A DNA stretch of 64,000 nucleotides from the NCBI GenBank assembly GCA_903819975.1, contig CAIJFI010000004.1:1-64000 (forward strand), written 5' to 3'. The position numbers were made by a program, and so were the translations under genes. Under the pieces are notes generated by a model, which saw nothing but the letters and a program-made list of their open reading frames with translations, was not told where the DNA came from and did no database searches. The stretch comes from an uncultured Bacteroidota bacterium. GTDB taxonomy: Bacteria > Bacteroidota > Bacteroidia > Chitinophagales > Chitinophagaceae. Shown in pieces: positions 1 through 64,000 of this stretch (the first letter of the stretch is position 1; each line of letters opens with the position of its first letter).

Positions 1-528
1 ATTATTTTTAGCTATTTTAATAACTTCATGGCAAACTTTATCTGTTAATACTCCTTTTAAATAATCGGAAAATATAATAACTTTATATTCATTAATGTTA
101 TTTTTTATATAGGAAATAATTTCTTCCTCAATTTCAACATTAATTGGGTATTTATCTTCTTTATCTATTCTAATTAACTGTTGACCAGAAGCAACTATTC
201 TACACTTTTCTGTAGTTTTTCTAGTCTTATCAATAATCAATGAATTAGTATCTATTTTCAATTCATTTAACTTATCTAAAACAATAGTCCCTGGCAAATC
301 ATCGCCAACAACTGCAATCATTTCACAATTCACGCCAAATGAAACCAGGTTTCTTAAAACATTTCCAGCACCCCCAAGCATTTTTTCTTCTCTAGTAAAG
401 TCTATAACTGGAACTGGGGCTTCAGGTGATATTCTATTACATTCCCCGTATTGATATACATCAAGCATGATGTCGCCAATTACTAAAATTTTATTTCTCT
501 CTAAATTAAATAGTCTATTAAAATTCAT
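1..528 (-). CDS. D-glycero-beta-D-manno-heptose-7-phosphate kinase (HldE domain I / RfaE1), 3'-truncated by window edge
   Basis: PfkB-family sugar kinase expected to phosphorylate C1 of heptose-7-phosphate in the ADP-heptose (or GDP-heptose) pathway in the cytoplasm. The first 176 residues are visible. They show GDIMLDVYQYG at about 18-28, RISPEAPVPV at 32-41 and GGAGNVLRN at 52-60, the substrate-binding signature of the HldE kinase half. The ATP-binding C-terminal half lies beyond base 1. ATG at 528 follows the adenylyltransferase gene by 23 bp on the same strand, so the two activities fused in E. coli HldE are separate proteins here. Placed at the end of the leftward polysaccharide block, it suggests heptose in the surface glycan or LPS core. 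A general PfkB kinase is the alternative. Confidence 0.85.
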   Translation of the reverse strand, partial: MNFNRLFNLERNKILVIGDIMLDVYQYGECNRISPEAPVPVIDFTREEKMLGGAGNVLRNLVSFGVNCEMIAVVGDDLPGTIVLDKLNELKIDTNSLIIDKTRKTTEKCRIVASGQQLIRIDKEDKYPINVEIEEEIISYIKNNINEYKVIIFSDYLKGVLTDKVCHEVIKIAKNN

Positions 529-551
529 CAATTAACAAAAAATTATAAAAC

Positions 552-971
552 TTATTTTTTCAACAACCATGATGAAGACTGAATTTTGTCGCCCAATCCA
601 TCTATCAATTCTATTCCTAATTCTTCACAAATAGCTCTTTCTGGTATTGTATCGTTATTTTGATCGCCGCCATTTGCAAATGCAAGTTGGTACTTGTTCC
701 CAAATTCATTAAAAATCATTTTAATTGACTCAACTACAGTTCTATCCTTATCAATCGACAGGAAACACTTGTCAACTAATCTCAGGTTTTCAACTATAAA
801 TATTCTTTCCTTTTCATCCTGAAATTCTTTAGAACCTTTTAATGCTCTTTGATAATCACTGTTTACAATCACAAACAGGTCGACTCCATTAGTTTTAGCA
901 TTTTGAAAATACTCAATATGCCCCTTATGAATCGGATTAAAGTAACCACTAACTATTATAGCTTTATTCAT
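552..971 (-). CDS. Heptose-1-phosphate nucleotidyltransferase (HldE domain II / RfaE2-like)
   Basis: Cytidylyltransferase-like enzyme of 139 residues that would join a nucleotide to heptose-1-phosphate. The nucleotidyltransferase signature GYFNPIHKGHIEY lies at residues 9-21, with the HxGH motif at 15-18, and a C-terminal QSSSWLLK resembles the second phosphate-binding motif (usually S-S-T/S). It sits between the nucleotide-sugar dehydratase and the matching heptose kinase, all leftward, which supports a heptose role over pantetheine-phosphate or glycerol-phosphate transfer. It is slightly shorter than typical RfaE2 proteins. Whether the donor is ATP, CTP or GTP cannot be read from the sequence. 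Confidence 0.8.
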   Translation of the reverse strand: MNKAIIVSGYFNPIHKGHIEYFQNAKTNGVDLFVIVNSDYQRALKGSKEFQDEKERIFIVENLRLVDKCFLSIDKDRTVVESIKMIFNEFGNKYQLAFANGGDQNNDTIPERAICEELGIELIDGLGDKIQSSSWLLKK

Positions 972-1052
972 TTATTCAATTTAACAACTTTTATAACGCA
1001 CAATACTGCGCACCGAGTGACTATTGTTTGTAAAATTTGAATGCTATTACCA

Positions 1053-1083
1053 AGAAATCAAACAGTAGTTCTGTTTGATTTCT
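1053..1083 (-). terminator. Perfect 13-bp stem-loop after the dehydratase gene
   Basis: AGAAATCAAACAG (1053-1065) and CTGTTTGATTTCT (1071-1083) are exact reverse complements around a 5-nt loop. It lies 76 bp past the stop of the dehydratase gene and 82 bp before the heptose adenylyltransferase start. The stem is A/T-rich and no run of U follows it on the leftward strand, so it is a weak or regulated terminator or an RNA-processing/stability hairpin. The structure is certain; the function is inferred. Confidence 0.4.
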
Positions 1084-1158
1084 AACTTAATTTCTATTTG
1101 AATGCAACTACAAATACCTATCGGTCCAATGGACCACACTAATCCTAAATCACTAATT

Positions 1159-3084
1159 TTAATCACCAATTCCAACCACCTTCGCATTACCATCCAACTG
1201 CTCAAACACACTGTTGTTGCTAATAAACTCAGGTACCAATGCCTTCATTAAAGAAACTAGCTCATTTTCACTTTCCGATGTATTCACTAGATTTCTAAAT
1301 TCAGCAAATCTGCACTCAATATCTTTTAATGCCACTTCACGCACTTTAGCAATCATGATTTTTTCATGATAGGTTTTTAAAGTGTTTTCCGCATCACTTA
1401 ATAATTCCTCGTATAATTTTTCACCTGGTCTTAATCCGCTATAAGTAATATCAATATCTATATTAGGAATATAACCATATAAACGAATCATTTTCTTAGC
1501 TAAGTCGGCAATGGTTACTGGCTCGCCCATATCAAAAACAAATATCTCACCACCATTACCCATACTGCCTGCTTCCAATACCAATTGACAAGCTTCAGGG
1601 ATGGTCATAAAGTATCTTGTAATATTTGGATGCGTAACAGTTACTGGACCACCTTTTAATATTTGATCCTTAAATCGGTTAATTACCGAACCATTACTTC
1701 CTAATACATTACCAAAACGCGTTGTAATAAACTTAGTGCTATTAGCAATTTCTTTTGATAATCCTTGAACATAAATTTCAGCAAGTCGTTTACTTGCACC
1801 CATTACATTGGTTGGGTTCACTGCTTTGTCCGTACTTACCATTACAAATCGTTCTACATAATGGCGTACTGCTAAGTCCGCCATTAATTTTGTACCCAAC
1901 ACATTATTCTTAACCGCTTCACTAGGACACAACTCCATCATAGGAACATGCTTGTAAGCAGCAGCATGATAAACATAATGAGGCTTAAAGTTATTAAACA
2001 TGTCCTCCATTCTTTGCTCATTAGTAATGTCGGCTAAGTATGGGATACAGTTTACGTTAGTTTTTCTTTCTTGTAGTTCTAGCTCTAAGCTATGTAAAGG
2101 CGTCTCGGCCTGATCACATAATATAATAAGCTCGGGATGATAAGGCAATAATTGTCTAACAATTTCACTACCAATGGAGCCCGCTGCTCCAGTAACCAAT
2201 ACACGCTTCCCTTTAATTTGAGTGCGTATTTGATTATTATTAATTACAATAGGATCACGTTCTAATAAATCTTCAATCTTAATATTTTGTAATTGCTTAC
2301 TATTAAACTTCCCCTCGTTCCACTTATTATAAGGAGGAACGTTTAAAACTAAAATATCGTGGTTCAAACAAAAGTCAACCACTTCATTTTTACGCTTTGT
2401 AGGAATGGTAAAGCTTGCAATAACTAACTCGTCAATTTCATTGGTTTGTGCCATTTCCATAAAATCTGCAAAGCTTACAATTGAAACACCATCCAAAGCC
2501 TTATTTGTTTTTTTACGATCGTCGTCTATAAAAGCCAATAAATTAATATTGTTATGGGTATCGTGTTCTAAAACTCTTTTAGTTGCAACACCCGCTTCAC
2601 CCGCTCCAAAAATGACAACTGTTTTTTTCTTCATCTTATAATTCTTCGCATAAGAGAATAAAAACTTAACTGCTATACGATAACTTATTAAACTTAAGAA
2701 ACTAAAACTTGAGTACAGTATAATAATAACATTGTCTAAAACAAATACATTATTGTACTTAGAAGACGCCTTAGAAATTAAAAATAATAATGCCGAAGAC
2801 AACACGACAGATACGGCAATACGAATTGCATCCTGCAAACCCGTATACCTAACAATACCTGAATACGTTTTTATACTAGCAAATACCAATATGTTAGTGA
2901 TAAACAATAAGATCATTGTATCCAACAATGGCTCCCATTGTAATCCAACCAACTCTAAGTTTTGCTTTATTAAAAAAGCCAATAAAAACGAAAAGCAGGT
3001 TACCCCAATGTCAAGTAACAATATAATCCATCGGGGGACGATATTAATTTTCTTAAACATGATTGTTTTATTTGGTTGTGTCAT
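1159..3084 (-). CDS. Membrane-anchored nucleotide-sugar 4,6-dehydratase/epimerase (CapD/WbpM family)
   Basis: Probably a UDP-GlcNAc 4,6-dehydratase or C4 epimerase that makes an amino-sugar precursor for the polysaccharide, acting at the cytoplasmic face of the inner membrane. The 641 residues show four hydrophobic segments in about 15-140, a first nucleotide-binding fold beginning VVIFGAGEAG near 157-166, and a catalytic short-chain dehydrogenase domain beginning VLVTGAAGSIGSEI near 295. STDKAVNPTNVMGASKR at about 415-431 holds the Ser/Met/Lys active-site elements of this family, which replace the usual Tyr-x-x-x-Lys. The length is typical of WbpM/CapD. ATG at 3084 is used; ATG at 3060 (MFKKINIVPRW) is an equally good start. 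A run of six C lies just upstream of the ATG on the coding strand. Confidence 0.9.
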   Translation of the reverse strand: MTQPNKTIMFKKINIVPRWIILLLDIGVTCFSFLLAFLIKQNLELVGLQWEPLLDTMILLFITNILVFASIKTYSGIVRYTGLQDAIRIAVSVVLSSALLFLISKASSKYNNVFVLDNVIIILYSSFSFLSLISYRIAVKFLFSYAKNYKMKKKTVVIFGAGEAGVATKRVLEHDTHNNINLLAFIDDDRKKTNKALDGVSIVSFADFMEMAQTNEIDELVIASFTIPTKRKNEVVDFCLNHDILVLNVPPYNKWNEGKFNSKQLQNIKIEDLLERDPIVINNNQIRTQIKGKRVLVTGAAGSIGSEIVRQLLPYHPELIILCDQAETPLHSLELELQERKTNVNCIPYLADITNEQRMEDMFNNFKPHYVYHAAAYKHVPMMELCPSEAVKNNVLGTKLMADLAVRHYVERFVMVSTDKAVNPTNVMGASKRLAEIYVQGLSKEIANSTKFITTRFGNVLGSNGSVINRFKDQILKGGPVTVTHPNITRYFMTIPEACQLVLEAGSMGNGGEIFVFDMGEPVTIADLAKKMIRLYGYIPNIDIDITYSGLRPGEKLYEELLSDAENTLKTYHEKIMIAKVREVALKDIECRFAEFRNLVNTSESENELVSLMKALVPEFISNNSVFEQLDGNAKVVGIGD

Positions 3085-3089
3085 TCAAC

Positions 3090-3095
3090 GGGGGG
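3090..3095 (-). repeat. C6 homopolymer directly upstream of the dehydratase start
   Basis: Six consecutive G on the plus strand (C on the coding strand) end 5 nt before the ATG at 3084, between wzz1 and the dehydratase gene. The surrounding DNA is very A/T-rich, so the tract stands out. The leaders of the other two genes of this block also carry C runs. Confidence 0.6.
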
Positions 3096-3151
3096 ATTGA
3101 ACTTAAATTTTTATTTTATTAAAAAGAATAAGATCTAACTAAGCGATATTT

Positions 3152-4237
3152 TTAAGCAACTATTTTTTTATACAATTCTGAAAATACTAAATACAATACC
3201 GTCAAAAATCCTGCTAAAAATCCACCAAGGATTAATGATTTTAACTTGCCTACTTTTTCTTTTTCTAAAGGAAGAATAGGTTTGTCTATTATTTGTATTA
3301 ATGGAGTTTCTTTTAACAAACTCACTTTTGCTAATTCTAAATTAGTAACCAACTGCGTTAAAATAGCAGTATTGGCTTGAACATCAATTTGACGATGTGC
3401 GCTTGGCGCTCTTTTAACGTTCATGGCCATATTCAAATTAAACACATTGTCAGCTGCAGCAGCTACACCTGTAATAGCGCCATTTAATTCACCACGAATG
3501 CTATCCACCTGATGTTGCAAAATGTCTACATTGGTTCTAGACTTTTTACTTTTTATTTCAACATAGTATTCCGAAGTTTCTCTTGCAATGGTCTCGCAAA
3601 ATGTTTTTGCGAATATTTCATTGGTAGAACTTGCTTCAATACTTATGATACTAACTTTTTTATCCTTTTGGCTAATGGTTAAATTAGTTTTAACAATACC
3701 ATTGAAAATATTATTTAAAATTGAATCCTGTTGCAAAGTAAATTTAGATCTATCTGCATTTACAGGGAAGCTAATGTCTTTTAACAATGGTTTTTCTTCC
3801 CAACCTTTTTTAGCTTCATTAATTTCTAAATAATAGTCGGCCAAGCTTTGTGTTTTGCCATTTACAGTTATTGGAGATAATAAAGTTTTTTCTACCAACT
3901 TTCTGCTTTTCATTAACTCAATCAAATTGGCTCCAGCAAATGCACCACCGCCGCTACTTCCTAAATCAATGCCTAATGAACTAGCTAAACCTAAAGCACC
4001 ACTTAATCCTCCACCGCCGCCTTTCTCGTCTTCCATTGCAAAGGTTAAACTTGCTTTATAAATTGGCTTTTGAAAATAAGCGTATGTAAATCCTATAATA
4101 CCTCCAATAAACGCTACTGCAATGATTAACTTCCATTTAGTTAACAAAAACAAATACCATTCTTTAATTTTTTGCAACAACTCTTTTAATGATATTTCAT
4201 CATTATCCATTTGTTGTATATTATTTTGATCTACCAT
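3152..4237 (-). CDS. Wzz-type chain-length determinant / polysaccharide co-polymerase (copy 1)
   Basis: Inner-membrane co-polymerase of 361 residues that would set glycan chain length with Wzy and contact the Wza channel. A transmembrane helix lies at about 36-56 (KLIIAVAFIGGIIGFTYAYF), followed by a periplasmic domain. The second helix is near 332-352, just after the family's Pro-rich motif (IIDKPILPLEKEK). A Gly-rich stretch (GGGGGLSGALGLASSLG) at about 72-90 is typical of Bacteroidota homologues. There is no C-terminal Walker A or tyrosine cluster, so this is not a BY-kinase fusion. It lies 51 bp downstream of wza1. A paralogue is present at 12471-13514. Confidence 0.88.
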   Translation of the reverse strand: MVDQNNIQQMDNDEISLKELLQKIKEWYLFLLTKWKLIIAVAFIGGIIGFTYAYFQKPIYKASLTFAMEDEKGGGGGLSGALGLASSLGIDLGSSGGGAFAGANLIELMKSRKLVEKTLLSPITVNGKTQSLADYYLEINEAKKGWEEKPLLKDISFPVNADRSKFTLQQDSILNNIFNGIVKTNLTISQKDKKVSIISIEASSTNEIFAKTFCETIARETSEYYVEIKSKKSRTNVDILQHQVDSIRGELNGAITGVAAAADNVFNLNMAMNVKRAPSAHRQIDVQANTAILTQLVTNLELAKVSLLKETPLIQIIDKPILPLEKEKVGKLKSLILGGFLAGFLTVLYLVFSELYKKIVA

Positions 4238-4253
4238 AAAAATAAATTGGTGT

Positions 4254-4262
4254 GGGGGGGGG
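4254..4262 (-). repeat. C9 homopolymer in the leader of wzz copy 1
   Basis: Nine consecutive G on the plus strand (C on the coding strand) lie 17 to 25 nt upstream of the wzz1 ATG, in the 51-bp gap after wza1. It is the longest G/C homopolymer noticed in the window. Tracts of this length are prone to slippage in other bacteria; an effect on wzz1 translation or transcription is inference. Confidence 0.7.
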
Positions 4263-4288
4263 CTTAATTTGTCTTACTATTAAACTTA

Positions 4289-6694
4289 TTATTTAGACAG
4301 TATTTTAACTGTAGCTAAAGCGGTTAATATTTGTGCAATAGTGGTTGTAAATTGAACAAAGGTTGTTAATGCGTCTTTGCGTTTTTCACCTTCTGGCAAT
4401 ACTACTTCACTTCCTGGCAATACTTTAGGGTTAATCCTAAACATTCCAAAAGTCTTAGTTCGTTTTGCTCTTCCGTTATAATAAACCACATAGGCTTTAT
4501 TACGTCTTGTGTTTTCGATTATACCTCCTGCAGCACTAATGCATTCACCAACTGTTAAACCATCGTGGTAGCTAATTGTTACTGGTCTTAGTACACCACC
4601 TCTAATTGTTACTTTATTGTCAACCTTTGGAATAATAATTTCATCCTTATCTGCTAATACCAAATCCTGATATGAACCTGGATGCTTTAAAATCTCCGTT
4701 AATTCTAAAGCGATATTTTGTACGTTGGTTGGAGACTCATTTGTAATACCTGCTTTTTTCAAGCTATCTTTTATTACTTGTGAAATAGTATCTACTTTAA
4801 TACTTTCTCTTTTAATAAATGCACCCTCGGCATATGCGTCTCCAATAATACCACCTGCACGTTTTAAGATATCACTTACTCTTTCCACCCTGTTGGTTAA
4901 AGAGTATTTACCTGCAAAGTTTACTTGTCCAGTTATAGTTACCGTTTGTGATTCAGCAAATCCAACTTTACGTGTGATGTTTACTACATCGTAAGGTTGT
5001 AAAATAATATTGGTGTTACCTGCTATTAAATTTAAGTTGGCATCAAGTTCAGTTGTGATAATTGTTGCAATAGTATTGCCTCTTACTGTCTCGCCAGTTT
5101 CTCGGTACATTCTTGCAACTTCTACTTTTGTATTAGCTGCAAATGTTGTTCCTCCGGATATAGTGATTAAATCCTTCACCGTCATGCTATCTGCATATTG
5201 GTATTTACCCGGATTATGTACTTCACCATTTATTTTTACATTAAATGAATCACGTAAGTCCAAAACCGAGCTAATAAATAACTCATCCTCTCTTTGTAAA
5301 TAAATATTTTCTGATTTGTCTCCAGCCAATGCTTTTGTTAAGTTAATGCTTACCATTTCCTTAATTAAGTTTGGCTTTAAGCGGAACAATTGTGCGCCAC
5401 CAGTAAATGCATCTTCTTTTAAACCATCGCCTTTTTTAATTAAATCTGCAATACGCATTCCTTCAACTAATTGATACGTATCAGGGCGATACACTGCACC
5501 TGTTAATTTTACTCTATTTTGATATCGGTTTAATATTTTGCTTACTACAAATACATCACCAGCTTTTGGTGCGTAAGTATCAAATTCTGATTTTGATAAA
5601 TCCTTTACTAATAATTCACGACCATCTTTTTGAATTACTTTAATATTATTAGTGTACGCTGCGTCGTTAAAGCCGCCTGCAAATTCTAATACTTTTGTGA
5701 AACTTTCTTTTCCAGAAACCTCAAATATACCTGGGCGCTTTACTTGTCCGTTCACTTCTACACGGCTCACATAGGCCGGGATACGAATAACGTCATTATC
5801 CTTCAATCCAATATTGTCGGACTGATCCCCGTTTAATATAAAGCGGTATAAGTCTACTATACGTGTTACTTTATTATTTCTTACCAATTCAATGTTACGG
5901 TAACTACCAATTGCCGATGGACCACCTGCTAATGATAATGCACCATATACCGTACTTAATGAACTTAAGTCATAAGTGCCTGGTTTTTTTGCACCAATAA
6001 TAGTTACATGTATCGTGCGGATATTAGATAAGCTAATTGATAATTTTGTTTCACCACCTCTTAAACTTGAATACGCAGTGCGCGCCATTTGCTGACGAAT
6101 TTTTTCCGTAGCCGCTTCAATGGTTAAGCCTCCTACTTTTACAACACCCACATTTGGTATTGTAACATTGCCTTCAAAATTTACTTTTAAATCAGTATTG
6201 TATTCTTGTATGCCATATAAAATAACTTTCAACACATCGTTTGGTCCTACTTCGTAGTTTAACGGTGTTGCAATATTGGCGTTAGATACAATTGAACCGG
6301 TATTAATAAACAACTCTGAACCGAAAACTAAACTTCTTAATGAATCTTCTTTAAAGCTAGACACATTATTATTTGTTTCACCTTCTCTACCAGTTTGAAC
6401 TGATTCAATTTTATTTGCAATGTTATTTGTTGCATTGTTCGTTGAAGACAATCTTGTTCTTAGTTTTTCAAACTCAACTGCCGACATTCCTTTTGCAGTA
6501 GCCTGAGTTTTAATTTGATCAATGGTCATGTTAGAAGACTGCATTTGATCTTTGATCTTTGCAATGTCTGCTTCCGATAACATTTCAACCTTAAACTGGC
6601 TTAAATCTTTTTGCGCTAAAAAGGCCTGTGCATTAGCTTTAATACTCAATGAGATAATTACAATGCTTAACAGTACTATTCGGATCAATTTCAT
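4289..6694 (-). CDS. Wza-type polysaccharide export protein with multiple SLBB domains (copy 1)
   Basis: Outer-membrane/periplasmic export channel for the polysaccharide, 801 residues, about twice the size of E. coli Wza, as is usual in Bacteroidota. A signal peptide spans about 1-23. A helical region at 30-85 precedes the Poly_export domain (NYEVGPNDVLKVILYG, near 147) and then several SLBB repeats, recognisable by recurrent V-x-G-x-V-x-x-P-G-x-Y/F and GG motifs. A hydrophobic C-terminal helix (ILTALATVKILSK) could be the membrane-spanning alpha-helical ring. It is the first gene of a leftward block with wzz1 and the dehydratase, and it diverges from the rightward glycosyltransferase block. 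A second copy lies at 13523-15823. Confidence 0.9.
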   Translation of the reverse strand: MKLIRIVLLSIVIISLSIKANAQAFLAQKDLSQFKVEMLSEADIAKIKDQMQSSNMTIDQIKTQATAKGMSAVEFEKLRTRLSSTNNATNNIANKIESVQTGREGETNNNVSSFKEDSLRSLVFGSELFINTGSIVSNANIATPLNYEVGPNDVLKVILYGIQEYNTDLKVNFEGNVTIPNVGVVKVGGLTIEAATEKIRQQMARTAYSSLRGGETKLSISLSNIRTIHVTIIGAKKPGTYDLSSLSTVYGALSLAGGPSAIGSYRNIELVRNNKVTRIVDLYRFILNGDQSDNIGLKDNDVIRIPAYVSRVEVNGQVKRPGIFEVSGKESFTKVLEFAGGFNDAAYTNNIKVIQKDGRELLVKDLSKSEFDTYAPKAGDVFVVSKILNRYQNRVKLTGAVYRPDTYQLVEGMRIADLIKKGDGLKEDAFTGGAQLFRLKPNLIKEMVSINLTKALAGDKSENIYLQREDELFISSVLDLRDSFNVKINGEVHNPGKYQYADSMTVKDLITISGGTTFAANTKVEVARMYRETGETVRGNTIATIITTELDANLNLIAGNTNIILQPYDVVNITRKVGFAESQTVTITGQVNFAGKYSLTNRVERVSDILKRAGGIIGDAYAEGAFIKRESIKVDTISQVIKDSLKKAGITNESPTNVQNIALELTEILKHPGSYQDLVLADKDEIIIPKVDNKVTIRGGVLRPVTISYHDGLTVGECISAAGGIIENTRRNKAYVVYYNGRAKRTKTFGMFRINPKVLPGSEVVLPEGEKRKDALTTFVQFTTTIAQILTALATVKILSK

Positions 6695-7104
6695 AAATAT
6701 ATTTATGTATTTAATGGTCTATTGGGGGTTTGGTTGTTTTCGCGGGCATGGCTCCGCCATTCTAAGTCACATATTGTATCGTAAAAGACTAGAAAATAGC
6801 GCTTTACAGCGGTTTTTCTATGAATTACAAAGATATATCAAATACCTAATATTCTATTAAAATAGGCTATTAAAGTATATACTTTTTTTCTAATAAAGTT
6901 GATTGGGGGAGACCTCAAAAATATGCTTTATTATTGATTAGTAGACAATAAGTTAAGAATAATTTTCAATTAATATTGCAATTCATTCCAGATTTATTTA
7001 GTTGCATTTGCAACCGTTGTTTTTGAAATGATTGAGGCTGTTTTTTACCAATTTAATTACCTTAGCTTTTTTGTAAGAAATAAGAATCCCTTTTTTAGGA
7101 AATT
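6695..7104. promoter_or_regulatory. Divergent intergenic region between wza1 and the rightward glycosyltransferase block
   Basis: These 410 bp contain no convincing gene. Visible elements are a leftward TATCTTTG at 6835-6828, matching the Bacteroidota -7 consensus TAnnTTTG but without a clear -33 TTG; two ATTGGGGG copies at 6721-6728 and 6902-6909; a small G/C-rich hairpin ATGGC-TCC-GCCAT at 6748-6760 inside the wza1 leader; and an inverted repeat GTTGCA-TT-TGCAAC at 7001-7014. No perfect -7 box was found for the rightward gene. Confidence 0.45.
6828..6835 (-). promoter_or_regulatory. Candidate -7 promoter element for the leftward wza1 block
   Basis: Leftward TATCTTTG matches TAnnTTTG exactly and would give a leader of about 125 nt before the wza1 ATG. 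No TTG was found at the expected 19-21 nt upstream, so the call is tentative. Confidence 0.35.
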
Positions 7105-8253
7105 ATGCGCAAATCCATCCTTTTTTTACATGGCTCTTCCGACTTGTATGGGGCAAGTAAAGTGTTATTGCAAACCATTATTGCTTGCAACAACCAGGGT
7201 GATCAATGTGTGGTGGTATTATCGGAGCCTGGCCCATTTTCTGAAAAATTAGAGGAGCTGGGCATTAAGATTTACTTTTTAAGATTGGGTATATTAAGGC
7301 GCAAGTATAATAGCCCCTGGGGCATGGTAAATCGCTTTTACTACCTAGTTAAAGCACATTTTTCACTAAAAAATATTGTAAGAGAACAAAATATACATAT
7401 TATTTATTCTAATACAACAGCTGTCATCATTGGTGCTATTAGTAGTAAACTGTTGAAAAAAGCCCATATTTGGCATATTCATGAAATTATAGCCACCCCT
7501 AGGCCATTGCTTTGGGTATTGTCAATATTAATGGAATATTGCTCCAATTTGAATATTACAGTTTCGGCTGCCACTTTTCATCATTGGAATTCAATCAACC
7601 CCTCCCTAACCAAAAAGCATAAACTTATTACCATTTTTAATGGGCTAAATCCTACTCCATATTTAAATATCCAGGCCAAGGACACCCAACCCATTGTGAT
7701 TGGTATGATTGGTAGGGTTCATTTTTGGAAAGGTCAAACCTATTTTGTTGAAATAGCCAGTGAAATTAACAAGCTAAATTCTTCAATTATATTTATCATG
7801 GCGGGTGATCCCTTTCCTGGTTATGAATATTTGTTAACTGAAATTGAGCAGAAAATCAAGGAAACAAATATGCAAGACTTTATTACCGACCTTGGTTATG
7901 TTGCAAATAATAAATTGTTTTTTGAAAAGATTGATTTACTCATCACACCATCCATACTTCCAGATCCACTTCCTACCGTTGTGTTGGAAGCCATGGCAGC
8001 AAGCAAACCTGTTGCTGCTTCCAAAATGGGAGGTGCATTAGATATGATTATTCCTAACGAAACAGGAATATTAATTCCTTGGGACAATGCTAAAGAAGCT
8101 GCCATTGAAATTAATAAAATTATTTCCAATCCTTCTTTAATGAAATTAATGGGAGAGAATGGGCGTAAGAGGGTGCTAACTCATTTTTCTATTGAACGCT
8201 ATCATCAGGAAATTACTCAAGCCATTCATTCTTTAACATTAATGAATGTCTAA
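7105..8253 (+). CDS. Glycosyltransferase family 4 (GT-B fold)
   Basis: Cytoplasmic retaining glycosyltransferase of 382 residues expected to add a sugar to the lipid-linked repeat unit. The N-terminal acceptor domain begins ILFLHGSSDLYGASKVLLQT. The C-terminal donor domain starts near 190 (IGMIGRVHFWKGQTYFVE), with PDPLPTVVLEAMAASKPVAAS near 288-308, the E-x7-E nucleotide-sugar region of the family (Glu at its second position is present). ATG at 7105 opens the rightward block. Its last 8 bases overlap the start of the next glycosyltransferase, indicating coupled translation. The sugar transferred cannot be read from the sequence. Confidence 0.88.
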   Translation: MRKSILFLHGSSDLYGASKVLLQTIIACNNQGDQCVVVLSEPGPFSEKLEELGIKIYFLRLGILRRKYNSPWGMVNRFYYLVKAHFSLKNIVREQNIHIIYSNTTAVIIGAISSKLLKKAHIWHIHEIIATPRPLLWVLSILMEYCSNLNITVSAATFHHWNSINPSLTKKHKLITIFNGLNPTPYLNIQAKDTQPIVIGMIGRVHFWKGQTYFVEIASEINKLNSSIIFIMAGDPFPGYEYLLTEIEQKIKETNMQDFITDLGYVANNKLFFEKIDLLITPSILPDPLPTVVLEAMAASKPVAASKMGGALDMIIPNETGILIPWDNAKEAAIEINKIISNPSLMKLMGENGRKRVLTHFSIERYHQEITQAIHSLTLMNV

Positions 8254-9178
8254 GCCCCAATCAAATATTGCAATTATATTGGTTAACTGGAATGGTATTG
8301 CAGATACCATGGACTGTTTACATTCTTTACAAAAAATAGAACAGCAAAATTTTGATTGCATTATTGTTGACAATGCTTCTGTCATTAATCCAGCATCGGA
8401 ATTATTAAACGCTTTCCCTGATATTATTTTGTTGAGGCAGGAACAAAACCTTGGTTTTGCTGGTGGTAATAATAAAGGCATTGAATATGCAATGGCTAAT
8501 AATTATGAATACATTTTATTATTAAACAATGACACCATTGTTGATCCAGGTTTTTTAAATCCACTTGTGGATTGCTTAAACAACAACCCTCTATTATCTG
8601 CCGTTCAACCATTGATCTATTTTCATAACCAACCCAATACCATTTGGAGTGCTGGCGGAATATGGAATAAATGGCTTGGTGATAGTTTTACAATTAAGCA
8701 TCTGAACACTAAGGAAACATTTATTAATCGTGATTGGTTAACAGGCTGTGCTTTTTTTGTTCGTGCTGCTACATTAAAACAATTAGGTGGTTTTAATAAT
8801 AAGTTGTTTGCTTATTACGAAGATGTAGATTTAAGTTTTAGGATTAACACCAAACACAATGCGCTGGCACTAGTTCCTACCAGCATTATTTACCATAAAG
8901 TAAGCGCCTCGGTAAATGCAAGTAGTATTACAAAAAATGAAAAACAAATTAGCAATAAGGAAGGTAAATTAAATCCACTAGTACATTATTGGAATGCGCG
9001 CAACCGTATTTGGTTGATAAAAAAATATCAACCTTGGTTTACCTTACCTACGACAATATTGAGTGTATTCATCTACTACTCATTTGTTTGTATTTACTTT
9101 ATTGTGCGTGGAAGATTCAATAAACTTAAAGCGGTATTAAAAGGTATCTGGGAGGGTTGCACCCAAACCATGGATTAA
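8246..9178 (+). CDS. Glycosyltransferase family 2, WbbL/rhamnosyltransferase-like
   Basis: Inverting GT-A glycosyltransferase of 310 residues. It has the opening VNWNGIADTMDCLHSL, the nucleotide-binding IIVDNAS near 38-44, NLGFAGGNNKGIEYA near 69-83 and the metal-binding LLLNNDTIVDP near 92-102 (NND in place of DxD, as in the WbbL group). The acceptor/catalytic region is DWLTGCAFFVRA and YYEDVDLSFR near 165-210. A hydrophobic C-terminal segment (TTILSVFIYYSFVCIYFIV) suggests membrane association. The start overlaps the upstream gene by 8 bp (ATGTCTAA). Similarity to dTDP-rhamnosyltransferases is a family trait and does not prove the substrate. Confidence 0.88.
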   Translation: MSKPQSNIAIILVNWNGIADTMDCLHSLQKIEQQNFDCIIVDNASVINPASELLNAFPDIILLRQEQNLGFAGGNNKGIEYAMANNYEYILLLNNDTIVDPGFLNPLVDCLNNNPLLSAVQPLIYFHNQPNTIWSAGGIWNKWLGDSFTIKHLNTKETFINRDWLTGCAFFVRAATLKQLGGFNNKLFAYYEDVDLSFRINTKHNALALVPTSIIYHKVSASVNASSITKNEKQISNKEGKLNPLVHYWNARNRIWLIKKYQPWFTLPTTILSVFIYYSFVCIYFIVRGRFNKLKAVLKGIWEGCTQTMD

Positions 9179-9221
9179 CAATACATGAATTAATTTAATA
9201 CCTTTATAAAAAATAGCCATT

Positions 9222-10781
9222 TTGAAGTTTTCAAACATCTTTCTCCCTCTATTATTTATTTCCTTTTTGGGCATGAAGGTAAATGGCTTTGGGCAGGCAA
9301 CTATTACTGCTGGATCATCGGACGAAACCACATTACGTGATTTACAATTATTAAATAAGTTTAATAGTAATTACTCTTTTAATGTACGTCCAATATTTTT
9401 GAATGTATCAGATGCACAATATATAGACTCAGTTCAACCCTTTCTCGCGCAGTTGGGTAATTATAATACCATTAAGCGCAATAGCTATTTTACTTTTATT
9501 GCGCAACCTATTCAGTTTACACAACAATACAATACACATTCCAGCTGGGGCAGAAACAATGGGGCCTTGTTATCAGTTCCTGGGTATCAACAATTAAGTA
9601 CTGCCGGTGTGTCGGTAATTTCAAAATACCTGGACTTACAATTAATGCCCGAGTTTAATTCAGCTGCTAAAGTACCTACTAAAGATGGTGGCTATTCCAA
9701 TTTATCTTTGGGTCAATCGGCGCTTAGATTGCATTTGGGTACACTACCTTTTAGTGTTTCCTTGTCTACCGAAAATATTTGGTGGGGACCTGGTATTTTT
9801 AACTCACTCATGATGAGTAATAATGCACCAGGCTTTAATCATATTAGTTTGCACACTAATCGTCCTTGGAAAACGCCTATTGGTATTGTTGAGTTTCAAA
9901 TTATTAGCGGTCATCTTACTAGTAATGCAATGTTGCCTTTTGAAAATCAAAACTTAAAAAGATTTGATCAAGTATTTGGTGCAGCTCCTTCACATGACAG
10001 CCGCTATTTTAGTGGAATGAATATTTCCTACGCTCCTGTTTTTATGAAAGGATTTTCTATTGGATTAAATAGAATGTTCCAATATTATACATCCGATCAA
10101 AATATTGAAGGCAGCTTTATTCAAAAATATATTCCTGTGTTTACTTCCTTATTTAAAGCACAGGCTGGTGGCTTACAGGAAGACGCCCGCAATAGAGACC
10201 AACTTATTAATATTTTCACTCGCTATGTTTTCCCTTCGGTACATGCCGAAATTTATGGAGAGTACGGCTGGAATGACCACAGCTATAATATTCGTGACCT
10301 TGCTTTAAATCCCGATCATTCAGCTGCTTATTTAGTGGGTGTGAGAAAAGTATTCCCTTTAAATAACGAGAAACGCTTTACAGTGGAAACTGAATTAACA
10401 CAATTAGAACCTACTAATAGTGATATTGCCAGAGGTGCGGGAAATTGGTACGTGCATGGGGGTGTGATTGAGGGTTACACCAATCAAAATCAAATTATGG
10501 GTGGCGGTGTTACCCCTGGTGATAATACTGCAACACTTAGACTAAGTCTTGCTAATAAATTAAATATGCAATCCATTACCATTGAGCGTTATGAACACGA
10601 TCCTCGTTTTCATTCGACACTTTGGACCGACTGGAGTTTAGCTGTTAAACATCAGCAATTTGTATCTAATAAAGTATTGATTTCTGGTGGTATTGATTTT
10701 GTAAAAAGAAGAGGATACCAATGGACCACCGACAGGCCTGTTAATTTTCAATTTTCTTTAAAAGCACAATACTTCTGGTAA
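9222..10781 (+). CDS. Wzi-like outer-membrane beta-barrel, capsule assembly family (copy A)
   Basis: Probable outer-membrane barrel of 519 residues that would help attach or organise the polysaccharide at the cell surface. The signal peptide (KFSNIFLPLLFISFLGMKVNGFG) covers about 2-24 and the chain ends in aromatic FSLKAQYFW, as expected of a barrel terminal strand. The diagnostic SLSTENIWWGPGIFNSLMMS near 183-202 is shared with the next gene. The start is TTG at 9222: an in-frame TAA at 9207-9209 limits the extension, and the next ATG, at residue 18, would destroy the signal peptide. Its stop overlaps the next ATG (TAATG). Confidence 0.78.
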   Translation: MKFSNIFLPLLFISFLGMKVNGFGQATITAGSSDETTLRDLQLLNKFNSNYSFNVRPIFLNVSDAQYIDSVQPFLAQLGNYNTIKRNSYFTFIAQPIQFTQQYNTHSSWGRNNGALLSVPGYQQLSTAGVSVISKYLDLQLMPEFNSAAKVPTKDGGYSNLSLGQSALRLHLGTLPFSVSLSTENIWWGPGIFNSLMMSNNAPGFNHISLHTNRPWKTPIGIVEFQIISGHLTSNAMLPFENQNLKRFDQVFGAAPSHDSRYFSGMNISYAPVFMKGFSIGLNRMFQYYTSDQNIEGSFIQKYIPVFTSLFKAQAGGLQEDARNRDQLINIFTRYVFPSVHAEIYGEYGWNDHSYNIRDLALNPDHSAAYLVGVRKVFPLNNEKRFTVETELTQLEPTNSDIARGAGNWYVHGGVIEGYTNQNQIMGGGVTPGDNTATLRLSLANKLNMQSITIERYEHDPRFHSTLWTDWSLAVKHQQFVSNKVLISGGIDFVKRRGYQWTTDRPVNFQFSLKAQYFW

Positions 10782-12466
10782 TGAATCGTATCTATACTAA
10801 ATATAAAAAGCCGTTCATTCAACAAGCTAGTTGCTTACTAGTTTGTGTGCTTTTGTTGTTGCCTTCCTTATTTTTAAAGGCACAGACCTTTTATGGTTAT
10901 CAAGGGCCTAGCATTATTAGTAACACTCAATTAACTAGTAATAATTCCTATTGTATCAATCCAAATCAATTTAATTATGAGTTAGTGGACTCTATATTAA
11001 ATGTATCTCCTAATAGTCATTTACAATTTAAGTATCAAGATTTTACATTATCGGCTACTCCATTCACTTATATTTCAAATGTGAATTCTACTATTGCTTC
11101 AGGCATTAACTTGGGAACTTTGATTCCTAATCGAGGCAATCAACAATTGGTGAGTTTGGGTGCGCGATTAAATTGGAAAGATAAAATTAGTATTCAGTTG
11201 GCACCTGAATTTCAGACTGCCGATAACAAAGTGTTTGCACAATATCCGCTTAATAGCACCGACTGGGATCAACACTATTATTATTTAAACCATATTGACT
11301 TACCAGAACAACAAGGTAATCTTCCTTTAAAAAAATGGTACCCTGGTCAATCTTATATCAAATACCACTTCACTAATTTTGATGCTAGTTTGTCTACCGA
11401 AAATAAATGGTGGGGACCCGCTAATTTTAATCCCCTGGTATTAAGTAGCAATGCGCAAGGTTTTTATCATGCTAGTTTTGCTACCAACAAACCTTTTGTT
11501 ACTAGGATTGGTTCCTTTGAAGGAGAAATTATTAGTGGTGTGTTAGAAAACAGTGGATTTTATCCTCCTGAAACAAATCGTATTAGTGTTAGATTGGATC
11601 AAACTTTATATGAACCTAAAAAACAAAACAGCAGGTATATTACCGGATTAATTTATACCTACCAACCTAAATGGGTTCCAGGTTTGTATTTGGGTTTGAC
11701 TAAATTATCCATGTTGTATAAGGATGAACTTAGTAATGGTTTAGACTTGCTTCCCTTAGAAGGTTTCTTTGGCAATAAACTCACTCCAACAGAAGCAAGT
11801 GGCAGAAAAGCTTCCATGGGTTCTTGGTTCCTCCGTTATACGATGCCCTCGGAACATGCCGAATTTTATTACGAATACGGTCGCAATGATCAGTCTTTGC
11901 ATCTTGGAAATATATTTCAACAAAAACCTTATGGCCGCGCTTTTACCGCAGGATTGAAAAAAGCCTTTGAACTTAAACCCAACTATGGATTTTTACAACT
12001 AGGATTGGAAATAACTACTTTAAGTTTACCTCAGGCCTCGCAAGTATATAGCACACCTAGTAGTTGGTACTTAGACAACTATGTGCGTCAAGGATTTACA
12101 AATAAAGGGAAGGTGTTGGGGGCCGGAATTGGCCCTGGCAGTAATAGCCAAACTTTATTCCTTCAATGGATGAAAGGAATGAATAATGTAGGCGTGCGTG
12201 TGAATAGAGTCATTCACAATTTAGATTTTTACCATTCTACACACTACTATCTTACCGATCACTTTAATCAGTATTGGGCTACTGTTAGCACAACTGCTTA
12301 TTTTTCGGTAAGTATTAAAAAGATGACGCTTGCTGGTGAGTACACTTGGCAGCGCGACTTAAACTATCAATGGGAATGGTACCGCTATACCGATATTGGA
12401 TTTAATAATGTAGGCAACGACCTGTTTAATCACAATGGTCGTTTAATGCTTAGTTATAGATTGTAG
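10781..12466 (+). CDS. Wzi-like outer-membrane beta-barrel, capsule assembly family (copy B)
   Basis: A 561-residue paralogue of the preceding gene, overlapping it by one base. A hydrophobic signal segment lies at about 16-35 (ASCLLVCVLLLLPSLFLKAQ). The central motif SLSTENKWWGPANFNPLVLS, followed by SNAQGFYHASFATNKPF, aligns with copy A, and the C-terminus GRLMLSYRL is a typical last barrel strand. Tandem duplication followed by divergence explains the pair. The gene ends 4 bp from the oppositely oriented wzz2 with no room for a conventional intergenic terminator. Confidence 0.78.
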   Translation: MNRIYTKYKKPFIQQASCLLVCVLLLLPSLFLKAQTFYGYQGPSIISNTQLTSNNSYCINPNQFNYELVDSILNVSPNSHLQFKYQDFTLSATPFTYISNVNSTIASGINLGTLIPNRGNQQLVSLGARLNWKDKISIQLAPEFQTADNKVFAQYPLNSTDWDQHYYYLNHIDLPEQQGNLPLKKWYPGQSYIKYHFTNFDASLSTENKWWGPANFNPLVLSSNAQGFYHASFATNKPFVTRIGSFEGEIISGVLENSGFYPPETNRISVRLDQTLYEPKKQNSRYITGLIYTYQPKWVPGLYLGLTKLSMLYKDELSNGLDLLPLEGFFGNKLTPTEASGRKASMGSWFLRYTMPSEHAEFYYEYGRNDQSLHLGNIFQQKPYGRAFTAGLKKAFELKPNYGFLQLGLEITTLSLPQASQVYSTPSSWYLDNYVRQGFTNKGKVLGAGIGPGSNSQTLFLQWMKGMNNVGVRVNRVIHNLDFYHSTHYYLTDHFNQYWATVSTTAYFSVSIKKMTLAGEYTWQRDLNYQWEWYRYTDIGFNNVGNDLFNHNGRLMLSYRL

Positions 12467-12470
12467 TTGA

Positions 12471-13514
12471 TTATTTTTCCGTTGCTGGTTCGTATAAAAA
12501 TACAAACACAAAAGCGCTCATAAACAATCCCGCAAACAGTCCACCTAATAAGCCTTCATACCATTCTATTTCATTATCAGGTAATGGAGTATCTGGTGTA
12601 TCTACTAATTGTATGGTTGGTGTTTCTTGTAATAAGGATACTTTGCTTATTTCTAAGTTTTTCAATACTTCGGCATAAATAGTGCCCGACAAGGCTTGGT
12701 CTCTTGAATCGATGGTACTATTTACATTCTCCTGTATGTATTGAGGATTTATATCTAACAATTTAAAATCAGACGCAGCCGCACTTTGTATCTTTTTATT
12801 AGCATGTTGTTGTAAACTATCCGCCAGATGTTGTAGCCTGCTAATATTTCCTCTAATACGTTTTGTTTTTGCATTAATGTATAAGTCCGATGTATTACTC
12901 AATAATCTTTGACAAAATAAACTCGCCAATTGCTCATCCAACATGGTGATATTAATTTCAAACAAACTTAATCGGCGGTCTGGTTTAAATACTTGAATGT
13001 CTTTCTTTATCACCCTGTCTATTAATGTGTTTAATAAACTATCCTCTATTCTTGTATATTGTTTTTTATCTAATGTAAAATTGATATGCGCATTTACCTT
13101 GCTACTATTTTCCCATTTCTTTTTTAGCTTTAAGGTTTCTGCATATTTGTCTGCTAATGAATAATTGGTATTGGTGTAAGGAGATAAAAATGTTTTTCTT
13201 AATAAGGATCTGCTTTTACTTAGTTCTATTATATTTTCTCCACTTAATAAATTACTTCCTCCTAATGCACTCATTATCTCCGATCCAAATTGTCCAGACA
13301 ATGCACCCATAATTCCAGAACCTCCTAATGACTTACTATCTTCCACCACAAAACTACTCCTCGCTGTATACTTGATGGGCTTTAGCACCGCATACAATAA
13401 GCCCAATACTGCACTCATTGCTGTAATGATGGCAATGGTTTTTATTTTGGTTCGTAAGTATTGTATGTAAATGCTTACTATATTTAAAATCCTACTATAA
13501 AGTGATTGTTGCAT
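12471..13514 (-). CDS. Wzz-type chain-length determinant / polysaccharide co-polymerase (copy 2)
   Basis: A 347-residue paralogue of the copy at 3152-4237. An N-terminal helix at about 22-45 (IKTIAIITAMSAVLGLLYAVL) is followed by a Gly-rich segment (GGSGIMGALSGQFG) near 64-78 and the periplasmic domain. The Pro motif IQLVDTPDTPLPDNE precedes the C-terminal helix (LLGGLFAGLFMSAFVFVFLY). No kinase domain is attached. It is the last gene of the long leftward block, 8 bp after wza2, so this pair stays together as the first pair does. Confidence 0.87.
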   Translation of the reverse strand: MQQSLYSRILNIVSIYIQYLRTKIKTIAIITAMSAVLGLLYAVLKPIKYTARSSFVVEDSKSLGGSGIMGALSGQFGSEIMSALGGSNLLSGENIIELSKSRSLLRKTFLSPYTNTNYSLADKYAETLKLKKKWENSSKVNAHINFTLDKKQYTRIEDSLLNTLIDRVIKKDIQVFKPDRRLSLFEINITMLDEQLASLFCQRLLSNTSDLYINAKTKRIRGNISRLQHLADSLQQHANKKIQSAAASDFKLLDINPQYIQENVNSTIDSRDQALSGTIYAEVLKNLEISKVSLLQETPTIQLVDTPDTPLPDNEIEWYEGLLGGLFAGLFMSAFVFVFLYEPATEK

Positions 13515-13522
13515 GTAGTCTT

Positions 13523-15823
13523 TTATTTTTTTAAGATAGAGAATATGGCTACCAATGAGGTTAATAAAGTGGCTACGCTGGTTACGTCCTGCACACTGAT
13601 GCCTTTCATATCTGTTAATGTTTTTTCTGGTACCACAATTTTACTGCCTGGCTTTATTCTTGGATAAAAACGCATGAACAAAAAGTGGTTTGTTTTTTTA
13701 TATTTACCATTTGGATATTGTACATAGGATTTACCTAATAATGCTGTACTTTTTGTTCCTCCCACTGCAGAGATATAACTCATAAAGCTACCTCCGTTAT
13801 ATTCAATCAGTTGCTCGTTATATACCGAACCACGCACTGAGACAAAATTGTTTTTTCTTGGTATATAAATACTATCTCCTGGCAATAATAATAGTGGATC
13901 ATTTTTTTGCATTACCATACTACTATTAAATATATCAGTACCTACTCTTAATTCATTACGGAATACTTGTATATCTGCAATAGAGGCAAATGGTGTAATA
14001 CCGCCTGCTCGCTCTACTACTTCTAATACATTTTCATCTCGCTTTTCTAAAGTATAGTCACCTTCATACAATACTTCTCCTCTAATTTTAACGTTACCCA
14101 ATAATCTGTAGTTTAACAATCTTGGTACAAATACATCGTCAAAAGACTCTAGTGTTACCGACTCATTAGTTGTATGCAATGTTGAGTCAATACTAAGTTT
14201 TCTTCTTTCCAATACTTGATTGGTTAGTACTTCAGATTTATTTTTTTCTAGTCTACTTAACTCTACTTTATAATAAGCTGCATCAATAGTAAAGCCCCCA
14301 GCCATTGCTATCAGATCCTCCACCTTCATACCCTTTGTGAAATTATAAGTACCCGGATTTTTTACGCCTCCGCTTACCGTTACAAAACTGTTGTTTATAA
14401 ATGTATTCGATGAATAGATAACCACCGAGTCATTTTTAACCAATAAAATATCTTCTTGTTTTCCAGCTACTATTTGCTTGGTATCAAATGGCAACATTTG
14501 TACACTTAGGCCCGGCATTTTTCTTTGAATATACCCTCTATTTGAAAAAGCATCTTCTCTTACGCCTCCTGCTCTTGTAATTAATTGTTTTAAGGTTTCG
14601 TCTTTTAATAATCCATACACACCAGGTCGAGCTATTTCACCAGCAATGTTTACTCTATTTTCATAGTGTTGGTCTATCATGCCCACACTTACTACCTCGC
14701 CTCCAATAAATGCATAATTGGCATAATCATTAGCTAATACATTCTTTACTAATAATTGACTCTCGCCCTTCGTTTTTACTGTTACTTGTTTTGTATAAGC
14801 GTCTTCCTTAAAGCCTCCTGCAAAAGCAATTAAATCTTTGATGGTTTCGTTTTCCTTTACCTCATATATAGATTCTGTTTTTACTTGCCCCTCTAATTTT
14901 ACTCTTTTCCCATATACTACATAATGAATAACATCCTGGTCTTCCAACCTGATATTGTTTTTCATTAATCCGTTTTGTATAAACTCATAAAAGTCTATCT
15001 CCTTAATAACTTTATTGTTTCGAATTAATTGTATTTTTCTCAATGATCCATTTTCAGTTGGCCCACCTGACAAATACAATACATTAAATAAGTTTGTCAA
15101 AGAGGATACTACATAAGTACCAGACCTGCTTGCTTCTCCTGTTACCATTATCTGTATTGTTCTTATCTCTCCTAAGCTTAAGTATACCTGTGTTGCTCCT
15201 GTAGCAATACCTGGATAAATTTTTGTTAACTTTTGCTTGATGATTTTTTTTGCAGCCTCTATACTCACACCGTTCAATGGCACCATTCCTGAATAAGGCA
15301 AACTATAATAACCTTCTGCCGAAATGTACCCCGTAATTTCTTTTGAATTTAATCCTGTTACTGAAATATTTATTTGATCACCTGGTCCTAAAATATAACT
15401 TTCAGGTGTTGCCATATTGGTGTTTGGAGCATAATCTAAAAACGCTTCTGTAAAAAATCCATATCCATAATAAGGAGACAATGGTTTTTCTAAAGGTGTT
15501 TTAAATATCCAACTTGAATCTCTTTTATTACTTTGCGCTTTTAAACTTGTATCGTTAACACTACTCACTGATGCACTTACACTTCCATAAGCTTGCTTTG
15601 TTTGTGCTAGCTTTTTAATTTCATTTATAGTATTTGCTGGATAGCCTCTTTTAACCAACTGATTTTTTATTTCAGTATCCGACATACCCATTTGCTTTGC
15701 CTTTAAATAGGTATTCACAAGCTGGGTTTGTAAAGCGTCGCCTCCTTTAACAGTGGTAGCACTTTGGGCCATTGCACTTATAACAATAATACAGCTTAGT
15801 AAAGTTGCAAGTAATCGATTCAT
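13523..15823 (-). CDS. Wza-type polysaccharide export protein with multiple SLBB domains (copy 2)
   Basis: Export channel of 766 residues. A signal peptide spans about 1-19 and is followed by a short helical segment (LKAKQMGMSDTEIKNQLVKRG, about 35-55) that resembles the pre-channel region of copy 1. The Poly_export domain begins near 140 (ESYILGPGDQINISVTG), and SLBB repeats follow with motifs such as VNIAGEIARPGVYGLLK and VTVSGGVKNPGTYNF. The hydrophobic C-terminus (VATLLTSLVAIFSILKK) matches copy 1. It lies 10 bp after the third barrel gene and 8 bp before wzz2. Sequence divergence from copy 1 suggests separate roles or separate glycans. Confidence 0.9.
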   Translation of the reverse strand: MNRLLATLLSCIIVISAMAQSATTVKGGDALQTQLVNTYLKAKQMGMSDTEIKNQLVKRGYPANTINEIKKLAQTKQAYGSVSASVSSVNDTSLKAQSNKRDSSWIFKTPLEKPLSPYYGYGFFTEAFLDYAPNTNMATPESYILGPGDQINISVTGLNSKEITGYISAEGYYSLPYSGMVPLNGVSIEAAKKIIKQKLTKIYPGIATGATQVYLSLGEIRTIQIMVTGEASRSGTYVVSSLTNLFNVLYLSGGPTENGSLRKIQLIRNNKVIKEIDFYEFIQNGLMKNNIRLEDQDVIHYVVYGKRVKLEGQVKTESIYEVKENETIKDLIAFAGGFKEDAYTKQVTVKTKGESQLLVKNVLANDYANYAFIGGEVVSVGMIDQHYENRVNIAGEIARPGVYGLLKDETLKQLITRAGGVREDAFSNRGYIQRKMPGLSVQMLPFDTKQIVAGKQEDILLVKNDSVVIYSSNTFINNSFVTVSGGVKNPGTYNFTKGMKVEDLIAMAGGFTIDAAYYKVELSRLEKNKSEVLTNQVLERRKLSIDSTLHTTNESVTLESFDDVFVPRLLNYRLLGNVKIRGEVLYEGDYTLEKRDENVLEVVERAGGITPFASIADIQVFRNELRVGTDIFNSSMVMQKNDPLLLLPGDSIYIPRKNNFVSVRGSVYNEQLIEYNGGSFMSYISAVGGTKSTALLGKSYVQYPNGKYKKTNHFLFMRFYPRIKPGSKIVVPEKTLTDMKGISVQDVTSVATLLTSLVAIFSILKK

Positions 15824-15833
15824 AAATTTCTAA

Positions 15834-17468
15834 TTAATATAATCCCATGTACATTCCAATTTGTAAATTATTGGATTTTATCGCTTCACTACTATTGGGA
15901 TTGTTTATAGTGGTGAAATTTGTTTGTAGTTGTAAGTTTACATTGTGCAACCACTGATACCTGATTTCGAAGTTAATGTTTTTTTGATTAAACAGTGGGT
16001 TAAACAGGAATGCGGGCTGTGGGCTTTTTAAATATTGATCGTCGGTTGTTCCAGGCCCACCCTTTCTTATTTTTTCATAACTAAGTTTAGCATACATCCT
16101 TTCCATTAATTTGTATTGCGCATACAGTAAAAATCTGTCGGCATTATTACCCATCCAGTCACCTAGGTTTTGATTATGATGCGTATAATTTAACACAGGA
16201 TTAATATTGCTATACACAAATGGACGGTTCCTGGTGTATTCAATTCCCATTACTAAATTATCCTTTGGCAACCATCCCGATTTTTTAATTCCCAATTGAT
16301 ACCCTAACTGATTGCGATTTTGTTTGGAGAAGATTTCAGAAAGTCTAATTTCATCTACAAATAACTGTCCATATAATTGTGTCTTAGGTATCCATCTTCT
16401 TATATTAAATCCAACAAACAATTGTCCATTATCTCCCGCCAATATATTTTGATTATTACTAGTATTGTCAAATGATTTAAAATACATCACCGGAATTAAA
16501 TATGCTGCATTTAATGAATTGGTATATACAATAGACTCTCCTAAATTAATTTCGACCCCCGGCTTGATGATAAAATTAAAGGAATGTGTTGCGTAATACT
16601 TGAGTTGATATTGTTGATGATACCCTCCATAAGTATTGTTTCCATAATTATAACTTGCACTACTATCTATAATATTGGATTGTAACCAAGCATGCATATA
16701 ATTAAACTGTAACCATTTAAAGGGTTGATATTGTAATTTAACATATGGGTATGTTGGTGCATTTTGTGATAATACAATTTGCGCATCCTGTCCATAGCCA
16801 TAACTGAATCTGTCCTGACCCGCACTTACAAATCCATTTTTAAAACGATAAGCTACACTAGCTCTTAGTTCATTATAGTTTTTACTATTTACACTTTCAC
16901 TAGCTCCAATGTTTACATATTTGGGTGCAGATGAAAAGCTGGGCATATTTTTTATGCCTGCTCCGTTTAAGCTTATATCATTAAAGGATAATAAGTAATC
17001 TACTTTGTTTTCGATGCTTCCCCACATGGTTACCCCTGCGTTTCTTTCAACTACCATTTCATTTTTATAGGCGCCTATACTTCCACCAATAATTGGATCC
17101 AAGTGTATGGTGTTGCTCTTTTCTTTATAATAAAATGTTCTCCATCTTCCTTGTGGATCCTTCTTAAAAAAGGAAGTAGTGTCTGAATTATTACTAGACA
17201 CAAACTCTTGTATATAAAATTGCAATTCTGTATTTTCTTTCTTGCTTAATTTTTCACTTTGTTGTTGTAAACTATTTAAAGCATTTGCAATTTGTCTTCG
17301 ACTTATGGGTTTTATTAAATCCTGCCATGGCATCGGATAACTTAATGCCATTTGATCTAGATAAGTATATACCCCATTGCTTGTAGCCACAGGAACCTCC
17401 TGTGCAACTATTTTATTTGCACAAACAATGAAAAGGAAACTTATTACAAGTAATTTTTTAATACACAT
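15834..17468 (-). CDS. Outer-membrane beta-barrel protein, probably Wzi-like (third copy)
   Basis: A 544-residue exported protein with a signal peptide at about 1-22 (LLVISFLFIVCANKIVAQ). A globular N-terminal segment (YLDQMALSYPMPWQDLIKPISR, 31-52; IANALNSLQQQSEKL) precedes a long region rich in alternating aromatic strands (YVKLQYQPFKWLQFNYMHAW near 244-263) that ends MGMYMG. The layout resembles Bacteroidota capsule-assembly barrels but lacks the STEN-WWGP motif of the other two, so it belongs to a different subgroup. The start overlaps the stop of the glycosylphosphotransferase gene by 11 bp, tying it to polysaccharide production. Membership in the Wzi family is inferred. Confidence 0.6.
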   Translation of the reverse strand: MCIKKLLVISFLFIVCANKIVAQEVPVATSNGVYTYLDQMALSYPMPWQDLIKPISRRQIANALNSLQQQSEKLSKKENTELQFYIQEFVSSNNSDTTSFFKKDPQGRWRTFYYKEKSNTIHLDPIIGGSIGAYKNEMVVERNAGVTMWGSIENKVDYLLSFNDISLNGAGIKNMPSFSSAPKYVNIGASESVNSKNYNELRASVAYRFKNGFVSAGQDRFSYGYGQDAQIVLSQNAPTYPYVKLQYQPFKWLQFNYMHAWLQSNIIDSSASYNYGNNTYGGYHQQYQLKYYATHSFNFIIKPGVEINLGESIVYTNSLNAAYLIPVMYFKSFDNTSNNQNILAGDNGQLFVGFNIRRWIPKTQLYGQLFVDEIRLSEIFSKQNRNQLGYQLGIKKSGWLPKDNLVMGIEYTRNRPFVYSNINPVLNYTHHNQNLGDWMGNNADRFLLYAQYKLMERMYAKLSYEKIRKGGPGTTDDQYLKSPQPAFLFNPLFNQKNINFEIRYQWLHNVNLQLQTNFTTINNPNSSEAIKSNNLQIGMYMGLY

Positions 17469-18864
17469 TATCGTCTCCCTTAATTAAATTGATAATTGTT
17501 TGAATTACTATTTGACAGTCTAGCCAAAAGTTCCATTTTCTGATATAATACAAATCATAATTAACTCTGTTCTGCATATCAAAATGGTTTTTAGTAATGC
17601 CTCTGTATCCATTTACCTGTGCCCATCCAGTGATGCCTGGCTTTATGATATGTCTTAATGTATAACTTGATACATAATTAAGTGATTCCAAGCTATGTGG
17701 TATGGAGTGTGGTCTTGGCCCTACTACCGACATCTCTCCTTTTAATACATTATAAAATTGTGGTAGTTCGTCAATACTTGTTTTTCTTAAGAACCTACCC
17801 AGCTTGGTTACACGCTCATCATGCTCGTTAGTTTGTAAAAACTTGCCGTCTGTGCTCGTGGTACTTACATTATAGAACATAGTACGGAACTTATATACGT
17901 CTATATGCGTATTGTTTAGACCCCATCTTTTTTGTTTATAAAATATGGGGCCGTTTGAAGTCAATTTTATAAGTATCGCCACAATAGGAAACAACCAAGA
18001 TGCAATGGCTATAAAAAATATTAGTGAAAATATTAAGTCAAATGCGCGTTTTAATAATTGATTAGCCCATTCTTCCAAGGGCAAGGATTGTTGGCTTAAT
18101 ACCGGTATCAATCCAATATTTTCAATTAACAAAGGACTAGAAGTAAAATGTAAAAAGTCTGGAATGATGCGCACTTTTAAATTTCGATAATTACATATCA
18201 TAATTATCTCATTAATATCTTTTTCCTTTTCTTTTGGCAATGCTATAACTACTTCATCTAAAGGTTGGGTATCCAATATTTTCGTTAAATCGGTTGGCTG
18301 ACCTAAATAAGGACATCCTTCAAAGCCTTCCGATGACTCATGTAATGCACCAATACACTGAAATCCATAAAAGGCGTGCTTGCTTATTACTTCATGAAAG
18401 TGATTTGCATAGGGCGCATCGCTTATTAATAATATACGTTCAAATATTTTTCCTTTATTAGTGAAAGCATGTAAATACTTTCTAACTATATATTTTACAA
18501 TTAAGATTAAAATATATAATGCCAATATATAGGATAAATAAAAGACGGTATTATAGTACAAGAATAGTTTAAAGAAAAAGATATTAGATGCCTCAATAAC
18601 TAAAAATAAAAAGACCGTATAAGTGATAAAAGCAATTTCTTCGGCATACTTATTAAAACGTCTATCTGTATTTAGTTTTGAAATTCTTGTAGATAAATAC
18701 CAGCTTATTACCGAAGTAGTTAAAAATATTGCATGTGCCGATACCGGTATAACAATATTGCTTGTTGCTAAATTAAGCAAATAGGATATTATATATGCTA
18801 TAATAAGTACCGGAAAGTCCAATACTGCCTTTGTAATTAAATATCTATTAAAAATTCCCTTCAT
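17458..18864 (-). CDS. Initiating undecaprenyl-phosphate sugar phosphotransferase (WcaJ/WbaP family)
   Basis: Polyprenyl glycosylphosphotransferase of 468 residues that would load the first sugar phosphate onto undecaprenyl phosphate at the inner membrane. Four N-terminal transmembrane helices (about 12-130) and a Rossmann-like middle domain precede the catalytic domain from about 268. That domain contains VYKFRTMFYN, KTSIDELPQFYNVLKGEMSV, VGPRPHS and KPGITGWAQVNGYRG. The full-length architecture matches WcaJ-type glucose-1-phosphate transferases; the exact sugar is uncertain. The gene overlaps both neighbours (17 bp upstream, 11 bp downstream). Confidence 0.93.
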   Translation of the reverse strand: MKGIFNRYLITKAVLDFPVLIIAYIISYLLNLATSNIVIPVSAHAIFLTTSVISWYLSTRISKLNTDRRFNKYAEEIAFITYTVFLFLVIEASNIFFFKLFLYYNTVFYLSYILALYILILIVKYIVRKYLHAFTNKGKIFERILLISDAPYANHFHEVISKHAFYGFQCIGALHESSEGFEGCPYLGQPTDLTKILDTQPLDEVVIALPKEKEKDINEIIMICNYRNLKVRIIPDFLHFTSSPLLIENIGLIPVLSQQSLPLEEWANQLLKRAFDLIFSLIFFIAIASWLFPIVAILIKLTSNGPIFYKQKRWGLNNTHIDVYKFRTMFYNVSTTSTDGKFLQTNEHDERVTKLGRFLRKTSIDELPQFYNVLKGEMSVVGPRPHSIPHSLESLNYVSSYTLRHIIKPGITGWAQVNGYRGITKNHFDMQNRVNYDLYYIRKWNFWLDCQIVIQTIINLIKGDDNVY

Positions 18865-20008
18865 GCTGTAAACTTGTAAAGCTTTGATAATATTGTTCTG
18901 CTATATAATCCCATTGATAAATATCCTTTATGCCCATTGGCGAGTTTTCTTTGTAATTTTTTACCCAATTATTTTCCGATGCTTCAGTTATTTCTGACGC
19001 TTCGGCTTCGATCATTTTGTTTGCTAAACTTTTGGCGTCTTTTTCAAAAAAATCACCAATCCTTCCTTCCTGTAATACCTCCCTATTAAACCTGGTATTC
19101 AATGCTAAGATACATGTACCCTCAGCCATTGCTTTTACAATAGTTGGATTAGTTCCTCCAAACTCATGTCCATGTAAATAAATAAATGAATGTTGATACA
19201 ATGCAGATAATACTGCCGCATCTTTTACATATCCTGTAAATATCAATTGATTAGAGTGCTTATTATGGGAGATTATATTTTTTATATTGCTTGCATATGG
19301 ATCATTAAATATATCATCTCCTACAATTACTAATTTTTTATTACTCTTGATTGACAAGAATGCTTCCACAATTAAGTGTGCATTATTATCTGGTATTAAT
19401 CTTCCTACAATTAAATAATATTCATTTGTTGCTAGGCCCCATTTTTGTAATAGTTCCAACGGTGCGGTTTGTACCTTATCTGCTCCATAGGCAATCATAG
19501 TAGTTTGCTTATTAAACAACTCTAAATAAGTTTTTTTCATTTCATATGCATCTGTTACTACGATATCAAAATATTGAGTGGCCATTTTTGCAGCAATCTG
19601 ATAATACTTTGCTCCTATCCCTTTCCACTTTGGCCTTAACCATTCCATGCCGTCTACATTTATCACTGTTTTGATGCCAAACAATCTTGTTATGATACCC
19701 AGTGGACCATTCGCCGCATTCACATAAAACAACACATCGTTTTTTTGAAAACAAGCATGTATTGTAGATAAAAAAGAATGCACTAATTGTGTAAATGCTT
19801 TTAATTCAATAGATGGCATATACACTAGTTGTACATTTTGATAGCTTACTGGCCTTTCTTTAAATAATGACCTATGGCAGTATACTGTTATCTGTACATT
19901 TTTATGAATCAATCGCTCTACTAATTCTTTAATTAATGTTTCATATCCTCCATATACATAAGGATATCCCTTTACTCCAATAATTGAAATTTTTAATGGC
20001 CTATCCAA
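18848..20008 (-). CDS. Glycosyltransferase with DUF1972-type N-terminus (possible rhamnosyltransferase)
   Basis: GT-B glycosyltransferase of 386 residues. The N-terminus ISIIGVKGYPYVYGGYETLI is the hallmark of the DUF1972 group, some members of which transfer rhamnose during capsule synthesis. The donor domain has YLIVGRLIPDNNAHLIVEAF near 213-232 and HEFGGTNPTIVKAMAEG near 288-304. The gene overlaps its neighbours by 8 and 17 bp inside the leftward block. The sugar specificity is inference. Confidence 0.82.
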   Translation of the reverse strand: MDRPLKISIIGVKGYPYVYGGYETLIKELVERLIHKNVQITVYCHRSLFKERPVSYQNVQLVYMPSIELKAFTQLVHSFLSTIHACFQKNDVLFYVNAANGPLGIITRLFGIKTVINVDGMEWLRPKWKGIGAKYYQIAAKMATQYFDIVVTDAYEMKKTYLELFNKQTTMIAYGADKVQTAPLELLQKWGLATNEYYLIVGRLIPDNNAHLIVEAFLSIKSNKKLVIVGDDIFNDPYASNIKNIISHNKHSNQLIFTGYVKDAAVLSALYQHSFIYLHGHEFGGTNPTIVKAMAEGTCILALNTRFNREVLQEGRIGDFFEKDAKSLANKMIEAEASEITEASENNWVKNYKENSPMGIKDIYQWDYIAEQYYQSFTSLQHEGNF

Positions 20009-21185
20009 TTGCTCCCTCTTTTAATTTTATAAAAACACCGCTGATGGTTTCACTGGCATGTTTCCAATTAAACTCATTTATTCTAATCGCAGCTGCGCTT
20101 TTTAATGATTCACGTAAATCTTGATTATTTAATAAATTTTCTATTTGCTTTGCTATTTGTTCAATATCATAAGGATCAAAATAAATTGCCGCATCTCCTC
20201 CTACTTCTGGCAATGCTGTGTTATTTGCTGCAGCTATTGGAATATGATATTGCATCGCCTCTACCAATGGCAAACCAAATCCTTCATTCAAAGAAGGGAA
20301 TACGTATGCATATGAATTTTGATACAAATAAGACAAAGGGACTTCGGTTAAAGAACCGGTTAACAAAACTTCGTTTTCAAGTCCAGCTTTTTTAATTGCA
20401 TTTAACAAGTCAACTTTCCCATTGCTACTCGCATATTTTGGCGAATCGCCAGCAATAATTAATTTAACTTTTTCTCCCTTTATATTTTCGTTATTTTTTA
20501 ACACTAAATTATATGCCTCAATTAATCTTACTAAATTTTTTCTGTGATCTAACGTGCCTACATGTAAAATATACTCTGCTCCATTTAACCATGTTGTAAT
20601 CTTTTCTTCCCATTCCAAGTCTCGAATATTTCTCATTTTTTTGGGACCTTCATAAACTACTGATATTTTCCCTTCAGATGAAGGCATATAATTTATTAAC
20701 CTGTTTTTCACGTATGAAGTAGGTACAATTATTTGCGAGGCATTTTTCGCTGCTTTGACGGCAATCAAATGAAATGTTTTTAACCATAGACTATTGTAAT
20801 GTTCTGGACTTTCATAAAAAAATGTGTCATGAAATACTACAATACTTTTTGTGCCTAACTTAATTACTGGTGAAAAATAGTCTGTACAAAATAGAATATC
20901 TTGTCTTGTTACAAAACAGAATATAGGAAGGATTAACTGTTTCCATATAGTAAATAATATATGTTCCCCTATCTTACCTATTTTGTTTTTACCAATATAA
21001 ACAGGCAGCCAATATTTTACAAATGTATATTCAATTTGGGTATCCTGATTTTTAAACTCATCACACAATTCTTGTAAATAAGTATAAGTTCCTGTTTTAC
21101 CCTTTTTTAAATCTCTTGTATCTATTGCTACCTTAATGCTCGCTGCCACATCAAATGATTTATAAGTATGCCTGTTAAAATCCAA
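20001..21185 (-). CDS. Glycosyltransferase family 4
   Basis: GT-B glycosyltransferase of 394 residues with DTRDLKKGKTGTYTYLQEL near 23-41, the donor-site beginning YILHVGTLDHRKNLVRLIEA near 211-230, and FPSLNEGFGLPLVEAM near 295-310 with the E-x7-E pair. ATG at 21185 lies 58 bp inside the 3' end of wzy, an unusually long overlap; no later ATG precedes the first strand (VAIDTRDL), so the true start may be a non-ATG codon nearer that strand. It precedes the DUF1972 glycosyltransferase by an 8-bp overlap. Confidence 0.87.
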   Translation of the reverse strand: MDFNRHTYKSFDVAASIKVAIDTRDLKKGKTGTYTYLQELCDEFKNQDTQIEYTFVKYWLPVYIGKNKIGKIGEHILFTIWKQLILPIFCFVTRQDILFCTDYFSPVIKLGTKSIVVFHDTFFYESPEHYNSLWLKTFHLIAVKAAKNASQIIVPTSYVKNRLINYMPSSEGKISVVYEGPKKMRNIRDLEWEEKITTWLNGAEYILHVGTLDHRKNLVRLIEAYNLVLKNNENIKGEKVKLIIAGDSPKYASSNGKVDLLNAIKKAGLENEVLLTGSLTEVPLSYLYQNSYAYVFPSLNEGFGLPLVEAMQYHIPIAAANNTALPEVGGDAAIYFDPYDIEQIAKQIENLLNNQDLRESLKSAAAIRINEFNWKHASETISGVFIKLKEGAIG

Positions 21186-22480
21186 GTAATAAAACTCATG
21201 TAAAAGAATGACTCAAAATAACTAGTAAACATGGGTATTAATGATCCTATTTTAAAAAGTAAAATTCCAAAGGCTAAAATTTTATATTCACCCTTACATA
21301 GCTTCCAATTTTTTGCTGCAACAACTATTATACTTATATAAATGGTCACATACAACAACATTGAAATTACTCCTGTCTGTACTCCCATAAATATTGGCTG
21401 ACTCTCTCCTCCTATACCAAGTCCATCACCAAATGCATACAATCCCGAAGATCCCAATCCCATACCTAAAGGTTGCTCTATCATTGCATCCAACCCGGTT
21501 ACCCAACTTACTAAGTGTCCTAAACTTGAGCTCTCACTTAAACTGAATGTATCAAACACATACCCTTTAAAATTTTCACTCGCTAAAAAAATAAACCAGG
21601 TAATTGCCAAGAAGATGGAAAAATATAGTGTCTTTAGTAATAATTTTCTTTTGGTCAATATCGCATACACGTACAAAACAATTACCGCTCCCAACATGGA
21701 CGCCCTTGAGAACGTTTTATAAAGTCCTATTAATAACAATACCACTATTACCCATTTCCATTTTGTTTTGATTATTTGTTGCTCATCAAAACTGATCCAT
21801 GCTAATACTCCACATAAACACATTAATAAGGAAATAGCAAAGTCTAATGGATCATGAAAAAAAGATGCAAATCGTTTGATACCATTGTCTGTTTCAAAAG
21901 TCATGGTGAGGCCATAGCTTCCACTTGGATATAATAAATTTACTTTTTGATTATAATCAGTGTAACTAGTAATTGTTTGCAAATGTTGATTCATTAATAC
22001 TTCTACCAACTGAATTAAAACCGCTATAATAGTCAATGCTAAGATTACTGTAAATATTTTTTTTAAATCAATATTAGTTAATGGTAAAAATCTTCCTATA
22101 AAATACATCATTCCAAACATTCCATAACTTTTAAAAACGGTTAGCCTTTCTACAAAAGTCATTTTTCCAACAGGCAAGAAAACATATGAAAAACAATAAA
22201 CAAAAAGAATTAATACCAACCAATCAATATAATGAAAATGTATTTTCTCTTTATAATTAGCTAATAAATATCCTAAAGTTCCAATTGCAGCTATTTCTTT
22301 AAAATATTTAATCACGTTCACTAATGGCAATAGTCCATATTGGTATGTTAATGAAAGTGAAGTAGTATATGCAGATATACCTAATAAAACAAACCATATA
22401 ATTCGCTCTGGCTTGTCTTGAAATAATCCTTTTAAGAAAAATAAAAAAGTCCCTATATATATTATCGGAAATACAAACAA
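21128..22480 (-). CDS. O-antigen/capsule polymerase (Wzy/ligase-like membrane protein)
   Basis: A polytopic inner-membrane protein of 450 residues with roughly ten to twelve hydrophobic segments. A larger extracytoplasmic loop lies between helices at about 335-370, carrying GLGSSGLYAFGDGLGIGG, as in O-antigen polymerase/ligase proteins. An Arg-containing FSRASMLGAVIVLYVYAIL segment near 255-273 resembles the conserved FSRxxxL of the WaaL/Wzy superfamily. Its place next to the flippase and glycosyltransferases supports polymerase over ligase. It starts 3 bp after the unknown lipoprotein gene. Confidence 0.78.
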   Translation of the reverse strand: MFVFPIIYIGTFLFFLKGLFQDKPERIIWFVLLGISAYTTSLSLTYQYGLLPLVNVIKYFKEIAAIGTLGYLLANYKEKIHFHYIDWLVLILFVYCFSYVFLPVGKMTFVERLTVFKSYGMFGMMYFIGRFLPLTNIDLKKIFTVILALTIIAVLIQLVEVLMNQHLQTITSYTDYNQKVNLLYPSGSYGLTMTFETDNGIKRFASFFHDPLDFAISLLMCLCGVLAWISFDEQQIIKTKWKWVIVVLLLIGLYKTFSRASMLGAVIVLYVYAILTKRKLLLKTLYFSIFLAITWFIFLASENFKGYVFDTFSLSESSSLGHLVSWVTGLDAMIEQPLGMGLGSSGLYAFGDGLGIGGESQPIFMGVQTGVISMLLYVTIYISIIVVAAKNWKLCKGEYKILAFGILLFKIGSLIPMFTSYFESFFYMSFITWILTGILINHLMWQRALR

Positions 22481-22483
22481 TGT

Positions 22484-23125
22484 CTATTGATTTTGATATT
22501 CTATACAGGTTATCACTAAATTATCTAAAGACCAACTTTTTTGACATGGGTCCGTTTCTCTGACTAGATCACTTAAAGCTACTTTCAAATGTGTTCCAGT
22601 ATGTGGTTTAACCCACTCAAATTGATAAACCGACGTTCCATAAATGGAATTACTAGAAGTACATAATCCAGGCAAATTTTTATTAAATGCATTGGAGCCG
22701 GGAGGAAAGTAATAGCCCTCTTGTTCGGGATATGCTTGCTTTGTTCCGGGTATATTTGAAAAAGTAGTATAATAAACCCTTTGACCATCTATAAATAATC
22801 CCCAAAAGTCGGATGACAAATAATCATTTCCTTTCCATGCATTATGAATATATAAATCAAATGTGATTTTCAATAATTTATGTGGAGGTAAATCCGAAAA
22901 TTCTCTAAAAACTGCATTATGATTTAAGGGACCTAGTACCTGAGTATTATTAAATGTGAAAACTTTTACACTAGTATCTATATTGTCCCCCTTAAATACC
23001 AATATATCGCCTTTCCCATTATCAAATCCATTGTGATAAACCTCTATATTTTGTGGGAGATTTTTTGTACAACCTGTTATTAATATAACTACAAAAATAT
23101 ATACACAATAAAATTTAAATTTCAT
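22484..23125 (-). CDS. Unknown lipoprotein encoded between wzx and wzy
   Basis: I do not recognise this 213-residue protein. A lipoprotein signal ends in the lipobox LITGC with Cys at about 19. The mature part is rich in aromatic and beta-prone stretches and ends in KSWSLDNLVITCI, a W-x-x-D-N pattern common at the close of extracellular jelly-roll, carbohydrate-binding-like domains. Three further cysteines (near 156, 195 and 206) could form disulfides. The start overlaps the flippase stop by 11 bp and wzy begins 3 bp after its stop, so it is translated with the core assembly machinery. A lectin-like or glycan-modifying role is a guess from context. Confidence 0.75.
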   Translation of the reverse strand: MKFKFYCVYIFVVILITGCTKNLPQNIEVYHNGFDNGKGDILVFKGDNIDTSVKVFTFNNTQVLGPLNHNAVFREFSDLPPHKLLKITFDLYIHNAWKGNDYLSSDFWGLFIDGQRVYYTTFSNIPGTKQAYPEQEGYYFPPGSNAFNKNLPGLCTSSNSIYGTSVYQFEWVKPHTGTHLKVALSDLVRETDPCQKSWSLDNLVITCIEYQNQ

Positions 23126-24356
23126 TTCTCATTTTATTTACTATTACCATATAAGTTATTAAGCAAGTGCCTTCAATCACTATTGGATAATATGCTGCAA
23201 ATTTTGTTGGCATTCCTAATTTAAATGCACCAATACACGTAAATGAAACTAACAATATAAATAACCCAGCTATAAAATATGCAGTATACTTTTTCTCTAA
23301 TATTAATTCAGTTACATTTAAAACATTTAATGCAATTAACAAAGGAACAATACTAATCACTTTCATTAGAAATACTACCTCTTCAAAAAAAGGAGCCTGA
23401 TTATTTTTGCCTAATAATAAAATAGTTACAAGTGTATCGGGGAAAAAGAACATAACTAAGCCGGCTAATACACAAAATGTTGATAGTACTACATTTTGTT
23501 GTTTTTTTAATTTTATCCATTTTTCAAACCCTTCTTGATGAGTCCCTGCAGCATGTGGCATGACAGCTGCACTATAAGCATTTACTAACATCCTGAAACT
23601 TGATATAAGCTTATCTATAAATCCATATGCTGATATAAAGATTGGAGTAGCAAACGAAGGAAGTGTAAATAAAAACAAGGATTGTTGCAAATGAACTGTT
23701 AAGCCATTTCCTACAACTAAACTATGCATTTTAATTAATGATATTAATTTTTGAGCACTAGGAATTTTTTGCAATGTCCCCTTCTTTAAAAAAACCGATG
23801 GCAAATACATAATGTGCTGCAGTGTCATCATTATGCCTATAGTTATTAAAGCAATTTCAATCAAGTTATTACTATTTCTTGAATAATATACAATTACCAA
23901 AGCTCCTATTCTTAAAAATAAATTATATAATGTATACTTATTTATTTTATATGTAGCAATTAAATAAAACTGTGGATTAATGAATTCGGAAAATATTATT
24001 GGGGTAACCAGTAAAAAATAAATTCCATTTTTTGAAAATATTGAAATTACTAATGATACAACTATAGCTAAAACAAAAGGAATAGTTCTCAATGCAATAA
24101 CCTCAGCAGTTATATATTTTTTCTCTTCATCGTTACCTGCTTTTCTGATTTCAACTACCGAGGTTTGCGATGTTCCAAAGTTAACCAAGATAGATGCCAA
24201 TACTGAGTAAGATAATACTATAAAGTAAACGCCTAGTTTGTCATTATCTGTATTGTGTATTAATATAGGAATTAACAATAACTGAAATAACGCATTGGTT
24301 ATGTTTAACACCAATAGTGATGCAAACTGACTTATGGTTGGTAAATGATACTTCAA
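23115..24356 (-). CDS. Wzx-type polysaccharide flippase (MOP superfamily)
   Basis: Lipid-linked repeat-unit flippase of 413 residues with about twelve hydrophobic helices. The opening FASLLVLNITNALFQLLLIP, the early loop (YFIVLSYSVLASILVNFGTS) and the mid-protein charged IDKLISSFRMLVNAYSAAVMPH are typical of the polysaccharide-transport branch of MATE/MOP proteins. It is the first gene of the long leftward block and thus sets its transcription start region. Helix count was judged by eye. Confidence 0.82.
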   Translation of the reverse strand: MKYHLPTISQFASLLVLNITNALFQLLLIPILIHNTDNDKLGVYFIVLSYSVLASILVNFGTSQTSVVEIRKAGNDEEKKYITAEVIALRTIPFVLAIVVSLVISIFSKNGIYFLLVTPIIFSEFINPQFYLIATYKINKYTLYNLFLRIGALVIVYYSRNSNNLIEIALITIGIMMTLQHIMYLPSVFLKKGTLQKIPSAQKLISLIKMHSLVVGNGLTVHLQQSLFLFTLPSFATPIFISAYGFIDKLISSFRMLVNAYSAAVMPHAAGTHQEGFEKWIKLKKQQNVVLSTFCVLAGLVMFFFPDTLVTILLLGKNNQAPFFEEVVFLMKVISIVPLLIALNVLNVTELILEKKYTAYFIAGLFILLVSFTCIGAFKLGMPTKFAAYYPIVIEGTCLITYMVIVNKMRNEI

Positions 24357-24470
24357 AAACTAGCTTAAATATGATTTGAATATAGGCGGATTGATTTTGG
24401 GCAAAGCGCTGCTACTCTCAGTCCCATTTGAACACAAAAAGGACCAAAATGGATTAATTTTTAGTCTAAA

Positions 24471-24478
24471 CAAAAATA
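24471..24478 (-). promoter_or_regulatory. Candidate -7 element for the long leftward polysaccharide block
   Basis: In the 191-bp gap between the receptor stop and the flippase ATG, leftward TATTTTTG fits TAnnTTTG exactly, about 115 nt before the ATG. No TTG is visible at the right spacing upstream. The gap holds no gene and no strong terminator hairpin. Confidence 0.3.
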
Positions 24479-24547
24479 TCCAAAATTATTAATACGTCCT
24501 TGTTTAAAGGGCTTTATTAATATAAATAATTAATCCTAATGAGTCGT

Positions 24548-26962
24548 TTAATCAAACACTAATGGCACATTTAACTTAAAGCTAAAATTGCGGCCCATAT
24601 TATATACCCCCATTCGGCCAGTAGACATATTTTGATCGGTGTATTTTAAGCGGCTTAAGTGGTTTTGATAAGCAACGTCTCCCAAGTTTTGAGCCACCAA
24701 GGTTAAACTGCATACCTGTTTGCCATTATGCTTTATATGTGTGCCCATACCAACATTCACCAAGGTATAGCCTGGAGTTTCAGTTTCGGTATGATATCCA
24801 GTAAATGGATTGTTTTGAGAAGACACGTTGTCCAACTGCAATGAAATGTAATTATTCTTGTTGTTGGTTTTGGCGTCGCCAAACTCATACTTAATTTCTG
24901 TTAACCATCTAAAAGGTGGAATGGTTGGTAAATTATTACTGTTATCTACTGCATGATTAAATGTACCGCGCACATAAGACAATGTATTTTCAATATGCAA
25001 TCCGTCTAATGGATGTGGATGGAAATCTAAATTACATTCTGCTCCATACAAATTTGCATTTTGCTGTTCATATGCAAATGCAAAAAACTTTTGACCGTCT
25101 TTATTTATTATAGAATCGCTACCTAATGCATTAATTAATTTTTGATAATAAATATATCCGGATACCATATTGTAAAAAACATTGCCAGTAAATGAAACAT
25201 GTTCATTACTCCATTCGGTACCTAAATCAAATTGTAAACTTTTTTCAGATTTTAAATTTAGGTTGCCGTATTCATATCTATTGGTTCCTTCATGTGCGCC
25301 ATTACTTCCAAGTTCGGACATGTTGGGCGCGCGGTACCCGCGCGCAACATTAAATTTAAATACCCATTCCTTATTGGCTTCATAAGTCATTCCAAAAGAT
25401 CCTGCTATGTCTCCAAAGTCCTTGCTCTGAAGGCCTTGCGCGTTATTAAACTCAACACCCTTCTTGTCAATTCTTGCTCCACCACTCATAGTAAGTTCTG
25501 AAATTCTTTTTTGTGTAAAGAAAAATAATCCAAGCTCATTAGTTTTATATTCAGGAATTAACACTTCGGCTCCTTTGTTTTTATTTTCTTGTTGCATTCC
25601 ATTTACGCCAATAGTATGTTTCCAATTATTTTTTTCTGGCAATAAATATTGAAACGAATAATTTAAAGTACCTAAATCAAAATACAAACTCTTCTCATTT
25701 GGTTGCAATGCATTACCATATTCCATGCGTTCATTTCTTTGATACGCCACATTTGCTTTTAATCTTCCTTCTCCCCATTTAATATTATTATCCAATGTGT
25801 ATTTGGTATGTATAATATGTTGGTATGGAATAGCAGGATCGCTTCCAGTAAAATCGGCATTGGTTGTCGGTACTTGAATTACTTCATCTTTTACAAAGCC
25901 ATGTACTGCTTGGTCTTTTGTAAAATTGCCCTGAAAGTCGCGCGCACCCTCAATCATGCCCAACTTTTGATTAAACTGACTTACAAAAAAATGCGAGTAG
26001 CCCCAATCCTTTTCTATGCCTGCATAAGCGCCTCCGTCTAGTTCATTAAACTTTGAATTATACACATAACCATCATATTTATTTTGATAGTCAGACGCTC
26101 TTTTTGAAGATGCATTTACACCCCATACAAAACCTTTATTATTACCTGCTAAATCAAAATGATACCCTTGTAATTTATTATTGCTTTGATAATTGCTAAA
26201 TACATTTCCTCTTATTGCTCCTTCGGCTACAGGTACATTGGAAACAATATTTATTACACCACTTAGTGCTTCACTTCCATAAATAATAGATGCAGGTACT
26301 TTTAAAACTTCTATTCTTGATACATTGTATTCATCAATTTCAATACCATGCTCGTCCCCCCATTGTTGTCCTTCCTGTTTTACTCCATCGTTCAAAACCA
26401 TTACCCTATTGTATCCTAGCCCTCTTATAATAGGTTTAGATATTGCAGGTCCAGTACTTAATTGTGACACACCTGGTGTATTAGACAACGCATCAATTAA
26501 ATTAGTTCCGCTTCCTTTTAGTAAATCTTCTTTCTTAATTATATTAATTGGCGTTGGTGTTCTTCTTGAACTTGTTGCTCTTAAAAAACTTGTTACAGTA
26601 ACATTGGTACTTTCAACCGCAGTATGATTTAATGCAACATTTAATTCAAGATTATTAGAGATCGTAATATTTTTTGTGTTTATTGTGTAGCCTATATAAC
26701 TTACTTCAATGATATAATTACCTGCTGCTAATTGAATTTGAAACTGTCCTTTATCGTTTGTTACAATACCTTTTTTAGTTTCGGTAATATAAATTGTTGC
26801 TCCTTGCAAAACCTGGCCAGTTGCCTCGTCGGTCACTTTACCGCTTATGGTGTATTTAGATTTGTTTTGCTGATTTTGTCCTGCTTTTTGAGCCAAAACT
26901 GGATTAGAAAACACACTTATGCCAATTGCACATACCAGAAGTATAGAAAGCTTGTTGAACAT
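24548..26962 (-). CDS. TonB-dependent outer-membrane receptor (BtuB/FepA-like, not SusC-type)
   Basis: Energy-coupled receptor of 804 residues for an unidentified small ligand. A signal peptide spans about 1-24. A carboxypeptidase-regulatory-like beta-sandwich follows at about 38-120 (ISGKVTDEATGQVLQGATIY). The plug is at about 130-250 (NLIDALSNTPGVSQLS, PIIRGLGYNRVMVLNDGVKQ), then the barrel, ending FKLNVPLVFD. The barrel motif NGAHEGTNRYEYGNLNLKSE near 562-581 is widespread in metal/siderophore-type receptors. No SusD follows, and there is no cobalamin riboswitch-like leader, so polysaccharide or B12 import has no local support. Confidence 0.88.
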   Translation of the reverse strand: MFNKLSILLVCAIGISVFSNPVLAQKAGQNQQNKSKYTISGKVTDEATGQVLQGATIYITETKKGIVTNDKGQFQIQLAAGNYIIEVSYIGYTINTKNITISNNLELNVALNHTAVESTNVTVTSFLRATSSRRTPTPINIIKKEDLLKGSGTNLIDALSNTPGVSQLSTGPAISKPIIRGLGYNRVMVLNDGVKQEGQQWGDEHGIEIDEYNVSRIEVLKVPASIIYGSEALSGVINIVSNVPVAEGAIRGNVFSNYQSNNKLQGYHFDLAGNNKGFVWGVNASSKRASDYQNKYDGYVYNSKFNELDGGAYAGIEKDWGYSHFFVSQFNQKLGMIEGARDFQGNFTKDQAVHGFVKDEVIQVPTTNADFTGSDPAIPYQHIIHTKYTLDNNIKWGEGRLKANVAYQRNERMEYGNALQPNEKSLYFDLGTLNYSFQYLLPEKNNWKHTIGVNGMQQENKNKGAEVLIPEYKTNELGLFFFTQKRISELTMSGGARIDKKGVEFNNAQGLQSKDFGDIAGSFGMTYEANKEWVFKFNVARGYRAPNMSELGSNGAHEGTNRYEYGNLNLKSEKSLQFDLGTEWSNEHVSFTGNVFYNMVSGYIYYQKLINALGSDSIINKDGQKFFAFAYEQQNANLYGAECNLDFHPHPLDGLHIENTLSYVRGTFNHAVDNSNNLPTIPPFRWLTEIKYEFGDAKTNNKNNYISLQLDNVSSQNNPFTGYHTETETPGYTLVNVGMGTHIKHNGKQVCSLTLVAQNLGDVAYQNHLSRLKYTDQNMSTGRMGVYNMGRNFSFKLNVPLVFD

Positions 26963-27110
26963 ACCATAAAGTTAGGCCATATGCCCTATAAACCAAGACT
27001 TTAGGTTTGAACGGTTATTGGGCAAGCATAATTTTAACATTTTAAAAGAGACTGATTTTGAACCTTTTGCGCCACATTTGGTTATTAAAAGCAGTCAAAA
27101 GCAAGGAATA

Positions 27111-27142
27111 TTTGGTGAGAAAGCCAAAAGCTTGTATTTTTG
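27111..27142 (+). promoter_or_regulatory. Promoter of the nitroreductase gene (-33 TTTG, -7 TATTTTTG)
   Basis: TTTG at 27111-27114 and TATTTTTG at 27135-27142 are separated by 20 nt, a full match to the Bacteroidota sigma-A pattern. Transcription would start near 27149, giving a leader of about 25 nt before the ATG at 27174. Confidence 0.65.
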
Positions 27143-27173
27143 ATGTTCAAACATTGAATTAAATATAAATACT

Positions 27174-27803
27174 ATGAAATTATTAGATGCATTAAAATGG
27201 CGTTATGCTGTTAAGAAAATGAACGGAACTAAAATTCCTGCGGATAAATTAGATAACATTTTGGAAGCAACTCGTTTGGCTCCAAGTGCTTTTGGTTTAA
27301 CTCCATACTCTATCATTGTTGTTGAAGACGAAGAAACTAGAAAAAAATTACAACCAGCTTTCTATAATCAATCTCAAGTTGTTGATGGTAGTGCTGTAAT
27401 TGTTTTTGCTGCATGGACAAGTGTAACAGAAAAAGAAGTTGCAGAATACATGGCAGATATCGCTGAGCAAAGAGGTGTACCTGTTGAATCATTAAATGAT
27501 TTTGCTGGTTACATTAATGGTTCTCTTAAAAACTTAACTCCTGAACAAGCTACCGTATGGGCTGCAAAGCAAGCTTACATTGCTTTAGGTTTTAGTTTAG
27601 TTGCTGCTGCTGCCGAAGAAGTTGATGCTACTCCAATGGAAGGTTTTGTTCCATCTGCAGTTGATGAAGTATTAGGTTTAAAAGAATTAGGTTTAACAAG
27701 TGCCGTTGCTTTAACATTAGGTTACAGAGACGCTGCTAATGACTATTTAGTAAACGCTAAAAAAGTAAGACGCGTTAATGAGAAATTAATTATCAAGAAA
27801 TAA
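27174..27803 (+). CDS. NAD(P)H-dependent FMN oxidoreductase, nitroreductase family (NfsB-like)
   Basis: Flavin reductase of 209 residues that would reduce quinones or nitro compounds using NAD(P)H. It opens LLDALKWRYAVKKMNG, with the FMN-phosphate-binding Arg/Lys region, followed by ATRLAPSAFGLTPYSIIVVE near 32-51, the Ser/Asn flavin-contact loop. The conserved late segment is PMEGFVPSAVDEVLGL near 156-171, and GYRDAANDYL lies near the end. Size and motifs fit the NfsB/YfkO class. It is monocistronic, with its own promoter and a bidirectional terminator shared with the antitoxin gene. Confidence 0.9.
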   Translation: MKLLDALKWRYAVKKMNGTKIPADKLDNILEATRLAPSAFGLTPYSIIVVEDEETRKKLQPAFYNQSQVVDGSAVIVFAAWTSVTEKEVAEYMADIAEQRGVPVESLNDFAGYINGSLKNLTPEQATVWAAKQAYIALGFSLVAAAAEEVDATPMEGFVPSAVDEVLGLKELGLTSAVALTLGYRDAANDYLVNAKKVRRVNEKLIIKK

Positions 27804-27889
27804 TTGATCTCTCGTTTAAATATCATTACTAGAACAAATATATTTTAGTAAGTACATATTATTTTAATTGTAGCAAGCAATTATAAACA

Positions 27890-27915
27890 AAGGGCGACTC
27901 AATTGAGTCGCCCTT
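27890..27915. terminator. Bidirectional intrinsic terminator between nitroreductase and higA
   Basis: AAGGGCGACTC (27890-27900) and GAGTCGCCCTT (27905-27915) are perfectly complementary around AATT. The hairpin is followed by TATTATTTT rightward and TTTGTTTA leftward, so it can serve both convergent genes. Confidence 0.85.
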
Positions 27916-27930
27916 ATTATTTTAACTATA

Positions 27931-28269
27931 CTAAGAAGCCTTACTTAGTTTTCTCTTTAGTTGTTTTTCTTTCTTTTGTTTAATCCGAGCTAAGTCTAAT
28001 TCATAGGACATTTGAAACTTCGCCCAAATTATCGCATCCATTTCTAATGCATCGCCAATTTTAAGTGCCATCTCTGCACTAATTCCTCGTTTTTCATTTA
28101 TAACTTCATTTAATTGTGTAGGTTGTATGCCAGACATTTCTGCAAAACGTTTTTGTGTGTAACGTTTGGCTTTTAAAACATCACGTAGCAGTTCACCTGG
28201 ATGAACCGCTCTAGCAGGAACAATATCTTTTATATTAATCCCAACTTCTAAATAATCACTCTTTCTCAT
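27931..28269 (-). CDS. higA: HigA-family antitoxin (XRE helix-turn-helix), apparently orphaned
   Basis: Antitoxin and repressor of 112 residues. PARAVHPGELLRDVLKAKRY at 17-36 is the conserved HigA entry segment. The helix-turn-helix spans about 38-60 (TQKRFAEMSGIQPTQLNEVI), followed by GISAEMALKIGDAL and WAKFQMSYELDLA. The Lys-rich tail (IKQKKEKQLKRKLSKAS) is common in VapI/HigA proteins. Its ATG directly follows the stop of a toxin fragment of 22 codons (28270-28338), so no full toxin gene is present beside it. A perfect inverted repeat lies upstream over a candidate promoter. It may now act as a free regulator or as an antidote to related toxins elsewhere. Confidence 0.87.
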   Translation of the reverse strand: MRKSDYLEVGINIKDIVPARAVHPGELLRDVLKAKRYTQKRFAEMSGIQPTQLNEVINEKRGISAEMALKIGDALEMDAIIWAKFQMSYELDLARIKQKKEKQLKRKLSKAS

Positions 28270-28338
28270 TTAATAATTAGTTATACTTCTCCCATCAAAC
28301 AGGTCTATTAATAATTGATCCTTAAATACTATGTTCAC
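28270..28338 (-). pseudogene. Remnant of a HigB-type toxin gene (N-terminal 22 codons)
   Basis: Leftward from GTG at 28338 the frame reads MNIVFKDQLLIDLFDGRSIT then NY and TAA. The pattern M-x-I-x-F-x-x-x-x-L-x-x-L-[FY]-x-G-[KR] matches the amino end of Bacteroidota HigB toxins (about 100 residues). The stop is immediately followed by the higA ATG (TAAATG), where a complete toxin would lie in a higBA operon. The fragment lacks the catalytic core, so it should be inactive. Short length makes chance resemblance possible, but position, strand and spacing all fit. Confidence 0.5.
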
Positions 28339-28361
28339 TTTTTACTACACTATAAAGTTAA

Positions 28362-28395
28362 TTCAAATAATTCACAAAACTGTGAATTATTTGAA
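28362..28395. promoter_or_regulatory. Perfect 15-bp inverted repeat, candidate HigA operator over a promoter
   Basis: TTCAAATAATTCACA (28362-28376) and TGTGAATTATTTGAA (28381-28395) are exact reverse complements with a 4-nt spacer. The repeat overlaps a leftward promoter candidate: -33 TTTG at 28405-28402, 19-nt spacer, -7 CAGTTTTG at 28382-28375 (one mismatch to TAnnTTTG). Transcription would start about 30 nt before the toxin-remnant GTG. This fits autorepression by a dimeric antitoxin. The rest of the gap up to 28575 shows no gene and no clear terminator for thrC. Confidence 0.65.
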
Positions 28396-28575
28396 ACCCA
28401 GCAAATGACTGGATAGTCGCTAGGTACAACTTATAAAAAGCTGATTTCTAAGTATAAATACTCGAAATTGAGATGTTAATATAACGTGCTTGAATAGGTT
28501 TTGGCAAGACCACATAATCATGCGGCACATCGGTTTTGTTTTTTAACTTATTAATAATTAATATCCCTATTAATA

Positions 28576-29883
28576 CTAAGCCGTCACCTTATTCAGCATC
28601 CAGGATTTAAACACGCCAAACTTGGCATCCATTGGGATAGCAACTTTTTCTTTGTCTAATAAAAACTGAACCGAGTCTGGTATAGCAATGGTTTCTCCTA
28701 TGGCTTCCTCCACTACTTCTGGGAATTTTACCGGATGTGCTGTTTCTAAAATAATAGCGGGTTGGTTAAATGCTTCTGCTGCTAAAAATGCAACTGCACC
28801 ATGTGGATCTAAAATATAATTATTTGTTTTATAAACACGATGTATGGTAGATGCAGTAGCTACGTCATCATAGCTATAACTACTTAAGCCAGACTTTAAT
28901 GCTTCAAAATTATTTTGCATAATTTCCATGATGCGCACAAAATTACTTGGATTACCTACATCCATTGCATTGGACACAGTTGCAACTGCTTTTCGCACTT
29001 CATAGTTTCCGCTATCCAAATACCTTGTCACAACATTATTGTCATTACATGCTGCAACAAAATGTCCTAGTGGCAAACCACTTGCTTTTGCCATCATGCC
29101 TGCACATATATTTCCAAAGTTGCCACTTGGCACTACAATATGCATTGGTACTTTGTCTCCATATTTTGCAACCCATTGTTGCCATGCAAAAAAGTAATAC
29201 AATTGTTGAGGTAACCAACGCGCTACATTAATTGAATTAGCCGATGTTAAATTATAAGCCGCATTCAATTCCGCATCCATAAATGCATCTTTCACAATAG
29301 CCTGACAATCGTCAAAACTTCCCTCTACTTCTAATGCTGTAATATTTTGTCCACAAGTGGTTAATTGTAATTCTTGTATAGGACTTACTTTTCCTTTTGG
29401 ATATAAAATAATTACTTCAACCCCTGCTACACCTAAAAATCCATTGGCTACTGCACCACCGGTATCTCCACTTGTTGCAACTAATACAGTGCTTGGTTTT
29501 TCGGCGCGTGTATGTTTTGAAAAATAGCCTAAACAACGACTCATAAACCTTGCACCCACATCCTTAAATGCTAAAGTGGGGCCATGGAATAATTCTAAAG
29601 ATGAAATCGTATCTGTAATAGGCACTAAGGGAAAATCAAAATTGATAGTCTCTGCACATATTTGTTGTAATGTCGCATCGTCTATCATGCCACCCACATA
29701 AGGCTTCATCACTTCAAAAGCCAAGCTTGCTTTATCTAAGGTTTTGAATTTTTCTATTTGCTCCGCAGTAAACTTTGGTATTTGGGTTGGGAAATACAAT
29801 CCTTTATCTGGCGCCTGTCCTGTAATAGCGGCTGTTTTAAAATCTACATTCGGTGATTGTTTTCCTAAACTATAATATTGCAT
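28576..29883 (-). CDS. thrC: Threonine synthase
   Basis: PLP enzyme of 435 residues that converts O-phosphohomoserine to threonine, the last step of the pathway. The PLP lysine lies in HGPTLAFKDVGARFMSR near 104-120. TSGDTGGAVANGFLGV near 136-151 and PSGNFGNICAGMMAK near 253-267 bind phosphate and cofactor. The short N-terminal domain and total length match E. coli-type ThrC. It is the last gene of the twelve-gene amino-acid run, 13 bp after thrB. Confidence 0.95.
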   Translation of the reverse strand: MQYYSLGKQSPNVDFKTAAITGQAPDKGLYFPTQIPKFTAEQIEKFKTLDKASLAFEVMKPYVGGMIDDATLQQICAETINFDFPLVPITDTISSLELFHGPTLAFKDVGARFMSRCLGYFSKHTRAEKPSTVLVATSGDTGGAVANGFLGVAGVEVIILYPKGKVSPIQELQLTTCGQNITALEVEGSFDDCQAIVKDAFMDAELNAAYNLTSANSINVARWLPQQLYYFFAWQQWVAKYGDKVPMHIVVPSGNFGNICAGMMAKASGLPLGHFVAACNDNNVVTRYLDSGNYEVRKAVATVSNAMDVGNPSNFVRIMEIMQNNFEALKSGLSSYSYDDVATASTIHRVYKTNNYILDPHGAVAFLAAEAFNQPAIILETAHPVKFPEVVEEAIGETIAIPDSVQFLLDKEKVAIPMDAKFGVFKSWMLNKVTA

Positions 29884-29896
29884 CTCAACTTTTTTA

Positions 29897-30904
29897 TTAG
29901 GCTTCTATTTCTACGCCAGTTTGATTTATGGTTGTCACATAAGTATGATGTGCTAATTCCAAACCTTCGTATAATTTTTTCATTTCTTTTTCTACAGCTA
30001 TTGCGGTTTCTTTTTCTTTACTTAAAAAAAAGATAGAGGGGCCGGATCCGGATATGCCTCCACCCAATGCACCAGCAGCTTTACATGCTTTCTTTAAATC
30101 ATCAAAGCCAGGTATTAAAATAGATCGCACAGGCTCAATAATTACATCTTCCAATGACCTTCCAATTAAATCATAATCACCTTTCATTAACCCAGCAACC
30201 AAGCCTGCGATATTTCCCCATTGCTTTATTGCATCTTTTAATTGTACATTTTGTTTTAAAATACTTCTTGCATCGGCAGTACGCACTTCAATTTGTGGAT
30301 GCACAATGGTTACAAATAAAGTAGGTGAGGGAAGTGCGATAACTTCTAAAGGAAAAATAGATCTTACTAATGTTACCCCTCCGTGAATACATGGCGCAAT
30401 ATTATCGGCATGTTTTACACCCGATGCTACTTTTTCACCATTCATAGCAAAGCGCACTAAGTCGTCCTTTGTAAATGGATTGCCTAATAAATAATTGGCT
30501 CCTACAACTGCGCCTGCACTACTTGCTGCGCTAGAACCCACACCACTACCTGGTTTGATTAGCTTATTTATTTTTACTTCAAAACCTATTGTTGAAAAAT
30601 CAACTAAACCAGTTTGTGTTGCGTCATCCGCAAATGATTTTTCTATAATACTATTTGCAGTATACTCCTCAATCATGGCAAGCAATGCTGCACCTGCCAC
30701 ATTCTTTTCAGGATCGGTTGGTAAATTATAATCGTCAATATTAATAATAGTAATGGATGCTTGTCCCGCTGCGCGGTTTACCAATCGCATTTCCATTTCA
30801 TCATACGGATTGTTCACAGCAAAGCCCAAGATATCAAATCCGCATACCATATTGGCTACAGTAGCTGGGGCTTTTATTTTTATCCATTGATTTAAAGGAA
30901 CCAT
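29897..30904 (-). CDS. thrB: Homoserine kinase (GHMP family)
   Basis: Phosphorylates homoserine to O-phosphohomoserine. The 335-residue protein carries the GHMP ATP-binding loop PGSGVGSSAASSAGAVVGAN near 117-136 and the C-terminal GGGISGSGPSIFFLS near 279-293. The N-terminal APATVANMVCGFDILGFAV is typical of ThrB. It lies 27 bp after thrA and 13 bp before thrC, forming the classical thrABC order at the distal end of the run. Confidence 0.95.
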   Translation of the reverse strand: MVPLNQWIKIKAPATVANMVCGFDILGFAVNNPYDEMEMRLVNRAAGQASITIINIDDYNLPTDPEKNVAGAALLAMIEEYTANSIIEKSFADDATQTGLVDFSTIGFEVKINKLIKPGSGVGSSAASSAGAVVGANYLLGNPFTKDDLVRFAMNGEKVASGVKHADNIAPCIHGGVTLVRSIFPLEVIALPSPTLFVTIVHPQIEVRTADARSILKQNVQLKDAIKQWGNIAGLVAGLMKGDYDLIGRSLEDVIIEPVRSILIPGFDDLKKACKAAGALGGGISGSGPSIFFLSKEKETAIAVEKEMKKLYEGLELAHHTYVTTINQTGVEIEA

Positions 30905-30931
30905 TGTTTACTATTATTTATTTTTTAGCTA

Positions 30932-33409
30932 TTAAACTCTTGCTGCTCTTATAATATCTGCAAATACACCCGATGCTGTTACATCGGCTCCAGCACCCGC
31001 TCCCTTAATCACCAATGGCAATTCAGGATATCGCATACTATAAAACAATACTAAATTGTCTTTCCCGTACAAATGATAAAAGTCCGAGCTTGGTAGTATG
31101 TGTTGTAATCCAACTTTAGCAGTGGTCTTACCATTGCCATCATTTTCAAACTTCGCTACAAATTTTAATTTACATCCTTCTGCTGCAGCGGCGTCATATA
31201 ATTTTTTGAAATGCGCTTCCTGCTTTTCCATCTCTCCGTAAAAATCTTCTACCGATCCATTAAAACAACTTGCTGGCAAGAACCCTTCATTCACAATATC
31301 ACTCATCTCTAATTTTGTTCCTGCTTCACGCGCCAATATCATTATTTTACGCATTACATCGGTGCCACCTAAATCTAATCTTGGATCTGGTTCGGTATAG
31401 CCTTGCGCTTGTGCTTCTCTAACAACAGCCGAAAATGTTTTACCATCGGTACCACCAGCATAATTATTAAAAACAAAGTTTAAGGTGCCCGATAATACCG
31501 CTTCAATTTTATTAATGCTATCTCCACTGCGGATTAAATCGTTTAATGTTCCTATAATAGGTAAACTTGCTCCTACATTGGTTTCAAATAGGAAGGACGC
31601 ATTAAACTCGCGTGCCAAGCTTTTTAATTTTGAATAATTCTCATAAGGAGAAGAACAAGCTATTTTGTTACAGGCCACTACCGAAACTGCTTTCTCTAAT
31701 AATTGCGCGTATACATTAGCAACTGTTTCATGTGCAGTAACGTCTACAAAAATACTATTACGTAAATTATTTTCTTCAATGGTTGCAACATAGTCTGTAA
31801 TAGTTCCAGTAGGTGCTGCCGCTAATTGTTCTTTCCAATTATTTAAATCTATCCCGTCTACATTTATTAATTGTCGCTTGCTATTGGCAATACCAACAAT
31901 ATTAATTTGTAGTCTTAATGATTTTTTTAAGTATTCAATTTGATGTTGGATTTGTGCAATTAATTTTCCACCCACATTTCCTGCACCTGCCACATAAACG
32001 TTTACTTGCTTATAAGATGTTTCAAAAAATTCTTCGTGTAATACGTTGATTGCTTTTTTAACATCTGATGTTGCAATAACTGCTGTAATATTTTTTTCAG
32101 ATGACCCTTGAGCAATGGCTCTTACATTAATACCATTGCGCCCTAACACGCCAAACATTTTACCACTCACGCCTGGATGATTTTTCATTTGCTCACCTAC
32201 CAATGCTAAAATGGCTACATCTTTTTCTACAATTAGTGGGTCTACTTTTTGTGTATTAATTTCTTGTTCAAACTCGGTGTCCACAGCTAACTTAGCCTGG
32301 TACGCATCGTTTGCGTTTACACCCACACAAATAGAATGCTCCGATGAACTTTGTGTGATTAATATAATATTGATTTGCTTTTTTGCTAAAGCGTCAAATA
32401 GTCTTTTAGAGAATCCTGGGATACCCACCATTCCACTACCTTCCAAGCTTAATAAACAAATGTCTTTTATGCTTGAAATACCGCGAATAAAATTAGTATC
32501 GTTAGGGGATTCATTTTTTATTAAAGTGCCAGGATGATTGGGTTCAAATGTGTTCTTTATCCAAACAGGAATATTTTGATGCATTACCGGTTGGATAGTT
32601 GGAGGATAAATTACTTTAGCGCCAAAGTGGGACAACTCCATGGCTTCCTGATAAGATATTTGTGGTATCTCTTTTGCATTTAGCACCATGCGCGGATCCG
32701 CTGTCATCATACCGCTCACGTCGGTCCAAATTTCTAATGCACTTGCTTTTACACCTGCTGCAAAAATGGCTCCTGTATAATCGGATCCTCCACGACCTAG
32801 TGTAGTAGTATTACCCTCCACATCAGACGCAATAAATCCTGGTGCCATATATAAGTCAAACTTATTGTTCTCTGCATCTGCAAAGTAAGTCTGAATTGTT
32901 TTTGCGGTTAAGTCCTTATCTACAACTGCATTTAAATAATTAGAATTGGTTTTAATTAACAATCTTGAATCTACCCATTGTTGATTAATTCCTTTTGATG
33001 CAAATGTTGCTGATATAATTTTTGAAGATAAAATTTCACCAAAGCTTACTATCTTATCCTGCATACGATTAGACAATTCTTTTAACATGAATAGTCCTTC
33101 GCAATTTGATTCTAATTCGTTAATAGTTTGTTTTACCAAACTTAAGGTTGCCGATTGTGCTTGTATTGGTAACAACGCACGCACTGCATCCAAATGCTTT
33201 TGTTCAATATTTTGAATAATGGTTTTGTATGCTTCGTTTCCTTGTGACGCAGATTGCGCCAACATTAATAATTGATCGGTCACCCCACTCATTGCAGATA
33301 CCACCACAATAGTTGGTTCCTTTTTAACTGACTCCGATACAATGGCCACCACTTTTGATATAGCTTCGGCACTTCCTACTGAACTTCCTCCAAATTTTAA
33401 AACTTGCAT
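30932..33409 (-). CDS. thrA: Bifunctional aspartate kinase / homoserine dehydrogenase
   Basis: An 825-residue fusion catalysing the first and third steps from aspartate to homoserine. The kinase half begins VLKFGGSSVGSAEAIS and contains TTLGRGGSDYTGAIFA near 207-222. Two ACT-like regulatory segments lie at about 310-465 (ICLLSLEGSGMVGIPG; VAILALVGEQMKNHPGVSG). The dehydrogenase half starts near 475 with VAGAGNVGGKLI and contains GTLNFVFNNYAGG and LDLGGTDVMRKIMILAREAG. The length matches ThrA/MetL. The position right after ilvA and before thrB indicates the threonine rather than methionine role. asd, needed between the two activities, is not in the window. Confidence 0.95.
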   Translation of the reverse strand: MQVLKFGGSSVGSAEAISKVVAIVSESVKKEPTIVVVSAMSGVTDQLLMLAQSASQGNEAYKTIIQNIEQKHLDAVRALLPIQAQSATLSLVKQTINELESNCEGLFMLKELSNRMQDKIVSFGEILSSKIISATFASKGINQQWVDSRLLIKTNSNYLNAVVDKDLTAKTIQTYFADAENNKFDLYMAPGFIASDVEGNTTTLGRGGSDYTGAIFAAGVKASALEIWTDVSGMMTADPRMVLNAKEIPQISYQEAMELSHFGAKVIYPPTIQPVMHQNIPVWIKNTFEPNHPGTLIKNESPNDTNFIRGISSIKDICLLSLEGSGMVGIPGFSKRLFDALAKKQINIILITQSSSEHSICVGVNANDAYQAKLAVDTEFEQEINTQKVDPLIVEKDVAILALVGEQMKNHPGVSGKMFGVLGRNGINVRAIAQGSSEKNITAVIATSDVKKAINVLHEEFFETSYKQVNVYVAGAGNVGGKLIAQIQHQIEYLKKSLRLQINIVGIANSKRQLINVDGIDLNNWKEQLAAAPTGTITDYVATIEENNLRNSIFVDVTAHETVANVYAQLLEKAVSVVACNKIACSSPYENYSKLKSLAREFNASFLFETNVGASLPIIGTLNDLIRSGDSINKIEAVLSGTLNFVFNNYAGGTDGKTFSAVVREAQAQGYTEPDPRLDLGGTDVMRKIMILAREAGTKLEMSDIVNEGFLPASCFNGSVEDFYGEMEKQEAHFKKLYDAAAAEGCKLKFVAKFENDGNGKTTAKVGLQHILPSSDFYHLYGKDNLVLFYSMRYPELPLVIKGAGAGADVTASGVFADIIRAARV

Positions 33410-33454
33410 AACCCTTAATTTTTATTACTAAGTATTTTACTACCTAGCTGACTA

Positions 33455-34729
33455 TTATATTAGATAGCCATATATATTATCGTCCTTATTTATTTCGTTG
33501 TAATTGATTTGATAGCGCTTCATATTTTCAATAAGCACTTCATAATCTTTATTTGATTTTAATTCCAATCCCACTAATGCCGGACCCGCTTCCTTATTAT
33601 GTTTTTGTATGTATTCAAACCTTGTGATATCATCCTCGGGGCCTAATACTTTATTTACAAATTCTTTTAAAGCGCCTGGCCTTTGTGCAAATCGAATTAA
33701 AAAATAATGTTTTAATCCTTCGTATATCAATGATCTTTCTTTTATCTCTTGCATACGTGCAATATCATTATTGCTTCCACTAACAATACATACGATTGTT
33801 TTTCCTTTTATTTGTTCCGAATAGTCATCCAATGCTGCAATACTCAATGCACCTGCTGGTTCTACCACTATAGCTTCCTCATTATACATTTGTAAAATAG
33901 TAGTACAAATTTTTCCTTCCGCAACTAAATGCATATCATCTATTACATCTTTACAAATTGCAAATGTGTAATCACCTATTCTTTTTACAGCTGCACCGTC
34001 CACAAACTTGTCTATAGATGCTAGTTCTACAGGATGTCCTTCCTTTAATGCAGTTAACATACTTGGTGCACCTTCTGGCTCCAAGCCAACCACTTTTGTT
34101 GTTGGAGAATATTGTTTAAAATAAGTTCCAACACCAGCACTTAAACCACCACCACCCACTGGAATAAAAATATAATCAATAGGTGCTTGTTCTAATTGTT
34201 TATAATCTTCTAAAATTTCTACACCCACCGTGGCCTGTCCTGCCATAATTAATGGATGATCAAATGGAGGAATAAATGTCATTCCATGCGCTGCGGTATA
34301 TTCCTTTGCTGCTTTTGCTGTATCGTCAAATGTGTCGCCCACTAATTTTACTTCCACAAAATTTTCACCAAACATTTTTGTTTGATTTACCTTTTGCTGT
34401 GGCGAAGGAATTGGCATAAATACCACTCCCTTTACATTTAATTTTTTACAACTATACGCAAAGCCTTGTGCATGGTTTCCGGCACTTGCACATACAACAC
34501 CCTTTGCCAACTGATCGGGTGTCAGCTGACTCATCATGTTATACGCACCTCTTAATTTATAAGAACGTACTATTTGTAAGTCCTCTCTTTTTAAATAAAC
34601 CCTGCACTGATACTTTCGGGATAAATTGGCATTAAATTGAAGCGGGGTATGGGTAACCACCGGCTTTAATCTTGCTGCCGCTCCTTCAATATCAAGTGCA
34701 GGCTTACTTACTAATTGATCATCACTCAT
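33455..34729 (-). CDS. ilvA: Threonine ammonia-lyase (threonine dehydratase), biosynthetic
   Basis: Makes 2-oxobutanoate from threonine, committing carbon to isoleucine. The 424 residues show the PLP lysine in VRSYKLRGAYNM near 53-64, SAGNHAQGFAYSCKKL near 83-98 and PVGGGGLSAGVGTYFK near 189-204. A single C-terminal ACT-like regulatory domain spans about 335-424 (HYFLIRFAQRPGALKEFVN). One regulatory domain, not the tandem pair of E. coli IlvA, is the short form seen in many Gram-positive and Bacteroidota species. It lies between ilvC and thrA and so joins the threonine and branched-chain halves of the run. Confidence 0.95.
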   Translation of the reverse strand: MSDDQLVSKPALDIEGAAARLKPVVTHTPLQFNANLSRKYQCRVYLKREDLQIVRSYKLRGAYNMMSQLTPDQLAKGVVCASAGNHAQGFAYSCKKLNVKGVVFMPIPSPQQKVNQTKMFGENFVEVKLVGDTFDDTAKAAKEYTAAHGMTFIPPFDHPLIMAGQATVGVEILEDYKQLEQAPIDYIFIPVGGGGLSAGVGTYFKQYSPTTKVVGLEPEGAPSMLTALKEGHPVELASIDKFVDGAAVKRIGDYTFAICKDVIDDMHLVAEGKICTTILQMYNEEAIVVEPAGALSIAALDDYSEQIKGKTIVCIVSGSNNDIARMQEIKERSLIYEGLKHYFLIRFAQRPGALKEFVNKVLGPEDDITRFEYIQKHNKEAGPALVGLELKSNKDYEVLIENMKRYQINYNEINKDDNIYGYLI

Positions 34730-34783
34730 TTCTTAATCTTTCACAGGTTCAAGTAGATCTATTAAATCTTAATTCCGTCCTAA

Positions 34784-35839
34784 TTATTTTGCTGGTTGGT
34801 TTTCTGGACGTAAGCTTCTAACTGTACGACCTGCTTGCCACATTTCACTATTGTGTAATTCAGCTAATTCAACTTCTAATTTTGCACGGTAGTCATCCTT
34901 GCTATTCAAGTCGATTGAACGAGCAGCTTCGGCACCTGTTGCTACACTATTGTATAAATCAGAGAATACTGGTAAAGTTGCATCACGGAATTTTTTCCAC
35001 CAATCCAACGCACCTCTTTGTGCCGTTGTTGAACAGTTTGCATACATCCAATCCATTCCATTTTCTGCTACCAATGGCATTAATGATTGTGTTAACTCCT
35101 CTACTGTTTCATTGAATGATTCAGAAGGTGAGTGTCCGTTTTTACGTAACACTTCATATTGCGCTGCGAAGATACCTTGGATTGCTCCCATTAATGTACC
35201 ACGCTCTCCTGTTAAGTCAGAGTAAACTTCTTTTTTGAAATCTGTTTCAAATAAATATCCAGAACCAACTGCAATACCTAATGCAATAACTCTGTCATGT
35301 GCTTTACCTGTTGCGTCTTGGAAAATTGCGAAGCTACTGTTTAAGCCACGTCCTTGTAAGAACATTCTTCTTAATGAAGTACCAGAACCTTTTGGCGCTA
35401 CTAAGATAACATCTACATCAGCTGGAGGTACAATACCTGTTTGCTCTTTGTAAGTGATACCAAAGCCATGAGAAAAATACAATGCTTTTCCTGGAGTTAA
35501 ATGTTTTTTAACGGTAGGCCACATTGCAATTTGCGCTGCGTCACTTAATAAATAACAGATAATAGTTCCTTTTTCTAATGCTTCTTCTATTTCAAATAAA
35601 GTTTGGCCAGGTACGAATCCATCAGCTACTGCTTTATCCCAAGATTTTGAATTTTTTCTTTGACCTACAATTACATTAATACCATTTTCTTTTTGGTTCA
35701 ATGCTTGACCTGGTCCTTGTACGCCGTAACCAATTACTGCTACTACTTCATTTTTTAACACTTCTTGTGCTTTTGCTAATGGGAACTCCTCACGAGTTAC
35801 CACATTTTCTTCCGTACCTCCGAAATTTAACTTTGCCAT
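34784..35839 (-). CDS. ilvC: Ketol-acid reductoisomerase
   Basis: Converts acetolactate or acetohydroxybutyrate to dihydroxy acids using NADPH. The 351-residue class I-size protein has the nucleotide fold at VAVIGYGVQGPGQALN near 33-48 and the NADPH-phosphate loop GQRKNSKSWDKA near 59-70. Metal-binding acidic residues lie in FETDFKKEVYSDLTGERGTL near 196-215 and in FNETVEELTQSLMPLVAENG. It is separated from ilvN by 91 bp, in which no gene or strong hairpin was seen. Confidence 0.95.
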   Translation of the reverse strand: MAKLNFGGTEENVVTREEFPLAKAQEVLKNEVVAVIGYGVQGPGQALNQKENGINVIVGQRKNSKSWDKAVADGFVPGQTLFEIEEALEKGTIICYLLSDAAQIAMWPTVKKHLTPGKALYFSHGFGITYKEQTGIVPPADVDVILVAPKGSGTSLRRMFLQGRGLNSSFAIFQDATGKAHDRVIALGIAVGSGYLFETDFKKEVYSDLTGERGTLMGAIQGIFAAQYEVLRKNGHSPSESFNETVEELTQSLMPLVAENGMDWMYANCSTTAQRGALDWWKKFRDATLPVFSDLYNSVATGAEAARSIDLNSKDDYRAKLEVELAELHNSEMWQAGRTVRSLRPENQPAK

Positions 35840-35930
35840 TTTACTTTGAGTTTAATTAAGATTTAAAATTTTTGTTACTTGTTTTATTAATTGTTTATTT
35901 ATGATTGCTCCGTTTTTACACGGTTATATT

Positions 35931-36533
35931 TTACATCGTGAATACTGCTTCTCTTTTCCCTAAATATTCATTTTCGGTTACTTCCTCTCCTGGCTCTCGC
36001 TTTTCAAAGTCTTTTAACTTTTCATGGAAGCCAGCACTCTCCTTAATGATAGCGACTCTTGCACTTCGCACAAATTCCACTAGTCCGTATGGCTCTAATG
36101 CTTTCATTAATTTATTAGTTTCTTCTCTATGTCCTGTGGTTTCAAAAACAATAAAGTCTTTTCTAATGGCTACCGCTCGTGCACCAAACTCTCTTAATAA
36201 TCTTTCCACTTTTACTTTTTCAGTAATCTCTTCGCTTAATACTTTATACAAAGCCAACTCCTGCCAAACAATTTCGTCGTTGGTATTAAAGTAGGCTTTT
36301 AAAACCTCCACTTGTTTTTCAATTTGACGCACCACTTTTAACACTACATCGCGCGACTCTTCCACCACAATTGTAAATCGGTGTATGCCTGGCACTTCCG
36401 ATGGTGATGTGTTTAAGCTTTCGACATTAATTTTTCTTCTCGAAAAAATAATGGCAATACGATTTAACAAACCCACTTGGTTTTCGGTATACACTGTAAT
36501 AGTGTACTCTTGCTTGTCGGTATTGTGATACAT
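35931..36533 (-). CDS. ilvN: Acetolactate synthase regulatory small subunit
   Basis: Regulatory subunit of acetohydroxyacid synthase, binding valine or related effectors to tune IlvB. The 200-residue protein has an N-terminal ACT domain (YTITVYTENQVGLLNRIAII, about 9-28, through 80) and a second ACT-like domain at about 85-165 that carries a GHREETNKLM segment. It is longer than E. coli IlvN/IlvH, with an extra acidic C-terminal tail (KDFEKREPGEEVTENEYLGK). It starts 35 bp after ilvB, the standard order. Confidence 0.92.
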   Translation of the reverse strand: MYHNTDKQEYTITVYTENQVGLLNRIAIIFSRRKINVESLNTSPSEVPGIHRFTIVVEESRDVVLKVVRQIEKQVEVLKAYFNTNDEIVWQELALYKVLSEEITEKVKVERLLREFGARAVAIRKDFIVFETTGHREETNKLMKALEPYGLVEFVRSARVAIIKESAGFHEKLKDFEKREPGEEVTENEYLGKREAVFTM

Positions 36534-36568
36534 ATAATTCGCTTTACTACTTTAATAAATTTGTTCTA

Positions 36569-38266
36569 CTATTTCAATCTGATTTCACTTACGCTACAAC
36601 CTTGTGGCACCATTGGGAATACATTGTTTTCTTTTCCTACCATTACTTCTAACAAGTATGATCCCTTATGCTCCAACATTGTTTTCACTGCGCTTTCTAA
36701 ATCTTTTCTGTGTTCTACTTTTGCTCCTGCAATGCCATATGATTTTGCTAGCATTACATAGTCGGGACTTTGAATATCCACGAATGAATATCTTTTATCC
36801 ATAAACAAATCCTGCCACTGACGCACCATGCCTAAAAACTGATTGTTTAAAATCATAATTTTTACATCCACTCCAGTTTGCATAATGGTTCCTAATTCCT
36901 GTAAGGTCATTTGAAAACCTCCGTCTCCAATTACTGCAATCACAGTTCTATCCTGTGCACCAAACTTGGCACCAATCGCTGCAGGTAGCCCAAAACCCAT
37001 GGTACCAAGGCCTCCAGAAGTTACATTGCTACGCGTTTGATTAAACTTTGCGTATCTGCATGTTACCATTTGGTGTTGGCCTACATCCGTTACCATTATT
37101 GCATTGCCTTCGGTTACTTCATTCGCAACACGAATTGCTTCTGCCATTGTCATTGCTTCGGTAGTTGGATACATTTCTGGTTGAATACATTGATCATATT
37201 CTTCCTTAGCATATTTTGCAAATACTGCCAACCACTCACTTCGGTCTTTTTGTTCTATTCCTAATGTTAGTAATGGTAAAGTTTCTTTACAATCTCCCCA
37301 TACACCCACATCGGCTTTTACATTTTTATCTATCTCAGATGGATCAATATCCAAATGAATAATTTTTGCTTGCTTCGCGTATTTATCTAATCGTCCTGTT
37401 ACACGATCATCAAAACGCATACCAATTGCAATTAATACATCGCAGTCATTGGTTAATACATTAGGTCCATAGTTTCCGTGCATGCCCACCATTCCTACGT
37501 TTTGTGGATGGTCCGTTGGTAATGCACTTAGTCCTAAAATGGTCCATGCTGCTGGCATGCCCGATTTTTCGATAAATTTTTTAAATTCTTTTTCCGCTTT
37601 TCCTAATATTACTCCTTGTCCAAAAACAACCAATGGTTTTTTTGCATTGTTAATTAATGCAACCGCTTCGTCTATATATTCTTTTCTGATAACTGGCTTT
37701 GGTCGGTAAGATCTAACATGATTACATGGCGTATAGCCTGGATAATCAAATAATTGAAACTGTGCATTTTTGGAAATGTCAATTAACACCGGACCTGGTC
37801 TTCCACTTCTTGCTAAATAAAATGCTTTCGCTAATACTGCAGGAATTTCTTCGGCATCTGTAATTTGATAATTCCATTTTGTTACCGGCATGGTAATATT
37901 AATTACATCCGTTTCCTGAAATGCATCTGTTCCTAATAAATGTGCAAACACTTGTCCTGTAATACATACCAATGGAGTGCTATCTATCATGGCATCGGCA
38001 AGTCCTGTTACTAAATTAGTTGCACCTGGACCACTTGTTGCAAATACCACACCTACTTTTCCTGAACTACGCGCATATCCTTGTCCAGCATGGATTCCAC
38101 CTTGTTCATGTCTTACTAATATGTGGTTTAATTTTTCTTTATAGTCATACAATGCATCATATATTGGCATGATTGCTCCACCTGGATATCCAAATATGGT
38201 ATCCACTCCCTCTGCAATACAAGCTTCCAATACTGCCTGTGATCCTGTTAATTGTTTCTGTTCCAT
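36569..38266 (-). CDS. ilvB: Acetolactate synthase catalytic large subunit
   Basis: Thiamine-diphosphate enzyme of 565 residues that condenses pyruvate with pyruvate or 2-oxobutanoate. The catalytic Glu lies in LVRHEQGGIHAGQGYAR near 51-67. The FAD-domain segment VLIAIGMRFDDRVTGRLDKY is near 279-298. The ThDP/Mg motif GDGGFQMTLQELGTIMQTG runs from about 444 to the downstream MILNNQFLGMVRQWQ. All catalytic landmarks are intact. It follows ilvD by 32 bp and precedes the small subunit. Confidence 0.96.
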   Translation of the reverse strand: MEQKQLTGSQAVLEACIAEGVDTIFGYPGGAIMPIYDALYDYKEKLNHILVRHEQGGIHAGQGYARSSGKVGVVFATSGPGATNLVTGLADAMIDSTPLVCITGQVFAHLLGTDAFQETDVINITMPVTKWNYQITDAEEIPAVLAKAFYLARSGRPGPVLIDISKNAQFQLFDYPGYTPCNHVRSYRPKPVIRKEYIDEAVALINNAKKPLVVFGQGVILGKAEKEFKKFIEKSGMPAAWTILGLSALPTDHPQNVGMVGMHGNYGPNVLTNDCDVLIAIGMRFDDRVTGRLDKYAKQAKIIHLDIDPSEIDKNVKADVGVWGDCKETLPLLTLGIEQKDRSEWLAVFAKYAKEEYDQCIQPEMYPTTEAMTMAEAIRVANEVTEGNAIMVTDVGQHQMVTCRYAKFNQTRSNVTSGGLGTMGFGLPAAIGAKFGAQDRTVIAVIGDGGFQMTLQELGTIMQTGVDVKIMILNNQFLGMVRQWQDLFMDKRYSFVDIQSPDYVMLAKSYGIAGAKVEHRKDLESAVKTMLEHKGSYLLEVMVGKENNVFPMVPQGCSVSEIRLK

Positions 38267-38298
38267 AGTCTTTCTTTTTACTTTTCCAAAGGCATTCT

Positions 38299-39978
38299 TT
38301 AATCAGCATCCGTTACACATCCTTCACTTGCATCCTTTACCAACTTTGCATATTTATACAATACGCCATTGGTTACTTTTAATTTCGGTGCTGGTTGTGC
38401 TGCTCTTCTTTTTGCAATAGTCGCTTCGTCTACTTTTAATGTCATGGTACGTTTTGGTACATTCAATTCAATAATGTCTCCGTCTTCTACCACGCCAATC
38501 AATCCACCTTTGTATGCCTCTGGTGTAATATGTCCAATTACAAATCCGTGTGTTCCGCCGCTAAAACGTCCGTCCGTAATTAATGCAACCGACTTTCCTA
38601 AGCCTGCACCAATAATTGCCGATGTTGGTTTTAACATCTCTGGCATCCCTGGAGCGCCTACTGGGCCTACGTTTTTGATAACGACTACATCACCCGGTTG
38701 TATCTTTTTTGAATTTATGCCTTCAATCAATGCATGCTCTCCATCAAATACTCTTGCTGGCCCTTCAAACATGTCACCTTCTTTTCCAGAAATTTTTGCA
38801 ACGCTTCCGCCTGTTGCTAAGTTTCCGTACATGATTTGTAAATGTCCTGTTGCTTTGATTGGATTTTCTTTTGGATAGATAATTTTTTGTGCATCAAAAT
38901 CTAAATCAGGTGCACTCGCTAAATTTTCCGCAATTGTTTTTCCTGTTACAGTTAAACAATCTCCATGCAACCATCCTTGTGCCAACATATATTTCATTAC
39001 CGCTGGTACACCACCATACTGATGCAAGTCCTGCATTAAATATTTTCCCGATGGTTTAAAATCGGCTAATACAGGAATCTTATCACTAATGGTTTGGAAG
39101 TCGTCTTGTGTAAATTCAACACCCACACTTTTTGCCATTGCAATCATATGCAATACTGCATTGGTGCTTCCGCCTAATACCATAATTACGGCTACTGCAT
39201 TTTCAAATGCTTTGCGCGTCATGATATCTTTTGGCTTAATATCTAGTTCTAATAATAATCTGATTGCTGCACCCGCATCCTTACACTCTTGTTGTTTTTC
39301 TTTACTCAATGCTGGGTTAGAAGAAGAATAAGGCAAACTCATTCCCAATGCCTCAATAGCCGATGCCATTGTGTTTGCGGTGTACATTCCACCACATGCA
39401 CCAGCACCTGGACAAGCGTGTTGTACGATTCCTTTAAAATCCGCTTCGTCCAATTGTCCCGCCATTTTTTGTCCTAATGCTTCAAAAGCAGATACAATAT
39501 TTAAGTCCTGTCCTTTATAATGTCCTGGTGCAATTGTTCCACCATATAACATTAAGGAAGGACGATTTAATCTTCCCATTGCAATTAAAGAACCTGGCAT
39601 ATTTTTATCACAACCTGGAACTGTAATTAATGCATCATAATATTGTGCACCACAAACAGTTTCAATACTGTCTGCAATTACATCACGGCTTACTAATGAA
39701 TAACGCATACCATCGGTACCATTACTCATGCCATCACTCACACCAATCGTATGAAAAGTTAATCCCACTAAATCATTTGCACACACACTTGTTTTTACAT
39801 CGGCTGCTAAAGCATTCAAATGCATATTACATGTGTTACCATCGTATCCCATACTCACAATACCAACTTGCGCTTTATGTAAATCTTCGTCGGTTAATCC
39901 AATACCATAAAACATAGCTTGCGCAGCGGGCTGCGTTGGATCTAGCGTGATTGTTTTTGAATATTTATTTAGTTCCAT
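38299..39978 (-). CDS. ilvD: Dihydroxy-acid dehydratase
   Basis: Fe-S dehydratase of 559 residues that produces the 2-oxo acid precursors of valine and isoleucine. Cluster cysteines are visible in [17 protein letters not shown] near 119-135 and [18 protein letters not shown] near 188-205, with the early [18 protein letters not shown] near 38-55 supplying the third. The conserved late [19 protein letters not shown] is near 472-490. The length is standard. A 141-bp gap before it (after leuB) has no gene and no strong hairpin. Confidence 0.96.
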
Positions 39979-40119
39979 CTTTTATTTTTTAAAGCGCTTC
40001 TATTTTTCTTATTCGCTTATTAATCATTTATCTATTACTAATTGCTCCTGAACCATTTATAAAATTACGATCTATTATCCGCCTAACCTTAAGACGAATG
40101 TTTGTTAGATGTTCATTTA

Positions 40120-41235
40120 TTAGATGATGGTAGATTTATGCAAACGCTCATGTATTGGATGTGTTTCTCCTTTTGCATGTCGCTCAATAAATTCACAAAT
40201 CAAATCACCAATAGCAGTTGTTGTATAGCTATTCATTGGATCGATATCCTTTGTTACAAAACCACTGTTTAAACACCATGATGCCGCTTCTCTAATAATA
40301 GTTGCTTCATTGGTTAATCCAAAATGATCCAACATCATTGCAGATGATAAAATAGATCCTAACGGATTCGCAATGTCTTTTCCTTTTGCTTGTGGGTAGG
40401 ATCCATGAATAGGTTCAAACAATGCAACTGTATTTCCTACAGAAGCTGATGGCAACAATCCTAATGAACCCGCTAACACCGATGCCTCGTCACTAATAAT
40501 ATCTCCAAACAAATTCTCTGTTAATACCACATCAAATTGTGCTGGGTTTAAAATAATTTGCATTGCAGCATTGTCTACAAATAAATAATCCACTGCAACA
40601 TCACTATACTCTTTTGCAATGGCTTGTACTACTTTTCTCCAAAGTCTTGAAGTTTCTAATACGTTTGCTTTATCTACTAGTGTTAATTTTTTTCTTCTGA
40701 TTTGTGCATGCTTAAATGCCAAGTGTGCAATACGCTCAATTTCTGCAACCGAATAAGAACAATCATCTCTTGCAACCGTTCCATCCTCACTTAAACTTTT
40801 TGCACCAAAATAAATTCCACCTGTTAACTCTCTATAAATAACAAAGTCAACATTCTCTAACAACTTTGGTTTTAAAGGTGTTAAATGTTGCAATGCAGCA
40901 TAAGTAGTCACTGGGCGGATATTCGCAAACAATTGTAATTCCTTTCTTAGTTTTAATAAACCTTGTTCTGGTCTTACTTTTGCTGTTGGATCGTTATCGT
41001 ATTTTGGATCACCAATAGCGCCAAATAAAATAGCATCACTCGACTTACATATTGCAATAGTCTCGTCTGGTAATGGATTGCCAGTTGCGTCAATAGCACA
41101 AGCACCCATTAATGCATTTTCGTAACTAAACTCATGATTGTAATACTTTGCAATCGTGTCTAATACTTTAATTGATTGCTGTGTTACTTCTGGACCAATT
41201 CCATCTCCTAATATGACTGCTATTTTCTTTTGCAT
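40120..41235 (-). CDS. leuB: 3-isopropylmalate dehydrogenase
   Basis: NAD-dependent decarboxylating dehydrogenase of 371 residues in leucine synthesis. It opens IAVILGDGIGPEVTQQSIKV. The substrate-binding LRKELQLFANIRPV near 96-109, YRELTGGIYFG near 134-144, metal-binding ENLFGDIISDEASVLAGSLG near 239-258 and the NAD-site EPIHGSYPQAKGKDIANPLG near 274-293 are all present. The gene order leuA-leuC-leuD-leuB differs from E. coli leuABCD. It lies 11 bp after leuD. Confidence 0.95.
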   Translation of the reverse strand: MQKKIAVILGDGIGPEVTQQSIKVLDTIAKYYNHEFSYENALMGACAIDATGNPLPDETIAICKSSDAILFGAIGDPKYDNDPTAKVRPEQGLLKLRKELQLFANIRPVTTYAALQHLTPLKPKLLENVDFVIYRELTGGIYFGAKSLSEDGTVARDDCSYSVAEIERIAHLAFKHAQIRRKKLTLVDKANVLETSRLWRKVVQAIAKEYSDVAVDYLFVDNAAMQIILNPAQFDVVLTENLFGDIISDEASVLAGSLGLLPSASVGNTVALFEPIHGSYPQAKGKDIANPLGSILSSAMMLDHFGLTNEATIIREAASWCLNSGFVTKDIDPMNSYTTTAIGDLICEFIERHAKGETHPIHERLHKSTII

Positions 41236-41246
41236 AATTTATTGTT

Positions 41247-41831
41247 TTATTGATTTGCTTTTTCGTAAGCCTCAATTTCTGGTTTCATGTTTAATAAATA
41301 ATCAATATCGTCATAGCCATTTAACATACAAGTCTTTTTATAAGAGTTGATGTCAAATTTTTCTGTAGCACCTGTTGCATCAATAGTTATAGTTTGTGCT
41401 TCCAAGTCCACCGATAAAGTATCGTCCGCACCTTGTGCAAATATTTGTTGTAAGAATGCGTCTGTAACCGTTACAGGCAATACGCCATTGTTTAGAGCAT
41501 TGTTTTTAAAGATGTCTGCGAAAAAGCTTGACACCACTACTTTAAAGCCATAGTCTTGAATACTCCATGCAGCATGCTCACGTGAACTTCCACATCCAAA
41601 GTTTTTAGCTGCTACTAAAATTTCACCACTATATTGTTTTTGGTTTAATACAAAATCGGCCTTTGGTTTTGATTCATCGTCGTTCTCGTATCTCCAGTCT
41701 CTGAATAAATTTTTTCCAAAACCATCTTTAGTAGTCGCCTTTAAAAAACGTGCTGGTATAATTTGATCCGTGTCTACGTTTTCTATACGTAAAGGGATAA
41801 ACTTACTTGTGATTTTTTGTAATGATTGCAT
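41247..41831 (-). CDS. leuD: 3-isopropylmalate dehydratase small subunit
   Basis: Swivel-domain subunit of 194 residues of the isopropylmalate isomerase heterodimer with Leu[21 protein letters not shown] near 18-37 is the family opening; [19 protein letters not shown] near 77-95 is the substrate-recognition loop. It lies 43 bp after leuC and 11 bp before leuB. Confidence 0.95.
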
Positions 41832-41874
41832 ATTATTTTAATAATTGAGTTGCCTTTTAGCGACTCGGTTATAT

Positions 41875-43275
41875 TTATATTATATCTCTGATGTCTGTTA
41901 TTTTTCCTGTTAACAAAGCTGCTGCTGCTGTTAATGGACTTGCTAATAATGTTCTTGCACCTGCACCCTGACGTCCTTCAAAGTTTCTGTTGCTGGTACT
42001 AATACAATATTCGCCTGCTGGAATTTTATCTTCGTTCATTCCCAAACATGCACTACATCCTGCTTGTCTAATTTCAACACCTGCTGCTGCAAATATTTTA
42101 TCTAAACCTTCGGCAACAATTTGTTTTGCAACTTCTTGTGATCCTGGTACAATTAATGTTTTAATGTTCGGATCTTTTTGCTTCCCTTTTATAATGCTTG
42201 CTACTAATCTAAAATCTTCGATTCTTGAATTCGTACATGATCCAATAAATACATTTTGTACTGGCATGCCTAACAAACTTTGTCCAGCCGTTAATCCCAT
42301 ATACTTTAACGCTTTCTCATAATTCTGTTTTTCGGTTGCATCGCTAAAACTTTCAATAGTTGGCAATGTGCCTCTTACCGACAATCCCATACCTGGATTG
42401 GTTCCGTAAGTAATCATTGGGTCAATATCTTCGGCTTTAATATTTATTTCTATATCAAACTTTGCGTCTGCATCGGTATACAACTCTTTCCAAGTAGCTA
42501 ATTTTTTATCCCAGTCTGCGCCTTGTGGTGCAAACAATCTTCCTTTAATATAATCGAATGTTGTTTGATCCGGTGCAATCATTCCTCCACGTGCACCCAT
42601 CTCGATACTCATATTACAAATAGTCATTCTCGCTTCCATACTTAATGCACGAATAGCCGAACCCGCATATTCAACAAAATATCCAGTTGCGCCACTTGCA
42701 GAAATAAGTGCAATGATATAAAGAATAATATCTTTTGATACGACTCCGTTTTTCAATGCACCGTCTATATTTATGCGCATTACTTTTGGCTTGCTTTGCA
42801 TAATACATTGTGAAGCAAATACCATTTCTACCTCGCTAGTTCCAATTCCAAATGCGATAGATCCAAATGCACCATGTGTTGAGGTATGACTGTCTCCACA
42901 AACTATTGTCATTCCTGGTTGTGTAATACCCAACTCTGGTCCTATCACGTGTACAATACCTTGGTACTTATGTCCTAGGCCATATAATTCTACACCGTGC
43001 TTTTTACAGTTTTCAATTAAAGTATCTACCTGAAATTTAGACAATGCATCCTTAATTGGTAACTCCTGATGCATGGTTGGTACGTTGTGGTCGGCTGTCG
43101 CAACAATTTGTTGTGGTCTAAATAATTGTGCGCCTCTTTTTTCAATACCACTAAAAGCTTGTGGACTAGTTACTTCGTGTATAAAATGTTTGTCAATATA
43201 TACAACCGAAGGGCCATCCTCAATTTGTTTTACAACGTGCTTATCCCAAATTTTTTCAAATAATGTTTTTCCCAT
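41875..43275 (-). CDS. leuC: 3-isopropylmalate dehydratase large subunit
   Basis: Aconitase-type 4Fe-4S subunit of 466 residues. It begins [13 protein letters not shown], with [16 protein letters not shown] near 28-43 and [20 protein letters not shown] near 129-148. Cluster cysteines are in [14 protein letters not shown] near 343-356 and [16 protein letters not shown] near 403-418. It pairs with leuD directly downstream and follows leuA by 58 bp. Confidence 0.96.
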
Positions 43276-43333
43276 TGTTCTGATTTTTTCGTCTTAAAAT
43301 TTACTTATGTAATTTTTAAAATAAAGTCTTTGT

Positions 43334-44485
43334 TTATTTTTTAAATGCTGTTGCCATTTCTTGCAAATCAGCTTCTAATACTTCTTTCTTTTTATCTGCT
43401 ATCTCTACAAATATTGGATACAATTCGTCTACCTCATTTCTTGTAAACTGATACCCTAATTTATGTAGGCGATGCGCTAATGCACTACGTCCACTTCGCG
43501 CTGTTAATACAATTTTACTTTCGTCTGCGCCAACTTCGGCTGGATTAATAATCTCATAAGTTTGTGCTTCCTTTAAAAATCCATCCTGATGAATTCCAGA
43601 TGAATGTGAAAACGCGTTGGCTCCTACAATTGCTTTGTTAGGTTGCACCATCATTCTCATTGTCTCTGAAACTTCACGGCTTATTGTGTTTAACAATTTT
43701 GGATTAATGTCGGTATAAAAACCTAAGTCCTTGTGTTGATTTAAAATCATTACAACTTCCTCTAATGCTGTGTTACCTGCACGCTCACCTAATCCATTTA
43801 TAGTACACTCAATTTGTCTTGCACCACCAATCACACCTGCAATTGAATTTGCAGTTGCCAATCCTAAATCGTTATGACAGTGACATGATAAAATTGCTTT
43901 GTCTATATTAGGTACATTGTTGTACAAGTAGTTCATTTTTTCTTGATACTGCTGTGGTAAACAATATCCTGTTGTGTCTGGAATATTTAAAGTAGTTGCT
44001 CCAGCTTTTACAACTGCTTCAATAACTCTTGCTAAATATTCATTGTCTGTTCGTCCCGCATCCTCAGCATAAAATTCTACATCATCGGTAAAATTTCTTG
44101 CAGTTTTTACTGCTTTAATGGCACGCTCAATAATTTCCTCACGCGTACTATTAAATTTATGTTTGATATGCAAATCCGATGTTCCAATACCTGTATGAAT
44201 TCTAAAACGCTTTGCTGGTTTTAATGCAGCAGCTGCTACTTCGATATCATTTTGTACGGCTCTTGACAATCCACAAACCACTGTATTTTTTAAAGTCTTT
44301 GCAATTTGATTTACCGATTCAAAATCGCCTGGGCTCGAAACCGGAAAACCTGCTTCTAATATGTCCACACCTAACTCCTCTAATTTTACGGCTAGCTCCA
44401 ATTTTTCCTTGGTGTTTAATTTACAACCCGGAACCTGCTCACCATCTCTTAATGTGGTATCAAAAATGAAAACTTTTTGACTCAT
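43334..44485 (-). CDS. leuA: 2-isopropylmalate synthase, short form without the C-terminal regulatory domain
   Basis: Condenses acetyl-CoA with 2-oxoisovalerate, the first step of leucine synthesis. The start chosen is ATG at 44485 ([20 protein letters not shown]); the 14 extra codons up to 44527 are Lys/Ile-rich and not family-like. The HMGL-like TIM barrel is complete: metal-site DTTLRDGEQ and [17 protein letters not shown] near 201-217, with [15 protein letters not shown] near 229-243. At 383 residues it stops after the linker subdomain ([15 protein letters not shown]). The leucine-binding LeuA dimer domain of about 500-residue enzymes is missing. Homocitrate synthase is unlikely given the neighbours. 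The leader carries a candidate attenuator. Confidence 0.93.
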
Positions 44486-44583
44486 CGTTAATGCTTTAAT
44501 TTTTAAATAAATAGCTGCCTTTTTCATCCAAACTTGAGTCAGGATAAAGCAAGCATCTAATTGATTTTGAACCTATTATGGAT

Positions 44584-44607
44584 AAAAAACGGGCTTTTGG
44601 CCCGTTT
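44584..44607 (-). terminator. Intrinsic terminator in the leuA leader (candidate attenuator)
   Basis: Leftward AAACGGGC-CAAAA-GCCCGTTT forms an 8-bp stem, and the run continues as TTTTTT on the same strand. It lies about 100 nt upstream of the leuA start and just after a short leader ORF. The only gene further upstream diverges, so the hairpin has no preceding gene to terminate, unlike an ordinary terminator. The U run is on the leuA strand; rightward only TTTATT follows. Confidence 0.75.
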
Positions 44608-44644
44608 ATTGTTCAAATTTACCCAATATCAACAAGTAATTCAC
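44606..44644 (-). CDS. Candidate leader peptide with Leu-Leu-Ile-Leu codons before leuA
   Basis: A 12-codon frame from GTG at 44644 reads MNYLLILGKFEQ and stops with TAA at 44608-44606, where the terminator stem begins. Codons 4-7 are TTG TTG ATA TTG, matching products of the operon behind it. A short AGG lies upstream as a possible ribosome site. Weak points are the GTG start and an ATG-ATG-TGA immediately upstream that overlaps it as GTGA. It is too short for ordinary gene prediction. The regulatory role is inferred from position and codon content. Confidence 0.45.
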   Translation of the reverse strand: MNYLLILGKFEQ

Positions 44645-44734
44645 ATCATTTTTATGCCTATTTTACAATGTATAAGGACCCAATTATTTGATTAAATGAT
44701 TGATTTTCAATAACTTGAACTAAAATCAGCTACG

Positions 44735-46270
44735 ATGCCCAACCTAAGCACCGACGCCCTATTTATTTTGGTAAAATCCCTAGAAAAGGGGGAAAAGCGC
44801 AACTTTAAGTTGTATGCTGCTCGCAATTCCGCGTCGGCTGATTTAAAGATTGTCCAACTTTTTGATGCCTTGGACAAAATGAAGGACTATGACGAGGAGG
44901 AATTACTGCGCAAAAACGAGTCTATTCAAAAACAACAGCTTTCCAATTTGAAGGCTCACTTATATGATCAAATTTTATCAAGCCTTAGGATCCTAAAGCA
45001 AAGTGAAAACATTGACTTACAAATTCACGAGCAACTGGACCATGCTAAAATTTTATACAACAAAGGACTTTATATTCAAAGCTTAAGACTTTTAGATAAA
45101 ATCAAAACCCTGACCAAACAAAATAATCAGGTTACTTTTTTATTACAGGTTTTATTTTTAGAAAAGAAAATTGAAGCACTTCATATTACTCGAAGCATGC
45201 AGGATAGAGCTAAGCAATTAAGCGATGAAATTGACGAAGCCAATGAGCGTTTAGAATTAATTGCAAAAACCTCTAATCTTAGTTTACAATTATACAGTTG
45301 GTATATTCAACATGGTCATGCACGTAACGAAGAAGACAGAAAAACTTTAGACGCTTTAATGCAGGATCCAATTATTGAACGTGTGAAATTGGTGAAAGGT
45401 TTTTACGAAAGATTATATCGCTACCAATGTTATTGTTGGTATGGTTTTATTACGCAGGATTTTTTAATGCATTATAGATACGCGCAAAAATGGGTAGACC
45501 TTTTTGAGAAGGAAGAAAATATGCAAGTAATTGAATCGGCTCAATATATTAAAGGCTTGCACAATTTAATTAGTGCACACTTTGATTTAAAAAATATTGA
45601 TAAGTTTAAAGAAACTATTTGCATATTAGAACACTTTAGTGAAACTCCCATTGTGTTAAACAACAAGAATAATTTAATTCAATCTTTTGTTTATTTATAC
45701 ATTGGTAAAATTAACCAACACTTCCTGGAAGGCACGTTTAGCGAGGGTTTAGCAATGATTCCTACTATGGAAGAAAAGCTAAAAGAGATTGAAATGTATA
45801 TTGATAGTCACCGTGTTTTGGTGTTCTATTATAAAATTGCTTGCCTGTTTTTTGGTGCTGGAGATTCAGAAAAAACAATTGATTATTTAAACAGAATTAT
45901 TAATTGGAAAGTGAACCTGCGTGACGACTTGCAATGTTATGCACGCTTATTACACTTGATTGCGCATTATGAATTAGGTAATAAAGAAGTAGTTATTTAT
46001 TTATCCAAGTCCGTATATAGGTTTATGTCTAAAATGAAAAACCTAGGTGCGGTAGAAGAAGTGTTGTTTAACTTTTTAAGAACATCCATTCAGTCGGGTA
46101 GTCAAGCTTCCTTTGAAGATTTATTAGTAAAACTAGAACCACTTGAAAAAAATAAGTTAGAGAGCAGAGCCTTCATGTACCTTGATATTATTTCTTGGTT
46201 AGAAAGCAAAATACATGGTAAAGATGTTCAAACTATTATTAAAGAAAAATTTGAAGCAGCCCACAAATAA
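44735..46270 (+). CDS. Unrecognised 511-residue protein, probably alpha-helical repeat (TPR-like)
   Basis: I do not recognise a defined family. The protein has no signal peptide or membrane segment and is predicted cytoplasmic. It is strongly helical, with heptad-like Leu/Lys/Glu spacing. The stretch QLDHAKILYNKGLYIQSLRL at about 109-128 has the Ala/Gly-Tyr/Leu rhythm of TPR helices, and FGAGDSEKTIDYLNRIINWK near 371-390 looks like another such unit. The opening is NLSTDALFILVKSLEKGEKR. It diverges from leuA across a 207-bp shared region and ends at a bidirectional terminator. A scaffold or regulatory role is only a guess from helical repeats. Confidence 0.7.
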   Translation: MPNLSTDALFILVKSLEKGEKRNFKLYAARNSASADLKIVQLFDALDKMKDYDEEELLRKNESIQKQQLSNLKAHLYDQILSSLRILKQSENIDLQIHEQLDHAKILYNKGLYIQSLRLLDKIKTLTKQNNQVTFLLQVLFLEKKIEALHITRSMQDRAKQLSDEIDEANERLELIAKTSNLSLQLYSWYIQHGHARNEEDRKTLDALMQDPIIERVKLVKGFYERLYRYQCYCWYGFITQDFLMHYRYAQKWVDLFEKEENMQVIESAQYIKGLHNLISAHFDLKNIDKFKETICILEHFSETPIVLNNKNNLIQSFVYLYIGKINQHFLEGTFSEGLAMIPTMEEKLKEIEMYIDSHRVLVFYYKIACLFFGAGDSEKTIDYLNRIINWKVNLRDDLQCYARLLHLIAHYELGNKEVVIYLSKSVYRFMSKMKNLGAVEEVLFNFLRTSIQSGSQASFEDLLVKLEPLEKNKLESRAFMYLDIISWLESKIHGKDVQTIIKEKFEAAHK

Positions 46271-46283
46271 AAAATGAAACAAT

Positions 46284-46316
46284 AAAAAAGCCTCTGAACT
46301 TACAGAGGCTTTTTTA
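46284..46316. terminator. Bidirectional intrinsic terminator
   Basis: GCCTCTG (46290-46296) pairs with CAGAGGC (46303-46309) around a 6-nt loop. It is flanked by AAAAAA before and TTTTTTATT after, so it serves both the rightward 511-residue gene and the convergent acyl-CoA ligase gene. Confidence 0.85.
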
Positions 46317-46342
46317 TTGAATACTATAACTAGCAATACATT

Positions 46343-48124
46343 TTACAAATACATTGCTTCTATTTCTTTTTCAAAATTGGATAAGATTACTTTTCTTCTA
46401 ATACTTAGTTTAGGTGTCATCTCTCCTTTATCAATGGTAAACTCTCTTGAGATTAAAGTGAACTTCTTAACCATTTCTACCTGGTTAAATAATTTATTGT
46501 ACTCTTCTACAATATCCTCAATCATAGTAACCACCATGGTATTTTTAACAATTTCCTCATTGCTCGTATATTCAATACCATGCTGCTTTGCCCAGTCTTT
46601 TAACTTTGAAAAACCCGGTACAATTAAGGCACTTACAAACTTGCGATTATCCCCTATTAACACAATTTGCTCTATGAATGGACTTTCCTTCATTTTGTTC
46701 TCAATAGGTTGCGGTGCCACATATTTTCCACCACTTGTTTTGAACAACTCCTTTTTGCGATCGGTAATTTTTAAATACCTGCCGTCTATTAATTCTCCAA
46801 TATCTCCTGTATGCAACCAGCCATCAATAATAGTTTCACTTGTCAGGTCTGGACGCTTATAATAGCCAAGCATTACACTTGGACCCGCTACACAAATTTC
46901 TCCGTCTGGTTCTAATTTTAATTGTACGCCTTGTATTACTTCTCCTACTGTTCCATATTTAGTTCCACCTGGTATTCTTAAGTTAATACTAATAATAGGA
47001 CTGTTTTCGGTTGGACCATATCCTTCGTATACTGGTATTTGCGCTGCATTAAATATGCGCAATAATTTTACTTGACATGCCGCTCCACCTGTTACAATAA
47101 ATTTTACATTACCGCCTAGTCCTTCTCTCCACTTGCTAAATATTAGCTTGTTCGCTAATTTTAATTTTTGTTGATACCACCAAGAACCCGGTATCAAATT
47201 ATCATATTGTTCTGCCAATGACACTGACCAGAAAAATAATTTTCGTTTAAGTCCAGTTAACTCTTCCCCTTTCAACATTATTTTCTCAAATACTTTTTCC
47301 AATAATCTTGGTACAGTAGAGAATCCATCTGGTTGTACTTCCTTTAAATTATCACCAATGGTATCAAGGCTTTCAGCATAATATATGCTCATGCCACTGT
47401 ACATATAAATGTATGAAGCAACTTTTTCAAAAATATGATTCAGCGGTAAGAAGCTTAACATTTTTTGTGTTGGAGAATCTGGAAAAGGGAATGATGCCTT
47501 ACCTGATTGTAAATTAAAATAGATACTGCGATGTGTTAACATGACACCTTTTGGTGTTCCTGTTGTTCCGGATGTGTAAATAAATGTTGCAACTTGATCC
47601 ACCGGGATTGATTTTTTTATTGCTTCAACTTCGGCTAATTTATTTGCATCATTGCTTTTTAACGATGTCCAATGTTTTGCGCCTGGTACATGATCAAATG
47701 TATAAACCTCTTTTAAACAAGCAACTTCTTCCTTCACCGACATTACTTTGTCGTATAATTCTTTGTTACTTGCAAACATATATTGCACCGATGCGTCTTT
47801 TAAAATAAACGCTAACTCCAACGGATTGGTTGTTGGATAAACTGGCACCCAAATAATACCTAATTGTTGTGCTGCCATATCCGCTATCAACCACTCTGGG
47901 CGGTTGCTACTAATTACTGCAATCTTATCACTTCCTTCTGGCGTGAAATTATTAGCAGATAAACCAAGACTTAATAATCCGGCACTTAGTTCGTTTACGT
48001 TTTGGGCTATTTCCTTTGTAGAATATTTCCTCCAATTGCCATTTTCTTTGGCTGCTAACATGTCTTCCTTAGGAAAATTAGTTAATTGGTGTTCGATACA
48101 ATCGAAGAGTCTTTTACATTCCAT
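46343..48124 (-). CDS. Long-chain fatty acid--CoA ligase (AMP-binding family)
   Basis: Adenylate-forming enzyme that activates fatty acids to acyl-CoA. The start chosen is ATG at 48124 (MECKRLFDCIEHQL), giving 593 residues. A longer frame reaches 48214 but would begin inside the loop of the upstream gene's terminator, and its extra 30 residues are an implausible hydrophobic add-on. Motifs are TFIYTSGTTGTPKGVMLTH (A3, near 182-200), YEGYGPTENSPIISIN (A5), GWLHTGDIGELIDGRYLKIT (A7/A8) and KTSGGKYVAPQPIENKM. It resembles FadD15/LACS-like Bacteroidota proteins. Chain-length preference is not readable. Confidence 0.92.
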   Translation of the reverse strand: MECKRLFDCIEHQLTNFPKEDMLAAKENGNWRKYSTKEIAQNVNELSAGLLSLGLSANNFTPEGSDKIAVISSNRPEWLIADMAAQQLGIIWVPVYPTTNPLELAFILKDASVQYMFASNKELYDKVMSVKEEVACLKEVYTFDHVPGAKHWTSLKSNDANKLAEVEAIKKSIPVDQVATFIYTSGTTGTPKGVMLTHRSIYFNLQSGKASFPFPDSPTQKMLSFLPLNHIFEKVASYIYMYSGMSIYYAESLDTIGDNLKEVQPDGFSTVPRLLEKVFEKIMLKGEELTGLKRKLFFWSVSLAEQYDNLIPGSWWYQQKLKLANKLIFSKWREGLGGNVKFIVTGGAACQVKLLRIFNAAQIPVYEGYGPTENSPIISINLRIPGGTKYGTVGEVIQGVQLKLEPDGEICVAGPSVMLGYYKRPDLTSETIIDGWLHTGDIGELIDGRYLKITDRKKELFKTSGGKYVAPQPIENKMKESPFIEQIVLIGDNRKFVSALIVPGFSKLKDWAKQHGIEYTSNEEIVKNTMVVTMIEDIVEEYNKLFNQVEMVKKFTLISREFTIDKGEMTPKLSIRRKVILSNFEKEIEAMYL

Positions 48125-48201
48125 GGTCAAGCAAAATTGTGTAACAAAGTACTCAAAAAGGTGCAGAAAAAAAAGAATTACGGGCACAATTACAAACCAA
48201 A

Positions 48202-48225
48202 AAACCCGGCTCAATGACCGGGTTT
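48202..48225 (-). terminator. Intrinsic terminator after the DUF1015 gene
   Basis: Leftward AAACCCGG-TCATTGAG-CCGGGTTT has an 8-bp stem and continues TTTGGTTTG, 20 bp past the DUF1015 stop. It separates that gene from the acyl-CoA ligase downstream and decides the ligase start. Confidence 0.8.
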
Positions 48226-48245
48226 ATATTATTCTAATTTGTTTT

Positions 48246-49508
48246 CTAGTAAATTAAATGCGTCAACAATCCGTCTCTTAATTTTGGTTCAAACCAAGTA
48301 CTTTTTGGAGGCATTACTTCACCCGCATCTGCGATATTAAATAATTGATGGATAGTTACTGGATACAAGCTAATAGCCAATTGCATTTCACCGCTATCTA
48401 CTCTTTTTTCCAATTCCGCTAACCCTCTGATACCACCTACAAAATCAATACGCTTATCGGTACGTTGATCCACAATGCCTAATAATTTTGATAAGATATT
48501 ATTAGATAAAATAGTAACATCTAAAACACCAATAGGATCGTTGTCGTTATAGGTTCCAGGTTTTGCTGTTAAGGTATACCATTTGCCAGCTAAGTACATT
48601 CCAAAACTATGTAATGCATTTGGTTTGTAAGCTCCCTCATGTGCTACTACTTCAAATTCATTTCCTAATGCCGCAATAAATGCTTCGGCACTATGTCCAT
48701 TTAAATCTTTTACTACACGGTTGTAATCCATGATATGTAATTGATTAGAAGGGAATAAAGTAGTCAAGAAATAGTCAGGGCCAGTAGCCGACTTATTATT
48801 TGCATCAGTTGCTTGCGCGTTTTCTTCGCCCAACGCTAATTTCACTTTTGCAGCAGATGCAGCACGGTGGTGACCGTCGGCAATATAAGTACAAGGTACT
48901 TCGGCTTCAAATAATGCTGTGATTTGCTCAATAGTATCTGTATCACTTACCGCCCAAACCGTATGCTGGATACCGTCTTCGGCTGTAAAGTCATATACCG
49001 CGTTTTTTGTAGTCTTCCATTTATCTATTAAAGCGTCAATAGAAGCCTGGTTGCGATATGCCAAAAACACGTTGCCCGTTTGAGCACCTGTTGTTTTAAT
49101 ATGATTGATTCTGTCCTGCTCTTTTTCTGGTCTTGTAAACTCGTGCTTTTTAATAATGTCATTATTATAGTCATCAATGCTACTTACACAAACCAATCCA
49201 GTTTGTGCGCGGCCATCCATTATTAATTGATAAATATAATAACAAGGTTTTGATTCCTTAAACAACACGTCTCTTTGTACAAATGCATTTAAATTTTCTA
49301 ATGCTAAATCATAAACTTGTTGACTATGAATATCTGTTGATTCTGGTAAATCAATTTCACTTTTTGTGATATGTAAAAAAGAATATGCGTTGCCAACAGC
49401 TTCTTGTTTTGCTTCTGCACTATTTAAAACATCGTATGGTTTACTTGCTACTTGCTTCGCTAATTGAGGCTGAGGTCGAAGCGCTTCGAAGGGTCTAATT
49501 TTTGCCAT
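48246..49508 (-). CDS. DUF1015 family protein
   Basis: A 420-residue soluble protein of the DUF1015 family. It opens AKIRPFEALRPQPQLAKQVA, followed by SKPYDVLNSAEA near 22-33, which is the family signature. The conserved HEFTRPEKEQDRINHIKTTG near 126-145 and YIADGHHRAASAAKVKLALG near 208-227 look like a nucleotide- or phosphate-handling active site (Asp-Gly-His-His-Arg). The biochemical activity is not established to my knowledge. It is commonly beside serine-biosynthesis genes, and here serC lies 65 bp upstream on the same strand; a link to serine metabolism is inferred from that. Confidence 0.88.
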   Translation of the reverse strand: MAKIRPFEALRPQPQLAKQVASKPYDVLNSAEAKQEAVGNAYSFLHITKSEIDLPESTDIHSQQVYDLALENLNAFVQRDVLFKESKPCYYIYQLIMDGRAQTGLVCVSSIDDYNNDIIKKHEFTRPEKEQDRINHIKTTGAQTGNVFLAYRNQASIDALIDKWKTTKNAVYDFTAEDGIQHTVWAVSDTDTIEQITALFEAEVPCTYIADGHHRAASAAKVKLALGEENAQATDANNKSATGPDYFLTTLFPSNQLHIMDYNRVVKDLNGHSAEAFIAALGNEFEVVAHEGAYKPNALHSFGMYLAGKWYTLTAKPGTYNDNDPIGVLDVTILSNNILSKLLGIVDQRTDKRIDFVGGIRGLAELEKRVDSGEMQLAISLYPVTIHQLFNIADAGEVMPPKSTWFEPKLRDGLLTHLIY

Positions 49509-49573
49509 GGGCGCAAATATCGTTCTTTTTGTTGAGTAATAGTTTTTTGTTGAAGTTCTTTCTTAAAAATAAA

Positions 49574-50632
49574 TTAAGAAAAATCTTCCATCAGTTTACA
49601 AAAAGCTTGTACACTACTCATTGGCAATGCGTTATACATACTCACCCTTATTCCACCCACTGTTCTGTATCCTTTTACGCCAATCATTCCTTGTTTTTTA
49701 CATAGGTCTAAAAACGAAGCTTCTTTTTCTGGATCTGTTAAAAAGAATACGGCATTCATAATACTACGATCTTCTTTTGCAATAGGACAATAAAATGCCG
49801 GATGTGAATCTATGGTATTATATAATAATGTTGCTTTTGCATTATTGCGTTTTTCCATCTCTGCTAATCCACCTTCTTTTTCAATCCATCTTAAAGTTAA
49901 TAAGCTAACATAAATTGAAAATACTGGAGGCGTATTTAATAAAGATCCCGCTTCAATGTGTTTTTGATAATCAAGTATTGCAGGAATTTTTCTACTTACT
50001 TTTCCAAGTATTGATTTTTTTACCACCACCATTGTTACACCTGCAGCACCCATATTTTTTTGGGCTCCTGCATAAATTAAATCAAATTTTTTAAATTCGG
50101 TTGGGCGACAAAATATATCTGAACTCATGTCACCAATTAAAGGCACATTCACCTGTGGGTATTGATGCCATTGAGTTCCCTCTACAGTATTATTGGTTGT
50201 AATATGCAAATATGTAGTGCCGGCTGGCAGTTCTAATTGCTTATTTAAATAAGTATGTTTTTTGTCGGATGTATCTGACACTACTGTTACTGGTCCAAAT
50301 AATTTTGCTTCTTTTACTGCTTTATTTCCCCATACTCCATTGTCACAAATTGCAGCCGATCCGTTTTCATCCAACAAGTTCATTGGAACTTGCATAAACT
50401 GCATGGTTGCACCACCTTGTAGAAAAAGTACTTCGTAGTCATCACCAATATCCATTAATCTTTTCACGGTTGCTTTTGCTTCCTCTACTACTTCTACAAA
50501 CCAACTTGTACGATGTCCTATTTCTAAAATTGATAAACCTGTATTGTTAAAATTATGTATCGAAGCTGAAGCCTCATCCAAAACCTCTTTTGGTAATATA
50601 GCTGGGCCTGAATTAAAATTGTGCAATTGCAT
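49574..50632 (-). CDS. serC: Phosphoserine aminotransferase
   Basis: PLP transaminase of 352 residues acting on 3-phosphohydroxypyruvate in serine synthesis (and on the pyridoxine precursor in some bacteria). It begins QLHNFNSGPAILPKEVLDEA. FLQGGATMQFMQVPMNLL near 71-88 binds the cofactor phosphate. The PLP lysine is in DLIYAGAQKNMGAAGVTMVV near 179-198. RTVGGIRVSMYNALP near 324-338 is the substrate-binding Arg region. It is upstream of the DUF1015 gene; serA, often found between them in related genomes, is absent here. Confidence 0.95.
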   Translation of the reverse strand: MQLHNFNSGPAILPKEVLDEASASIHNFNNTGLSILEIGHRTSWFVEVVEEAKATVKRLMDIGDDYEVLFLQGGATMQFMQVPMNLLDENGSAAICDNGVWGNKAVKEAKLFGPVTVVSDTSDKKHTYLNKQLELPAGTTYLHITTNNTVEGTQWHQYPQVNVPLIGDMSSDIFCRPTEFKKFDLIYAGAQKNMGAAGVTMVVVKKSILGKVSRKIPAILDYQKHIEAGSLLNTPPVFSIYVSLLTLRWIEKEGGLAEMEKRNNAKATLLYNTIDSHPAFYCPIAKEDRSIMNAVFFLTDPEKEASFLDLCKKQGMIGVKGYRTVGGIRVSMYNALPMSSVQAFCKLMEDFS

Positions 50633-50684
50633 TATGCTTATTTGTATTAATATTATTTACTTTTCTACTCGCATCAAAAGACGC

Positions 50685-51347
50685 CTATGCTTGTTTATCT
50701 TCACTGTCTTCAATAGTAGTTACACCCCCCGACACAACATACTTCATTGCTTCCGCCGCACTAATTCCCTTTGGTAATTTTTTTACCCTTGTTGTTGGAA
50801 CAATATAAGTGATACCAGATATCGCATATGAATGTGGAACATAAACAGTTAAGTAATTATCCATTCCAAAATGTGCTGTATTTTTTTGTGTTATAAAACC
50901 AAGTCTCCACACTTCTTCCGAATCTACATTCACTAAAACAGGTTCATCAAATTTTTTCTTATTCCCTGCAAAAGCTTCTAAAAAATCTTTTACCGATGAA
51001 TAAATAATTTTTACTCCCGGCGTTTTTTCCAACACCTTATCAAAAATAGATACCAGTCTTTCTACAAAGAATAATGATGACAACCAACCCACTATTAATA
51101 CTAAGGCAATGGCTATCACAAAACCCATTCCGGTTACTTTTGGTATTTGTCCATTTACGGCAGCAAACTTAACAGGGAACAACGCGTTTAATAGGTTTGG
51201 TAGGAAATTATCTACCCAATTAAATAGACTTACAATTACCCAAATGGTAACCCCAATTGGTGCTAATAATACTACTCCCTGAAAAAACAGTTGGGCTAGT
51301 CCACTTAAGATCTTTTTTCGGCGGAACTTTTCCCTAATAAATTGCAT
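50685..51347 (-). CDS. DUF502 family inner-membrane protein
   Basis: A 220-residue membrane protein of unknown role. Two transmembrane helices are visible at about 20-42 (LFFQGVVLLAPIGVTIWVIV) and 73-93 (MGFVIAIALVLIVGWLSSLF). They are followed by the conserved cytosolic/periplasmic DUF502 region: TPGVKIIYSSVKDFLEAFAG near 109-128, FITQKNTAHFG and VYVPHSYAISGITYIVPTT near 169-187. The C-terminal SGGVTT motif is also family-typical. It is separate from serC (52 bp gap) and diverges from the efflux regulator. Confidence 0.85.
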   Translation of the reverse strand: MQFIREKFRRKKILSGLAQLFFQGVVLLAPIGVTIWVIVSLFNWVDNFLPNLLNALFPVKFAAVNGQIPKVTGMGFVIAIALVLIVGWLSSLFFVERLVSIFDKVLEKTPGVKIIYSSVKDFLEAFAGNKKKFDEPVLVNVDSEEVWRLGFITQKNTAHFGMDNYLTVYVPHSYAISGITYIVPTTRVKKLPKGISAAEAMKYVVSGGVTTIEDSEDKQA

Positions 51348-51418
51348 GAAACGCTGGTTTAGAGGTCAAATTTCCGCCTTTTTTGCCATTCAGCATAAAT
51401 AATTAAAGAAAAGAGACT

Positions 51419-51446
51419 GGAAACTTTGAAAACGGCATTAGTTTCC
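51419..51446. promoter_or_regulatory. Inverted repeat overlapping the efflux promoter, candidate TetR operator
   Basis: GGAAAC (51419-51424) and GTTTCC (51441-51446) are inverted with 16 nt between them, bracketing the -33 box and the promoter spacer. The 28-bp span is compatible with TetR-family sites, and the regulator gene starts 26 bp downstream. Arms of only 6 bp could arise by chance. Confidence 0.4.
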
Positions 51447-51455
51447 GTAGTTTTG
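51425..51455 (+). promoter_or_regulatory. Promoter of the TetR-TolC-adaptor-RND operon
   Basis: TTTG (51425-51428), 19-nt spacer and TAGTTTTG (51448-51455) match the Bacteroidota consensus exactly. Transcription would start near 51461, only about 11 nt before the regulator ATG, so the first gene has a very short leader. Confidence 0.7.
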
Positions 51456-51471
51456 CGGCTCAAATTGAAGT

Positions 51472-52098
51472 ATGGAGAATCGTATATTATTAAAAGCAAG
51501 GGAGTTGATGGTGCTAAATGGTGTCCGTTATGTTACAATGGACGACTTGGCTAACCAATTGGGTATTAGCAAAAAAACCATTTACCAGTTTTATAAGGAC
51601 AAAGAGGCCTTAGTGCTTGCAGTAGTGGAACTAGAGTTGGATGAACAGAAATTAATGTGCCAAAGATCGCAGCAAACTGCCGACAATGCACTTCATGAAA
51701 TGTTTATGGTACTCCAAGACATTCAAGAGATGTTTAAAAAAATGAACCCCTTGACGGTGATGGAAATTCACAAGTATTTCCCTGAAGCCTTTAAAAAAAT
51801 TCAAGTGCATAAAGACAATTTCATGCACAATGTGGTTAAAACAAATTTATTAAAAGGAATTGAGCAGGGTGTTTACCGTAAAGATATTGATCCAGAAATT
51901 CTTACTATTTACAGGATTGAAACTAGTTTAATCACTTTTAATACTCAGTTTTTCCCTTTAAGCAAATTTGATCTAGGTAATGTAAACGTTCAAATTATGG
52001 AACACTATATATATGGTATAGTTTCTAGCGAAGGCTTAAGATTACTTATGCAATACAAAGAATTAAAAAATAATGCTGATTCAATTGAACAAGAATAA
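51472..52098 (+). CDS. TetR/AcrR-family transcriptional regulator
   Basis: DNA-binding repressor of 208 residues, probably controlling the efflux genes behind it. The helix-turn-helix is at about 22-46 (TMDDLANQLGISKKTIYQFY, then KDKEALV). The C-terminal helical ligand domain is variable and carries NPLTVMEIHKYFPEAFKKIQ near 97-116. The first gene of a rightward operon, it ends 37 bp before the TolC-like gene. Regulator plus efflux trio in one transcript suggests autorepression released by a pump substrate; the ligand is unknown. Confidence 0.92.
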   Translation: MENRILLKARELMVLNGVRYVTMDDLANQLGISKKTIYQFYKDKEALVLAVVELELDEQKLMCQRSQQTADNALHEMFMVLQDIQEMFKKMNPLTVMEIHKYFPEAFKKIQVHKDNFMHNVVKTNLLKGIEQGVYRKDIDPEILTIYRIETSLITFNTQFFPLSKFDLGNVNVQIMEHYIYGIVSSEGLRLLMQYKELKNNADSIEQE

Positions 52099-52135
52099 AT
52101 ACAATTAAAAAATAAACAAGCAATAAATAAACAAA

Positions 52136-53473
52136 ATGAAAAAACTATTTTTCTTAATCCTTGGTTTTACATTAGCAGGTTTGGCTCAGGCCCAAGATGC
52201 TAACAAAGCCACACATGCATTTTCATTAGACCAATGCGTGGAATATGCGCAAAGAAATAATGTACAAGTAAAAAATGCATTGTTGGCAATTGATGGTCAA
52301 TTACAAACCAATCGTGAAATTGCCGCTGCTGCATTACCTACTATTAATACTAGCTTAAGTGGCACTGACTATACGAAAATTCCAACCTCTTTATTACCAG
52401 GTCAAATTTTTGGTGGCGCTGCTGGAACCTTTATCCCAGTTCAGTTTGGTACTAAATACAATGCTAACTATGGTGCTAGTATTCAACAATTATTATTTGA
52501 TGGACAAGTATTTATTGCATTACAAGCAAGAGCTACTTCGGTTGAAATGGTAAGAAAGAATGCTGCATTAACACAAGAAGCAATCAAAGCGAATATTTAT
52601 AAAATTTACTATCAATTATCTGCTAGTAAAACACAATTAAATATTTTAGATGCTAACATTAATCGTATTGCTGCATTAGCACATGATGCTGCTATTATGT
52701 ACAAAAATGGTTTTGCCGAAAAATTAGATGTAGATAAAGTAAGTGTTCAATTAAACAATTTAGAAACTGAAAAATTAAAAGCAAACAATAGTGTTGCTAT
52801 TGGTTATATGGGTCTGAAAATGTTAATGGGCATGCCTGTTAAAGACAGCTTAATATTAACTGATGTTATTAACGAGAATAATTTAACAAACGAAGTTTTA
52901 ACTGAAAATGAATTTCAATACAATGTGCGTAAGGACTTTCAATACTTAAACACAGTTAAAAAATTAAACGAATATAATGTGAAGCGTTATCAATTAAGTA
53001 ACCTTCCTACTATTGCAATGTCAGGTTCTTATTCAAAGAATGCACAACGTAGTAAGTTTGACTTTTTTGAAGGCGGTAACTGGTTTACTACTTCTTTAAT
53101 TAGTTTAAATGTTAGCTTGCCAATTTTCAACGGCTTTGCTACCGATGCGAGAATTAAGAGAACTAAAATTGAATTAAAACAAACCGAGAATCAAATTGAG
53201 TCTTTAAAAAACAGCATTGACAATGAAATTAATCAAGCAAAGCTTAACTATATGTCTTCGGTTGCGACGGTTCAGTTTCAAAAGAAAAATATGACGCTTG
53301 CCGAAAATGTTTATCAACAAACTAAAAAGAAGTTTGAGGCGGGTACTGGTTCTAACACCGAGATTTCAGCAGCACAAGCAGACCTAGTAAGTGCTCAGAA
53401 CAACTACATGAATGCACTTTATAGTGCGCTTATTGCTAAAGTAGATTTACTAAAAGCAACTGGAAAATTATAA
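52136..53473 (+). CDS. TolC-family outer-membrane efflux channel
   Basis: Trimeric outer-membrane duct of 445 residues that would complete the tripartite pump. A signal peptide spans about 1-20 (LFFLILGFTLAGLAQAQ). FSLDQCVEYAQRNNVQVKNA near 30-49 is the first OEP helix. Two long helical halves follow, the second containing SLPIFNGFATDARIKRTKIE near 329-348 and KKFEAGTGSNTEISAAQADL near 400-419, both standard OEP signatures. It precedes the adaptor gene by 34 bp. Confidence 0.93.
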   Translation: MKKLFFLILGFTLAGLAQAQDANKATHAFSLDQCVEYAQRNNVQVKNALLAIDGQLQTNREIAAAALPTINTSLSGTDYTKIPTSLLPGQIFGGAAGTFIPVQFGTKYNANYGASIQQLLFDGQVFIALQARATSVEMVRKNAALTQEAIKANIYKIYYQLSASKTQLNILDANINRIAALAHDAAIMYKNGFAEKLDVDKVSVQLNNLETEKLKANNSVAIGYMGLKMLMGMPVKDSLILTDVINENNLTNEVLTENEFQYNVRKDFQYLNTVKKLNEYNVKRYQLSNLPTIAMSGSYSKNAQRSKFDFFEGGNWFTTSLISLNVSLPIFNGFATDARIKRTKIELKQTENQIESLKNSIDNEINQAKLNYMSSVATVQFQKKNMTLAENVYQQTKKKFEAGTGSNTEISAAQADLVSAQNNYMNALYSALIAKVDLLKATGKL

Positions 53474-53507
53474 TTCAAAATTCACACAATCAAAAAAATA
53501 TATACAA

Positions 53508-54680
53508 ATGAAACATAGTTTAAAATTATTTACAGTTAGCTTAATGATGGTTGCCCTTGCCTGTGGTGGTGGTGATAATAGCATTGAAGCAAAAAAAGCT
53601 AGCTTAGATAAATTAAAAAAGCAAGCTTTAGATATTAATGCCCAAATAGCTACAATTGAAAAGGATTTAGAAAAATCAGGTGCCAAAGAACAAGCTAAAG
53701 CAGTATTAGTAGCAGTAGCTCCAGTTGTTGCACAAAACTTTAACCACTTTATAGAAATACAAGGAAAAGTAGAATCTGAAAGTGTTTCTTTTGTAACACC
53801 GCGTGCTGGTGGAGGTCAAGTAAAAGCATTGTACATTAAAAGAGGCGACAGAGTAAAGAAGGGTCAATTAATATTACAATTAGACAATAGCTTAATTAAA
53901 CAAAATGCTGCGGCTGTTGCACAAAACTTAGAAACAGTTAAAGCACAAGCTGCGTTGGCTAGATCGGTTTATGAAAAACAAAAAAACCTTTGGGAACAAA
54001 ATATTGGTAGTGAGATTCAATTAATGACAGCTAAAACAAATGCCGATGCTAGCGCTAGCCAATTAAAGGCTGCTACAGAGCAATTGGGTATGGTTAAAGA
54101 TCAATTAGCTTACACGAGTGTTTACAGTGATGTAGACGGTGTTGCTGAAGAAGTAAATGTAAAAGTAGGTGAGCTTTTTGGAGGTCCTGGTCAAATTAAA
54201 ATTGTTAACACTGACCATTTAAAATTAACAAGCTTAGTACCTGAAAACTATGCAGGTAAAATTAAAGTAGGCACTGAAGCAACTTTAGTATTCCCAGATA
54301 TTCAAAAAACGCTTGATACTAAATTAGGTGTTGTTGGTACCGTAATTGATCCATTAAGCAGAAGCTTTTTTGTTGAGTCTAAATTACCTGTAGACAAAAA
54401 CTTCCGTCCTAACCAATTAGTACAAGTTAAAATTAAAGACTATACTAAAACTAATGCGATTACTATTCCTATTAACTTAATTCAAAACGATGATAAGGGT
54501 AAGTTTATTTATGTAGCTGTTACCGAAAACGGAAAACTAATTGCACGCAAAAGAATTATAACTGTGGGTGAGTTTTATGGCAACAACATTGAAATTCTTG
54601 CTGGCTTAAATGCAGGTGAGCAAATAGTTACAGAGGGTTATCAGTCGGTTTATGACGGGCAATTTATTGCAACGAAATAA
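53508..54680 (+). CDS. RND efflux periplasmic adaptor (membrane fusion protein), lipoprotein
   Basis: Adaptor of 390 residues linking the inner-membrane pump and the TolC-like channel. A lipoprotein signal ends VALACGG with Cys at about 19. A short coiled coil at about 25-55 (KKASLDKLKKQALDINAQIA) is followed by the lipoyl half VKALYIKRGDRVKKGQLILQ near 105-124, a helical hairpin at about 130-195, and the beta-barrel region VYSDVDGVAEEVNVKVGELF near 205-224. HlyD-type C-terminal strands follow. It sits between the channel and pump genes, 47 bp before the latter. Confidence 0.93.
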   Translation: MKHSLKLFTVSLMMVALACGGGDNSIEAKKASLDKLKKQALDINAQIATIEKDLEKSGAKEQAKAVLVAVAPVVAQNFNHFIEIQGKVESESVSFVTPRAGGGQVKALYIKRGDRVKKGQLILQLDNSLIKQNAAAVAQNLETVKAQAALARSVYEKQKNLWEQNIGSEIQLMTAKTNADASASQLKAATEQLGMVKDQLAYTSVYSDVDGVAEEVNVKVGELFGGPGQIKIVNTDHLKLTSLVPENYAGKIKVGTEATLVFPDIQKTLDTKLGVVGTVIDPLSRSFFVESKLPVDKNFRPNQLVQVKIKDYTKTNAITIPINLIQNDDKGKFIYVAVTENGKLIARKRIITVGEFYGNNIEILAGLNAGEQIVTEGYQSVYDGQFIATK

Positions 54681-54726
54681 TATAAAGAAGTTTCATTCAT
54701 AATTAATAAAAGCACAATCGATTCAT

Positions 54727-57700
54727 ATGTCGACAATTCATAAAATAAAAGAGAAGTTTAAGGAGTTTGGTCCTACCTCTTGGAGTATTACTAATAAAAC
54801 ATCTATATACTTATTGATGTTGTTTATTAGCTTGGGAGGTATCTTCCAATTTTTAACCTTACCTAAAGAGCAGTTTCCAGAAGTAATTATCCCTACCATG
54901 TTTGTTCAAACAGTGTATGTAGGTAACTCACCTAAGGACATTGAAAACTTGGTAACGCGCCCTATCGAAAAACAAATTAAGAGTATTAGTGGGGTTAAGA
55001 TTAATAAATTCACTTCTTCTTCTCAACAAGATTTTTCTTTAATCACCGTTGAGTTTAGCACCGATGTTAAAACAGACGTGGCTTTACAAAAAGTGAAAGA
55101 TGCAGTAGATAAAGCAAAAGGTGAATTACCGAACGATCTTACACAAGAGCCTCGTGTAATGGAATTGAATATTAGTGATCAACCAATTATGTTTGTGAAC
55201 ATTAGTGGTAATTACAATACTGTTCAATTAAAAAAATATGCTGACGATTTAAAAGATAAATTAGAGGGTATACCACAAATTAATAGAATTGATTTAGTGG
55301 GTGCTCCAGAAAGAGAATTTCAAATTAATGTAGACAACTACCGCATGCAAACTGCAGGTATTACATTTGATGATATTAGCGCTGCTATTCAAAGAGAAAA
55401 CCTTGACTTGTCGGGTGGTTTATTAGAAGTGGGCAATATGCAACGTAACCTTCAATTAAAAGGTCAATTAAAAACCGCTAATGATATTGCCAACATTATT
55501 GTTCGTAATACAAGTGGTGCTCCTATTTATTTAAAAGACGTTGCAAAAATTAAAGACACAATTAAGAATACAGAAAGCTTTGCTCGTTTAAACGGAAAGA
55601 ATGTTTTAACCTTAAATATTATTAAGCGTAATGGTGAAAACTTAATCGCAACTTCGGACGCGGTTAAAGCAATGGTTGAAGATGCAAAAGCAAATGTTTT
55701 CCCTAAGGATGTAAGTGTAGTTATGTCGGGCGATCAAAGTATTCGTACTAAAAGTTCATTCACTGAATTGGTTAACTCTATTGTTATTGGTTTCGTATTG
55801 GTATTAGTAGTGTTAATGTTCTTTATGGGTGTAACAAACGCCTTTTTTGTGGCTTTATCTGTTCCATTAAGTATGTTTGTTGCCTTTGTATTTTTACCTG
55901 CAGGTGACTTAGTGGTTGGCTCTCATATTACTTTAAACTTTATGGTATTGTTTGCCTTATTGTTTGGACTAGGTATTATTGTAGATGATGCTATTGTGGT
56001 TATCGAAAACACGCACCGCATATTTGTACAAGGCAAAGGAAAATTAACTGCTACTACTTCGGCTAAAATGGCTGCGGGTGAGGTATTCATTCCAGTATTA
56101 GCCGGTACAGTTACTACCCTTGCTCCTTTCTTCCCATTATTATTCTGGCCTGGTATTATTGGTAAGTTTATGGTTTACTTACCTGCCATGTTAATTTTTA
56201 CATTGGCTGCCTCTTTAGTAGTTGCCTTTATCATGAACCCAGTATTTGCTGTGGACTTTATGAATCATGCAGATGACGAAATTGTAGACGAACCAAAGTC
56301 TGCCATGTTTAAGAAGAAGAATTTTTGGATTCCAGTTGCTGTGGGTGCATTATTAGACATTGCAGGATTTACTTTCTTAGGTAATCTTTTAATTTTTATC
56401 ATGATTACGGTTGTTGCTAATAAATATTTTATCAACGACATGATTGTGAAATTCCAAACATCTACTTTACCAAGACTAATGGATTGGTACGAAGCTACTT
56501 TAAGACGTGCTTTAGGTGGATGGAGGCCTGTGAAATTATTAATTGGTACTTTTGTATTATTAATATTTTCATTTGTATTACTTATTGTTAGTGTAGGTTC
56601 GGGCCGTGTAGGTATTGAGTTTTTCCCTAAGGGCGATCCTAACCAATTATACGTTTATTTAAAATTACCTTCTGGTAGTAATGTAAATTATACCGATTCT
56701 ATTACTAAAGTACTAGAAGCTAAAGTAAACAAAGTGTTAGAAAATGATAAATCAAAAAATCCTTTAGTAGAAAGTATTATTAGCAACGTGGCAGTTGGTG
56801 CTGGTGACCCAATGCGTGGTGACCGTAGTAACCGTGCCGAGCTTGGCCGTATACAAGTAAACTTTGTTGAGTTTGAAAAGCGTCATGGTAAGTCTACTGC
56901 ACCTTATTTAGAAAGTTTAAGACAAGAATTAAAGGGAGTACCTGGTGCTGAAATTTCTATTGACCAAGAGTCTAGTGGTCCTCCAACTGATCCTCCAGTA
57001 AATATTGAAGTTCAAGGTGAGGACTTTGATAAATTAGTAAAGACTGCAGTTGGTTTAAAAAATTATTTAGACGCTGCACAAATTCCAGGTATCAACACCT
57101 TAAAGATGGACGTTGATTTACAAAACCCAGAATTAACTTTAACTATTGACAGAGATCGTGCTTTAGCCGAAGGTGTTAGCAGTGCTCAAGTTGGTTTACA
57201 AATTAGAACTGCTTTATTTGGTAAAGAAGTTTCTAAAATTAAAGAGGGAAAAGATGAATATAAAATTCAATTAAGAAGTGAAGAATTACAAAGAAACAAC
57301 TTGGTTGATTTATTAAACATGCGTTTATCATTCCGTGATATGGCCGCAGGTGGAATGGTTAAAAATATTCCAATTAGTAGTTTAGTGAAAGTTGAACCTA
57401 CTAGTACTTTTGGTAGTATTAAAAGAAAAAATCAAAAAAGATTAATTCAATTAAGTTCTAATGTACTTACCGATAAAGGGTATAGTCCTACTTCCGTAAA
57501 TGCTGCCATTTCACAATACATTTCTAATTTTAAAGGGATTTCTGATGGTGTAACTGTGAAGCAAACTGGTGAGAACGAACAACAATTAGAAACAGTTGCC
57601 TTTTTGGGAAAAGCATTAATCATTGCTTTAATGTTAATCTTATTTACATTGGTATTACAGTTTAACTCGGTTTCTAAATCGGTAATTATCTTAACTGAAA

Positions 57701-58320
57701 TCTTATTTAGTATTATTGGCGTATTCTTAGGCTTCTCTATTTTCGGAATGAAAATTTCGGGTGTAATGACTGGCTTAGGTATTGTAGGATTGGCTGGTAT
57801 CGTTGTAAAAAATGGTATCCTTGTTATTGAATTTGCCGACGAGTTAAGATCTAGAGGTATGAAAACAAGAGAAGCAGTTATTCAAGCTGGTAAAACAAGA
57901 ATTATCCCTGTTATGCTAACTGCATTAGCTGCAATATTAGGTTTCATTCCTATCGCAATTGGATTCAATATTAACTTTGTTACTTTATTTAGCGAGTTAA
58001 ATCCACATATCTTTTTTGGTGGTGATAACGTTGCTTTCTGGAAGCCTTTAAGCTGGACTTTAATATTTGGTTTAATCTTCGCTTTCTTTATGACATTATT
58101 TATTGTACCTGGTATGTACATTATTGCCGAAAGATTACGTCGCCCAATGCGTCGTCACTTTGGTGGTAAATGGATTAGCATGTTAGGAATTCCTCCATTA
58201 ACATTAATATTTATCCCATTGGTTTTTGTTACTATTTACCTTCACAAGAAAAATGTGAAGCGTCGTTTAGCAAACAATAATGCTAAGGGAGATGCAACTG
58301 TAAATGGTTCTTGGTATTAA
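54727..58320 (+). CDS. RND multidrug/solute efflux permease (AcrB/HAE1-like) with extra membrane segments
   Basis: Proton-driven inner-membrane pump of 1197 residues, longer than the usual 1030-1060. Proton-relay residues are present: the Asp pair in GIIVDDAIVVIEN (420-421) and Lys1028 in GIVVKNGILVIEF. The N-terminal helix is near 26-46, and porter/docking regions follow TM1 and TM7. The extra length includes a hydrophobic hairpin at about 533-570 (WIPVAVGALLDIAGFTFLGN, then LLIFIMITVVA), in the cytosolic link between TM6 and TM7. A further C-terminal helix lies near 1149-1175 (PPLTLIFIPLVFVTIYL). It is the last gene of the operon and is followed by a strong terminator. Substrate unknown. 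Confidence 0.93.
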   Translation: MSTIHKIKEKFKEFGPTSWSITNKTSIYLLMLFISLGGIFQFLTLPKEQFPEVIIPTMFVQTVYVGNSPKDIENLVTRPIEKQIKSISGVKINKFTSSSQQDFSLITVEFSTDVKTDVALQKVKDAVDKAKGELPNDLTQEPRVMELNISDQPIMFVNISGNYNTVQLKKYADDLKDKLEGIPQINRIDLVGAPEREFQINVDNYRMQTAGITFDDISAAIQRENLDLSGGLLEVGNMQRNLQLKGQLKTANDIANIIVRNTSGAPIYLKDVAKIKDTIKNTESFARLNGKNVLTLNIIKRNGENLIATSDAVKAMVEDAKANVFPKDVSVVMSGDQSIRTKSSFTELVNSIVIGFVLVLVVLMFFMGVTNAFFVALSVPLSMFVAFVFLPAGDLVVGSHITLNFMVLFALLFGLGIIVDDAIVVIENTHRIFVQGKGKLTATTSAKMAAGEVFIPVLAGTVTTLAPFFPLLFWPGIIGKFMVYLPAMLIFTLAASLVVAFIMNPVFAVDFMNHADDEIVDEPKSAMFKKKNFWIPVAVGALLDIAGFTFLGNLLIFIMITVVANKYFINDMIVKFQTSTLPRLMDWYEATLRRALGGWRPVKLLIGTFVLLIFSFVLLIVSVGSGRVGIEFFPKGDPNQLYVYLKLPSGSNVNYTDSITKVLEAKVNKVLENDKSKNPLVESIISNVAVGAGDPMRGDRSNRAELGRIQVNFVEFEKRHGKSTAPYLESLRQELKGVPGAEISIDQESSGPPTDPPVNIEVQGEDFDKLVKTAVGLKNYLDAAQIPGINTLKMDVDLQNPELTLTIDRDRALAEGVSSAQVGLQIRTALFGKEVSKIKEGKDEYKIQLRSEELQRNNLVDLLNMRLSFRDMAAGGMVKNIPISSLVKVEPTSTFGSIKRKNQKRLIQLSSNVLTDKGYSPTSVNAAISQYISNFKGISDGVTVKQTGENEQQLETVAFLGKALIIALMLILFTLVLQFNSVSKSVIILTEILFSIIGVFLGFSIFGMKISGVMTGLGIVGLAGIVVKNGILVIEFADELRSRGMKTREAVIQAGKTRIIPVMLTALAAILGFIPIAIGFNINFVTLFSELNPHIFFGGDNVAFWKPLSWTLIFGLIFAFFMTLFIVPGMYIIAERLRRPMRRHFGGKWISMLGIPPLTLIFIPLVFVTIYLHKKNVKRRLANNNAKGDATVNGSWY

Positions 58321-58361
58321 TAGATTTACAATATTGGTTTAAATTGAAATTGTAGAAGTAC

Positions 58362-58392
58362 AAAAAAAGCCCCCGAATTCGGGGGCTTTTTT
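58362..58392. terminator. Strong bidirectional intrinsic terminator
   Basis: AAAAAAGCCCCCGAA and TTCGGGGGCTTTTTT form an uninterrupted stem of about 15 bp (58363-58392) with U runs on both strands. It separates the rightward efflux operon from the convergent Sus-like genes. Confidence 0.9.
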
Positions 58393-58414
58393 AATTCCAA
58401 TAAACGCTATATTA

Positions 58415-59794
58415 TTATTGCTTAATAAATGAGTAAGTATAATAACCACTATGACTTAAGTCTAAGGTAACGTTATAAGTTCCAGCAACTAGTGTGATAT
58501 TATCACCACCAAAATCTAAAACACCATCAGCACCTGTATCACCTAAGTTAATACCCCAGTCTGAGTTTGCTCTAAATTTAAGATCACTACCCGATGCTAA
58601 AACAAAGCTTCCAGTGTATTTACCTGAACCGCTGTTATACGTTAAGGCAACGTCTGGTGAACCACCCCAGCCTGTAAATGCACCAACTACACCCCATGTT
58701 GTTTTTGTAGCTGACCATGTGTTATTTTTTGTATTAGCTTGGATATAATATACACCCGCAGAAGCAACACTCATGTTACCACCACTTGTGCTTAATACAC
58801 CAGCACCTCCAGTACCATAGTTAGTACCACTCCAATCTGCTTGAGAAGTTAATTTAAATTCAGAAGCTGCATTAAAGTTTACAAATCCACTATAGTCACC
58901 ATCTGCTTTAGGAGAACCTAAAGTAGGTGCACTAGCTGGATCCCAACCTTGATATCCACCTGGAGTATATAATAATCCAAATGCCTTTACTAATACAACG
59001 CTAAATTTACCTCTTTGGAAGTCCATTGTAATAGTATAAAATCCTGTAGTGCTTGGGCCAGGGAAGTTACTTGCGAAATCATACCCAAAATCACCGCCAG
59101 CACTTAATCCATTTTTAGTTCCATCAGCAACAGAATATTTATGAGACCAATCTCCATTTATTGGTAATGCTAAGTATTGTTTACCTCCAATTAAGTAAAA
59201 TGTACCTCTGTATGTTACAGAGTCTACTTTAGTAAATTGTTGCGTAGGCACAGGAACAGGATTATTCCAGCCACCTGCAGTTGCATCACCAACTAAGAAT
59301 AAAGCTTTAGAACTAGGTGGAACCACTTTTGGTGGAATTACATATGGAGTTGCATTAATCGTTAATACATTTGATGCAATCATATCATTGTTATTTGCAT
59401 AAGATGATACTACTCTTACATCAATTTTATAAGCCGTATTATAATTAAATCCAAAGCCTAATAAAATTGCATTTAAATCTTTTGCAACCATGGTATACGT
59501 TTGACTCTTAGTCAAAGTAATTGAAACTGCATTTGAGAAGTTTCTACCAGTAGAATCTATTTGCAAAACATATTTTACTGTATTTGAATCAGTAGCATAA
59601 TTAGGATTCGTCCAATTAAATGTGATTACATTTTTTAGTGAGTCTGCTACTACTGGAGCAACAGTTGCACTGGAACTTGTTAAAGTTGCAGATGACCCGC
59701 TTTTATATACAGCTAAGGGGCCTACTTTTTCACAGCCAAATAGCACAACTGCTAATAGCGTAGCGAAAAGTATATTTTTTATTAAATATTTCAT
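58415..59794 (-). CDS. SusF/SusE-family surface glycan-binding lipoprotein with three C-terminal modules
   Basis: Cell-surface lipoprotein of 459 residues expected to bind an oligo- or polysaccharide. The lipobox is LFGC with Cys at about 21. An Ig-like SusE N-terminal domain spans about 30-155 (VITFNWTNPNYATDSNTVKY). Three tandem beta modules follow: about 163-268 (ALFLVGDATAGGWNNPVPVP), 270-360 (LLYTPGGYQGWDPASAPTLG) and 362-459 (WGVVGAFTGWGGSPDVALTY). The module count resembles SusF of Bacteroides. It is the last gene of the leftward locus, 16 bp after the SusE-like gene, with which its first module is closely related. The ligand may be starch or another glucan, but the sequence alone does not settle it. 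Confidence 0.85.
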   Translation of the reverse strand: MKYLIKNILFATLLAVVLFGCEKVGPLAVYKSGSSATLTSSSATVAPVVADSLKNVITFNWTNPNYATDSNTVKYVLQIDSTGRNFSNAVSITLTKSQTYTMVAKDLNAILLGFGFNYNTAYKIDVRVVSSYANNNDMIASNVLTINATPYVIPPKVVPPSSKALFLVGDATAGGWNNPVPVPTQQFTKVDSVTYRGTFYLIGGKQYLALPINGDWSHKYSVADGTKNGLSAGGDFGYDFASNFPGPSTTGFYTITMDFQRGKFSVVLVKAFGLLYTPGGYQGWDPASAPTLGSPKADGDYSGFVNFNAASEFKLTSQADWSGTNYGTGGAGVLSTSGGNMSVASAGVYYIQANTKNNTWSATKTTWGVVGAFTGWGGSPDVALTYNSGSGKYTGSFVLASGSDLKFRANSDWGINLGDTGADGVLDFGGDNITLVAGTYNVTLDLSHSGYYTYSFIKQ

Positions 59795-59810
59795 ATTCTT
59801 AATTATTTAA

Positions 59811-60650
59811 TTAAAGTTTTGTAATTGTATATTGTCCAAGTTGGAAATCTACATGAATTTTGTAATTGCCACTTACTGTTGGAGCAGGCATATTGGATCC
59901 ACCAGAAGTATAAAATCCAAAATTAAGTCCAACACCTAATCCATTAATTGATGCATCACTAACTGCATATTTTTTACCCCAATCACCATTTGTTGGTAAG
60001 AATAAGAAAGATGCGCCGGCAGTTAATGGTACTGTAATTTCATAAACCGTGTTAGATATTTTTGTGAATTGCTGACTAGGTACTGGAACAGGATTACTCC
60101 ATCCACCTGCTGTAGCATCACCAACTAAAAACAAAGTACCAGCATCAGGCGTCACCACTTTTGGCGGTGGCGCATATGGTAAAAATTTAAATGACAAAAC
60201 ATTAGATGTAATTGTTGTTGCACTTGTACCACCAATACTTGCATTGATACGAACATCAATTTTTGCCACATTACCTGTTGTTACTTTTAAATCTGCCATT
60301 AAAATGTTAAAGGCTTTTTGTGTATAAGAAACAGATAAATCCTGACTTATAGAAACCACCTTTTTATTAGGGCTTCCAAAATTTGCACCAGCCGTATCTA
60401 TTTCCATAGTATAACTTACATTTTGAGAACTCACACCAGATGCAAATTTGTAATTTGGATTGGTCCATTTAAATGTAATTGCAGGATCAGTTTCGGTTAA
60501 ATAATTTAAACCAATACTATCCCTTACCGAAGCTGTAAATACTGGAGCAGTTCCTCCTGCATAAGTATCTCTCGCTTCATCCTTTTCGCATGAGGCAAAA
60601 AATACCACCGCTATGCTCAAGTATAATAAAGATTGAATAATTTTTTTCAT
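59811..60650 (-). CDS. Short SusE-like surface glycan-binding lipoprotein with one C-terminal module
   Basis: Lipoprotein of 279 residues (lipobox FFASC, Cys at about 21). A SusE N-terminal domain spans about 35-165 (AITFKWTNPNYKFASGVSSQ) and one beta module lies at about 170-279 (LFLVGDATAGGWSNPVPVPS). Typical SusE proteins carry two C-terminal modules, so this one is reduced. Its module nearly repeats the first module of the SusF-like neighbour, pointing to duplication. It follows susD by 30 bp. Confidence 0.85.
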   Translation of the reverse strand: MKKIIQSLLYLSIAVVFFASCEKDEARDTYAGGTAPVFTASVRDSIGLNYLTETDPAITFKWTNPNYKFASGVSSQNVSYTMEIDTAGANFGSPNKKVVSISQDLSVSYTQKAFNILMADLKVTTGNVAKIDVRINASIGGTSATTITSNVLSFKFLPYAPPPKVVTPDAGTLFLVGDATAGGWSNPVPVPSQQFTKISNTVYEITVPLTAGASFLFLPTNGDWGKKYAVSDASINGLGVGLNFGFYTSGGSNMPAPTVSGNYKIHVDFQLGQYTITKL

Positions 60651-60680
60651 ATAATTTATTTTTGACTTTTAACAATGGTA

Positions 60681-62270
60681 TTAATACCCTGTGTTTTGTT
60701 TAAGATTTGTATTAGAAGAGATATCTGCAGAAGGTATTGGATACACTTTTCTGTAGGCATCAACACTTGTACCACTTTTAACTCCACCTTTCCAAGGCCA
60801 TACATAAGTAGATTCAACAAATTTGCCGTATCTAATTAAGTCAGATCTTCTAAATCCTTCCCAATACAATTCTCTACAACGCTCATCTAAAATAAAGTCG
60901 GTAGTTAATTGTGCTGATGTAATGTTTCCAGAAGTATTGCCATATGCTCTTTGACGGATTGTGTTGATATAAGTTAATGCTGTTGCAGCATCACCACCTG
61001 TACCACCTCTTAATACCGCCTCGGCATAAGTTAAATACATTTCACTTAATCTAAAAATAGGGAAGTCGATATCTGGGAAAGTTAAACTAGAACCAGCTGT
61101 ACCGTCTGCTTTAATATTTTTGAATTTAGTGATTGCGTATCCATCTGTGAACTTAGTTAAGTCACTAATGTCAGCAGATTGTCCGCTTGTGTAAATTTGT
61201 GCACGCTTATCTGTAGCTCCAGTAATATCTGTAAACTTATCAGAGAAAGCTTTAGTTGTTCTTAAACCACCCCATCCACCATCAACACCAAAACTAGATG
61301 CAGTCATTGAACCACCAATTGGCGCGTGTGTTAGGAAAGTAGTACCACCCCAGTTTTGAGTTTTTAATCCATCATAGTTAATGGTTAAAATAAACTCTGA
61401 AGTGTTTAAGTTATTATCTGCTCTCATTAATCTTGTGTAATCGCTAATTAATGAATAACCAGCATCAATTACTTTTTTAGAATAAGTAACAGCTTCTGTA
61501 TTTTTTGGAGAACCAGTGTATACTTGTGCATTCAAATAGATTCTAGCAAGTAATGCCCAAGCAGCAGCTTTATCAGCTCTACCATATTCATTTTTTCTAG
61601 CATCAACCAAATCAGCGTCAATTGCTTTTAATTCAGATTCGATATAAGCAAATATTTCTGCTCTTGTTTTTTGCTTTGGTAATACAGTACCTAATAAATC
61701 AGCTTCTGTAACAACAGGAACACTTCCAAATAAGTCCATCAATATTGAGTATTGATATGCTCTTAAGAAACGAGCTTCTGCACGATACTTTTTAATATTA
61801 TCCGCATCGGCACCAGTGATTCCTCTTGCAGTTAAATTTGCATCTGTAGCTTGTCTGATAAAATCGTTCGCTAAAGTGATTTGATAGAAAGAACGATAAT
61901 ACAATCCTGTTAACATTGGATTGCTTGCAGACCAGTTCATGTTATGAAAATCCTGGATACCCGGGTCACCCCATGATACCACTGCTTCGTCTGTAGATAA
62001 CTCTTGTGCTTTCCAATACAATCTCAAAAAGTCCGAAGTACCTTCGTCAATTCCTTGGATATCCCCGTTACCTGCAGGACCATTATTTCCAGTTAATGCA
62101 AAACTTGCATAAACTTTTGCAAAGGCTTGCTTATAACCTGTTGCGTCTTTATAAACCATAGTAGAGGTAACATCATTAGTTGGCAACAAGTCTAATTGCT
62201 TAGCACATGAAGCCAGGATGAACACCATAAACACTGTGGCTATTACTATTTTAAAATTATTATGTTTCAT
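60681..62270 (-). CDS. SusD/RagB-family outer-membrane nutrient-binding lipoprotein
   Basis: TPR-based lid protein of 529 residues that caps a SusC channel. The lipobox is ILASC with Cys at about 22, followed by LDLLPTNDVTS. The mid-region YRAEARFLRAYQYSILMDLF near 163-182 and VPVVTEADLLG match SusD helices. ADKAAAWALLARIYLNAQVY near 226-245 is the next TPR pair. The C-terminal ILDERCRELYWEGFRRSDLI near 461-480 and KQNTGY are characteristic. It directly follows the SusC gene by 27 bp, as expected. Confidence 0.94.
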   Translation of the reverse strand: MKHNNFKIVIATVFMVFILASCAKQLDLLPTNDVTSTMVYKDATGYKQAFAKVYASFALTGNNGPAGNGDIQGIDEGTSDFLRLYWKAQELSTDEAVVSWGDPGIQDFHNMNWSASNPMLTGLYYRSFYQITLANDFIRQATDANLTARGITGADADNIKKYRAEARFLRAYQYSILMDLFGSVPVVTEADLLGTVLPKQKTRAEIFAYIESELKAIDADLVDARKNEYGRADKAAAWALLARIYLNAQVYTGSPKNTEAVTYSKKVIDAGYSLISDYTRLMRADNNLNTSEFILTINYDGLKTQNWGGTTFLTHAPIGGSMTASSFGVDGGWGGLRTTKAFSDKFTDITGATDKRAQIYTSGQSADISDLTKFTDGYAITKFKNIKADGTAGSSLTFPDIDFPIFRLSEMYLTYAEAVLRGGTGGDAATALTYINTIRQRAYGNTSGNITSAQLTTDFILDERCRELYWEGFRRSDLIRYGKFVESTYVWPWKGGVKSGTSVDAYRKVYPIPSADISSNTNLKQNTGY

Positions 62271-62297
62271 TTTCTTTTATTTATACGAATGAATGAA

Positions 62298-64000
62298 TTA
62301 GAAATTAAGATTTAAGCCCAATACAAATGTTCTTGGACGAGGATAAAAATTGTTATCTATACCTCCATTAACTTCTGGATCTAAACCTTTGTATTTTGTA
62401 ATGATAAATGCATTTTGAACATTAGCATTAATTTTCAAGTTTGCTTTATCATGAAATACCTTTCCAACATTATATCCGATATTAATATTGTCAACACGTA
62501 AGAAAGACGCATTTTGAACATAATAATCAGATAGATAATAATTAGAACCGTTTCCGCTAAATCCTGATGTTAAGTAATCTCTAGATCCATTATTGATATA
62601 ACCAATTGGATTTAAAATGTTTCTTAAAGTACCACTGCTTGAAGCAACGTTATTATACATATAGTTTCCAACATTTGCTCTTAACACAAATCCTGCATTC
62701 CATTTTTTATATGTAAGGTTTGAGCTTGCACCAAAGAATAATTGTGGATCATTTCCTTTGTATTGATATAAATCCTTTTCATTGATGATACCATCTCTGT
62801 TTAAATCTGCAAATAATCCATCGATTGGTTTTCCAGCAGCATCATATACTTGTTTGTAAACAAAGTAAGAACCTCTGTTGTATCCAACTGATTGAATTAA
62901 AATTGTATTACCAGTACCACCGCTTATGCCACCGTATCTTGCACCAGCATAATTAGGATCGTCTGATATTGTTAATTTTGTGATTTTGTTTTTGTTATAA
63001 GTTGCATTGAATGATAAATCCCAAGTAGTTGTTTTAGTTTTAACCGGTTGTAAGTTTAAAGTAACTTCCACACCTTTGTTCTCCATGCTACCTACGTTAG
63101 CAACAATTTTATTACTAAAGTTAGTTCCTGCTGGTTGGTTAATTTCATTTAACAAGTCCGTAGTAGTTCTGTTATAAGCTTCTACAGTACCGCTAATTCT
63201 ATTATCAAATAATCCAAAGTCTAACGCTACGTTTGTTGTAGCTGTTTGCTCCCATTTTCTATTATAGTAGTATCCGTTTGGACGATAGATAGAATAAAAA
63301 CTATTTCCAAATTGATATTGTGCAGTGCTAGATCCTAAATTATAATAAGAGATATAATCATAGTATCCAATTCCGTCTTGTTGACCAGTTACACCATAAC
63401 TTCCTCTTAATTTTAAATCAGAAATCACTTCAGAAGTTTTCAAGAAATTTTCTTCTTTCAATTTCCAAGCAATTGCAGCAGATGGGAATAAAGCGTATCT
63501 GTTATCTGGATTAAATTTAGAAGAACCGTCCTGACGAACCGATGCTGTTAAAACATACTTATTAAGAATGTTCAAATTTGCTCTACCTAAATAAGAAATA
63601 AGTCTGTATTCAGGAACACTTGATGCATAGTTAGGAGTTGTAACAACAGTTTTGTCATAAGTTAAATCACTAAAGTTGTAGTTAGTTGATTTATAATCTT
63701 GATATTCATAACCTGCTACTAATTCTAATCTTGATTTAATTGCTTTAATGTCTTTAGCATAATTTAAATACGCATTTAAATAACTATTGCTTCTTGTTTG
63801 ACGATATTGATTGTTAGAACCTCCGTGGAATTTGTTTGCAGCGTCTTTGTATCTATTATAACTAGATGCAGCACTATCATTAATTACAGTTGTTCCTTTA
63901 CCTTCAGCAATATCTAAACCTGTGTTTACAATTACATGTAAGTCAGGTAAGAAATGAACTTTATAGTCTACCAATGCACTTGCAATTTGTCTTGTAACAT
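62298..64000 (-). CDS. SusC/RagA-family TonB-linked outer-membrane transporter, N-terminus beyond window
   Basis: C-terminal 567 residues of a TonB-dependent glycan importer; the frame is open to base 64000 and continues upstream outside the window. The visible part is barrel: VVDYKV-like strands, LRGSYGVTGQQDGIGYYDYI, the SusC motif DLNRDGIINEKDLYQYKGND (near the last third), and the end RPRTFVLGLNLNF. The codon giving an apparent start at 63974 is TTG inside the barrel and is not a real start. It pairs with the SusD gene and the SusE/SusF-like genes in one leftward locus. No glycoside hydrolase or regulator of the locus lies in the window. Confidence 0.92.
   Translation of the reverse strand, partial: VTRQIASALVDYKVHFLPDLHVIVNTGLDIAEGKGTTVINDSAASSYNRYKDAANKFHGGSNNQYRQTRSNSYLNAYLNYAKDIKAIKSRLELVAGYEYQDYKSTNYNFSDLTYDKTVVTTPNYASSVPEYRLISYLGRANLNILNKYVLTASVRQDGSSKFNPDNRYALFPSAAIAWKLKEENFLKTSEVISDLKLRGSYGVTGQQDGIGYYDYISYYNLGSSTAQYQFGNSFYSIYRPNGYYYNRKWEQTATTNVALDFGLFDNRISGTVEAYNRTTTDLLNEINQPAGTNFSNKIVANVGSMENKGVEVTLNLQPVKTKTTTWDLSFNATYNKNKITKLTISDDPNYAGARYGGISGGTGNTILIQSVGYNRGSYFVYKQVYDAAGKPIDGLFADLNRDGIINEKDLYQYKGNDPQLFFGASSNLTYKKWNAGFVLRANVGNYMYNNVASSSGTLRNILNPIGYINNGSRDYLTSGFSGNGSNYYLSDYYVQNASFLRVDNINIGYNVGKVFHDKANLKINANVQNAFIITKYKGLDPEVNGGIDNNFYPRPRTFVLGLNLNF

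Follow-up and report, generated by a model that had tools for sequence, protein, structure and literature searches.

What regulates the large biosynthetic operon that opens with leuA in this uncultured member of the Chitinophagaceae? The window, by which we mean the whole 64,000-nucleotide stretch analyzed, carries a hairpin with a T-run between a short reading frame and leuA, and a preliminary description had proposed the pair as a candidate transcription attenuator worked by a leader peptide. We asked which of these parts are conserved in relatives, where transcription is likely to begin, and what kind of element the hairpin may be.

The leuA locus

The twelve-gene Leu/Ile/Val/Thr run reported earlier was borne out, from leuA to thrC in the order given in Table 1, with thrA encoding a fused aspartokinase/homoserine dehydrogenase; gene order and strand indicate that the twelve genes probably form one transcript. 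The leuA start codon is the ATG at 44485, 98 nt past the U-run, and another in-frame ATG lies at 44527. Measured against the 516-position family model, the product has no C-terminal part. The reading frame, the 8-bp stem, and the six T before leuA all proved real when checked letter by letter, and the argument that no leftward gene lies upstream also held. The neighboring gene (44735-46270, plus strand) is divergent, so there is no minus-strand gene for which the hairpin could serve as an ordinary 3' terminator, and an attenuator was consequently a fair guess. The divergent gene matches a BT2802 family ribose utilization model at 133.5 bits, below the cut-off of 550, and its start stays beside leuA across the leaders read.

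Table 1. Features of the leuA region in the window.
Feature	Position	Strand	Basis
leuA, 2-isopropylmalate synthase, 383 aa	43334..44485	-	matches positions 4-381 of the 516-position family model
leuC, leuD, leuB, ilvD, ilvB, ilvH, ilvC, ilvA, thrA, thrB, thrC	28576..43275	-	family models, order
U-run, six T, three of them within the 3' arm of the stem	44584..44589	-	letter check
Terminator-like hairpin, 8 bp, 5-nt loop, stem AAACGGGC/GCCCGTTT; putative reduced P1 homologue	44587..44607	-	sequence, fold
12-codon reading frame of the preliminary description, GTG start; taken here for probable promoter sequence (spacer and -7 box) rather than a gene	44606..44644	-	intact in 4/24 clade leaders, overlaps box
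Predicted transcription start (+1)	44609..44609	-	box taken to lie at -12 to -5 (PMC9723704)
-7 promoter box TAAATTTG, Bacteroidota consensus TAnnTTTG	44614..44621	-	box start 18 nt before GGGC of the stem, fixed in 24/24 clade leaders
Palindrome TTATACATTGTAA, family consensus approximately TTACACAGTGTAA, candidate activator site	44663..44675	-	center 48 bp before box start, about -60

Promoter and predicted start site

Sixty-one genomes belong to the same genus as the window, and 55 of them had a LeuA match; fragmentary matches (e.g., G006, G008, G024, and G030) were left out and 50 leaders (L001-L050) were read. The window's own clade, which is Sediminibacterium-like (its LeuA is 87-89% identical to records of that name, L259-L261 and L270), accounts for 25 leaders, of which 24 were scored, L005 being cut short with 47 nt upstream. 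The main sigma box of Flavobacterium, TAnnTTTG, is placed at -12 to -5 in PMC9723704. A box of this type stands before the hairpin throughout the clade, at a constant distance (Table 1), as TAAATTTG in 18 leaders, TATTTTTA in 5, and TAAATTTA in 1. With the box at -12 to -5, transcription of leuA would start near 44609, two bases before the stem. An alternative start at TACATTGT (44671-44664), which resembles the TAnnTTGY box described in that source, was set aside: it overlaps a palindrome and, judged by eye, is not conserved in most relatives.

Of 111 family leaders, 101 match that palindrome at 9 or more of its 13 letters, versus 36% in shuffles, and 79 match at 10 or more, versus 4.5%, with a consensus drawn from the same leaders and with 7 of 118 leaders excluded as too short or because leuA lay within an operon. 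Its center lies 48 bp from the box in 67 and 47 bp in 8 of the 79 leaders measured. The window's genome holds three exact sites, the other two having no box at 47-48 bp. Fixed phasing between palindrome and box would be expected if the promoter had an activator site, and the palindrome at about -60 is a candidate for one. The short reading frame appears to lie between the palindrome and the box region, within the promoter.

The short reading frame

Control by a leader peptide would call for a conserved frame carrying codons of the regulated amino acids, placed downstream of the transcription start, together with an alternative antiterminator pairing. The proposed 12-codon frame (44644-44606, minus strand) reads GTG AAT TAC TTG TTG ATA TTG GGT AAA TTT GAA CAA TAA. 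It is intact in only four of the 24 clade leaders (L001, L002, L006, and L007), runs through the hairpin in two, has only 4-6 codons in 14, and is missing from four. The -7 box falls inside the frame, which ends at the predicted start site; it should therefore not be transcribed, and probably belongs to the promoter and stays out of the RNA altogether. The run of Leu/Ile codons does not exceed chance: a frame of 8-30 codons with four consecutive Leu/Ile/Val codons occurred in 14.4% of 2000 first-order intergenic shuffles. In the 61 longer elements described below, a closed ATG/GTG frame of at least 6 codons with at least 2 Leu/Ile/Val codons was present in 11 only. The antiterminator suggested earlier, in which GGTCC (44680-44676) pairs with GGGCC of the stem, was rejected as well, since GGTCC lies upstream of the predicted start and was found in just 2/24 leaders.

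Conservation and position thus lead us to reject the leader peptide. The preliminary description had staked itself on both parts recurring in close relatives, and they part company there: the frame is seldom intact, and the hairpin keeps its core in all 24 leaders. The guess of an attenuator remains a fair one, without control by a leader peptide.

A second short frame (44539-44556, minus strand; ATG CTT GCT TTA TCC TGA, encoding MLALS) lies 3' of the hairpin and may be an upstream ORF or an old leuA start context. An ATG after TCAATWAG occupies this place in 13/24 clade leaders, with differing peptides.

The window hairpin

Folding of the 35-nt RNA that begins at 44609 gave -11.7 kcal/mol (z -4.08), with 0/200 shuffles as good; the whole 82-nt leader folds no better than its shuffles (z -1.07, 33/200 as good). 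Among 103 TAnnTT[T/C]G boxes in the 64-kb window, one has a T-run hairpin 10-17 nt from the box start, and the arrangement appeared in 0/20 first-order simulations of the window. The hairpin therefore exceeds chance. It has the GC-rich stem followed by a U-run that marks a terminator, though a standard scan, whose rule is five T in the eight bases directly after the stem, did not flag it. Its 4-bp GC core is the part kept in every clade leader, the loop letters vary freely, and T makes up 51% of the 8 nt after the stem in the 24 short forms versus 33% in leaders at large. Covariation was not seen across the 24 rows: no pair had both sides changed, every shuffle scored at least as high, and a C-G pair of the stem is broken in L007 and L024. 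The case for the short stem as an RNA consequently rests on its fold energy, its U-run, and comparison with a fuller form.

A full-form element in other Chitinophagaceae

Many other members of the family carry, after the same kind of box, a hairpin of 50-60 nt made up of an outer stem (P1), an inner RGCARKCR...CAAA core, and a U-run; GCAGGCUGUUUA...UAAACAGCCUGC is an example of its P1 arms. We aligned 24 rows (A2) and then 61 rows (A4), hand-picked for carrying the element and related to one another. RNAalifold found P1 unprompted in 24 hand-picked rows, and its pairing was above both controls in the 24-row alignment too. In the 61 rows, 84.0% of P1 cells are paired versus 76.0 (sd 0.8) in shuffles, and 72 cells have both sides changed versus 32.1, with 0/500 shuffles as high in either case. 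Double changes occur in 11 of the 14 P1 pairs versus 8.3 in shuffles, a count that 18/500 shuffles reach. Sliding the partners by 1-3 columns left only 34.8-47.0% of cells pairing. Near copies, long-insert forms, and weaker forms were left out of A4 (L078, L130, L133, L152, L158, L159, L027, L030, L034, L041, L048, and L049).

P1 in these relatives is thus the covarying helix that a structured cis-regulatory RNA should have. The strict core motif is present in 52/61 rows and missing from 9, and T reaches 69% in the 8 nt after P1, against 33% in leaders at large. P1 starts 11-14 nt after the start of a TAnnTT[T/C][G/A] box, i.e., at -1 to +3 relative to the predicted start, in 50/61 leaders; of the other 11, ten carry a weaker box at that same distance, and in the last the pattern recognized no box. 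Two long-insert forms (L158:202-310 and L159:1552-1663) have an extra hairpin between the core halves AGCAAGCAAUAC and ACAAAAAUAAGCAG, an arrangement easier to reconcile with a folded RNA than with a DNA operator. A Leu-codon peptide was considered for the TTGTTATT stretch of the same-genus full forms and rejected, as no start codon is conserved and the frames are broken (by eye); the inner stem of the full form explains the stretch. The full form is likely a real, uncatalogued 5' RNA element specific to leuA.

Distribution and searches for known families

Across 394 family genomes, model R1 had matches with E <= 0.01 in 130 genomes and, at E <= 1e-5, 79 matches in 78/394 genomes of 33 genera (24 of them the model's own rows, 55 not). 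All 79 lie directly before leuA, as established in three batches of 47, 20, and 12, the last by coordinates. Matches weaker than 1e-5 are a mixture. Three with E between 1e-5 and 0.01 were examined (L166-L168), and none neighbored any of the 12 query genes; the full forms of the window's own genus also get weak R1 scores and were recovered at leuA by a second model, R2. The window's own genome had no match to R1 or R2. Scans of the order (E <= 1e-4; 25/298 genomes, 24 of them in the family) and of the class (6/396 genomes, 3 of them in the family) used stricter filters, by which weak matches are lost. The four matches outside the family, all weak, are simple perfect stems that have a T-run but lack the core, and the same is true of L187 within the family. 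Among 69 family genomes with a strong LeuA match, the open frame spans 385-483 codons in 65, which are of the short type like the window LeuA, and 508-549 in four (G066, G073, G089, and G109), and none of these four has an element match with E <= 1e-5 (0/4).

A known RNA family was rejected. The window gave no Rfam match at gathering thresholds, 10 relatives' loci gave none at E <= 1, and 10 more loci at E <= 2 gave only Dicty_Class_I_RNA, at 24.1 bits (cut-off 41.5) and outside the element. A literature search brought up neither a paper describing a leuA RNA from Chitinophagaceae nor the phrase "leucine riboswitch," most subscription papers lying outside its coverage.

From full to short form

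Within the genus, the 49 scorable leaders comprise 24 with the short hairpin, 19 with the full form, and 6 with neither, so the element is dispensable. The window clade forms a single branch of the LeuA tree (support 100), nested in a larger one (support 96) where full forms also occur; this was a quick tree of 180 columns with 37/73 inner branches open and no inferred root, and in its labels L078 is wrongly marked as lacking the element and the degenerate L076 as full. Because the clade is nested among full forms, it is simpler to suppose that the core was lost. Seven pairs of P1 have counterparts in both forms, and at position 4 an A-U pair in 58/61 full forms is a G-C pair in 24/24 short ones. 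The window stem therefore appears to be the homologue of P1, with the core lost and A-U swapped for G-C. With the core gone from the clade, regulation there is the weakest link. In another genus, L060 has a short T-run hairpin after the box (AAAAGTGGC tga GCCGCTTTT) upstream of leuA, perhaps an independent reduction.

Proposed mechanism and alternatives

From the position of box and hairpin, the covariation of P1, the core, the leuA-only position, and the homology of the short stem, we infer a start site, termination, regulation, and a sensed signal as follows. In the full form, transcription would start at the foot of P1, and the nascent RNA would fold within about 60 nt into an intrinsic terminator, P1 ending in the U-run. 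The RGCARKCR...CAAA core in the P1 loop would respond to a signal linked with leucine supply and, bound or unbound, would set whether transcription terminates or reads through into leu-ilv-thr. In the window, the hairpin (44607-44587) would be the first part transcribed from the leuA promoter; lacking the core, P1 with its U-run may act as a fixed brake, as a 5' stabilizer, or through another input, and a factor acting at the -60 palindrome probably adjusts initiation. We give a probability of roughly 0.55 to this reading, in which the window hairpin is a start-site terminator that attenuates leu-ilv-thr and whose sensor, held inside the loop of the full form, was lost in the clade. Attenuation is placed first because the U-run is kept. 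Counting against it are the lack of covariation and of the core in the clade, the leaders with neither form, the terminator scan that did not flag the hairpin, and the alternative pairings examined by eye, none of which was common to different sequence groups.

That U-run is also what tells against the first alternative, in which the hairpin shields the 5' end of a long operon mRNA from decay, with no termination and an incidental U-run. A stabilizer would fit P1 starting at about -1 to +3 and the persistence of the clade stem, with loop letters free to vary, after the core was lost. However, it has no need of the excess of T after P1 in the 61 rows, and it leaves the conserved core of the full form unexplained; we consider it unlikely. 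The short form could also be a vestige, or could act at the level of DNA as an early transcribed region or an operator at the start site, with no RNA role in the window's genome. The loss of the core and the lack of covariation within the clade are consistent with this, as is the phased palindrome, which points to DNA-level control in the region, but a stem core kept in 24/24 leaders while the loop varies, and the compensated replacement of the full form's A-U pair by G-C, argue against it, and we consider it still less likely. Bolder, and decidedly unlikely, is the proposal that the full form is a new riboswitch class binding leucine or a leucine-pathway metabolite, with its core in the loop of a +1 terminator, and that the window's lineage has lost the aptamer and kept the expression platform. 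Ribosome-mediated attenuation by the 12-codon peptide is hardly credible: TTG TTG ATA TTG is present and its stop codon touches the stem, PMC9723704 describes strong clues to attenuation by leader peptides upstream of amino-acid operons in Flavobacterium, and two relatives of the same class have a convincing leuA leader peptide, but the frame's rarity in the clade, its overlap with the promoter box, the ease with which shuffles produce such frames, and the few qualifying frames among full forms all count against it.

Comparison with known systems

Leader-peptide attenuators, such as those of enteric leu and ilv operons or Bacteroid-trp (RF01692), itself a leader-peptide element, resemble the window in that the leader of an amino-acid operon holds a terminator-like hairpin. 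Here, in contrast, the peptide is not conserved, the frame sits in the promoter, and the hairpin begins close to +1 (at +3 in the window), so that no leader gene would fit before it. The two relatives just mentioned (L195 and L196, of one genus in another Bacteroidia family, code f49) have Ile/Leu-rich ATG leader peptides before leuA, MNQAFIHILLCGIIILLAKFSGSEYCA and MNQMFIHILLSGIIILLSRVSGSGCCA. Both peptides follow a TACCTTTG box and precede a terminator-like hairpin; the window shares only the hairpin with them. Bacteroid-trp is listed for Bacteroidetes in PMC2864571.

Metabolite riboswitches with an intrinsic terminator are alike in their covarying stem, conserved unpaired core, U-run, and single downstream gene family. 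Unlike them, the element has no Rfam match or known ligand, and its core lies within the loop of the terminator itself, whereas theirs forms a separate aptamer upstream. T-box leaders also place a terminator in the leader of an amino-acid operon, but no T-box family matched in Rfam for the window or the 20 relatives' loci, and the full elements are only 50-60 nt long. Hairpins of the ompA type, which stabilize the 5' end, share the location at the end of the mRNA, whereas here a U-run follows the stem and the full form has a conserved core.

Implications

The window leader is not an ordinary leader peptide; it is likely a real, unlisted RNA element. Since the window holds the reduced form, the finding points beyond this genome to an element of the whole family. 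If the proposed reading is true, a compact RNA beginning at the first transcribed base controls leuA across a large family of environmental bacteria, and it carries its sensor inside the terminator, without a leader peptide. The part missing from the window LeuA is presumably the leucine feedback domain, and control of synthesis may consequently have to replace control of the enzyme. The window clade would offer a natural test of how a terminator behaves after its sensor is lost.
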